Below, one piece after another: positions 1-36,037 of a DNA stretch of 36,037 nucleotides. Under the pieces are notes generated by a model. It made no database searches, was not told the origin of the DNA, and was given only the letters and a program-made list of their open reading frames with translations. Origin of the DNA: a virus; IMG/VR virus record IMGVR_UViG_3300021197_001882, positions 1-36,037 of that record. One strand, given 5' to 3'. Position 1 is the stretch's first letter; each line of letters begins with the position of its first letter. The translations under genes and the position numbers were made by a program.

Positions 1-131
1 AAACGAACTGCTGTCGTTGTGCCTTCTGGGATATTCCAATGTGGGAAGATTGCGTTGTCGCCGCCGCCTGTACGCTCACTGCGTGATTCTTGAGATTTAA
101 GTTTTGCTCTAATTTCTGCCAAAGATGCCAT
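1..131 (-). CDS. 32: Single-stranded DNA-binding protein gp32, N-terminal part (partial)
   Basis: Only the first 43 codons are in the window; the gene continues past base 1. The start reads MASLAEIRAKLKSQ, followed by a GGGDNAIFPHWNIPEG stretch, which is the typical N-terminus of gp32 in marine T4-like phages. Gp32 coats single-stranded DNA cooperatively in replication, recombination and repair. The ATG at 131 has a good Shine-Dalgarno AGGAGA at 142-137 with a 5-nt spacer. The leader (132-218) contains a sigma70-type promoter, a late promoter, two overlapping hairpins and a 9-bp direct repeat. T4 gp32 represses its own translation through its leader, so similar control is plausible here. The call rests on recognising the N-terminus only. 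Confidence 0.85.
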   Translation of the reverse strand, partial: MASLAEIRAKLKSQESRSERTGGGDNAIFPHWNIPEGTTTAVR

Positions 132-203
132 TGTTTTCTCCTATATGTGCCTTTGTTAGTATTGTATGTGCCTATTCACATACTGTAATGTTTATACAGT
201 ATA
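132..203 (-). promoter_or_regulatory. Structured gp32 leader: overlapping hairpins and direct repeat
   Basis: Read on the minus strand, ATACTGTA and TACAGTAT (202-195 and 187-180) form an 8-bp stem with a 7-nt loop. GTATGTG and CACATAC (183-177 and 170-164) form a 7-bp stem with a 6-nt loop and share four bases with the first stem, so the two cannot both form fully. The CACATA arm is part of a 9-bp direct repeat, AGGCACATA, at 173-165 and 152-144. The second copy lies directly upstream of the AGGAGA ribosome site, so pairing with it would reach the translation start region. This resembles a translational operator, but a regulatory role is inference. Confidence 0.5.
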
Positions 204-226
204 TGCGCTTTTATTTATCTAGTCAA
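198..226 (-). promoter_or_regulatory. Sigma70-type promoter for gp32
   Basis: On the minus strand, TTGACT (226-221) is followed after exactly 17 bases by TATACT (203-198), close to the bacterial sigma70 consensus. The -35 box overlaps the TAG stop of the asparagine-synthetase-like gene. It should allow host RNA polymerase to read gp32 early. The 8-bp inverted repeat at 180-202 overlaps the -10 box. Confidence 0.65.
212..218 (-). promoter_or_regulatory. T4-type late promoter for gp32
   Basis: GATAAATA on the minus strand fits the T4 late consensus TATAAATA recognised by gp55. It lies inside the 17-bp spacer of the sigma70-type promoter. The expected late start near 206 would place the 180-202 hairpin at the very 5' end of the transcript. 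Confidence 0.6.
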
Positions 227-1298
227 TAACTTTTTGTGAAATTATTGGTTTTTTTCCAATATTTTTATACTGGCTTAGATAGTCTAATTTACTGCTATCT
301 AATTTCTGCACAAGTTGCTTTGATACACCAGCATCAATTGCTTGTGCTAGGATTTGTTCAGCACTACTTTGCATCATTAGTTGTAAAATTTCTAAATTCT
401 TAAATGGAGTAAAAGTAAGTGTTTCGCCTAGATGCCAGTGTTGATGATCATTTGCTAACCAATCTAAACATTGAGTAAAACAATCTTTTTTAATGTTTTT
501 TATGCTTTCAGATATATCATCTATGTTATAAGGCCTTGTTAGATAAGCATACATGTAATGTTCTGGTGTAACTTCATTTAAAATATCATAGCCTAAAGAT
601 TTTAATAGTTTGCTACTAGTCCATGGGCCGCGCATCATATACTCATCACCGTGGCTACCAGTTACAAGCACACATGGCTCATCCCATAAATGTATTTGTT
701 TATATGCCCAATATTTTGTTTTTATCTGCTGTGCATTTTGAATCCAAAATCTTGTGTATTTCAAATATTCATAATCTACTATCTCATAGTCTTTTGTATA
801 ATGATCTAAATATGCCCACACCAAAAGACTATCAATACCTCCAGATAGAAAAATTTTAATTGGAAGTGTATTTGTAGCAATAAATTCTTGAAATTGTTTA
901 TGTAGATGTTGATCTATAAAGTCAACTACCTGTTCGTCTGTATAATTTTGTTTACGAAAGATTAACTTTTGCACATCGTAAGTAATTTTCATATTCTTAT
1001 CTACAGTGATATTTTTACTATCTGCCCATATACGGTCTGATAAATCTTCTAGATTGCTGATTCCATCGTTATCATAGTACACAGGAAATCCTCTGGAATC
1101 GTCATGCGTTATTTTTACTGTATCTGCATCACAAATAAAACTGCAATAGTTTCCTTTACTATTAGTTAGTTTGTAACCTTTTGTAATAATATTACTGCGT
1201 ACATTCCATCCTTCATCCATACTTAAACACAGGCCGTTTGGCAACGCAATGTGTTTGGTATAGTTATCCTTAAAAGTGTTTCCTAAGTAAAAGAACAT
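219..1298 (-). CDS. Asparagine-synthetase-like ATP pyrophosphatase
   Basis: A 359-aa protein from the start chosen here. It carries a clear PP-loop, FLSGGIDSLLVW, with SGGIDS at about residues 152-157. This motif binds ATP in N-type ATP pyrophosphatases such as asparagine synthetase and beta-lactam synthetase, which adenylate a carboxylate before amidation. The N-terminal half, with SRGFPVYYDNDG and a following SNLEDL, resembles a worn-down class II glutaminase domain, but the Cys normally exposed after the initiator Met is absent (the start reads MFFYLGN). The ATG at 1298 is preferred because the upstream ATG at 1355 lies inside the terminator of the preceding gene. No strong Shine-Dalgarno site is seen. 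Its substrate is unknown; it may use ammonia or another amine donor. The gene ends inside the gp32 promoter. Confidence 0.65.
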   Translation of the reverse strand: MFFYLGNTFKDNYTKHIALPNGLCLSMDEGWNVRSNIITKGYKLTNSKGNYCSFICDADTVKITHDDSRGFPVYYDNDGISNLEDLSDRIWADSKNITVDKNMKITYDVQKLIFRKQNYTDEQVVDFIDQHLHKQFQEFIATNTLPIKIFLSGGIDSLLVWAYLDHYTKDYEIVDYEYLKYTRFWIQNAQQIKTKYWAYKQIHLWDEPCVLVTGSHGDEYMMRGPWTSSKLLKSLGYDILNEVTPEHYMYAYLTRPYNIDDISESIKNIKKDCFTQCLDWLANDHQHWHLGETLTFTPFKNLEILQLMMQSSAEQILAQAIDAGVSKQLVQKLDSSKLDYLSQYKNIGKKPIISQKVID

Positions 1299-1335
1299 CT
1301 GTGTATTATATATGTTTGTGATAGAGAAGTCAAAG

Positions 1336-1361
1336 AAAAAGCAGTGCCGCAGCACTGCTTT
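1336..1361 (-). terminator. Intrinsic terminator after the 837-aa gene
   Basis: AAAGCAGTGC and GCACTGCTTT form a perfect 10-bp stem around a 4-nt loop (1338-1361), followed on the minus strand by a T-rich tract. It begins 17 bases after the stop codon at 1379. Confidence 0.85.
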
Positions 1362-1378
1362 CCTCCCTATTCTTTATA

Positions 1379-3892
1379 TTATGAGCCTCGTTCTATGTCT
1401 TGTAGTTTACGCAGTTCTCTTGCTACTATACTTCTTGGTGTTAATTGGTAGCCTGCTTCGCCTTCGTGTATGCCGTGGTTGCTCTTCGCTGTTGACCCTA
1501 CGCCTGCCATTGCTGCCATCTTTGCAATGCTTTCCGCCACTTCGTCTACTTCCTGAACTTCTTCAACTGTTTCGCCTACTAGTTTTCTAATCTTAGATCC
1601 TGAAACATAGTCTGGTAGTACTTTTTCAAGTGCTGCTTTAATATTATATGACTTCATTACTTCATTGCGGAATTCATTAGTAAATGGATATAGTTCCATG
1701 TCTGCTTCCATGTCTGCAATTACTTCGTCAATCTCTTGTGCTAGATCACTCATACGACCTTCACTTGCTACTGCAATGTCAGCATCGCCATCACCGTCAA
1801 TGTCTACCATTTCCCAATTATCACCTTTTGGATCCATGCTATCGCATTCACAATCTGTAGTAGGTTGTCCTAGCATATCACCGCAATGCTTACACTGTAG
1901 TGAACACATGCCTTCTGCAACTGCTTCTTCTTTTACTTTGTACTTTTTGCCGTCAACTTCAAATTCTTCTTTGCCGTCTTTTTTAGCCTGTGCTAGTGCG
2001 CCTGAGAATTCGTTACCTTCGTTTGGATCTTCTTTCATGTCGTCTGCATTACTGCCCATACGCTCGCCCTGTGTAGCACTTGTGTTTGCTGGCATGCGTG
2101 GGTTGCCAAACATTCTTGGGATAACCATTTCGCTGTCATTGCCGTCTGCACGAATCTTGTCAAGTGCTGCTCCCATTATTTCTTGGTACTTCTGCCCATA
2201 GTCATCAACGTGATCCATTAGCCATCCAATAATGATTGGACGAGCATCACCTTCTGGATCTTTGTCGCCGGCAACACCTAGGTCATCAAATAGTTCATCA
2301 TCCCCTAGTAAGCCGCCAAGTGCATTAGCGGCATCATCGCCGCCATCGCCTAGTGCAATAGGGTTAGCCATAATTGCTGCAAGTTTCATTGCTTCTGCTT
2401 CATTTTCTGGCAAACTCCAGGTACCTTCTGCAACCATATCCATACGTTGTGCATATGCTTCAAATTTAGTATCTTCAGTTTTGTCTTTGCCGTATAGATC
2501 TTTCTTAGCCTTAGGCTGTTGAATCTTTATTTTGCCCTGTAAATACTTCTTTGCAAGTTTTAATGCTATTGCTTGACTTGCTGCATCACCAAGATCAATG
2601 TCACTTGCTGTGTTTGCTGCCGCATCATTGGTCATATTATTTGACAAGTATTTCATAATAGCAACCAGAATACTGCGATTCTTTTTGCCTACTTCCATGT
2701 CGCTGTTCTTCATAAACTGCATATAATTTTTAAGTTCAGCAATGTCTGCTTCGTTATTATAGACTTCAATGTCATCATCATTGTCTGCAATGTCTGCCAA
2801 TGATTCAGCACCTTTAGCAGTATTAGCATCTGCTTTTGCATCCAAGTTTTTTGGCTCTTGTGGATCAATTGATCTGTCAAAATAAGGTTTGATTGGAGCA
2901 TCCATATCTTCTTCGTCACTGCCTTTTGCTTCCATGTTTGCTTTATAATCCATTGCTCGTCTCACACTTGCTAAACTATCTGTAAGTCTATCATCATACA
3001 CTTCACGGGTAAGTTTTTGTTTTAAGTCTTCGATATCGTTTTCTTCTACTTCAACTGCGCCAGGTACCCAGTTTTCAAAGTAGTCAGCATATCCTTTTGC
3101 ACTACTGATTGCTTTCAGTGTGTCTTTTAATCCATAGTATCTGTCGGTTGCAGCATCAATTACTTCTTGTGCATCCTCATTTACATACTCTTCACGCTTT
3201 ACACTACGCACAAAATGCTTTAGATCCTGCATTTCTTTCATAATCTCTACAATGTGTGTACCACGATCATCACGGGTGTGTCCTTCATTTGACACATGTC
3301 TTGCCATTGCTCTTGCACCTGGAAGATAGTTGTTAGCAAACTTAAAGCGTTCGCCTTCACTGTTCTCAATGTAGATAGCACTGATGTTGCGGCTTCTTGC
3401 ACCCTGCTTTGTTTCATCTACTGTGCCCTTATGTTTAATAATAAGTTTTGCTGTTCCTGTTTCAAGGAAACTTTTTTGGCTTGTTCCGTGTAGTCTGTTT
3501 TCCATCACTTCGTCCTGGTTACGTTGTGTTAAAAACTGATAATCTTTCTTATCAAGTCTCTCTTTTGTTACATTATGAGATTCATAGTTTAACATATTTC
3601 TTGCACTGAATCTGCTCAGTTCTTTTAAAAATCCATACCAAGCATCTGCTGTTCCACTATCTGCATCTTCAACCATACTGTTAGGAAAGTATACTTGTAA
3701 TACCCCTTCTTCGTTGAGGCTAATAGTGACTGCACCAACTGGCAAATCTCTGTGCTTAAAATTAAACTCGAAAAAACGAGCCTGTGCAGGATCTGTAGTT
3801 ACAGTGCCATCTTCGTTCCCCAACTTGATGCTACTAACACGACTACGAATCTTGTCAAAAAGTTCTTGTGATATATTTTCTACGCTTCTCAT
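1379..3892 (-). CDS. Large conserved T4-like phage protein with Cys cluster and acidic Ca-type loop
   Basis: An 837-aa protein. Its MRSVENISQELFDKIRSR start is of a type I associate with T4-like marine phages, but I do not know its function. It is soluble-looking, with no signal peptide or membrane segment, and is rich in acidic and Ala/Asp stretches in the middle (about 340-560). Near residues 660-685 there is a cluster CSLQCKHCG ... DCEC that could bind zinc, followed at about 690-700 by DIDGDGDAD, which looks like a dockerin or EF-hand calcium loop. It lies just downstream of gp17 and is followed by a strong terminator. A late promoter lies only 5 nt before its ATG, and no Shine-Dalgarno site is present. 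A structural or internal virion role is possible but unproven. Confidence 0.7.
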   Translation of the reverse strand: MRSVENISQELFDKIRSRVSSIKLGNEDGTVTTDPAQARFFEFNFKHRDLPVGAVTISLNEEGVLQVYFPNSMVEDADSGTADAWYGFLKELSRFSARNMLNYESHNVTKERLDKKDYQFLTQRNQDEVMENRLHGTSQKSFLETGTAKLIIKHKGTVDETKQGARSRNISAIYIENSEGERFKFANNYLPGARAMARHVSNEGHTRDDRGTHIVEIMKEMQDLKHFVRSVKREEYVNEDAQEVIDAATDRYYGLKDTLKAISSAKGYADYFENWVPGAVEVEENDIEDLKQKLTREVYDDRLTDSLASVRRAMDYKANMEAKGSDEEDMDAPIKPYFDRSIDPQEPKNLDAKADANTAKGAESLADIADNDDDIEVYNNEADIAELKNYMQFMKNSDMEVGKKNRSILVAIMKYLSNNMTNDAAANTASDIDLGDAASQAIALKLAKKYLQGKIKIQQPKAKKDLYGKDKTEDTKFEAYAQRMDMVAEGTWSLPENEAEAMKLAAIMANPIALGDGGDDAANALGGLLGDDELFDDLGVAGDKDPEGDARPIIIGWLMDHVDDYGQKYQEIMGAALDKIRADGNDSEMVIPRMFGNPRMPANTSATQGERMGSNADDMKEDPNEGNEFSGALAQAKKDGKEEFEVDGKKYKVKEEAVAEGMCSLQCKHCGDMLGQPTTDCECDSMDPKGDNWEMVDIDGDGDADIAVASEGRMSDLAQEIDEVIADMEADMELYPFTNEFRNEVMKSYNIKAALEKVLPDYVSGSKIRKLVGETVEEVQEVDEVAESIAKMAAMAGVGSTAKSNHGIHEGEAGYQLTPRSIVARELRKLQDIERGS

Positions 3893-3897
3893 ATGTG

Positions 3898-3904
3898 TAT
3901 TTAT
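3898..3904 (-). promoter_or_regulatory. T4-type late promoter, 5 nt from start codon
   Basis: CATAAATA on the minus strand, then CACAT, then ATG at 3892. With T4 late spacing, transcription would begin at or next to the ATG. A small hairpin (ATGCTT-ACC-AAGCAT, 3903-3917) lies at the promoter's upstream edge, overlapping the gp17 stop codon. Confidence 0.6.
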
Positions 3905-3916
3905 GCTTGGTAAGCA

Positions 3917-5482
3917 TTAAACCATTATGAATGGCATCGGGGCTTGATCGTAATCATCACCGTCTCGGATATGATTTTCAAGTTCTGGATTGTAACTTTT
4001 CAGCGTTTGTGCCATGCGCATTACTAGCATTGTACTCATAACAAGATCATCAGTGTCACCTACTTTTGCAGCGTAACTGTTACCACTAGCAATAAAACTT
4101 TTTAGTTCACTTATAAGCATCTTGCTTTTGATCTTTACTTTTTCTGTCTCTACCAGTGTTTTAAACTTGGCGCACACTGCAAGTTTACTGCGATGTGTAG
4201 TATTAAATCCTCTTCTAAATACTTTGCTATTGCCGTGTCCTCGAGGTTCACTTAAAAAGTAGCCAGGGATGTTTTCTTCGCCTATTTCATTGATACTTTG
4301 TAGTGCTGCCTCACCAATCGTATTGTTTTCAACACTAAAATACACGCTATTGTTATCGCCACACTTCTCCACTAGGTACTTGTTTATTTCTACAAGTATA
4401 CGAATTTGCTGAGGGATTGGAGTTTTATTATGACTCCATTCACCTACTTGCTCCATGCTAGGAACTTCAAATATTTGTATAGCGGCAGGATCACCGCCTG
4501 TGCCTAAACTCGGATCTAGCCCTACTAGATAAGCCATACCATGACTTGGTTGTTTGTACCAACGCACAGCACCGTGTCTAAATTGTGGATCTTCGCCACG
4601 CATATTAGTAAGTATCATACTGTCTATAAGTGTTTCGTCATAGATAATAAACTCACAGTCATGTTCTCGTCTAAAGCGTTCTTCCCCAATACGACCTAAT
4701 TCTTCTGCTTTCCAAGTTTCGTCTCTGTCTGGATGTTCCCACCAGTAACTTTGATAGCTCTTAAATCCATTTATACCAATGTCTGTTTCATTGCCTTCCG
4801 CATCAAACTGTTTGTTAGCATCACGCCAAATAGTAGCAAACTGATCCTCATCACTGTTGGGTGTGCTTGTGATTATGGCCTTACCACCTGTTGCTAGTGT
4901 AGGAGAAATACTTGTCCAAAACTCACGGGCAATGCTAGGACGCACAAATGCAAACTCATCACAGTACAGTAGTGTAATACTCATACCGCGTCCTGTGTTG
5001 TCCGTAGTTGCTTGTGCTACAATACGACTACCATTGTCAAAGTCTATACTGCCTTTGTTATAACTTGTTACACCAGCACGAATATGATTAGGACATAATT
5101 CGTATGCATAACGTATACGTTGCATAATCTCCTGCGCACCAGCATACTTGTGTGCTGCAATGAGAATTACACTGTCTGGTACAAACATTGCATACCACAA
5201 CAAGTACCCTGCTGCAGTTGTTGATTTGCCTGTTTGTCTAGGTAGCATATTAATGTTAAAGCGATAGTTGTGATATACATCCAGTAGTTTTGTTTGATAC
5301 TCAAACGCTTTATACACCATGCGCCCTTTGGTAGGATGCTGAATGTTAAAGAAGTTGTTCATAAAATACTGAGCACCATTAACAGGGTCTGCGCATTTTG
5401 CAAACTCTGTAAATTCTTCTTTAGTGAAATTTTCTTTTTGATGTGGCTTTTTTATAAGCACACCGTCTAGTGTTTTTGCCAT
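3917..5482 (-). CDS. 17: Terminase large subunit gp17
   Basis: This 521-aa protein is the DNA-packaging motor ATPase and headful nuclease. The Walker A motif LPRQTGKST is at about residues 80-88, and Walker B LLYCDE is at about 171-176 with catalytic E176. The C-terminal RNase H-like nuclease domain begins near VGLDPSLGTGGDPAA, where the Asp is a metal ligand. T4 gp17 is about 610 aa, and this copy has a shorter N-terminus. It acts at the prohead portal with gp16. The start at 5482 follows the stop of the Usg-like gene with a single base between them, suggesting coupled translation. The small subunit gp16 is encoded about 4 kb upstream rather than directly before gp17 as in T4, with six other genes between. 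Confidence 0.95.
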   Translation of the reverse strand: MAKTLDGVLIKKPHQKENFTKEEFTEFAKCADPVNGAQYFMNNFFNIQHPTKGRMVYKAFEYQTKLLDVYHNYRFNINMLPRQTGKSTTAAGYLLWYAMFVPDSVILIAAHKYAGAQEIMQRIRYAYELCPNHIRAGVTSYNKGSIDFDNGSRIVAQATTDNTGRGMSITLLYCDEFAFVRPSIAREFWTSISPTLATGGKAIITSTPNSDEDQFATIWRDANKQFDAEGNETDIGINGFKSYQSYWWEHPDRDETWKAEELGRIGEERFRREHDCEFIIYDETLIDSMILTNMRGEDPQFRHGAVRWYKQPSHGMAYLVGLDPSLGTGGDPAAIQIFEVPSMEQVGEWSHNKTPIPQQIRILVEINKYLVEKCGDNNSVYFSVENNTIGEAALQSINEIGEENIPGYFLSEPRGHGNSKVFRRGFNTTHRSKLAVCAKFKTLVETEKVKIKSKMLISELKSFIASGNSYAAKVGDTDDLVMSTMLVMRMAQTLKSYNPELENHIRDGDDYDQAPMPFIMV

Positions 5483-5483
5483 A

Positions 5484-5735
5484 TTATACTTCGTATACGC
5501 CTCGTAAATCTACATAGTCTGTACCGCCCCAGTAGTTTGTATGATACAAATATGCTTCTTGTATTACTGCATCTATATTCTTATGCCAGTAACGAATAAA
5601 CTTGACACTACGGGGGAATTCAGGTATAATATCATTTGTTTGCCAGACAAATTCGTTGATCAGGTGTACATGATCTGGCATATGGTAATAAACTTGAATT
5701 GAGACTAATTTGTCTCTATCAAAGCGTTTAATCAT
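5484..5735 (-). CDS. Usg-like family protein
   Basis: An 83-aa protein whose core, YYHMPDHVHLINEFVWQ, followed by a D-x-x-PEFP stretch and a KFIRYWHKNID stretch, matches what I know of the Usg family. That family comprises small alphaproteobacterial proteins named for a gene near the trp locus, with a characteristic YRMPDHPHLLQ.F.WQ.YD..P.FP pattern. Its biochemical role is not established. Here it lies immediately upstream of gp17 with a 1-base gap and is transcribed from a perfect TATAAATA late promoter 5 nt before the ATG, so it is probably made late with the terminase. A downstream Met (residue 19) would cut into the conserved core, so the first ATG is preferred. Family assignment is by recalled motif only. 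Confidence 0.7.
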   Translation of the reverse strand: MIKRFDRDKLVSIQVYYHMPDHVHLINEFVWQTNDIIPEFPRSVKFIRYWHKNIDAVIQEAYLYHTNYWGGTDYVDLRGVYEV

Positions 5736-5740
5736 AGTAA

Positions 5741-5748
5741 TATTTATA
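5741..5748 (-). promoter_or_regulatory. Perfect T4-type late promoter (Usg-gp17), near-palindromic
   Basis: TATAAATA on the minus strand, then TTACT, then ATG at 5735, which implies a leaderless mRNA. The site is nearly palindromic: the plus strand reads TATAAATT at 5745-5752, which could be a weak late promoter for the divergent HNH gene. Confidence 0.7.
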
Positions 5749-5779
5749 AATTAAAACTTACTAGGTAAATAATAATACA

Positions 5780-6331
5780 ATGAGCGATACACTCCTACTA
5801 AACACTAGTGGACAACCTATTAGTAGTTTTCCTGTAAGCACTATCAATTGGCAACGTGCAGTCAAGTTGTTTTTCTTAGACAAAGTAACTGTACTAGAAT
5901 GGTATGATGACTGGCGTATAAGCAGTCCAACAACTACAATGCAAGTACCTGCCACAGTAATGATCAAGCAGTTCCAAAAGATTGATCACAATGTTTGTTT
6001 CAACAGACACAATCTTGCAATTCGAGATGAGTATCGCTGCGGATATTGTGGACAAGAACACAACTTTCCTGACTTAACTATTGATCATGTTATACCTCGT
6101 AGTAAAGGTGGACGAACTACATGGACTAATACTGTAATTGCTTGCAAGCAGTGCAATGTTGCAAAAGGCAGCAAGCTCTGGAATCCGCGGCTGGAGCCCA
6201 AGACTCCAACATACTATCACATGGCGGCTCTTAGGAGCCGTTTTCCGTTTCATGTAAAACATGCTAGTTGGTTAGACTATCTTCCAAACGGGCAACTAGT
6301 TGATGCTGCTCCTCTAGCGCACTCTGCCTAA
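5780..6331 (+). CDS. HNH endonuclease
   Basis: A 183-aa protein with a classic zinc-braced HNH core: CGYC at residues 87-90, IDHVIPRSKGG with catalytic H103, N117, and CKQCN at 122-126. The order CxxC-DH-N-CxxCN fits the HNH/McrA-like nucleases that nick or cut DNA. The N-terminal 85 residues (VLNTSGQPI-like start, then RAVKLFFLDKVTVLEWY) are typical of phage and bacterial HNH proteins of this length. It is on the plus strand against its neighbours and overlaps the convergent gene at 6264 by 68 bases. It could be a free-standing homing-type nuclease or a nuclease assisting packaging; HNH proteins beside terminases do the latter in HK97-like phages. The upstream region has only a weak AGG ribosome site. 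Confidence 0.85.
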   Translation: MSDTLLLNTSGQPISSFPVSTINWQRAVKLFFLDKVTVLEWYDDWRISSPTTTMQVPATVMIKQFQKIDHNVCFNRHNLAIRDEYRCGYCGQEHNFPDLTIDHVIPRSKGGRTTWTNTVIACKQCNVAKGSKLWNPRLEPKTPTYYHMAALRSRFPFHVKHASWLDYLPNGQLVDAAPLAHSA

Positions 6332-7301
6332 GTTCACACATGTTAATTAAATTATTAGCAAGCCTACGTGGATCTATGTCAAATGTTACTGGTTTAAATA
6401 GATCTATACGATTAGGTGTGCTTGTTGCAGTGTAGTTAACTAGATCATCAAAAATATCGAATCCCAGTTGTTTAAGTAATTGTGCTGTATTGTTTCCCAA
6501 GTTAATAAATGGATGTTGTGCAATAATAGGCTTAAAACTTTTTTCTGTTAAAAACTGTGTCTTAGCCCAGTAAGTTTCTAAAACAACACTGTAATCTGTT
6601 TTATCATACCAATCTATATTCCCTACTGTGTAAAAATCTGTGTTACGTTCTTCATTTTGTGTATTATCGTCAGGCAAAGTTAGAGGCAAGTTTCGTGCGC
6701 ACCATTGCTCAAACTTTGGTTTAAGATGCTGTGTAAACTCACTGTCAATAAAATATTGTGGACGTAGTATACTGTCAATAGTTCTTGCCTCTCTACCATT
6801 ATCCAGTGTGTTAACTTGTCCTAAATAACTTATGTGGTTATTCAGCCATCCATTACGCCACAGGTGTTGCAGGAATTGTATTCGTTCACTTTTGTGATTA
6901 CGCATCATACATAGAAAGCGATCGCCCCTAGTAAACCTAGCAGGACGACTGGGTTGTATAAGATCCATGTGCAACCCATACTGATACTGCCAGGGTATTA
7001 CAGTTTGTTTAGCATGTACTCCTGCATAGTCTACATCGGGTGTAACAAGTATGACACGCAAATCCATATCGTCTAGATGTTGCGCTAGTAAATCTCTTGC
7101 TGGATCCCACCAACAGTAAAGTATTAGAGTACCTGAAAAATACTTTTTTAGATGATGCAAGTGAGGCATATCCATAGTATCACAATACCATATGCCCGGT
7201 ACTTGTCCTATTCTATCCACAAGTGTGTGTAAAAATTTACCCTGTGGAGTTTGTTTTCCCCAGTGTAGGTTACTAGGACTTAGTTCGTAATCCGGCCACA
7301 T
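6264..7301 (-). CDS. Glycosyltransferase-like protein
   Basis: A 345-aa protein. The C-terminal part contains SVVLETYWAKTQFLTEKSFK followed by PIIAQHPFINLGNN and LLKQLGFDIFDD. This ET...FLTEK..KPI..G.PFI..G....L..LGF.TFD pattern is one I associate with GT-B-fold sugar transferases, including GT10-like ones, in phages and bacteria. The N-terminal half (residues 1-120) is Trp- and His-rich and may form the acceptor domain. There is no signal peptide. The start at 7301 overlaps the end of the SGNH hydrolase gene by 29 bases, so the two are probably co-translated. A role in modifying host surface sugars, virion proteins or DNA is possible. The enzyme family is inferred from motif pattern only. 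Confidence 0.5.
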   Translation of the reverse strand: MWPDYELSPSNLHWGKQTPQGKFLHTLVDRIGQVPGIWYCDTMDMPHLHHLKKYFSGTLILYCWWDPARDLLAQHLDDMDLRVILVTPDVDYAGVHAKQTVIPWQYQYGLHMDLIQPSRPARFTRGDRFLCMMRNHKSERIQFLQHLWRNGWLNNHISYLGQVNTLDNGREARTIDSILRPQYFIDSEFTQHLKPKFEQWCARNLPLTLPDDNTQNEERNTDFYTVGNIDWYDKTDYSVVLETYWAKTQFLTEKSFKPIIAQHPFINLGNNTAQLLKQLGFDIFDDLVNYTATSTPNRIDLFKPVTFDIDPRRLANNLINMCELRQSALEEQHQLVARLEDSLTN

Positions 7302-8037
7302 TTGCTAAAACGCCACTTCCTGTGTTGTATTTGCCTGGTGTAAGAGGCAGTCTATTGGGTATTTTTTCTGGCATATAGATATAATGCCTATGCCAGGGTT
7401 TTTCATCTTCAAAAATATGTTTCTCTGCATCTAAACATAGTGTGTCAACTTTGCTGTTATCTATGTCAAACATAGATTTTGCAAACTTAGCATGTTCACT
7501 TGGACTAGGGTGTCTGTCTCCAGGCATTGTTTCTCTCCAAGTATCATCTGCTGCACTTGTATATCCTAAAAACTCTGCCATACTAGGCTTAAAGTACTTT
7601 TGTGTATCAAATACTTCGTCATACTTTAGTTCTATACGTTCCATACTAGTAAAGTAAAAATTTACATCACGTGATTCTAATAGTGTTGCAACTGCCCGAA
7701 AATAACTGTGATTTTCAAGAGCAATTTTATCTTCATGCAAATATTTTGTACGTTCTTTTGGCTGGTATAGATATGCGTTGCCAGGCATATCCCATCCTTG
7801 TTCGTCATTATAGTCGCTTATGCGGTGAGGTTGACTCCACATCACGCATACTATATCCTTATTTGTAATTTTATTTAAACATTCCATTACACTGTGGAAT
7901 ATAAAATCGTTGCTTCCTCCAGGTAGTCCCCAGTTTTCATAATGCTTTGCTAATCCTCCCGCATGTAGATAATCAGCCCATGTAGGCCATTTGTATTGAG
8001 TAAAACTACATCCAAATGTGTATAGTGTTGAGTACAT
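7273..8037 (-). CDS. SGNH/GDSL-type hydrolase
   Basis: A 254-aa protein with the three landmarks of SGNH hydrolases. Block I is TFGCSFT with the likely nucleophile Ser11. An oxyanion-hole segment, GLPGGSND, has Gly41 and Asn43. A late GDRHPSPSEH segment supplies the Asp-His pair. Such enzymes remove acyl groups from sugars, lipids or peptides. There is no export signal. Paired with a glycosyltransferase-like gene (29-base overlap), it may edit acylated sugars. It starts downstream of a terminator with no clear late promoter, so it may be read through or have an unseen promoter. The catalytic pair is spaced DxH rather than the usual DxxH, a feature to verify by alignment. Confidence 0.65.
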   Translation of the reverse strand: MYSTLYTFGCSFTQYKWPTWADYLHAGGLAKHYENWGLPGGSNDFIFHSVMECLNKITNKDIVCVMWSQPHRISDYNDEQGWDMPGNAYLYQPKERTKYLHEDKIALENHSYFRAVATLLESRDVNFYFTSMERIELKYDEVFDTQKYFKPSMAEFLGYTSAADDTWRETMPGDRHPSPSEHAKFAKSMFDIDNSKVDTLCLDAEKHIFEDEKPWHRHYIYMPEKIPNRLPLTPGKYNTGSGVLANVAGLRTKS

Positions 8038-8048
8038 AATTCATCCAT

Positions 8049-8083
8049 AAAAAAAGCGACTACATGTATATAGCCGCTTTTTT
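8049..8083 (-). terminator. Intrinsic terminator after the acidic-protein gene
   Basis: GCGGCTA and TAGTCGC pair around an 8-nt loop with one G-U wobble, flanked by AAAAAA and TTTTTT that extend the stem and give the T tract on the minus strand. The A-rich opposite flank means it might also work in the other direction. Confidence 0.8.
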
Positions 8084-8096
8084 AGAGTGTAAATAA

Positions 8097-8786
8097 TTAG
8101 TCTTCTTTAATTTCTGCTTCTTCTAAAAAATCTTTATAACTTTTGTATAGATTTTCTTCTACAGTTTTAAGTGCTTCTTTATCCATTGGATTGTCGCCGC
8201 CTGCTGCAGGAGTATGCATAGTCTTAGGACCATTTAGTCCACCGCTTAGACCAATCATTTGCTCTTCTGCATCCATGTACTGCTCTTCAGGCTCATTAGC
8301 ATACTCTTCAATGCGTTGTGCATAGTCAGTATAGCCTGCTAGTTGCATGATGTCTGCAAGTTCTTGGACAGGAATTTCTACCATTGCTTCCTCAACTGCT
8401 TCTTCTTCAACTTCTTCACCCATTTTCATGCCAGCTGGCAGTGCAAATAATTCATCTTGTGCAAATACTTCTGTTGAACCATCCATAAACTTAACAGTTA
8501 CTTTATCGCCATCTACTGCAATAACTTTTCCTGGTGCTTGATCAGGACCTTCTTCTGATGGAGCAACACTTGCACCTACTGCAAAGCCTTCTTCAACTGC
8601 TTCTTCTTCAATCTCATCGTGAGGAATGACGTTTCCGTCCTCATCTTTTTCGTGATGATCTTCTTCTACAGGCTGTTCTACTTCTTCAATTTCTTCTTCT
8701 TCAATCGCAACAGTGTCTTGCTCAGGTAGCTGGGCTAGTTCTTCTGCGATATTATCTAGTTTCGCTCTTAGTGATGCAATATCCAT
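8097..8786 (-). CDS. Highly acidic conserved phage protein with SH3-like segment
   Basis: A 229-aa protein of unknown function. It begins with a short helix (MDIASLRAKLDNIAEELAQL), then a run dominated by Glu and Asp (about 28-70). A compact beta-rich segment at about 85-115, GKVIAVDGDKVTVKFMDGS followed by EVFAQDELF, looks like a small SH3/KOW-type barrel. A second acidic region and a helical C-terminus follow. The strong negative charge could mean DNA mimicry, a scaffold-like role or binding to a basic partner. It follows the 8789 gene by 2 bases with a GGAGAATAGCA ribosome site and is terminated by the hairpin at 8049-8083. This suggests it belongs to the transcript from the late promoter at 9311. 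Confidence 0.7.
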   Translation of the reverse strand: MDIASLRAKLDNIAEELAQLPEQDTVAIEEEEIEEVEQPVEEDHHEKDEDGNVIPHDEIEEEAVEEGFAVGASVAPSEEGPDQAPGKVIAVDGDKVTVKFMDGSTEVFAQDELFALPAGMKMGEEVEEEAVEEAMVEIPVQELADIMQLAGYTDYAQRIEEYANEPEEQYMDAEEQMIGLSGGLNGPKTMHTPAAGGDNPMDKEALKTVEENLYKSYKDFLEEAEIKED

Positions 8787-8788
8787 TG

Positions 8789-9286
8789 CTATTCTCCTTT
8801 TTTTGCAAACTCGTGTTTGCGTGTTTCTATAGTCTTAAGCATGTTTTCATTATACTCATCACCAAAACTATCTTTAGCATTGTTTGCATCTTCATAGTCA
8901 GTGTCTAACTTTGCTTCGTATTCTTTATCTTCTTCTTTTAGTGCTTCTTCGCGAGCAATTTCTTCAGGATGATCACTGTTAATGACTACTAAGTGACTTG
9001 CAGGAACACCAACTGTTTGACTAATATATTCATATAGTTGATGTGCAGTTACAGGATACTTTAGTTCTGCGTCCATAATAAACACTTCTGCGTTTTGCAG
9101 TGTTTGAAAATCCATGGGATGTTCTTGAATTGGAGTTTTCTTTGGCTTGCTGATACTTGCAACTTCGTACTTTTCAAGTGCAGATTCCAGTGCGTTCATT
9201 GTTTCGTCATCGCATTTTTCAGCCATTTTAATACGAAACTTGTATGTGTGTTCGCTTTCAACGAGATAACTCTTTAAACTTTTCAT
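8789..9286 (-). CDS. Conserved T4-like phage protein, unknown function
   Basis: A 165-aa acidic protein starting MKSLKSYLVESE, a helical N-terminus frequent in T4-like marine phage proteins of this gene neighbourhood. The middle part (about 60-110) has AEVFIMDAELKYPVTAHQL and VGVPASHLVVIN, suggesting a small alpha/beta domain. The C-terminal 45 residues are Asp/Glu/Asn-rich and probably flexible. It has a late promoter at 9311-9317 with an AAGGAAC ribosome site and is the first gene of a two-gene late unit with the acidic protein. I do not recognise a specific function; a virion-assembly role is suggested only by position between gp16 and gp17. Confidence 0.7.
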   Translation of the reverse strand: MKSLKSYLVESEHTYKFRIKMAEKCDDETMNALESALEKYEVASISKPKKTPIQEHPMDFQTLQNAEVFIMDAELKYPVTAHQLYEYISQTVGVPASHLVVINSDHPEEIAREEALKEEDKEYEAKLDTDYEDANNAKDSFGDEYNENMLKTIETRKHEFAKKGE

Positions 9287-9310
9287 TACAGTGTTCCTTA
9301 TATACTAGTG

Positions 9311-9317
9311 TATTTAT
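9311..9317 (-). promoter_or_regulatory. T4-type late promoter (8789 gene)
   Basis: AATAAATA on the minus strand, 24 nt before the ATG at 9286, with AAGGAAC as the ribosome site. It overlaps the stop codon of gp16. Confidence 0.65.
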
Positions 9318-9829
9318 TACTTTTGTTCAGAGTTTCTGCCTAGTATTTCCATTAGAAGTTGGTTACGATCAACTGTCTGTCCGTCACCATCTTCAATTTC
9401 TTCACCATTGGCTTTTGCTTCTTTAGCAAGTCTAGCATCTAATGTTGCTTTTTTCAGTTGTAAATCAACCATGCGCAATTTTTTATTAATTTTTGCGTTC
9501 TTTGCACTCAGTGCTGTGTCCAACATACGAGCAGCATTGCTGAAAATCTCACCACTAAAACGTGCTTCTACGTTCATGCCTAAATCCATCAAGTCTTTGA
9601 ATGTATCCTGTGCTAATACAGCAATGTCATCCATCTCTTTATCACTAGTACCAAGTTCGCTTACGCTGGGTAATGCAGCATCAATCTTATCTACATTAGT
9701 AAGAGCTGTCTGTATTTGCGGCAAATCTTTAGCAGTTACAGCCTCTACGACTGCACTATTTTCTTCTGCTGTGATGTTTAGTTCATCTGCAGGTGCTACA
9801 TCAAATAATTCTTCTAGTTTTTTTGTCAT
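9317..9829 (-). CDS. 16: Terminase small subunit gp16
   Basis: A 170-aa protein whose central helices, MDDIAVLAQDTFKDLMDLG, then ARFSGEIFSNAARMLDTALS and a Lys-rich KINKKLRMVDLQLKKA, follow the coiled-coil core pattern of T4 gp16 (a DDY...R..L..L...G-type segment, a family-specific helix, then a K.L.L.K helix). Gp16 forms rings that recognise phage DNA and stimulate the gp17 ATPase. T4 gp16 is 164 aa, close in length. The acidic N-terminus and the EEIEDGDGQT stretch near the C-terminus fit the flexible ends of the family. It lies just downstream of gp4 and is separated from gp17 by about 4 kb. Confidence 0.75.
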   Translation of the reverse strand: MTKKLEELFDVAPADELNITAEENSAVVEAVTAKDLPQIQTALTNVDKIDAALPSVSELGTSDKEMDDIAVLAQDTFKDLMDLGMNVEARFSGEIFSNAARMLDTALSAKNAKINKKLRMVDLQLKKATLDARLAKEAKANGEEIEDGDGQTVDRNQLLMEILGRNSEQK

Positions 9830-9843
9830 ACTAATAGTTATCC

Positions 9844-10284
9844 CTAGCGTTTGCCGTTGTGAAAAATATCATCTTCTGTTACTACTCTAAAGCGTAGTCC
9901 ATTATGCTTTGCCCACTTTGCAGCCGCTTCCCACTTTGCGTGATTAATAGCAATAGTAAGTTTTTCCTTTTCGCGAGTCTTTTCGGTGAGCATGGTCTGT
10001 GCTTTGGGTTTGATTTCTATAAGTTCAGCATGCTTGTTGCCGCGTTTGTCTTGATACATTACAATAAAGTCTGGCACATATATTGTACCTTTGCCAGTAA
10101 GTGGATTACGATAAGGTATTGAAATTGCTTCACTAGCCCAACTTATTACACTTGGATTGTTATCACAAAAGCGCATAAATGCATGTTCCCATCCACTACG
10201 ATATCTAGGTTCTTTATTGCCGTTATATTTGCTAGGATTTGTTATGGTGTATATGCCATTAGCATATTTGTTACGACTAAACAT
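9844..10284 (-). CDS. 4: Head completion protein gp4 (TnsA-like nuclease fold)
   Basis: A 146-aa protein. It matches the pattern of T4 gp4 (150 aa): YTITNPSKYNG, RSGWEHAFMRFCDNNPSVISW near residues 28-48, then SIPYRNPLTGK, YVPDFIVMYQD and LIEIKPK. The E ... PDF ... EIKPK arrangement is that of TnsA/restriction-endonuclease-like folds. In T4 the protein completes the head after packaging and is thought to trim or protect DNA ends before the tail joins. It starts at the stop of the upstream gene (TAA then ATG) with a GGAGG ribosome site. Confidence 0.85.
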   Translation of the reverse strand: MFSRNKYANGIYTITNPSKYNGNKEPRYRSGWEHAFMRFCDNNPSVISWASEAISIPYRNPLTGKGTIYVPDFIVMYQDKRGNKHAELIEIKPKAQTMLTEKTREKEKLTIAINHAKWEAAAKWAKHNGLRFRVVTEDDIFHNGKR

Positions 10285-10656
10285 TTACGCCTCCACTTGG
10301 CGTGCTATATTCTCGTTTGGGGTAATGTTTGCTTCATATCCCAGTAGACTTCTACCACTGCGACTCATGTTTAAAAATGTAGGGATAGCACTTTTTAAGT
10401 CACCAGTGGTTTTAAATTCTTCAATAACATCCAGTATAAACAAGTCTAGTTCGTTTGCTGCTTGTATAGTAGCCGCTGTTAATGCTGCGGCGGCTTGTTG
10501 ATTATTAGTTCTTGCTACAAAAAAACTTTTTGCTGCTTCATATTCCTGATCTGTCATTTTAATAGGAGCAGTAAAATAGTTAGTGAAATAATCTTGTACA
10601 CGTTGGTCAAAATTATCTGCAGGATTTACTATTGGTAGATTGGTTTCTTGTGCCAT
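10285..10656 (-). CDS. Small conserved T4-like phage protein, probably structural
   Basis: A 123-aa protein, IVNPADNFDQRVQDYFTNYF at the start and SLLGYEANITPNENIARQV at the end, with a helical middle rich in Ala. I recall similar small proteins with an N-P-x-D-N-F-D-x-R-V-Q start and an LLG-x-x-x-x-x-x-P-N-x-x-x-A-R-x-V end beside tail genes in marine T4-like phages, where the function is not known. Its ATG overlaps the stop of the upstream gp19-like gene (TAATG), and gp4 follows directly, so these three genes are translationally linked. Confidence 0.7.
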   Translation of the reverse strand: MAQETNLPIVNPADNFDQRVQDYFTNYFTAPIKMTDQEYEAAKSFFVARTNNQQAAAALTAATIQAANELDLFILDVIEEFKTTGDLKSAIPTFLNMSRSGRSLLGYEANITPNENIARQVEA

Positions 10657-11978
10657 TATTGATTACTTAACCTTACTTTGTCTTGATAGTATGCTCGCTG
10701 TTCCGCACTTATATTAGGATCTTGCAATCTCTTTTGTGCAAAGTCAGCGGCTTGCTGTCTAGTGCCTGCGCTAGTGCTTGATTTGTTATAAGTTGTTACA
10801 CTACTTATTTTATTAGGTGCGCCCACTGTACCAGTTGTATTAGGAATAGTATTAGCATAACCTATACTAGGTAACTGCGAACTAGATTGTGTGGCTGTAA
10901 ACAGCGCATTTCCAATACTTTGTCCTTGACTACTTATACTATCATTTGTTCCACTATTAGTTTGATTATTAACTACAATGCTTGCAATATCGTTTGCATT
11001 AAGATCTCGTACACTTGCTTTACCAATAAATGGTACTAGTATATTACTTGTAGGTTTTTGCCCTGTCAAAATGTTACTTGCAACTTTTCCAAACGCTGTA
11101 CTAATTACATTCCCAAATGTTAAATTTGATAGGTTGTCAAACAGTATACCTTGACTTCCTATAGTTGCTTGCGTATTGCCGTTAAATAAATCCTGTGAGC
11201 GTTGTCCATTTGTATTGACTAGTTGCCCATCAATAAATGCTTGTCCAAACTGATTACCATTGCTAAGATCACTAGTTTCAACGTCATAATGTATTTCACC
11301 AAAGCCAGTTGGCCCTACATCATTTACAAATCCTGTAGCATATTTTACAGATTCATACTGTAATTGCATACTGTGCTGCATTAATCCTGCGCTTGCGTAT
11401 GCATGACTGTCATGATTAAAACTTGTAATAATAGGATTAATTATTGTATACTCTGCAAACTTATGATTGTGCATGCTGTATATTTTAATATTTTTAAAGA
11501 AACGCTTATTGCCGCGCTGCAATCCCCACTGTTGTTGGGTTCTGTTTGCGTATCTATCCTGTGTATTATAACTGTTACTGTCTAAACTGTAGGTTGGGTC
11601 AGCACTGTAAAATACATAATACTTGTGCCAGAGATTACGAATAAGTTCTTTAACATCATCATGGAACGTTACATTAATTGGATTGTAATTAATTTTATGA
11701 TGCGTTTGTACTTGTCTGTTATACTGGTTATGTGTTTGTACGTCAATAGTATATGTAGGTAAATCTATAGTTTTCACAAGTATAGGCATCTCAAGTTTTT
11801 CAACTGTATTGAATAGCCCTTGTGCTTCTGCTGTAAATTCAAATACTACATGAAAGAGATGCCCATGTCTAGGCTGTAATTCAAAGTTGTTGTCAACAAA
11901 AGTGCGCGACGCATGTTTATAATCGCGCATTGTTTCGCCTTGAGTTAAGGGTGATAGTAGTGGGTTTACACTAGCCAT
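10656..11978 (-). CDS. gp19-like tail-tube-fold protein (possible gp48/gp54 analogue)
   Basis: A 440-aa protein. The first 225 residues resemble the T4 gp19 tube fold: GHLFHVVFEF, then TIDLPTYTIDVQTHNQYNRQ, a KINYNPINVTFHDD stretch, and a terminal MQLQYESVKYATG strand. T4 builds the baseplate-tube junction from gp48 and gp54, which share this fold, so this gene may play that part; it could also be another tube-like structural protein. Residues 230-440 are low-complexity (Asn, Ser, Thr, Gln) and probably flexible. It sits 16 bases after gp19 with an AGGAG ribosome site and appears to be transcribed with it. Confidence 0.6.
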   Translation of the reverse strand: MASVNPLLSPLTQGETMRDYKHASRTFVDNNFELQPRHGHLFHVVFEFTAEAQGLFNTVEKLEMPILVKTIDLPTYTIDVQTHNQYNRQVQTHHKINYNPINVTFHDDVKELIRNLWHKYYVFYSADPTYSLDSNSYNTQDRYANRTQQQWGLQRGNKRFFKNIKIYSMHNHKFAEYTIINPIITSFNHDSHAYASAGLMQHSMQLQYESVKYATGFVNDVGPTGFGEIHYDVETSDLSNGNQFGQAFIDGQLVNTNGQRSQDLFNGNTQATIGSQGILFDNLSNLTFGNVISTAFGKVASNILTGQKPTSNILVPFIGKASVRDLNANDIASIVVNNQTNSGTNDSISSQGQSIGNALFTATQSSSQLPSIGYANTIPNTTGTVGAPNKISSVTTYNKSSTSAGTRQQAADFAQKRLQDPNISAEQRAYYQDKVRLSNQ

Positions 11979-11993
11979 TTGGAATAACTCCTA

Positions 11994-12611
11994 TTAGCCA
12001 GTAATAGTTTGACCTAGTGTTCTCGTTACCGCAGCACCAACGCCATCACCTAATGGTGATTGTACAGCATTGTCAAATCTAATACTCATTGCAACCGTTG
12101 CAGGTTCCTGACTTGCATAGTTAAGATCACCGTAGTTGATGTTCTGAATAAAGCAGCCGTATAGTTCCCAAGTCTCAAGCACACTTGGTGCGTTTGCACC
12201 ATTGCCGCCATCTAGAATTTCAAAGCGTGTGATAAATTTGTAGTCAATGCCTGAACTTGCACTGCTCTGCTCCATCATATCAAACTGCTTTTGTACTTGC
12301 TCTCCGCATAACTTTGTTACACCGCCGTTAACATCGTCACGTAGATTAACTGTAACCAAATCCCACTGATGTTTTCCAACCAAGTACACTCTACTGTTGT
12401 AAACAGGAATTTCAAACTCTTCAAATGTTACACTAGGGCGTGTAATATCCATAACCTGCTTAGTCATCTCTGTACGAGGACTACTAATACCAAAGTTCTC
12501 AAATGATGCACGGAAGCGGTATTTAAGTTTTGGCATAAGCAAGCCTTGACTTGCTGCACTCTGATCACCGTCTAACGGCACTGTAAACTTTGTTAATGAT
12601 GAAACTGACAT
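11994..12611 (-). CDS. 19: Tail tube protein gp19
   Basis: A 205-aa protein. Features include MPKLKYRFRASFENFG, a DITRPSVTFEEFEIPVYNS segment, VGKHQWDLVTVNLRDD, and a WELYGCFIQNINYGDLNYAS segment followed by AMSIRFDNA near the C-terminus. These match gp19-type tube monomers, which stack as hexameric rings inside the contractile sheath. T4 gp19 is 163 aa; marine relatives are often somewhat longer. The gene follows gp18 and its terminator and has its own late promoter at 12641-12647 and an AGGAGC ribosome site. High expression as a separate unit from the sheath is expected. Confidence 0.92.
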   Translation of the reverse strand: MSVSSLTKFTVPLDGDQSAASQGLLMPKLKYRFRASFENFGISSPRTEMTKQVMDITRPSVTFEEFEIPVYNSRVYLVGKHQWDLVTVNLRDDVNGGVTKLCGEQVQKQFDMMEQSSASSGIDYKFITRFEILDGGNGANAPSVLETWELYGCFIQNINYGDLNYASQEPATVAMSIRFDNAVQSPLGDGVGAAVTRTLGQTITG

Positions 12612-12640
12612 TTTGTTTCGCTCCTAATTAATTATAAAAG

Positions 12641-12647
12641 TATTTAT
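12641..12647 (-). promoter_or_regulatory. T4-type late promoter for gp19
   Basis: GATAAATA on the minus strand, 29 nt before the ATG at 12611, with AGGAGC as the ribosome site. Confidence 0.75.
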
Positions 12648-12661
12648 CTAATTCCAGTCAT

Positions 12662-12690
12662 AAAAAATGAGGGGTATTTTTACCCCTCAT
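12662..12690 (-). terminator. Intrinsic terminator after gp18
   Basis: ATGAGGGGTA and TACCCCTCAT form a perfect 10-bp stem with a 4-nt loop (12667-12690), followed on the minus strand by a run of T. It lies 16 bases after the gp18 stop and insulates gp18 from gp19. Confidence 0.9.
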
Positions 12691-12705
12691 ATTTGTTAGT
12701 TTTTG

Positions 12706-15700
12706 TTAAACAGTGCTTGCTGCCGCTACGTTTCCACTTGCAATCTCACCTGTGTTCTTAAGTCTAATCGGAATAAAGATAAATTCCGCAGCCTTAGTAG
12801 GTTCAATAGCAACATCAACATATAGTTCGTTACGATCAATTCTGGCTGGTGTGTTGTTTGTTTCATCACAAACTACCAAGTAATCGAATACGCCACGTTT
12901 TGCAACCAAATCGTTAAGTGTCTGTTCAACTTGCTGCTTTAGCTCGTCTCTAGTAATCTTATCGTTTGGTTCAAACACATAGCCTGTAGCAATTGTTTGT
13001 AGTTGACGTCTTAGATATCCAACTAGTCTTGCAACGTTAATACGATCTAGCGCACTAGAACTTGTTGCACGACTCTTGTTACCATAGTTAAGAATGCCAC
13101 TTCCGTTAAAGAATGCAATAGGATTAATTCTGTTTGTATACAGTGTATCTCTTACACTCTCACGAATGTTATCATTAATAAATGCACCTGTTACGCTGTT
13201 GACGTAACCAATACTTGCAACGTTGTCTACTAGTCCACGACGTGTACCTGCTGGTGCAAACCATGGGAAACTAATATCATCACTTCTAGCAATTGTGCGT
13301 AACATCATATGACTTGCTGGAACAACAATTGTGTTACCACTTAGGTCATTTGTTGTTGCACTTGGATAAAACACACCCAAGTATGCATCGCTAGTAACTA
13401 GTCCATCTTCATTGTTGTCAGTTGCTGCCGCAGTGTTTGTTGCCCAGTTTTCAATAGCAGTACTTGTTGCTGCTAGTCTCATTGGACTGTCACCTACCAC
13501 AAACGCTGTTTGTCGTCTGTCGTTGTTTAGGCTTACCATGTTGCTGATTAGCTCTGGATATCCTGGTGCTGCAATAGTGTTAAAGATTCTTGCATCTTCA
13601 CGAAGCTCTGTGCTTGCATCAAGTGCAGATTTCATTGCATTAGTAACAACACTACGAACTGCTTTACGTCCAAATGTAGTTCCACTTGATGTTACCCATG
13701 CATCCTTCTCTGTAGGAAGCGTTGGATATGCACTTGTGTCACTAAAGTTAGTGCGTGAGAAGTAATCACTTCTAAACCGCTTTACACCATATGTACTACG
13801 TCGTGTGTTGAACAGTAGCATTCCACGTGGGTAAATTGTTGGATCAGGTCTGTCAATATCTAATACATCACTTGTTAGTAGACTTGCAGTTGTTGGGATA
13901 TCTCCAGTTACAACATCAGTTGTAGTATCGCCCATAAAACGTGCATCACCGAAAATAATACCATTTTCAGTTGTGTTGTCTGTCTTATCAATTAATACCC
14001 ATGTTGCTTCACCACTTACAGTTTCGCGTCTGTAAAGTGCAGGATAGTTTTCCAAATCACTAGTGTCGATCCACAAATCACCGTTAACAAGTACAGTGCT
14101 ATCACTTTGTACAGTTGGTGCTGTAGTACTAAAAATAACACCAGCTGGATCTGTATCTGCTAGTGCAAAGCCGCGTGTGTCAGTTATATTTTGATAACCC
14201 TGCCATGTTGTGCCATTGTGAACCATAATGTCTGCTTCAAATCCACCTGCATACCAGTATGTAAGATCAGTTGGATTTGCACTAGGTGAACTTGTACTTG
14301 CAGTATATGTGTCTGCAATCCAGTTACTTAGGATAATGTCACTACTGTTACCTGCACGGACTTGCTTAGTAGTAATACTTGTTGTAATACCTGCGTCTAC
14401 TAGTGGAGTACCACTTGTGTCTTTCATTACAATCACACCACCTAATGCATGTGTAATTACCAAGTAACCGCTTGAGTTAACACTTGCACTTACGTTTGCT
14501 ACATTAGCAGCATTAATTGCACTTGCCATGTCTGCAATGCCTGTACCACCCAGTGTGGCTGTGACTGCAGTTGTCAATGTTGCACTATTTGCTGCACTTG
14601 CTTGGATAGTGAAAGTCTCAGACGATGTCATTGGTGTTGCTGCATTAATCAATCCAGTAACAGTCAATGCACCTGAACTATAACGCTTGAACAATTTGTA
14701 AGTTACTGTATCATTTTCAGTTACGTCATACTGTACATAAAAACTGCCTGCTGTAATAGCACTACCGCCTGTGACGTCTAGGTTCTTAAGTGCAGTCTGA
14801 TCGTTTGTATATGCAGGTGCATTACCGCCAACAAATGCTGCAGTAGCACTATCATATGAACTTACGTCTGCTAGGAATCCACTATTGCTTGAGGTTGTTT
14901 TAACCCATACACTTCCTGCTGGACGTGGAACAGTGTCTGTTGACTTCCATGCTGGAACTGTATAGTGTGGATCCTGTGCAATAAGTGGTCTTGCATATGT
15001 GCCTGCTGTTAGTCCAGTTACAGTTAGGATTGTTCCACTTGCATTTGCAAGAATAATTTTTCCATCTGCAACACTACCATTTGATTCTGCAAGGTTTGTT
15101 GCATAAATTTCAATCTTTCCGTCAACTGCGGCTGCAGTAACACCATCAATACTTGCGTTGTTAATACTAGTTGCAAGAGCTGCTACAGTTGTTCCACTTA
15201 GTGTAACTGTGGCTGAGTTAATAGTAATTGTGTTACCATTTACAAGAGTGCCGTTTGCTAGTGTGCCAGCAATTGTTGGATGTGCAATCATCCAGTTACT
15301 ACTTCCTACTAGTACCCAAGCATTACTACGATTTTTGTAGTACACAGGATTACTAGTGTTTGTAGCAACTAGTGCATAATCGCCAATTGCGCCAATTGAT
15401 GTTTTCGGAACACCGCCTGTTAAATCTGTTGTGCTTGTAATTACTGTTGGAACTTTGTTAGTAAACACGCCTGTGCTCTGGTTCCATTCAAAAATACCCC
15501 AGCGTGTATCTGTGCTCATGTCCCACCAAACTGTGCCTGCTGTAGGATTTCCTAGTGGACGGCTTGTACTGCTTGCTAGTTCTGCAAGGTCAACATCTGC
15601 ACGAATAACGTATGCTCTGTTGCTTACGCCGAGTAAACTGTATGCTGCCATCAAGCCATATTCATTAAGTTCGTAACCGTTAATCGGTGTGCCTGATGCA

Positions 15701-15933
15701 GTGTTGTAAAATGTTGGATTACCGAAAGTACTTGTTAGTTCTCTCTGGCTTCCGATCAAGTATGTCTTACCAGCATTTGCTGCGGTTGTTCCTGCCGCTG
15801 TGCCTGTGCCGGTACCACTTGTCTTATCTTGTGCAGTTGCAACAACAATCGCTGCTACTGTTCCTGCTGCTGATGGAGCATAGTTACTTTCGTCAATAAC
15901 TGTAACTTCTACGCCTGGTGATATTAGTGCCAT
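12706..15933 (-). CDS. 18: Tail sheath protein gp18, enlarged
   Basis: From the start used here the protein is 1075 aa. The N-terminus MALISPGVEVTVIDESNYAP and the C-terminal region (SRATSSSALDRINVARLVGY, FEPNDKITRDELKQQVEQTL, AAEFIFIPIRLKNTGEIASG) are standard gp18. T4 gp18 is 659 aa. The extra length lies between about residues 130 and 690 and includes two segments like the FliD/flagellin IN motif (ALATSINNASIDGVTAAAVD near 250-270 and DMASAINAANVANVSASVNS near 465-490). In contractile tails such inserts point outward from the sheath. A longer version beginning with TTG at 15948 is possible, but the AGGAAG site 6 nt before the ATG at 15933 favours the shorter one. A late promoter lies at 15973-15980. 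Confidence 0.93.
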   Translation of the reverse strand: MALISPGVEVTVIDESNYAPSAAGTVAAIVVATAQDKTSGTGTGTAAGTTAANAGKTYLIGSQRELTSTFGNPTFYNTASGTPINGYELNEYGLMAAYSLLGVSNRAYVIRADVDLAELASSTSRPLGNPTAGTVWWDMSTDTRWGIFEWNQSTGVFTNKVPTVITSTTDLTGGVPKTSIGAIGDYALVATNTSNPVYYKNRSNAWVLVGSSNWMIAHPTIAGTLANGTLVNGNTITINSATVTLSGTTVAALATSINNASIDGVTAAAVDGKIEIYATNLAESNGSVADGKIILANASGTILTVTGLTAGTYARPLIAQDPHYTVPAWKSTDTVPRPAGSVWVKTTSSNSGFLADVSSYDSATAAFVGGNAPAYTNDQTALKNLDVTGGSAITAGSFYVQYDVTENDTVTYKLFKRYSSGALTVTGLINAATPMTSSETFTIQASAANSATLTTAVTATLGGTGIADMASAINAANVANVSASVNSSGYLVITHALGGVIVMKDTSGTPLVDAGITTSITTKQVRAGNSSDIILSNWIADTYTASTSSPSANPTDLTYWYAGGFEADIMVHNGTTWQGYQNITDTRGFALADTDPAGVIFSTTAPTVQSDSTVLVNGDLWIDTSDLENYPALYRRETVSGEATWVLIDKTDNTTENGIIFGDARFMGDTTTDVVTGDIPTTASLLTSDVLDIDRPDPTIYPRGMLLFNTRRSTYGVKRFRSDYFSRTNFSDTSAYPTLPTEKDAWVTSSGTTFGRKAVRSVVTNAMKSALDASTELREDARIFNTIAAPGYPELISNMVSLNNDRRQTAFVVGDSPMRLAATSTAIENWATNTAAATDNNEDGLVTSDAYLGVFYPSATTNDLSGNTIVVPASHMMLRTIARSDDISFPWFAPAGTRRGLVDNVASIGYVNSVTGAFINDNIRESVRDTLYTNRINPIAFFNGSGILNYGNKSRATSSSALDRINVARLVGYLRRQLQTIATGYVFEPNDKITRDELKQQVEQTLNDLVAKRGVFDYLVVCDETNNTPARIDRNELYVDVAIEPTKAAEFIFIPIRLKNTGEIASGNVAAASTV

Positions 15934-15972
15934 GTTTTTCTTCCTCAATCAAGGTTTTGTATTCGTTATAAC

Positions 15973-15980
15973 TATTTATA
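15973..15980 (-). promoter_or_regulatory. Perfect T4-type late promoter for gp18
   Basis: TATAAATA on the minus strand, 39 nt before the ATG at 15933; AGGAAG serves as the ribosome site. Confidence 0.75.
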
Positions 15981-16041
15981 AGAACACCCATAAAAACACC
16001 TTATTTGGCGAATCCCTTTAAAGGTATGGTTAAATAAACAT

Positions 16042-16374
16042 ATGCAACGCCCTATTTGTGAGACATGTGGACAGCGTCCTAGAGCAATAAACTACTATAA
16101 GGATAAGCAACCTTATTTTAGGAAGAAGTGTGAACAGTGCTTAAAGTTGCACAAGCCTGTGAAGCCATTATGGGTTGACAGTGGATACAAAGTCAAACGA
16201 AACTGTGAGGCTTGTGGATTTAAGCCTGTGCTAAGAGCGCAAGTTGTTGTATTTTATATAGATGGAAATCTCAAAAACGTAAGCAACCGTAATCTTAAAA
16301 CAGTCTGCTTAAACTGCAACGCTGAACTTATTAGTACGGGATGGCACCGAGGTGACTTAACACCTGATGCCTAA
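16042..16374 (+). CDS. Zinc-binding protein with degenerate HNH-like core
   Basis: A 110-aa basic protein with four CxxC pairs: Cys6/9, Cys30/33, Cys55/58 and Cys89/92, enough for two zinc sites. The C-terminal half, CEACG ... YIDGNLKNVSNRNLKTVCLN then CN, follows the HNH pattern DGN..NNS..NL..LC..C, but the metal-binding/catalytic His before DGN is replaced (VVVFYIDGN) and the final His is Asn. It may be a catalytically dead HNH relative used for DNA or RNA binding. It is on the plus strand and overlaps the convergent dNMP kinase gene by 44 bases. A palindrome, CCTTTAAAGG (16015-16024), lies just upstream and includes the likely AAAGG ribosome site, though at long spacing. Confidence 0.7.
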   Translation: MQRPICETCGQRPRAINYYKDKQPYFRKKCEQCLKLHKPVKPLWVDSGYKVKRNCEACGFKPVLRAQVVVFYIDGNLKNVSNRNLKTVCLNCNAELISTGWHRGDLTPDA

Positions 16375-16948
16375 GTTCGCTGATTGATGCATCGTTGTAT
16401 ACAATTTCATTGAACTGATCGTTAGTATCGATCCACTTCCATTCACTGGTATGAGTGTCCTCATCAGCCATAAAGTTACTACCAGTAGCATTGTCTAAAA
16501 CTGCTTTTGCCCACCAATCAGGATTATCTCCTCGCTTTATCATCCATACTTCTCCGTTTATTTCACGGATCATATCTTGTTCATTACGAAAACGTACATC
16601 AGGTATAACATAGTTACCTGGATTGTCTAGCAAGTGTTTCTTTAGTGTGCTTACCCAGATTCCTTCATCAAAGCCATTACGCATGCAATCAGTACCAAAT
16701 AACTGAAGCACCAAACGAGGAGTGACTTCCATTTTCGTTTCATTACTCCAAAAGTCGTCTCGCTGCTCACGCCACTGTCTTGATTCATCTGTGTCTCCTT
16801 CAAGCATTGCTCTATCCCAGCCAAAAATTGTGCTTACGCCATCCTTGAGCCTGTCAGCAAAACTTACTTTTTTAAATCCTTGTTCCACAAGAATATCGGC
16901 AACAGTCCCTTTACCAGAACCTATTAGTCCGCAAATACCAATAATCAT
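16331..16948 (-). CDS. 1: Deoxynucleoside monophosphate kinase (gp1-like)
   Basis: A 205-aa P-loop kinase with GLIGSGKGT at residues 7-15 and a VSFADRLKDGVSTIFGW segment like the A-x-x-(I/L)-K-D-x-x-x-x-x-(W/F)-G part of T4 gp1. LVLQLFGTDCMRNGF and NYVIPDVRFRNEQDMI correspond to the RRLMQALGTDLIVNNF and YYIVPDTRQDHEM regions of the T4 enzyme (241 aa). The T4 enzyme phosphorylates dGMP, dTMP and hydroxymethyl-dCMP to feed phage DNA synthesis. Here it lies between gp13 and gp18 in a late-gene block, with an AGAGG ribosome site and a 12-base gap from gp13, so it may be read through from the gp13 late promoter. Confidence 0.8.
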   Translation of the reverse strand: MIIGICGLIGSGKGTVADILVEQGFKKVSFADRLKDGVSTIFGWDRAMLEGDTDESRQWREQRDDFWSNETKMEVTPRLVLQLFGTDCMRNGFDEGIWVSTLKKHLLDNPGNYVIPDVRFRNEQDMIREINGEVWMIKRGDNPDWWAKAVLDNATGSNFMADEDTHTSEWKWIDTNDQFNEIVYNDASISELRHQVLSHLGAIPY

Positions 16949-16960
16949 ATAAACCTCTTA

Positions 16961-17716
16961 TTAGCCAATAATAAATGAGAGTGGATCACTACCATCAACA
17001 TAGTTGCGTAGTTCTTCATCGAGTTTGTCTATTTCAACTTGTGCTTCTGCTTTAAGTGCATCACCGTTTAGACTTGTGCCGCCTTGTGGTCCTGCAATTG
17101 TACTAAACTTTGAACGTGCCTCGCCCAGTGTATACTTTGCAAGTGCTAGTGCGTAGTCCTGAATCCATGGTCCAGCATGTCTGTCCTGTAGTAATCTTGC
17201 TTCTGGACGTAGGTTGTAAGTCCATAGCACAACTTGTTCTCCGCTTGCGCCAAATTTACGAAGCAGTGTAACAACTTTAGTAACAGGGTTAAATTCAAAA
17301 TTTACAAACCCACCAAACAATCTAGCACTTAGTTCCTGATACTGATAGTACATTTCATATGTTGCCATGCCGCCTATGCGTCCACTTTGTAACAAGTAAG
17401 TGTTCTGAAATGCTGCTTCAAACGGTTCAAACTGTGTACCAGTATCACTACTGCCGCTACCAACACTGCGTCTATACACCTGACGAACTTCTTCTATCTC
17501 GTCTGGCAGTGTGTATTCTTGCTGTTCTGTTACAATACTAAGAAATACATATGAACTTTCATAAGCATTTTGACTGCGCTGACGAAAACGTTTTACTGCC
17601 TTATCAATGCTATTGTCATAGTGTTCTGGATCTAGTTCAACATCAACCATACCATCGCCTAAGCGATAGCGAATGTAATCAGTTGTGTCTGCTCTTAAAC
17701 TTGCTAGTGTTGCCAT
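16961..17716 (-). CDS. 13: Neck protein gp13 (head completion)
   Basis: A 251-aa protein. DYIRYRLGDGMVDVELDPEH followed by YDNSIDKAVKRFRQRSQNAY parallels the T4 gp13 opening (V-x-L-R-R-L-G-A-P-x-I-x-V-E-L-T-x-x-Q-I-x-D-x-I-x-x-A-L-E), and YTLPDEIEEVRQVYRR is the expected next strand. WIQDYALALAKYTLGEARSK near residue 190 is also characteristic of neck proteins of this type. T4 gp13 (309 aa) and gp14 form the neck that seals the filled head and accepts the tail. The call could be confused with other neck/connector proteins, but position near gp14/gp15 supports it. Confidence 0.72.
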   Translation of the reverse strand: MATLASLRADTTDYIRYRLGDGMVDVELDPEHYDNSIDKAVKRFRQRSQNAYESSYVFLSIVTEQQEYTLPDEIEEVRQVYRRSVGSGSSDTGTQFEPFEAAFQNTYLLQSGRIGGMATYEMYYQYQELSARLFGGFVNFEFNPVTKVVTLLRKFGASGEQVVLWTYNLRPEARLLQDRHAGPWIQDYALALAKYTLGEARSKFSTIAGPQGGTSLNGDALKAEAQVEIDKLDEELRNYVDGSDPLSFIIG

Positions 17717-17739
17717 AGTGTGTTCCTGTTCTTACACAC

Positions 17740-17746
17740 TATTTAT
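17740..17746 (-). promoter_or_regulatory. T4-type late promoter for gp13
   Basis: AATAAATA on the minus strand, 23 nt before the ATG at 17716, with AGGAAC as the ribosome site. It overlaps the end of the 383-aa gene. Confidence 0.7.
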
Positions 17747-18897
17747 TACTTTACTGCCTTAAGGATAACAGTATCAGCGTTGATACGTCCGTTGAGTTTT
17801 GTCTCAACACCTTTAATATTGTCTAAGAACTTACGCAGTTGCACTTTACCACTTTTGTTAAAGTCTGATAGTTGTTGCTCTGGCTTGCGCAGTGTTTTTG
17901 CAATACTTTGCTTCTCGTCAAAAAACTGTAGCGTAGTACCTTTGACTTGTAGTGTAGCATGTTCTTCGGCGACATACTTGCCAATCTTGCGTGTCTTTAC
18001 ATTAAACACCCAAACTTCACTAGCATCAATAATCTCAACAGGATTTATGCTGGCTACTTTATACTTTTCGTCGGTTTTGCAATACTTCATTTTTGCTACC
18101 AACTTATCAGCACTCTTAGGCTTGGGTGTGCGTGTCTTACGAGTTGCTTTGCTTTCTGCTGTAATAAGATCACAAGCACCTAATATGCCACTAAACAATG
18201 TCACGCCACGCTTAATGGCTGCTTTGTCCAAGTGTGCATATCCTTCACGCAAATCTTCGTCTTGTTCACGAGCAGGTTGCTGTAGCATAATATACTCTGC
18301 TAGTGGACCTTCGTAGAACGCACGGATATGTCTAGCATGTGCTTGATTAACATTTAGTTTACGGAATAGTTTGACAGCGTCCAATCCTTTAAACTTGTCC
18401 GGATTGTTAATAAAGTCATCAACTGCTTCTTCAATCTCTGCAATAATATTGCCGCTTGCTTCCTTAATACGATCTTGGATGCTAGGCACATAAACATTTT
18501 TAGGCTTTTCTGCTTCCACTGCTTTGACTTCTTCAACAATAGATTCGCCTTTTTCTGCAAGAGCACCAAATCTACCTGACATCCAGTTGTGACTGTCCTC
18601 AGGAACTTGATCTGCCTTGTCATTAACCATATAATGACAGTAACAAGCAATATGACTGAATGCCATACTAGCATCACTATTTTTCAGAATGTATGTTGCA
18701 GTTTTTTTATCGTAAAACTTTTTTACATACAGTCTGATAATAGGCACATATTCCTTCTTATCTACATCAAAGTGAAAGAAGTCCTTGGCAACTTTGTAGT
18801 TGTCCAGGGGTGCAGCACCAGCGCCAGTTGTTTTACGGCGAGCCTTGGCTGCTTTTTTACGCTTGACTGGTTTACCTTTAAGAGCGGTTAATGCCAT
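17746..18897 (-). CDS. Conserved basic phage protein, unknown function
   Basis: A 383-aa protein. The N-terminus is strongly basic (GKPVKRKKAAKARRKTTG), which suggests nucleic-acid binding. It is followed by NYKVAKDFFHFDVDKKEYVP and a region like IKHYVKKFY...A.YILKN, a pattern I associate with T4-like marine phage proteins of unknown role. Residues 135-215 look helical. Residues 260-275 are again Lys/Arg/Pro-rich (RKTRTPKPKSADK). The C-terminal third has alternating strands (VWVFNVKTRKIGKYVAEEH). It is the last gene of a three-gene operon with a sigma70-type promoter at 19313-19340, and it overlaps the upstream gene by 20 bases. Early expression is therefore likely, unlike the surrounding structural genes. 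Confidence 0.7.
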   Translation of the reverse strand: MALTALKGKPVKRKKAAKARRKTTGAGAAPLDNYKVAKDFFHFDVDKKEYVPIIRLYVKKFYDKKTATYILKNSDASMAFSHIACYCHYMVNDKADQVPEDSHNWMSGRFGALAEKGESIVEEVKAVEAEKPKNVYVPSIQDRIKEASGNIIAEIEEAVDDFINNPDKFKGLDAVKLFRKLNVNQAHARHIRAFYEGPLAEYIMLQQPAREQDEDLREGYAHLDKAAIKRGVTLFSGILGACDLITAESKATRKTRTPKPKSADKLVAKMKYCKTDEKYKVASINPVEIIDASEVWVFNVKTRKIGKYVAEEHATLQVKGTTLQFFDEKQSIAKTLRKPEQQLSDFNKSGKVQLRKFLDNIKGVETKLNGRINADTVILKAVK

Positions 18898-19063
18898 CGT
18901 TCATAAACTCCAATTCCATTTGTGTTTCAAAAATACTTATATCCACTTGCTTAATCTCAATCATCTTTTCAATCAAACTAAGTGTTAGATTCTTACTTAC
19001 ACCATTACGAACACCATGTGCAATACACTCAAGGTCTTCGATATCTTTCAATAATTCATTCAT
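18878..19063 (-). CDS. Small helical protein, second gene of early operon
   Basis: A 61-aa protein, mostly predicted helix (ELLKDIEDLECIAHGVRNGV, then LSLIEKMIEIKQVDISIFET). Function not recognised. Its ATG overlaps the TAA of the upstream gene (TAATG), and its end overlaps the 383-aa gene by 20 bases, so the three genes are translationally coupled. That arrangement is the main evidence that it is real. Confidence 0.6.
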   Translation of the reverse strand: MNELLKDIEDLECIAHGVRNGVSKNLTLSLIEKMIEIKQVDISIFETQMELEFMNDGINRS

Positions 19064-19278
19064 TACACAACCTTTCCGTTAGCAATAATAGAGGACAACA
19101 TCAAGCGAACCTGCTTTAAGCGGCTCTCTAACTTACGAATAACTTTTGCATTATTAGTACCTGCAACTTCTTGCATAATAAATGCAGGAAGCAAACGCAA
19201 CTGCCTATCAACAACTGTTTGCTGATCTTCTGTGCTAAGTGCTACAACGAAATCCTTAAACTTTGCGTTACTAACCAT
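19063..19278 (-). CDS. Small basic helical protein, first gene of early operon
   Basis: A 71-aa protein with a helical, mildly basic sequence (KFKDFVVALSTEDQQTVVDR, then KVIRKLESRLKQVRLMLSSI). Function not recognised. It has a strong GAGGAGAG ribosome site and is the first gene after the sigma70-type promoter at 19313-19340. Small early phage proteins of this kind often bind host proteins, but nothing in the sequence identifies a target. Confidence 0.65.
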   Translation of the reverse strand: MVSNAKFKDFVVALSTEDQQTVVDRQLRLLPAFIMQEVAGTNNAKVIRKLESRLKQVRLMLSSIIANGKVV

Positions 19279-19312
19279 AATGTATCTCTCCTCAATTTCA
19301 ACTTACTATATT

Positions 19313-19340
19313 AATATAGCACCTTTTGAGGATGTGTCAA
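19313..19340 (-). promoter_or_regulatory. Sigma70-type early promoter
   Basis: TTGACA (19340-19335) is separated by 16 bases from TATATT (19318-19313) on the minus strand. The start is expected near 19306, about 28 nt before the ATG at 19278. The -35 box overlaps the TGA stop of the Smr gene. No late-type NATAAATA is seen before this operon. Confidence 0.75.
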
Positions 19341-19561
19341 CCTTTTTTAAGAGATATCTTGTAACTTCCTGGATTATTTGCGTTTGTCCATGCTATAACG
19401 TGGGGATGTTGCGCACACCAGCTCTGAAACTCATGCATAATAGCACCTTGCCCTGTAACAACAACCACAGTGCGTTGCTTATTATAGTATGCATCTGTTA
19501 TCCTACTATTAAATAGATTCCAAGCAGAGTGTATATTATGTCCATGTAAGTCAAGTTTCAT
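19337..19561 (-). CDS. Stand-alone Smr-domain protein
   Basis: A 74-aa protein that is essentially one Smr domain, as found at the end of MutS2 and in small bacterial proteins. The LDLHG motif is at residues 3-7 and TGQG at 36-39, with a helix (SAWNLFNSRITDAYY) between them and a terminal SYKISLKK strand. Smr domains have nicking or RNA-cleaving activity and in other systems act on branched DNA or on mRNA of collided ribosomes. The Met is only three residues before the DLHG motif, so no later start is possible. The late promoter TATAAATA is just 6 nt before the ATG and there is no Shine-Dalgarno site. Confidence 0.82.
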   Translation of the reverse strand: MKLDLHGHNIHSAWNLFNSRITDAYYNKQRTVVVVTGQGAIMHEFQSWCAQHPHVIAWTNANNPGSYKISLKKG

Positions 19562-19567
19562 CGAGGT

Positions 19568-19575
19568 TATTTATA
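19568..19575 (-). promoter_or_regulatory. Perfect T4-type late promoter for the Smr gene
   Basis: TATAAATA on the minus strand, then ACCTCG, then ATG at 19561, implying a leaderless or nearly leaderless mRNA. It is back-to-back with the plus-strand late promoter at 19580. Confidence 0.7.
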
Positions 19576-19579
19576 AGCG

Positions 19580-19586
19580 ATAAATA
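19580..19586 (+). promoter_or_regulatory. T4-type late promoter for gp14-gp15
   Basis: GATAAATA on the plus strand, 20 nt before the ATG at 19607, with AAGGAATAG as the ribosome site. It starts only four bases from the divergent Smr promoter. Confidence 0.75.
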
Positions 19587-19606
19587 CTACGCAATAAGGA
19601 ATAGAT

Positions 19607-20788
19607 ATGCCAAGAATTTCACTATGGAAAGACGGTGCTCATACCAACGATTATCGCTTCTTCGACAGACGAATGAAGGAGATGTTTACGATTGGTGGGA
19701 CTGGTATCAATGTACACAAATATTTGGGTGTAGCAGGTCAAGGCGGAAGTGATCCTAGCCAACCTAACTATCAAGAACCTGATCCATTGGGCATACAAGA
19801 TTTCTTATTCTTAGAGAACAGAGACAGAGTATACGATCAAGACATCTATAGTTTGCGTGGTATATACAGCGTAAGCGATACAGACTTTGATTTAAGTCAG
19901 TTTGGTTTGTTTCTAGCAAATGATACATTGTTTATTACACTCCACGAAAATGATATGCTAAACAATCTTGGACGCAAACTTATGTCAGGTGATGTTATTG
20001 AATTGCCACACCTAACAGACTTTAGCGCACTGGACGAAAGTGTAGAACTAAGCCTCAAACGCTACTATGTTGTACAAGAAGGTAGTCGCCCAAGTGAAGG
20101 ATTTAGCCCAACTTGGTGGAGTCATTTGTGGCGCATTAAGTGTACACCACTAGTAGATGCACAAGAATACAACGATATTCTTAATGTACTGCAGGAAGAT
20201 AGTGATGGTAACACCACAGACAATACGCTTCGTGACTTGCTTAGTACATACAACAAAGAACTTGAGATTTCAAACAAGGTTGTTGCTGCTGCAGAAGCAG
20301 AGGTACCAGAGAGTGGCTATGATACAAGTCAATTCTATATTGTTCCTACTGATCCAGTTACTGGCAGACCACTAGAATCCAAAGGTGTTAATGCTGATAA
20401 TACTGTGCAAAATGCAGACAGTACAGATGCAAGTGCAGATGCTAGACGCATTACGCCTACTAACACCAATGCTTATAGTGGTTATTTGATCGGTGATGGA
20501 CTTGCTCCTAATGGTGAACCTATTAGTATGGGTACTAGTTTCCCAAGTGACAGTCAAGAAGGCGACTTTATATTACGCTTGGACTTCCTACCAAACAGAC
20601 TGTTTAGATACAGCGGATCACGTTGGATTAAAGTAGAAGATGATGTGCGTAGTAAACTTACACCGGGCTCAGGCTCAACACAAATGGATGGATTTATTAA
20701 TAACACAAGCACATTTACTGCAGACGATAACACTACTGCAACCAGTAGACAGTCGCTTAGTGATGCACTGAAACCTAGAGAAGATTAA
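19607..20788 (+). CDS. 14: Neck protein gp14
   Basis: A 393-aa protein. After RISLWKDG and DYRFFDRRMKEMFTIGGTGI, the central part has FGLFLANDTLFITLHENDML and LMSGDVIELPHL, then WRIKCTPLVDAQEYNDIL. This is like the gp14 pattern in which a weakly conserved N-terminus leads into a GD-x-I-x-x-P segment and a W/Y-rich strand. The C-terminal segment, GDFILRLDFLPNRLFRYSGS followed by RWIKVED, is familiar from marine T4-like gp14 proteins. T4 gp14 is 256 aa, so this is a long form. It partners gp13 in the neck. Its last base overlaps the gp15 start (TAATG), the usual 14-15 neighbourhood. Confidence 0.68.
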   Translation: MPRISLWKDGAHTNDYRFFDRRMKEMFTIGGTGINVHKYLGVAGQGGSDPSQPNYQEPDPLGIQDFLFLENRDRVYDQDIYSLRGIYSVSDTDFDLSQFGLFLANDTLFITLHENDMLNNLGRKLMSGDVIELPHLTDFSALDESVELSLKRYYVVQEGSRPSEGFSPTWWSHLWRIKCTPLVDAQEYNDILNVLQEDSDGNTTDNTLRDLLSTYNKELEISNKVVAAAEAEVPESGYDTSQFYIVPTDPVTGRPLESKGVNADNTVQNADSTDASADARRITPTNTNAYSGYLIGDGLAPNGEPISMGTSFPSDSQEGDFILRLDFLPNRLFRYSGSRWIKVEDDVRSKLTPGSGSTQMDGFINNTSTFTADDNTTATSRQSLSDALKPRED

Positions 20789-22173
20789 TGCCACAACAAT
20801 TCTTTTATGATGAACAGATAAGACGTTTCCTATTGCAGTTTATTCGTGCATTTAGTAACTTTCAAGTTGAGTATGGCAAGGATCGTGCAGGTAATACTAC
20901 GCTAGTGACTGTGCCTGTCAAGTATGGCGATAGTACTCGTATGGTAAGCAGCATTATCCGTGAGAACAGTGAAAATAAAATTATACCAACTCCAATGATT
21001 AGTTGTTATATGACAGGACTAGAATACAACGCAGAGCGCAGACAAGATCCTACATTTATTGACAAGAAGCATATTCGTATGCGCAAGTTTGATCCTAATA
21101 CAAATGAATACAACACACAGCAAGGTAATGCATTTACAGTGGAACGTGTTATGCCTGTTCCATATACATTGCAGTTAAACGTGGATGTGTGGACTAGTAA
21201 TACCAATCAAAAACTACAACTAATGGAACAAATACTAGTACTGTATAATCCTGCACTTGAAATACAAAGCACAGATAACTATTTAGATTGGACAAGTTTA
21301 AGTTATATAGAACTTGCAAATGTACAATTTAGTAGCAGAAGTGTGCCTGTAGGTGTTGATGAACAAATTGATATTGCTACACTTTCATTTACTGTGCCAA
21401 TTTGGTTGACTGCACCTGCTAAGGTTAAGAAACTTGGTGTTATTAACAAGATTGTTGCCAGTATATATGATGATCAAGGTGGCATTGCAGATGGTGTTAT
21501 TGACGGACAAATACTACTAGGTGAGCGTATGAAATTTACGCCAATGAACTTTGGTATTATTATACTTGGCAACACTGTACAAATACTAGATCGCAATGAA
21601 ACTAGCACTAACAAAGTAGATTACACACCGCTAAATGATCCACCAGAAAAAATTGGCTCAGATGATGTTAGTTGGGCTGCACTTATCAATCAATATGGTG
21701 AACTACAAAGTGGTATAAGTCAACTGCGTTTAGAGCAAGGCTCTGCAGAAATAGTAGGCACAGTTGCGTTCCATCCTAGTGATCCACACAAACTGCTATG
21801 GACAATACAAAGCGATACTATTCCAACAAATGATATTCCAGCAGTCACAAAAATTATTAATCCTTTGCGTAGCGCACCTGGTGCAGGACTTGCGGCTGCA
21901 GCAACAGGGCAGCGTTATCTTATCCTCAATGATATTGGCGATGCAGACAATACAGACGGTCCAGATGCATGGGGAGATTTAGTAGCAGGCAGCAACGACA
22001 TTATTGAATATAATGGCACAGGTTGGCAAATAGCATTTGACAGTAGCACCGATTCGGGTGTACACTATATGACTAATGCAACCACAGGACTTCAGTATAA
22101 GTGGACCGGAACAGAATGGGTCAAGAGCTATGAAGGCGAATATCAAGCAGGCGACTGGAGCATCGTTATCTAA
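20788..22173 (+). CDS. 15: Tail sheath stabiliser / terminator gp15, extended
   Basis: A 461-aa protein. The start QFFYDEQIRRFLLQFIRAFS followed by NFQVEYG, then VPVKYGDSTRMVSSIIRENS, the ISCYMTGLEYNAERR segment, MPVPYTLQLNVDVWTSNTNQ, and FTVPIWLTAP, follow T4 gp15 closely (FYNSSFRRY, IRVPITYASKEHF, INLHLVDFSYNA, P..M.YELSIFTR). Gp15 caps the contractile tail and joins it to the neck. T4 gp15 is 272 aa; here residues after about 235 are an extension. Its last part, IIEYNGTGWQIAF and LQYKWTGTEWVKSYEG, is made of aromatic G-x-x-W units. Start codon overlaps the gp14 stop. Confidence 0.88.
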   Translation: MPQQFFYDEQIRRFLLQFIRAFSNFQVEYGKDRAGNTTLVTVPVKYGDSTRMVSSIIRENSENKIIPTPMISCYMTGLEYNAERRQDPTFIDKKHIRMRKFDPNTNEYNTQQGNAFTVERVMPVPYTLQLNVDVWTSNTNQKLQLMEQILVLYNPALEIQSTDNYLDWTSLSYIELANVQFSSRSVPVGVDEQIDIATLSFTVPIWLTAPAKVKKLGVINKIVASIYDDQGGIADGVIDGQILLGERMKFTPMNFGIIILGNTVQILDRNETSTNKVDYTPLNDPPEKIGSDDVSWAALINQYGELQSGISQLRLEQGSAEIVGTVAFHPSDPHKLLWTIQSDTIPTNDIPAVTKIINPLRSAPGAGLAAAATGQRYLILNDIGDADNTDGPDAWGDLVAGSNDIIEYNGTGWQIAFDSSTDSGVHYMTNATTGLQYKWTGTEWVKSYEGEYQAGDWSIVI

Positions 22174-22597
22174 CAGTAGTGTTGGAGCGTTATTTCTAAG
22201 CAAATCAACAAGTAGATACATGTTTGTACTGCGTAACGGCGCCAGGTATAATAATATGTGGGCATTTGTTGGCGGTAAAGTAGAAGCAGGTGAAACTGAG
22301 TATACTGCACTTCAGCGTGAAATTATTGAAGAGATTGGCTTTATGCCTCTTGTACTAAAAACTATCCCAGTAGAAAAGTTTACTAATAGTAAGAATAACT
22401 TTACTTATAGCACCTATGTATGTGTTGTAGAAGATGAATTCATCCCCAAACTAAACAGCGAACACAAAGGCTATGCGTGGAGTAAACTGGATAGTTGGCC
22501 CAAGCCACTACATCCTGGAGTATTTACTACGCTTCAAATTGAAGATATTGTTAACAAGATTAGAACTATCGAAAGTTTAATGTGCAATAGCACCTAG
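22076..22597 (+). CDS. Nudix hydrolase
   Basis: A protein of up to 173 aa with a complete Nudix box at residues 67-89: GKVEAGETEYTALQREIIEE followed by IGF, matching Gx5Ex7REUxEExGU. These enzymes hydrolyse nucleoside diphosphates linked to other groups, such as dNTPs, NADH, ADP-ribose or capped RNA; the substrate cannot be told. The catalytic domain seems to begin near residue 35 (VGALFLSKSTSRYMFVLRN). The longest frame starts 98 bases inside gp15; the next in-frame ATG is at 22130, also inside gp15, and no in-frame ATG lies between the gp15 stop and the domain. The start is thus uncertain and translation is probably coupled to gp15. Its 3' end overlaps the convergent gene by 21 bases. Confidence 0.85.
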   Translation: MQPQDFSISGPEQNGSRAMKANIKQATGASLSNSSVGALFLSKSTSRYMFVLRNGARYNNMWAFVGGKVEAGETEYTALQREIIEEIGFMPLVLKTIPVEKFTNSKNNFTYSTYVCVVEDEFIPKLNSEHKGYAWSKLDSWPKPLHPGVFTTLQIEDIVNKIRTIESLMCNST

Positions 22598-23323
22598 TCC
22601 TGCTAGGTTATAGTATTGTAAATAAGTAATTTCTTTAACATTGGGACACCAGTTATAGGCTTCAGGCATTAATCCAATGTCATTTGTTACATAATAAAAT
22701 TCAACATTATTATATGTCAGGAACGTTTTAGCGTTCTCTTGTGTGAACTTTGCGTTTGCACTTTGCATATTTGTTTCAGTATATGAATCATGTTCACCTA
22801 TATACATATTATCAAAAGAATCACTATAACAGGTCATTCCAACCATAAAAATTTGTTTATGTCCATCTGCACATGCAAGTCGTAATGCTAAATTACCTGC
22901 ACTACCTGTATACATCTGAGGATATAAATGAAAACTGCCTGAATGTGCTAGAATATTTTTTACATTACTATAAACAATATTTTCTTCAGTGTAATCACTA
23001 CTTGCAATGTCTGCGCAAATGTCTTTATTAATAGCAACTAAAAATGTTGGGATAAAATCTTTGTATAGTAAATTACATCCATAACTTTGACCTACACTAC
23101 GCACACCTCTAGCGCCGCCTGTTTGTCCTTTAAGCATTTTTAGATCAAATTTGCTTCGAGATTTGCTGTTTCCAATCACATGTGCAATGCCATCATGATC
23201 TTCATTAATGATGGTTTTTTCAACCCATGTCATGCTATTTGGATCGTTGCGTGTTTTCCAACTAGTATTTGCGCTGACCATCTCCCCCAAGTAGTCTGCG
23301 GTATAAAACCGACCTTGGGGCAT
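22577..23323 (-). CDS. GN-x-x-x-R / YGCN-family protein, glycosyltransferase-like Rossmann fold (copy 1)
   Basis: A 248-aa protein. HVIGNSKSRSKFDL, SYGCNLLYKDFIPTFLVAIN, a GSAGNLALRLACADGHKQIF segment and MVGMTCY suggest a Rossmann-like domain with a nucleotide-binding GN loop. The plan resembles DUF115/MptE-like proteins and GT42 sialyltransferase-like enzymes, though this is inferred from pattern. A second copy of the same family starts at the right edge of the window (35477-36037), so the two bracket the fibre cassette. It begins two bases after the stop of the fibre gene at 23325 and is probably read with it. Possible roles are modifying fibre proteins or host sugars, or helping fibre assembly. 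Confidence 0.6.
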   Translation of the reverse strand: MPQGRFYTADYLGEMVSANTSWKTRNDPNSMTWVEKTIINEDHDGIAHVIGNSKSRSKFDLKMLKGQTGGARGVRSVGQSYGCNLLYKDFIPTFLVAINKDICADIASSDYTEENIVYSNVKNILAHSGSFHLYPQMYTGSAGNLALRLACADGHKQIFMVGMTCYSDSFDNMYIGEHDSYTETNMQSANAKFTQENAKTFLTYNNVEFYYVTNDIGLMPEAYNWCPNVKEITYLQYYNLAGLGAIAH

Positions 23324-23324
23324 A

Positions 23325-24263
23325 TTAGATCTTTCCTACAACAACTTCTATTACGTCTGCACTTGCGCCAGTTTTGTTTTCAAGTGCTTTACCAATAATG
23401 CTACCTGCAGCTGGATCGCTTTCTTCACGCCATGCTTCAGCATGTCCTGCTGTTTCACTAGCAACCATTAAGTCACCTTTATTAATATCACCTATAACTT
23501 TACAAGGAAGGCGTCCCATAAGACCTACTGCTACACCTTCACTTTCACTATTCATTAGGTAAGCAGGATCAGTACTTACTATACCAGCAATACGTTTATC
23601 ATGCTTTGTAGTACATTCTGTGACTTCTTCTTCACCACCAAAAACTAAAACTGTGCCTGCTTCATAATCTTTATCTGATATATACTTCTCTGCCAAGTCA
23701 GCATATTTGGCACTGGAAGCAACACCAGTAAAGGCTGCACTTGTTAGTGTTCCAGTACTTGGGTTATACAATAATCCACTGTCTTGCTTCACTGCAGTTA
23801 ACGCACCACTTGTTGTAGCAGCAAAATACATTTTAAAGTCAGTGTTTGTACTTGTATCACTAGTTACAGTAGCACCTGTTGTAGAAAAACTTAATGCACC
23901 AGAACCGTCAGTAACAATTGATTGTCCGGACGTTCCGTCTGCACTTGGTAACGTAAATGTAACACTACTACTAACTGTTGCAGGTGCCTCAAGAGCAACA
24001 TATTGTCCACCACTTGCATCTTGAAATCTTGCTTCTGCCCTTGCTAGGAAATCAATCTGTGTATTAATTTGAGGACTTGTCAGCGTTTTATTAGTAAGAG
24101 TTTGTGTTGCAGTTAATGTTGGTAATGTCTGTCCACCTGCAGTACTACCATCATGAACTCTCATAGTATCAAGTTGGGTATCTATACTAATCTCGCCTGC
24201 CGCACCTGTAAATGCATTGTTCTGGGCAGTCGTGCCTCTTCTAAATTGTAACTGTGTTGGCAT
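23325..24263 (-). CDS. Tail fibre / tropism-type protein with Mtd-like N-terminus
   Basis: A 312-aa structural protein. The first 45 residues (LQFRRGTTAQNNAFTGAAGE, ISIDTQLDTMRVHDG) resemble the small N-terminal fold found in major tropism determinant and many phage fibres. A TLTNKTLTSP repeat follows, then beta-rich sequence. The C-terminal about 130 residues, from KYADLAEKYISDKDYEAGTV to IEVVVGKI, form a conserved domain shared with the 27079 protein (GIVSTDPAYLMNS, GRLPCKV, GDLMVAS, IIGKALE). This domain may be related to the Peptidase_G2-type autocleaved chaperones of phage appendages. A late promoter at 24281 and an AAAGGA ribosome site precede it. Confidence 0.75.
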   Translation of the reverse strand: MPTQLQFRRGTTAQNNAFTGAAGEISIDTQLDTMRVHDGSTAGGQTLPTLTATQTLTNKTLTSPQINTQIDFLARAEARFQDASGGQYVALEAPATVSSSVTFTLPSADGTSGQSIVTDGSGALSFSTTGATVTSDTSTNTDFKMYFAATTSGALTAVKQDSGLLYNPSTGTLTSAAFTGVASSAKYADLAEKYISDKDYEAGTVLVFGGEEEVTECTTKHDKRIAGIVSTDPAYLMNSESEGVAVGLMGRLPCKVIGDINKGDLMVASETAGHAEAWREESDPAAGSIIGKALENKTGASADVIEVVVGKI

Positions 24264-24280
24264 CTTCTAATCCTTTGCTA

Positions 24281-24287
24281 TATTTAT
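24281..24287 (-). promoter_or_regulatory. T4-type late promoter for the 23325 fibre gene
   Basis: AATAAATA on the minus strand, 17 nt before the ATG at 24263, with AAAGGA as the ribosome site. It overlaps the stop codon of the 898-aa fibre gene. Confidence 0.7.
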
Positions 24288-26983
24288 TATGTAAATGCAC
24301 CCAAGTCTACTACACTGGTACTTCCTACTGGTTCCATCTGATCATAAACTTCGCCTAACGAAACACCAAATGCATCGGAACCGCCTGCTTCAAATGGTGT
24401 TTCTTGTGTGTCTTGTGCAACATTAAAACTTAAATCAAAATCACCGTCACTGCCAGGAGCAGTAGTAGTTGTACTCTGAGTAAATCCACTTGCGCCACCT
24501 TCGCCGCCGGCGTTTGCATCAACATATGCTTTGGTAGCCGCATCTTGGTTACCCACAGGATCTGCAACACTTGTAATACGGTTAGATCCCATATTGATAG
24601 TTTGTGAACTATTGACTGTTATTCCGTTAAATGTTGATGTGCCGTCAACAGTAAGTTGGGTTCCGTTAATAAGTTGTAAACTATCACTTCTAAATCTTGC
24701 ACTAATGTTATTACTGCCTGCTTTCACATGTGCAATTTCTATAATACCATCTTCTGTGCCATCACTAGCATCTAAAATTTTACCAGTAATTTTAGCATAT
24801 AAAACTTCTTGGTCAGCGTCATTTTCGCCTGCAAACTTTATTTGTCCTAGGTAATCTGCATCTGCAACACTGCTACTATTTCTTTTTAGAGTAATCACAG
24901 GTGCTGCACTGCTTGAATCTTCAGTGGTGGTTATTAATAAACTGTCACCTGTTGTTGTGGTAACAATGCTTAGTGTACCAGTAATACTGCCATTGCCAGT
25001 ACCAGTGAATGCATTAATAGTTGGATTTGTAAGTGTTTTGTTTGTAAGTGTTACACTGTTTGCAAGTGTAGCAAAACTATCACTTTGAAGCGCACTGTTA
25101 AATTCCGCTACACTACCAGTCAGCGTATTATTTGCTAGATCAATACTTTTATTAGTTAAAGTGTCTGTAGTTGCTTTACCTACCAATGTATCTGCGGCTG
25201 CCGGCAGTGTTACAGTAACGTCTGCTGTACTTGCTGGTCCGATAAGTGTTACTGCATTAGTACCATTGTTTGTTCCTTCTTTGAACAACAACTTTCCAGC
25301 AGTAGTAGCAGTTGGTATTAATACTGCATCAGTTAAACTTTTATTTGTTAGCGTTTGTGTACCAGTTAGAGTTGCAGCACCTATATCACTGGCAACTTCT
25401 GCTGTTGATCTACTTTCTAATCCACTAGCAGTAAATCTTGCGTACTCATCGTCAGCAACACTAGCACTATCGACCTTAACTGCATTTGTGTTACTAATGC
25501 CAAATGTAAGTGCTGCTTGACCACCTATGTCACTTAGTACTTCACTTGCACTGCGACCTTCAATGGCAGTTCCATTGATGCGTAAGAAGTCATCATCTGC
25601 TGCACCTGAGCCAAATGTAGCAACGTTACCACTGCTAATACCTGCACTTGCAATGTCACTGGTTAGTGCAACGGTACCTGCACTTGCTGGAAGAGTTATA
25701 GTAACATCAGCGGTTGCTGCTGGACCAATTAGTGTTACTGAATTAGTTCCGTTATCAGTATCCTCTTTGAATAAAATACTACCTGCTGCACTGCTACTGC
25801 CTGTTAGTATAGGAGCTGTTAAACTTTTATTTGTTAGAGTTTGTGATGATGTAAGTAACGCTATTGCGCTAGAGTTACTTAAATCAGTACTAGCAATAGT
25901 AATCGCTGCACTACCATCAAATGATTGTCCTGCAATGGTTCTTGCTGTTTCAAGTACAGTTGCGGATCCTGCGTTACCAGACGCATCACCTGTTAATGCA
26001 CCAACAAATCCAGTTGCTGTAATCTTACCAGTACTTGGATTGTATGTTAGTGTACCATCAGATTCTAGTCCTAAGTTACCACCATCTGTATCGCCACCAG
26101 CAGTGAATATAAGAGCATTGCTTTCGTCTGTAGATTCGTTATCTGTAATAGTAACTGTTGTTGCAACTGTGGCAACGTCTGCTGTACCTGTAACATTACC
26201 TGTAAGTGCACCAGCAAATCCAGTAGCAGTTATTACACCTGTACTTGGATTGTATGTCATGTTACCATCGGCTTCAACACCAATATTACCAGAGCCTGCT
26301 GCGCCAGCACCGAATAGGATTACATTATTCTCATTTGTAGCCTCATTGTCTGATACTGTAACAGTAGTTGCAACACTTGCAACATCAGCCGTTCCTGTTA
26401 CGTCACCAGTTAAGGCTCCAGCAAATCCAGTAGCAGTTAGCACACCCGAACTACTGTTGAAAGTTAGGTTGGTTCCTGTTTTAGGAGGTAAATCTCCAGT
26501 GGCCGCTGTAACAAAAAGTACATTACAAGAAGTATCTGAACTCTCATCTGCGGCGGTTATTGCTGTTGCAATTGCTGCTGTACCTGAAGTGTTCTGGTTA
26601 CCAGCAGTATTAACACCTGGAAGATTAATTGCTGCACTACCATCAAAACTTACGCCGCCTATATTTCTTGCTGTAGCAAGAGCAGTTGCAGTTGCAGCAT
26701 TACCTGTTAATGCACCAATAAATGCATTTGCTTTAACATCAGCGTAACTAGAAATAGTAACATTACCTGCAGTAGTACCAGTTTCATCTGTATTGATTAC
26801 TGCAAATTGATTTGCACTTTCATCATATATAATAGCAGCATTTGTATCACTGCCTCTTTCGATTACAATACCTACGTCTTTGTCAGCACTACCACTTTCA
26901 CCACTGTTCAAACGAATAAGTGGATCTGTAATATTTGTAATGTCAAAATCAATTTGACTGGCTTTAGGTCTTGTAAACGCCAT
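24287..26983 (-). CDS. Large repetitive tail fibre protein (898 aa)
   Basis: An 898-aa protein dominated by Ala, Thr, Ser and Gly in short beta-repeat units. The N-terminus MAFTRPKASQIDFDITNITD is followed by an IERGS...DESANQF module. Next come at least three copies of a unit with LTFNSSSGVLTATGFAGALT or YNPSTGxITATGFxGALT, then TLTNKSL repeats with LLFKEGTNNGTNAVTLIGP. Near the end QDAATKAYVDANAGGEGG is the helix-like segment often seen before the tip of phage fibres. The C-terminal 60 residues are short and have no recognised chaperone. It has its own late promoter at 27010 and an AAAGGA site. It probably forms a trimeric fibre that contacts the host. Confidence 0.75.
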   Translation of the reverse strand: MAFTRPKASQIDFDITNITDPLIRLNSGESGSADKDVGIVIERGSDTNAAIIYDESANQFAVINTDETGTTAGNVTISSYADVKANAFIGALTGNAATATALATARNIGGVSFDGSAAINLPGVNTAGNQNTSGTAAIATAITAADESSDTSCNVLFVTAATGDLPPKTGTNLTFNSSSGVLTATGFAGALTGDVTGTADVASVATTVTVSDNEATNENNVILFGAGAAGSGNIGVEADGNMTYNPSTGVITATGFAGALTGNVTGTADVATVATTVTITDNESTDESNALIFTAGGDTDGGNLGLESDGTLTYNPSTGKITATGFVGALTGDASGNAGSATVLETARTIAGQSFDGSAAITIASTDLSNSSAIALLTSSQTLTNKSLTAPILTGSSSAAGSILFKEDTDNGTNSVTLIGPAATADVTITLPASAGTVALTSDIASAGISSGNVATFGSGAADDDFLRINGTAIEGRSASEVLSDIGGQAALTFGISNTNAVKVDSASVADDEYARFTASGLESRSTAEVASDIGAATLTGTQTLTNKSLTDAVLIPTATTAGKLLFKEGTNNGTNAVTLIGPASTADVTVTLPAAADTLVGKATTDTLTNKSIDLANNTLTGSVAEFNSALQSDSFATLANSVTLTNKTLTNPTINAFTGTGNGSITGTLSIVTTTTGDSLLITTTEDSSSAAPVITLKRNSSSVADADYLGQIKFAGENDADQEVLYAKITGKILDASDGTEDGIIEIAHVKAGSNNISARFRSDSLQLINGTQLTVDGTSTFNGITVNSSQTINMGSNRITSVADPVGNQDAATKAYVDANAGGEGGASGFTQSTTTTAPGSDGDFDLSFNVAQDTQETPFEAGGSDAFGVSLGEVYDQMEPVGSTSVVDLGAFT
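26395..26560. repeat. Fibre DNA repeat, copy A
   Basis: Encodes TAATGDLPPKTGTNLTFNSS ... TATGFAGALTGDV in the 898-aa fibre protein. It is visibly similar at base level to copies in the neighbouring 938-aa fibre gene (27480-27606 and 27607-27795). Boundaries are approximate. Confidence 0.7.
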
Positions 26984-27009
26984 ATATACATTCCTTTATT
27001 AACTGCTTG

Positions 27010-27016
27010 TATTTAT
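27010..27016 (-). promoter_or_regulatory. T4-type late promoter for the 898-aa fibre gene
   Basis: GATAAATA on the minus strand, 26 nt before the ATG at 26983, right after the terminator of the preceding gene. Confidence 0.75.
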
Positions 27017-27031
27017 CCGTTGGGTATAGTC

Positions 27032-27059
27032 AAAAAAATAGCACCCGAAGGTGCTATTT
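27032..27059 (-). terminator. Intrinsic terminator with UUCG loop
   Basis: On the minus strand AAATAGCACC-TTCG-GGTGCTATTT is a perfect 10-bp stem closed by the very stable C(UUCG)G tetraloop and followed by T residues. It ends the 938-aa fibre transcript. Confidence 0.92.
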
Positions 27060-27078
27060 CTCTTATTGTTTTTAATGA

Positions 27079-29895
27079 TTACATCATTAGTGCTAGTACT
27101 TCAATAACGCCTTCGCCGCCTTCATTAGCTTCGATTGCCTTACCAATTACTGTGCCCATTGCTGCTTCGTTATTAGCCATTGCCATACCGTTGCCTGCTG
27201 ATACCATTAAGTCACCTGCTGCAACTGGGCCTGTTACCTTACAAGGAACACGACCTGCTAGTGCTAGTGCAACACCTTCCTGCGCACTGTTCATCAAGTG
27301 TGCTGGATCAGTACTTACAATACCTGCTACTGCTCTGCAGTTTGCAACATCACATTCTGCCAGTTTGCCTTCGCCTGCAAAGTGTACAACAGTACCAGGA
27401 GCAACTTCCTCGTCTGCTGCGTACATCTCAGCCAAGTCAGCGTATTTTGCACTTGTTGCTATACCTGTAAATGTTGTGGTTGTTAAGTTACCATTTGCAC
27501 TATCAAAAGTTAAATTCGTACCTGATTTTGGAGCCAAATCGCCAGTAGCGGCTGTAACAAACAACACGTTACACGCAGTATCACTACTTTCGTCTGCTAC
27601 TGTCACTGCCGTTGCTACGTCAGCCGTACCAGTTACATCACCTGTAAGTGCACCAGCAAATCCTGTTGCTGTAAGAACGCCTGAACTACTATTAAAAGTT
27701 AGATTAGTTCCTGTCTTAGGAGGAAGGTCACCAGTAGCACCTGTAACAAAGGTTGGAAAGCATGTAGTATCTGAACTTTCATCTGCTACTGTTACATTCG
27801 TTGCAGTTGTCGCTGTGCCTTGGAAAGTACCTGTCTTAAGATCGATACCGTTTGCATCAATAACAACACGCTCTGTGCCGCCTGTGTCCATGCGTATTTT
27901 ATCTTCATCACTTGACTCTTCAGTCTGAATCTGTGTATCTCCATCTGAGTCTGTAATAGTAAGTACAGTTGTAGTTGTTGTGAACTTACGCACCTCAATT
28001 AGGTCACCTGATGCAGGAGCTGAAGTAAATGTCATTGTTACTCCACTTATACCATAAACAGTTGTTGGTTCTTGAACCACACCGTTAAGCATAACAAGTA
28101 CGCCTGCAACTGTATAACTGTCTGAACCACTAAGGGTTGCAAGTGTAAATGCAGTTGTAGATCCATCACCATTAAATGTTTGTGAAGTAGCAAGTGTAAA
28201 TGATGAACTAACCCCTTCCCAACTGTCGTTGTCATAGTATTCAATTGCATTAGTAGTTGTATTATAACGGAACATACCAGTTACGGGAGTACCTGGACGC
28301 TGTGCAGTTGTACCACGAGCAAGTAGCATTGCGCCTGTGTCGTTAATATCTAAAATAGCGTTTGCATTTGGTGCTCCACCAATACCAACATTGTCTTGAC
28401 TTGCGTCAACTGTAATCAATCCAGTCTTACTGTCACCTTCCACAACAAAGTCAACGTTTGCACCTGCTTCGTTAACACGAATTGCACTGCCTGCAACACC
28501 ATTAATAGCGAGGATACCAGTTGCGTTAGTTATAGTAGTATCTGTACCATTGTGTCCTATTGTAAAGTCTGTGCCAGCACCAATTTCTAGTTGTTTATTA
28601 TCTACAGTGATGCGGATATCTTCTACAGTTGTAACAATACCTGCAGTTGAAACTGCAAATACACTTGAACCAATGTCAATACCACCGTCTGCATTTAATA
28701 GACCATCTGCTGTTAGTGCACCATTAAATTGACCAACACCTGCACTACTAATTGTCGCACCGGTTGAACCATAGCCGCCACCTACTGCAACACTGTCTGC
28801 AGTAATAGCACCTGCTTGGAAACCACCTGCTGTAATAGTAAGGTTTCCTGTACTTGTGCCTGTTGCTGTTGTTGTACCAACAATAAAGAGATCTGCACTT
28901 TCGTCCCATGCAATAATAGCATTGTCGCCTGTTGAACCACGTTCAATTACAATACCGCTGTCGTTAGCGTTTGAACCAGCACCGTTGTTAAGTTCGATCA
29001 AGTTATCACTAACTACACTGTTTGTTGTACTAATAGTAGTTGTTGTACCTGATACTGTTAGGTTACCACTAACAGTCAAGTCGCTACCTATTGTTACATC
29101 GTCAGGAAGGGCAATGTTTATTTTATTATTGCTTACTGTGGTAACAATTTCGTTTGCTGTGCCTTCGAATGTTAATGTATCAGTACCTACTGTGACTGTA
29201 TCATTTGAACCACTGTCAGCCGCGACTGTAAGAGTAGAACCACTTGAAACACTGCTATCAACATATGCTTTAGTAGCAGCATCTTGTGCGCTACTTGGAT
29301 CTGCAACATTTGTAAGAGCGTTTGTGTTAAAGTCAACTGTTTGACCACTTGCAACATCAAATGTTCCACCAACAAATAATTGTTTAGCAATACCAACACC
29401 ACCATCAACAATAAGAGCACCAGTTGATACACTTGATGACACTGTAGTAAGATCAACATTTACTGCACCACTGAATGTACCTGTTGAAGCTGCAAGTGCA
29501 CCTGCTTGTAGTCCTGCATAACTTGAAATAGTTACGTTGCCTGCGGTGTCGCCATCTTCTGCGCCTACGTTTGCAACAACAAATTGATCTGCACTTTCGT
29601 CCCATAGGAATGCTTGGTTGTCATCTGAACCACGATTGATGAGTAGACCACTGTCTACACTTGCTGATCCGCTTGCTTCTGCGCTTAATGAAATAATCGC
29701 ATCTTCAATACGGGTGTTGGTTGTACTAACACTTGTTGTAGTACCACTGACTGTAAGGTTTCCACTAACTGTAAGGTTACTACCATAAGTTAGGTTGTTG
29801 GCCAGTTTTCCTGCAGTTACATTATTATCAGCAATTTTTGCTGTGGTAACTGCACTGTCAGTGATCTGGTTAGTTTTAATTCTGGTCAATGCCAT
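27079..29895 (-). CDS. Large modular tail fibre protein with conserved C-terminal domain (938 aa)
   Basis: A 938-aa protein. The N-terminus (MALTRIKTNQITDSAVTTAK, IADNNVTAGKL) is a type common in phage fibres. It then has LTVSGNLTVSGTTT units twice, each followed by an (I/V)xRGS...WDESAD module, and QDAATKAYVDSSVSSG. A GTTAQRPGTPVTGMFRYNTT unit, a GDGSTTAFTL...LNGVVQEP...TFTSAPA unit and two LPPKTGTNLTF-type units follow. The last 125 residues, from SAKYADLAEMYAADEE, are homologous to the end of the 23325 protein. The variant late promoter CTAAATA lies at 29933. The modules shared with four neighbouring genes suggest recombination among fibre genes. Confidence 0.75.
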   Translation of the reverse strand: MALTRIKTNQITDSAVTTAKIADNNVTAGKLANNLTYGSNLTVSGNLTVSGTTTSVSTTNTRIEDAIISLSAEASGSASVDSGLLINRGSDDNQAFLWDESADQFVVANVGAEDGDTAGNVTISSYAGLQAGALAASTGTFSGAVNVDLTTVSSSVSTGALIVDGGVGIAKQLFVGGTFDVASGQTVDFNTNALTNVADPSSAQDAATKAYVDSSVSSGSTLTVAADSGSNDTVTVGTDTLTFEGTANEIVTTVSNNKINIALPDDVTIGSDLTVSGNLTVSGTTTTISTTNSVVSDNLIELNNGAGSNANDSGIVIERGSTGDNAIIAWDESADLFIVGTTTATGTSTGNLTITAGGFQAGAITADSVAVGGGYGSTGATISSAGVGQFNGALTADGLLNADGGIDIGSSVFAVSTAGIVTTVEDIRITVDNKQLEIGAGTDFTIGHNGTDTTITNATGILAINGVAGSAIRVNEAGANVDFVVEGDSKTGLITVDASQDNVGIGGAPNANAILDINDTGAMLLARGTTAQRPGTPVTGMFRYNTTTNAIEYYDNDSWEGVSSSFTLATSQTFNGDGSTTAFTLATLSGSDSYTVAGVLVMLNGVVQEPTTVYGISGVTMTFTSAPASGDLIEVRKFTTTTTVLTITDSDGDTQIQTEESSDEDKIRMDTGGTERVVIDANGIDLKTGTFQGTATTATNVTVADESSDTTCFPTFVTGATGDLPPKTGTNLTFNSSSGVLTATGFAGALTGDVTGTADVATAVTVADESSDTACNVLFVTAATGDLAPKSGTNLTFDSANGNLTTTTFTGIATSAKYADLAEMYAADEEVAPGTVVHFAGEGKLAECDVANCRAVAGIVSTDPAHLMNSAQEGVALALAGRVPCKVTGPVAAGDLMVSAGNGMAMANNEAAMGTVIGKAIEANEGGEGVIEVLALMM
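27480..27606. repeat. Fibre DNA repeat, copy B
   Basis: Encodes TAATGDLAPKSGTNLTFDSA near the end of the 938-aa fibre protein, a diverged copy of the units at 26395-26560 and 27607-27795. Boundaries are approximate. Confidence 0.65.
27607..27795. repeat. Fibre DNA repeat, copy C
   Basis: Encodes TGATGDLPPKTGTNLTFNSS ... ATGFAGALTGDVTGTADVA. The peptide is almost identical to copy A in the next gene, and the two are visibly alike at base level. Boundaries are approximate. Confidence 0.7.
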
Positions 29896-29932
29896 TTGGG
29901 TTCTCCATCCAATCGCGTTCTAATTATATCTG

Positions 29933-29939
29933 TATTTAG
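29933..29939 (-). promoter_or_regulatory. Variant late promoter for the 938-aa fibre gene
   Basis: CTAAATA on the minus strand, 37 nt before the ATG at 29895, with a TGGAG ribosome site. It differs from the other sites at one position. A TATAAATT-like sequence about 45 bases further upstream may be an extra promoter. The 109-base gap between genes holds nothing else recognised. Confidence 0.45.
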
Positions 29940-30004
29940 CGTAAGCAAAGATATAATGTAGTCACAGTAATGCAACGCCAAAATTTATAATTTTTAACGT
30001 GAGA

Positions 30005-31138
30005 TTAGTGGAAGTCTACCCAACTGCCGTTAGCATAGCCTTGGAATTTATGTGTGGTTGTGTTATATATAACATCGCCATTTGCACTTGTTAGTGCATT
30101 TCTTTGTGTAGTAGTAAAACTCTGAAACTTCTGCGCTGGTTGTGCGGTGCCACTGTGAAAACTTCTAACTTGTATCACATCACCAGTAGCAGGAGCGTTA
30201 GTAAAAGTCAGTGTAGTGCCACTTACACTGTATGCATTAGATGCTTCTTGCACTGTACCGTTTAGTGTTACTAGCACTGCATTTGTAGTTGTACTTGCAC
30301 CAAGTGTAAATGCTGTTGTGCTATCGTCTCCACTAAAATCATTTTTAGTAATAGTATTATTAGCGCCAACAGACACCCATCCACTTCCGTTATAGATTTC
30401 TGTTTGGCTAGTACTGCTATTAAAACGCAACATACCAGTTTGCCCGGTTGGGCGTTCACCTGTTGTGCCTACAGGAATAATAAGTCCACTGTTAGCATCA
30501 ATAGCAACATAACCTGTGCCTGCAGGTTCAATAATTATTTCTTCATTTGTAGTTGTAGTTTGTAATCTATTGTCTGTAAACGTAAATGCGCCTGTGTCTC
30601 CACCAATACCAAATGTGCCACTGTATCTTGCACCAGCAATGTAAACACTTTTGCCACTAAAACTAATACCATTGGGCAGGTTAGTACCAATAAAGTGTAG
30701 CACGCCACTTTGATAGTCAAAGAACCATTCATCATCATTGCCACTGCCTGTAGCAAACACTTGACTTCCGCCACTGGCTGCAGATCCTGCGTTACTGCTA
30801 GTGTGGATATAAACTTTAACTTGATATGTACTACCAAACTCTGGACTAACCCAATCTGTTTGTCCTGTTTTCCAAGTTCTATTTGCAGCGGCAGTTGCAT
30901 CATTAGAGGTTTCTATTGGTGCAGAAGTTGGATAAACTGTTAGTACACCTGCACTACTCGCTGGCTGTGTGGCAGGTATACTACTTGCTTGTGTTAAAAC
31001 TTTATCTCCACGAAGAACAAGTGGTGATGCAATTGCTTCATTGGGTGCTTTCTTTGCGGCGTTTGTGTCAGTTTTAGTTGCAGCATAACCTAGTTTTTTC
31101 CAAAGGTAGTCAACTTTTTGGGTATCTGAAATAGCCAT
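30005..31138 (-). CDS. Virion structural protein of fibre cassette (377 aa)
   Basis: A 377-aa protein. It opens with a helical DTQKVDYLWKKLGYAATKTD segment, a pattern I associate with marine T4-like structural proteins. It continues with beta-rich sequence that includes FGSTYQVKVYIHTSSNAGSA and DEWFFDYQSGVLHFIGTNLP. The C-terminal 160 residues carry two modules also found in the 27079 and 34053 proteins: PVGTTGERPTGQTGMLRFNS and GDDSTTAFTLGASTTTNAVL ... TFTNAPATGDVIQVRSF. Its ATG overlaps the stop of the PKD gene (TAATG), so the two are probably made together. A fibre-shaft or adaptor role is likely. Confidence 0.7.
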   Translation of the reverse strand: MAISDTQKVDYLWKKLGYAATKTDTNAAKKAPNEAIASPLVLRGDKVLTQASSIPATQPASSAGVLTVYPTSAPIETSNDATAAANRTWKTGQTDWVSPEFGSTYQVKVYIHTSSNAGSAASGGSQVFATGSGNDDEWFFDYQSGVLHFIGTNLPNGISFSGKSVYIAGARYSGTFGIGGDTGAFTFTDNRLQTTTTNEEIIIEPAGTGYVAIDANSGLIIPVGTTGERPTGQTGMLRFNSSTSQTEIYNGSGWVSVGANNTITKNDFSGDDSTTAFTLGASTTTNAVLVTLNGTVQEASNAYSVSGTTLTFTNAPATGDVIQVRSFHSGTAQPAQKFQSFTTTQRNALTSANGDVIYNTTTHKFQGYANGSWVDFH

Positions 31139-33981
31139 TACGCAGCCTCTCCTATACTCAATGCACTAACACTTTGGCCACTTGCTAGTGCAATACGAAC
31201 TAGTACAACATTATTTCTAGCATTACTCATGTTTTCTGATCCCAGTGTCATTGTATAGCCGCCGCTTAGTGAAGTGCTTGCTGCTATTCTATCTCCTGAT
31301 GTAAATGCGCAACCATTACTGCCGTTACCACCATTACCTGTATCACTGCCTGGCTGTCCACTACCGCCGTAAGTTGTACTGCAATCTAACCAGCCGTTCA
31401 GTCCACTACTGTCGTCTATGCCTGTGCCTGGTGCTGCAATAAACACACCTGTGACTCCTGCACTTGTAATATTAATATCAAAGTTAGCAACCCCAGTTCT
31501 TCGGAATGCAAAAGTAAAGTACTGTGTGCCTGTGTCACCACTTCTGTTTGGACCTGCAGGGAAGTAACCGCTTGAGTAGTTTGTAACATCATGCTTGATT
31601 ACACCAAGTCTCACAGTTGCTTCTTTTGTACCTGCTACGCCAGGATCACTTGCTTCTGTATATAAACTGTTTGTGTAAAAGTTTGAACTTCCTGAATATG
31701 CAGGAGTATTTGTAGTTGCTGCACTTAGATCAAAAATACGTTTTCCATCATCATCGTAGGTTGCTCCAAGTGCATCTGCTACTGCAATTGCAATTTCACT
31801 AATGCCACTTTGTGCCGCTGTATGTACTTGTATATTGCCTGTAATATCAGTGTACCCGCTTGCACCGTTAACATTTCTTGCACGGATATGCGCTGTATCA
31901 ACTGTGCGCACACTGCTTGATGTAATAGGTATAACCAAGTTACCAATTGCATATGCACTGCTTGTGCCAGTATTCGCTTTTGGTACTCCACTTGATAGCA
32001 TTGTGGTGCTTCCATCAATATTAGCATAGGTATAATTTTGCCCAGTAAACGCTGCACTGCTTGTGCCTTCTTGATTACTGTCGCTGTCAATTTCTACAAT
32101 ATTACTTTGGTTTGTATATGCTTGTCCTACAAGATTTGTAAACTGAGCACCAGTTAGTGTAAGGGCTGGACTACCAGTATTGTAATAAGGAATACCTGAT
32201 ATAAAACGCTTTGTTCCAGCAGTGCTTTCACTTAGTGTGCCTGCTGCACTAACAGCCGGTACTGCAGTAAGATCATCTTTTACAAATTCTACTTTACTGC
32301 TATTGCCTGTGGTGCTATGAATAAGTTGCATGCTGTTTAAGCCTACGCTTAGTCCGCTTACTGCTTTACTAATTCTTGCTTTGAATCCCTTGTACAGTGC
32401 AGGATGATATATACTGCTTGCAAAACTAACAGTGCTACCGCCTGCATCAAGTAAATTATAATCACTTTCGCTATCAATAATTAGGCTTGTGTAAGTACCA
32501 CTGTCATCATTTGCTGAAAATGCTTTTGCTCCATCTGCACTGCCGTTAATATTTGCAGTGAGTGTACCGCTGTCTGCTCTATAAGCAAACGTTGTTATAG
32601 GTCCTGCTACTGCAGTTCCACTTGTAACACGATTTACATCTGCACCTGCTGCTAGTACTGCACCGCCAGTGCGATCTGTAAATCCGTGTGCAAGTTTAGG
32701 ACTTGTACCTGTGCTTGTTACATTAGGTAATGTTTTGGTGCTTAGTGCATTAGGTGCAGCAATTGCACTATCATAAACTTTTACAAGTTGTGTACCTGTA
32801 ACAGGAAGTATTGCAGGATTTGCTGTTTGATGTCCTGCTAGTGTAAGTGTAAATGTATCTCTGCCTGTGCCACTATCTGTACTGCTTCCCCAAGTATGCT
32901 GTAATCTTGCGCCACTAGTACCACCTGCTGCACTAATGCTTGCTATAGTATCGGCACTGGTTCCATCGCCCCAGTTCATAGTCCAGTTTGCTGTAGCGCC
33001 GCCCATGTTTGTGGTTGTGTTTGCCATATACAAACTCTGACCTTCAATGACGTATAAGTCATTACCAGTCAATGCACTACCGCCCGAACTTGCTCTAAAC
33101 AAGTCAAACTGTGCAACAGGATTTGCTGTGTATATTGTGATGTAATCTGTTCTCGTGGTTGTTTCAGTGCTACCATCACCACTACCACTTGCATTAAATG
33201 CTGTAACACTAACATCAAATGGGCTACCAGTATTAGAACTATATGTATGTGTAGGTGTACTATCTGTCAGACTGCTATCTGTTGTTCCATCACCCCAGTT
33301 TACTGTGTATCTGTTTGGATTGCCGTCTGCAGTAATAGTAAGCGTTGCTGCCGTGCCTGCGCCACCTGCTGTGACATCACTAGTAAATGCAACGTTACTT
33401 ACTGCAGTGCTATTAAGTACGTTCTGCAATGCTTCATTTATGCTATCAATAGCATTTGTAACTTTTGTTGTAGAAGTAAACCCTTTGAACATTGCATCTG
33501 TTGTAAGACTTCCATCTGTAGGTGTAGATAATTCAACTTGCATTCCAGTAGGTGTTGATGATGCATCAACATATGCTTTAATACTTTGTTGTGTTGCTAA
33601 TGCAGTTGCACTATCGCTGCCCAGGTTGTCTTCGTCAAGTATGCTGCTTATTGTTGCCCCGCTTATTGTTAAACTTCCGTCAATAGTAGTGTTTGCTCTA
33701 ATATCAACAGTACCAGTGCCGTTTGCATCCAGTGTAAGGTTAGCATTACTTACTGTGCTTTCAATCTTATTACCTGCAATAGTAATTTGATCGAGAGCAA
33801 GCGTACCACTAGTAATAGCAGTATTGCCTACGACATTTAATGTGCTTGAAGGACTTGCTGTTCCTATACCAATGCGACCATTGGAGTAGTCTACTACGAG
33901 AGTTGTAGTGTTAAACGATAAATTGCTATCTCGTTCTAAATTTGCTTTGAGGGCCTTGCCCCCAATACGACTTATAGCCAT
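31138..33981 (-). CDS. Virion structural protein with two PKD-type Ig domains (947 aa)
   Basis: A 947-aa protein. The N-terminal 170 residues are fibre-like (NGRIGIGTASPSSTLNVVGN; TALATQQSIKAYVDASSTPT). Two PKD-like domains follow, each with the WGDGT signature: NPNRYTVNWGDGTTDSSLTD near residue 228 and NWTMNWGDGTSADT near 336, with matching HTYSS and HTWGSS strands. PKD and other Ig-like folds on phage tails bind cell-surface sugars weakly. The rest is beta-rich, and the C-terminus ends in Ala/Ser-rich sequence (ALASGQSVSALSIGEAA). It has a late promoter at 34044 and a GGAGTG ribosome site, and overlaps the next gene by one base. Confidence 0.75.
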   Translation of the reverse strand: MAISRIGGKALKANLERDSNLSFNTTTLVVDYSNGRIGIGTASPSSTLNVVGNTAITSGTLALDQITIAGNKIESTVSNANLTLDANGTGTVDIRANTTIDGSLTISGATISSILDEDNLGSDSATALATQQSIKAYVDASSTPTGMQVELSTPTDGSLTTDAMFKGFTSTTKVTNAIDSINEALQNVLNSTAVSNVAFTSDVTAGGAGTAATLTITADGNPNRYTVNWGDGTTDSSLTDSTPTHTYSSNTGSPFDVSVTAFNASGSGDGSTETTTRTDYITIYTANPVAQFDLFRASSGGSALTGNDLYVIEGQSLYMANTTTNMGGATANWTMNWGDGTSADTIASISAAGGTSGARLQHTWGSSTDSGTGRDTFTLTLAGHQTANPAILPVTGTQLVKVYDSAIAAPNALSTKTLPNVTSTGTSPKLAHGFTDRTGGAVLAAGADVNRVTSGTAVAGPITTFAYRADSGTLTANINGSADGAKAFSANDDSGTYTSLIIDSESDYNLLDAGGSTVSFASSIYHPALYKGFKARISKAVSGLSVGLNSMQLIHSTTGNSSKVEFVKDDLTAVPAVSAAGTLSESTAGTKRFISGIPYYNTGSPALTLTGAQFTNLVGQAYTNQSNIVEIDSDSNQEGTSSAAFTGQNYTYANIDGSTTMLSSGVPKANTGTSSAYAIGNLVIPITSSSVRTVDTAHIRARNVNGASGYTDITGNIQVHTAAQSGISEIAIAVADALGATYDDDGKRIFDLSAATTNTPAYSGSSNFYTNSLYTEASDPGVAGTKEATVRLGVIKHDVTNYSSGYFPAGPNRSGDTGTQYFTFAFRRTGVANFDINITSAGVTGVFIAAPGTGIDDSSGLNGWLDCSTTYGGSGQPGSDTGNGGNGSNGCAFTSGDRIAASTSLSGGYTMTLGSENMSNARNNVVLVRIALASGQSVSALSIGEAA

Positions 33982-33994
33982 ACCTACACTCCGC

Positions 33995-34027
33995 TATCCT
34001 GCGATCACCTACTAACGTCCGAGGTGA
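33995..34027 (-). promoter_or_regulatory. Small hairpin in the leader of the PKD gene
   Basis: On the minus strand TCACCT and AGGTGA can pair around an 11-nt loop in the mRNA leader between the late promoter and the ATG at 33981. The stem is only 6 bp and may be chance. Confidence 0.25.
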
Positions 34028-34043
34028 CAGGGTTTATTAAGTG

Positions 34044-34050
34044 TATTTAT
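34044..34050 (-). promoter_or_regulatory. T4-type late promoter for the PKD gene
   Basis: CATAAATA on the minus strand, 62 nt before the ATG at 33981, the longest leader of the late units seen here. Confidence 0.7.
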
Positions 34051-34052
34051 GC

Positions 34053-34490
34053 TTAGTGTGTAGTACTGTCGGTTCCATGAATAACAACTACACTTTCACT
34101 GCCCCCAGGAGCACTTGTGAATGTAATAGTTGTACCATTTAGTGTATAAGCAGTGGCTGGATTTTGGAAAACGTTACCTACAGCAACAATAACACGTTGG
34201 GGCTGATTGCTTGTCACTGCTTGACTCATTGTAAATGCAGTTGTTGATCCATTACCAGTGAAACTATCTTGCGTAATAGCAACGTTGCCTTCTTTACTGA
34301 ACTGAACAAAAGAACTGCCGTCAAAGTATTCCATTTTATCTACACTAGTGTTAAATCGTAAGTCGCCTTTTTTTGCGGCTGAGGGCCTAAGTGCAGTTGT
34401 TCCTGCTGGAATCTCTAAACCGCCTTCATCTTTTGCTTTAATAGTATCACCACCATCAGCTCTGCCTTTTGTTTTTACAAAGCCAGCCAT
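34053..34490 (-). CDS. Small fibre-cassette structural protein (145 aa)
   Basis: A 145-aa protein. After a short N-terminus (MAGFVKTKGRADGG) it consists of the two modules shared with larger fibre proteins: PAGTTALRPSAAKKGDLRFN ... MEYFDGSSF and GNGSTTAFTMSQAVTSNQPQ ... TITFTSAPGGSESVVVIHG. It could be a minimal fibre subunit or an adaptor made of modules found in its neighbours. Its ATG overlaps the stop of the 34490 gene (TAATG). Confidence 0.7.
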   Translation of the reverse strand: MAGFVKTKGRADGGDTIKAKDEGGLEIPAGTTALRPSAAKKGDLRFNTSVDKMEYFDGSSFVQFSKEGNVAITQDSFTGNGSTTAFTMSQAVTSNQPQRVIVAVGNVFQNPATAYTLNGTTITFTSAPGGSESVVVIHGTDSTTH

Positions 34491-34801
34491 TAGATTGTTA
34501 CCGAACTAACTGTTGGCATAATACTAGATCCTGCACTAGCAATACATTGAATTGTATCACCGTTGGATAGTACTAGTTTTTCAAGATTAACAACATAAGT
34601 ATCAGCTGGGTCAATGGTAATTGTTTTAACAATTTTATTTGTTGTTGCGGCACTAGCACCGCTTTGTACAACATGAACATCCATTGTTCTAGCAGTGCCG
34701 TTTTCATTCATAAAAAACATACAAGTAATAGCAGTTGTGCCGCTACTTGTGTATACTGTTGTTGCGCTTGTGCCTACTGCGCCTGCTTGTGTGATCGCCA
34801 T
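34490..34801 (-). CDS. Small beta-rich structural protein (103 aa)
   Basis: A 103-aa protein of alternating strands (TTVYTSSGTTAITCMFFMNE, DVHVVQSGASAATTNKIVKT, TYVVNLEKLVLSNGDTIQCI), as in small phage decoration or fibre-associated proteins. No specific family recognised. It has an AAAGGA ribosome site and lies in the late unit that starts at 35485. Confidence 0.65.
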   Translation of the reverse strand: MAITQAGAVGTSATTVYTSSGTTAITCMFFMNENGTARTMDVHVVQSGASAATTNKIVKTITIDPADTYVVNLEKLVLSNGDTIQCIASAGSSIMPTVSSVTI

Positions 34802-34813
34802 TTATTAGTTCCT

Positions 34814-35461
34814 TTAAAAAATTAATCCGTATACGATGGCTTTAGATTTACTTACAAGTTCGTCACTAGTACTGCCATCTACAAAGTACACGCCTGTGCC
34901 ACCACCAGCCGCTGTGTCTGCATACAGCAATGTTGCACCTGTTACACTGCTAGGGACAACTGACTGATCATTTAATTTAAGCGCACTTGCAACTGTTACT
35001 TTGCCAGTTCCACTTGGTACCAACTGAATATCTTCATTGCTTACTGCACTAACGATATTAAATCCGTTAGTTTCTAAATCTCCACCAAGTTGTGGACTAG
35101 TATCATCTACAACTACTGTTGATCCTGAACTACTAGTAACCATTATGTTTGTGAATGAAGAGCCTGCATCTAAACTTATTTTAAATTTATCATCTGCTTC
35201 ATCAAAAACAAACTGTGCATTTGCAACGCTACCACGATCAATTTCAATACCAGATTTGCCTGCACCGCCACTAACACCTGCACCTGACTCACCATCATTG
35301 TAAACAACAATGTTATCTTTAATAGCCGCATTGGTTGTTGATACAGTTGTGGTTGTGCCGCTAACTGTTAAGTTACCAGTAACAACTAATGCACTGTCGA
35401 TGGTAGTACCACCGCTGGCAGTAATTGTATATGCTCCACCGATTCTTTTTGTTTGACTCAT
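34814..35461 (-). CDS. Fibre-cassette structural protein (215 aa)
   Basis: A 215-aa protein. It starts MSQTKRIGGAYTITASGGTT and continues with LTVSGTTTTVSTTNAAIKDN and a DRGSVANAQFVFDEADDKFK module. Both of these also occur in the N-terminal half of the 938-aa fibre protein. The middle has TSPQLGGDLETNGFNIVSAV and IQLVPSGTGKVTVASALKLN, typical of marine phage fibre proteins. It has a late promoter at 35485 and an AGGAA ribosome site. A virion adaptor or short fibre role is likely. Confidence 0.7.
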   Translation of the reverse strand: MSQTKRIGGAYTITASGGTTIDSALVVTGNLTVSGTTTTVSTTNAAIKDNIVVYNDGESGAGVSGGAGKSGIEIDRGSVANAQFVFDEADDKFKISLDAGSSFTNIMVTSSSGSTVVVDDTSPQLGGDLETNGFNIVSAVSNEDIQLVPSGTGKVTVASALKLNDQSVVPSSVTGATLLYADTAAGGGTGVYFVDGSTSDELVSKSKAIVYGLIF

Positions 35462-35476
35462 TGTATAAATTCCTGC

Positions 35477-36037
35477 TTATAGATTATTTATCACTTGTGA
35501 GAACTCAGTCAAATACATGGTTCTAAAATTATTATGTTGCATCCATCTAATACTAGTAAACTCATGCAATGGATTAACATGCACTATGTTTTTATAGGGA
35601 AATTTTGTAAGCAATGTACTAATTTGTGTCTCCCAACTGCCCCAATATGTTGGCGCACTTTCTTTACTCTTGTAATGTTCAGTACCAGCGTATATATTGT
35701 TTATAAAGTTATGTTGTCCTTTAAGATCGAATCCTATTAAAAAAATATACTCTGCGTCAGTCAAACAAGCAAGTCCACACGCAGCAGGCCCACTGCTAAA
35801 ATTATGTATTAATTGTGGTAATATCCTAGCACCACTGTGTTCTATAATATACTGTTTGCGTGAGTAGTGCTGGCGTCTTTTACTATACCCATTTTGTTGT
35901 ATTTCATGTGACATACCTCGATCTGTGCTTACTAGTACAGTGGGTTCAAACTCCTCATATATTCTATTACAGCCATAGACTTTCCCTCGCTTTAATAGTT
36001 CCTCTGGAACTACTTCTAAACGTGTTACGCCATTACC
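35477..36037 (-). CDS. GN-x-x-x-R / YGCN-family protein, glycosyltransferase-like (copy 2, partial)
   Basis: The reading frame is open to the right edge of the window, so the N-terminus is missing. The in-frame ATG at 35914 is internal. Visible parts are GNGVTRLEVVPEEL, VYGCNRIYEEFEPTVLVSTD, then HSGARILPQ, SSGPAACGLACLTDAEYIFL and IGFDL. They match the GNSKSR, YGCNLLYKDFIPTFLVAIN, GSAGNLALRLACADG and IFMVGM parts of the gene at 22577, so the two are paralogues. The function is inferred as a sugar-transferase-like Rossmann protein of the DUF115/GT42 sort. It lies upstream of the fibre cassette on the same strand, and its end contains the late promoter for the next gene. Confidence 0.62.
   Translation of the reverse strand, partial: GNGVTRLEVVPEELLKRGKVYGCNRIYEEFEPTVLVSTDRGMSHEIQQNGYSKRRQHYSRKQYIIEHSGARILPQLIHNFSSGPAACGLACLTDAEYIFLIGFDLKGQHNFINNIYAGTEHYKSKESAPTYWGSWETQISTLLTKFPYKNIVHVNPLHEFTSIRWMQHNNFRTMYLTEFSQVINNL
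35485..35491 (-). promoter_or_regulatory. T4-type late promoter for the 34814-34053 structural genes
   Basis: GATAAATA on the minus strand, 23 nt before the ATG at 35461, inside the 3' end of the upstream gene. Confidence 0.7.

Follow-up and report, generated by a model that had tools for sequence, protein, structure and literature searches.

The window analysed here, an IMG/VR virus contig of 36,037 bases, is part of a marine T4-superfamily myovirus and encodes terminase, tail sheath (matching phrog_10581 with an E-value of 1e-205), head closure, head-tail adaptor and tail tube proteins. The genes and late boxes under discussion are listed in Table 1. The terminase start codon lies one base past the stop of the Usg-like gene, to which its translation is probably coupled, and the 837-aa gene starts 24 nt past the terminase stop. 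On the other side, the start codons of the Usg-like gene and the divergent HNH gene are separated by 44 bp. Two intergenic regions of 44-45 bp (5736-5779 and 19562-19606) each hold two opposed late boxes between divergent genes.

Table 1. Late boxes and associated genes in the window.
Feature	Position	Strand	Remarks
837-aa virion structural protein gene, putative leaderless	1379..3892	-	phrog_13484 6e-19
Late box CATAAATA, T4-type, of 837-aa gene	3898..3905	-	5-nt gap 3893-3897 (CACAT), ATG 3892
Terminase large subunit gene	3917..5482	-	PF03237 4.8e-19; without own box
Usg-like gene, putative leaderless	5484..5735	-	PF06233 4.5e-18, residues 9-68
Late box TATAAATA, T4-type, of Usg-like gene	5741..5748	-	5-nt gap 5736-5740 (TTACT), ATG 5735
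Variant box GGTAAATA of HNH gene divergent from Usg	5764..5771	+	8 nt to ATG; predicted 3-nt leader ACA
HNH endonuclease gene, putative near-leaderless	5780..6331	+	PF14279 1.2e-15, PF01844 5.4e-15
GATAAATA of 205-aa gene 11994-12611, leadered class	12641..12648	-	29-nt gap, TTAGGAG; contrast case
TATAAATA of tail sheath gene, leadered class	15973..15980	-	39-nt gap, GAGGAAG; contrast case
Variant box GTTAAATA of 110-aa HNH-like gene 16042-16374	16029..16036	+	5 nt to ATG
Smr-domain gene, putative leaderless or 1-nt leader	19337..19561	-	PF01713 2.1e-10
Late box TATAAATA, T4-type, of Smr gene	19568..19575	-	6-nt gap (ACCTCG), ATG 19561
GATAAATA, leadered late promoter of 393-aa gene 19607-20788, divergent from Smr	19579..19586	+	20 nt + AAGGA; contrast case

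An 8-bp box close to TATAAATA was found at three window sites, its first letter varying, with variants in the two HNH genes. The boxes of the 837-aa, Usg-like and Smr genes lie where the first-pass annotation had placed them, at gaps of 5, 5 and 6 nt; it was right to group these three genes but overlooked two probable members, the HNH gene and the HNH-like gene on the plus strand. The latter, judged by its N-terminal motif and not by alignment, looks like a member of a six-member family with 4-5 nt spacing. The remaining late boxes of the window are 17-62 nt from the ATG, with a Shine-Dalgarno (SD)-like site in most. These numbers had been reported as leader lengths; they stand as box-to-ATG gaps, and the leaders would be about 5 nt shorter. 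Among the genes with such boxes, the 205-aa gene is a probable tail tube gene from its position beside the sheath.

A perfect sigma-70 promoter (TTGACA-17-TATAAT) occurs at 5602-5630 (+), antisense within the Usg-like gene and facing the HNH gene; in relatives the first hexamer stays TTGACA (or TTAACA) and the second is mostly TACAAT or TATAAT, although the Usg codons constrain the same letters. Residues 664-718 of the 837-aa protein, which lie in its C-terminal half, are 67% identical to a stretch of a protein of locus L004 that looks like a homologue of the 165-aa virion protein (window 8789-9286), a segment common to two structural genes. For the 837-aa protein itself we found no Pfam match and no PDB sequence relative, and its model was of low confidence (pTM 0.32) and gave no fold matches. 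A host search among genome contigs with the Usg protein returned one weak match only.

Relatives were gathered by their Usg and terminase proteins, together with several large contigs, and the gap between ATAAATA and the first ATG was measured for 1,841 non-overlapping ORFs on 98 sequences (1.69 Mb); since loci were picked by terminase or Usg, the 837-aa and Usg families are over-represented in these counts. The spacing was bimodal across the 98 related loci, in agreement with the separate class put forward in the first-pass annotation: the box stood at 4-8 nt in 147 genes, at 9-13 nt in one and at 14-35 nt in 134, compared with 5.4, 7.7 and 22.2 genes, respectively, for 18 permuted A5T2 7-mers. 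Gaps of 4, 5, 6, 7 and 8 nt were seen in 26, 83, 7, 22 and 9 genes, where the permuted motifs predict about one each. The second mode is broad (16-32 nt), and most genes in the 14-35 nt range have SD sites. When the upstream 20-mers were shuffled in 200 rounds, the mean was 7.4 and the maximum 14, against the 147 observed among 1,827 genes, and the reverse-complement box did not occur 4-8 nt before the ATG in any of these genes. The permuted motifs and the shuffles together rule out a chance origin of the short-gap boxes. Counted by family, ATAAATA is found at 4-8 nt in 43 families of the marine and pelagiphage set.

The 5-6 nt spacing, on whose presence in relatives the first-pass annotation had staked its reading, was kept in the individual families. 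A gap of 4-7 nt is found in 64 of the 74 distinct loci of the 837-aa family (exactly 5 nt in 41), and C or T stands directly 5′ of the ATG in 63 of these 64; gaps of at least 19 nt, mostly with the variant CTAAATA, are found in eight loci, so the short arrangement is not essential. When 17 diverse loci of this family were aligned, ATAAATA and the ATG were invariant, while the box lay at varying distances from the terminase stop. Mapped on a tree of 92 terminases, short spacing is the state of 79 and requires five changes. All 24 Smr relatives have a gap of 5-6 nt. Among close Usg homologues the spacer letters differ but its length stays at 4-5 nt. Homologues of the window's HNH gene carry AATAAATA 8 nt before the ATG, and where a different gene takes the place divergent to Usg, its gap is short as well. 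For the gene after terminase in three cultured jumbo relatives (PA5oct, Phosso and Atu_ph07), the box stands some 20 nt or farther upstream, together with an SD-like site. One 837-aa homologue (L064) has an ATG 5 nt past the box that opens a short out-of-frame ORF overlapping the assigned start, 19 nt past the box; either a leaderless upstream ORF or an error of sequencing may account for this.

Among cultured phages, short-gap genes number 11 in the SAR11 phage HTVC008M, seven in the SAR11 phage Mosig and three in the OM43 phage Melnitz, with controls of 0.2-0.6 across the cultured members. P-SSM2 and PA5oct have one each, which is the chance level, and no box was found 4-8 nt before an ATG in T4, KVP40, Syn9, S-PM2 or phiM12. 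All three have a short gap at the gene for the DNA end protector (HTVC008M 18392-18916, Mosig 106113-106670, Melnitz 61670-62263), whose products form one family that is annotated thus in HTVC008M. A gp55-type late sigma factor (phrog_234) is encoded by HTVC008M, Mosig and Melnitz and by the two large relatives G001 and G002; in the window, a 36-kb fragment, no gp55 was seen. The same three phages encode ribosomal protein bS21 (HTVC008M 91237-91392, Mosig 9983-10132, Melnitz 35461-35619), which is absent in T4, Syn9, KVP40, S-PM2, P-SSM2 and phiM12. We rejected bS21 as an explanation of the class, since PA5oct has it without the class and it was not found in G001-G003, G005 and G006.

The T4 late box occupies positions -13 to -6 (PMC2988020), so that a 5-nt gap places +1 on the A of the AUG. 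The leadered promoters agree with this box position: a purine peak lies at +6 from the box end in pelagiphages (87%), in T4, KVP40 and PA5oct (76%) and in cyanophages (79%), and is less clear in the marine set (64%). If the A is +1, the base before the ATG is expected to be a pyrimidine, and in the non-redundant set it is one in 86% of the short class versus 55% of the leadered class and 48% of other genes. Position 5 is a pyrimidine in 30 of 32 gap-5 families and an A in all seven gap-7 families, and position 6 is a purine in all four gap-8 families. Smr starts have A or G before the ATG instead of a pyrimidine, a point against the leaderless reading. Applying a pyrimidine-purine rule to all spacers gave leaders of 0 nt in 117 sequences, 3 nt in 31 and 1-2 nt in six, compared with 82, nine and 41 for shuffled spacers; the rule was derived from the same data, and the 0-or-3-nt pattern is thus a lead and not a result. 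Leaders of 1-2 nt are rare beside those of 0 or 3, as though it mattered in which frame the AUG stands relative to the 5′ terminus. At 4-6 nt after the box the start codon was ATG in 137 cases and never GTG or TTG, which matches the AUG preference of leaderless initiation described in Escherichia coli and Caulobacter (PMC9031893). An SD site was found in none of 68 short-class genes versus 56 of 78 leadered ones, a difference that is partly forced because the box occupies the place of the SD site.

We consider it very probable that gp55-dependent T4-type late promoters fire on the A of the AUG or 3 nt before it in these genes, giving leaderless mRNAs that would be translated by 5′-terminal AUG initiation. 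With a gap of 4-5 nt, RNA polymerase would start on the A of the AUG, and with a gap of 7-8 nt three nucleotides before it, leaving no space for an SD site in the resulting mRNA. This reading (a leader of 0-3 nt) is based on the conserved spacing, the empty 9-13 nt zone, the exclusive use of AUG, the pyrimidine before the A, the +6 purine peak and the common late sigma factor. Comparative sequence thus lends strong support to the leaderless late mRNAs that the first-pass annotation had proposed, and from it we strongly infer the 5′ ends and the translation mode of the short-gap genes.

Another possibility is that the AT-rich box acts in the RNA, as an S1-binding or unstructured signal for SD-less initiation within longer transcripts, and is not a promoter. 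The lack of SD sites in the short class would fit, and SD-less mRNAs with unstructured starts have been described in Caulobacter (PMC4117421). However, the letters are identical to those of the late box that leadered genes use at a distance, and permuted 7-mers of equal composition are not enriched. The spacers also show pyrimidine-A at the predicted start, with the 9-13 nt zone empty, and genes with the box more often have a divergent gene upstream, a trait shared with leadered promoters (30 of 120 short-gap genes versus 230 of 1576, p=0.001), so that we regard a translation signal as improbable. The same neighbourhood bears on whether the boxes could be real but auxiliary, the main source being read-through mRNAs, coupling or reinitiation after the upstream gene. 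Ninety of the 120 short-gap genes follow a same-strand gene at a median gap of 15 nt, the 837-aa gene begins 24 nt past the terminase stop, and in same-strand arrays such as that of the 837-aa gene upstream read-through could yield longer mRNAs. A mainly auxiliary role nevertheless leaves the fixed spacing unexplained, a leadered box would do equally well, and the divergent pairs Usg/HNH and Smr/393-aa gene have no same-strand gene upstream; we judge it quite improbable.

Misassigned start codons, with the true starts downstream behind a normal leader, are a further alternative, the starts having been assigned from sequence and not by N-terminal protein sequencing. Yet the aligned 837-aa family shows an invariant M1 and a conserved N-terminal region, the domain match starts at residue 9 in Usg and at residue 3 in Smr, and the same ATG begins all Smr homologues, which makes such an error highly unlikely.

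Returning to promoters that fire at or just before the AUG, the gene content of the class suggests a role. Short-class families include HNH and homing endonucleases, 2OG oxygenase, superoxide dismutase, metallophosphoesterase, radical SAM, CsgF, Smr, Usg, DNA end protector and a gp25-type baseplate protein, whereas the leadered families include the major head protein, portal, tail tube, head protease and several baseplate proteins. The short class thus consists mainly of accessory or low-copy genes, and abundant structural genes fall in the leadered class with SD sites, a trend and not a tested difference, as both lists share homing endonucleases, a baseplate wedge family and tail tube matches. 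Box, spacer and AUG, about 20 bp in all, would be the smallest late expression unit, one that would fit a gap of about 15 bp or stand back to back between divergent genes. The short-gap unit could then serve as a minimal late cassette for genes that are accessory or needed at low dose, while abundant structural genes would retain the leader and SD site. The first-pass annotation had supposed that initiation by intact 70S ribosomes lets the short-gap genes escape late-infection control; we found no evidence of such an escape. Leaders with SD sites stay with the main structural genes, accessory or low-copy functions prevail in the short class, and a minimal late cassette is the better fit. The observation itself is broader than that annotation had it. 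A possible, still tentative extension is that a large marine branch of T4-type phages uses one late sigma factor for two late translation programmes, an SD-led one for abundant structural genes and a leaderless one for accessory or low-copy genes (with leaders of 0 or 3 nt and avoidance of 1-2 nt), in which promoter position alone would set the dose and the 20-bp cassette would admit new genes.

Late transcription in T4 is a textbook system in which the ribosome site is carried in the leaders. The promoters described here share with the gp55-dependent late promoters of T4 the box (T/N)ATAAATA and a predicted start 6 nt downstream, and gp55 has a homologue in each of the three cultured members as well as in the two large relatives. 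They differ from those of T4 itself, where the late genes near terminase have farther boxes and SD sites. Late mRNAs without leaders are known from the lytic Thermus phage phiYS40 (PMC3594737). However, that phage and its host are unrelated and its promoters are of another kind, and most of its middle and late mRNAs are leaderless, while here a subset is predicted to be so beside SD-led ones. Alphaproteobacteria also have leaderless mRNAs (375 in Caulobacter and 171 in Sinorhizobium), which in Caulobacter are translated as well as leadered ones (PMC4117421). An AUG at the 5′ end is common to these and, by prediction, to the phage transcripts, but the bacterial examples are host genes read with host sigma factors. 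Our search of the open-access literature, with subscription papers outside its scope, found no report of leaderless late mRNA in T4-type phages.

A study of pelagimyophages did not find late promoters using cyanophage methods (PMC7029224), and the short-gap class may have a bearing on why they were missed. Since HTVC008M, Mosig and Melnitz are in culture, the leaderless reading is directly testable. If it is true, the annotation of start codons and promoters would change, and promoter position would serve as a translational switch in phages that infect the most abundant bacteria of the ocean.
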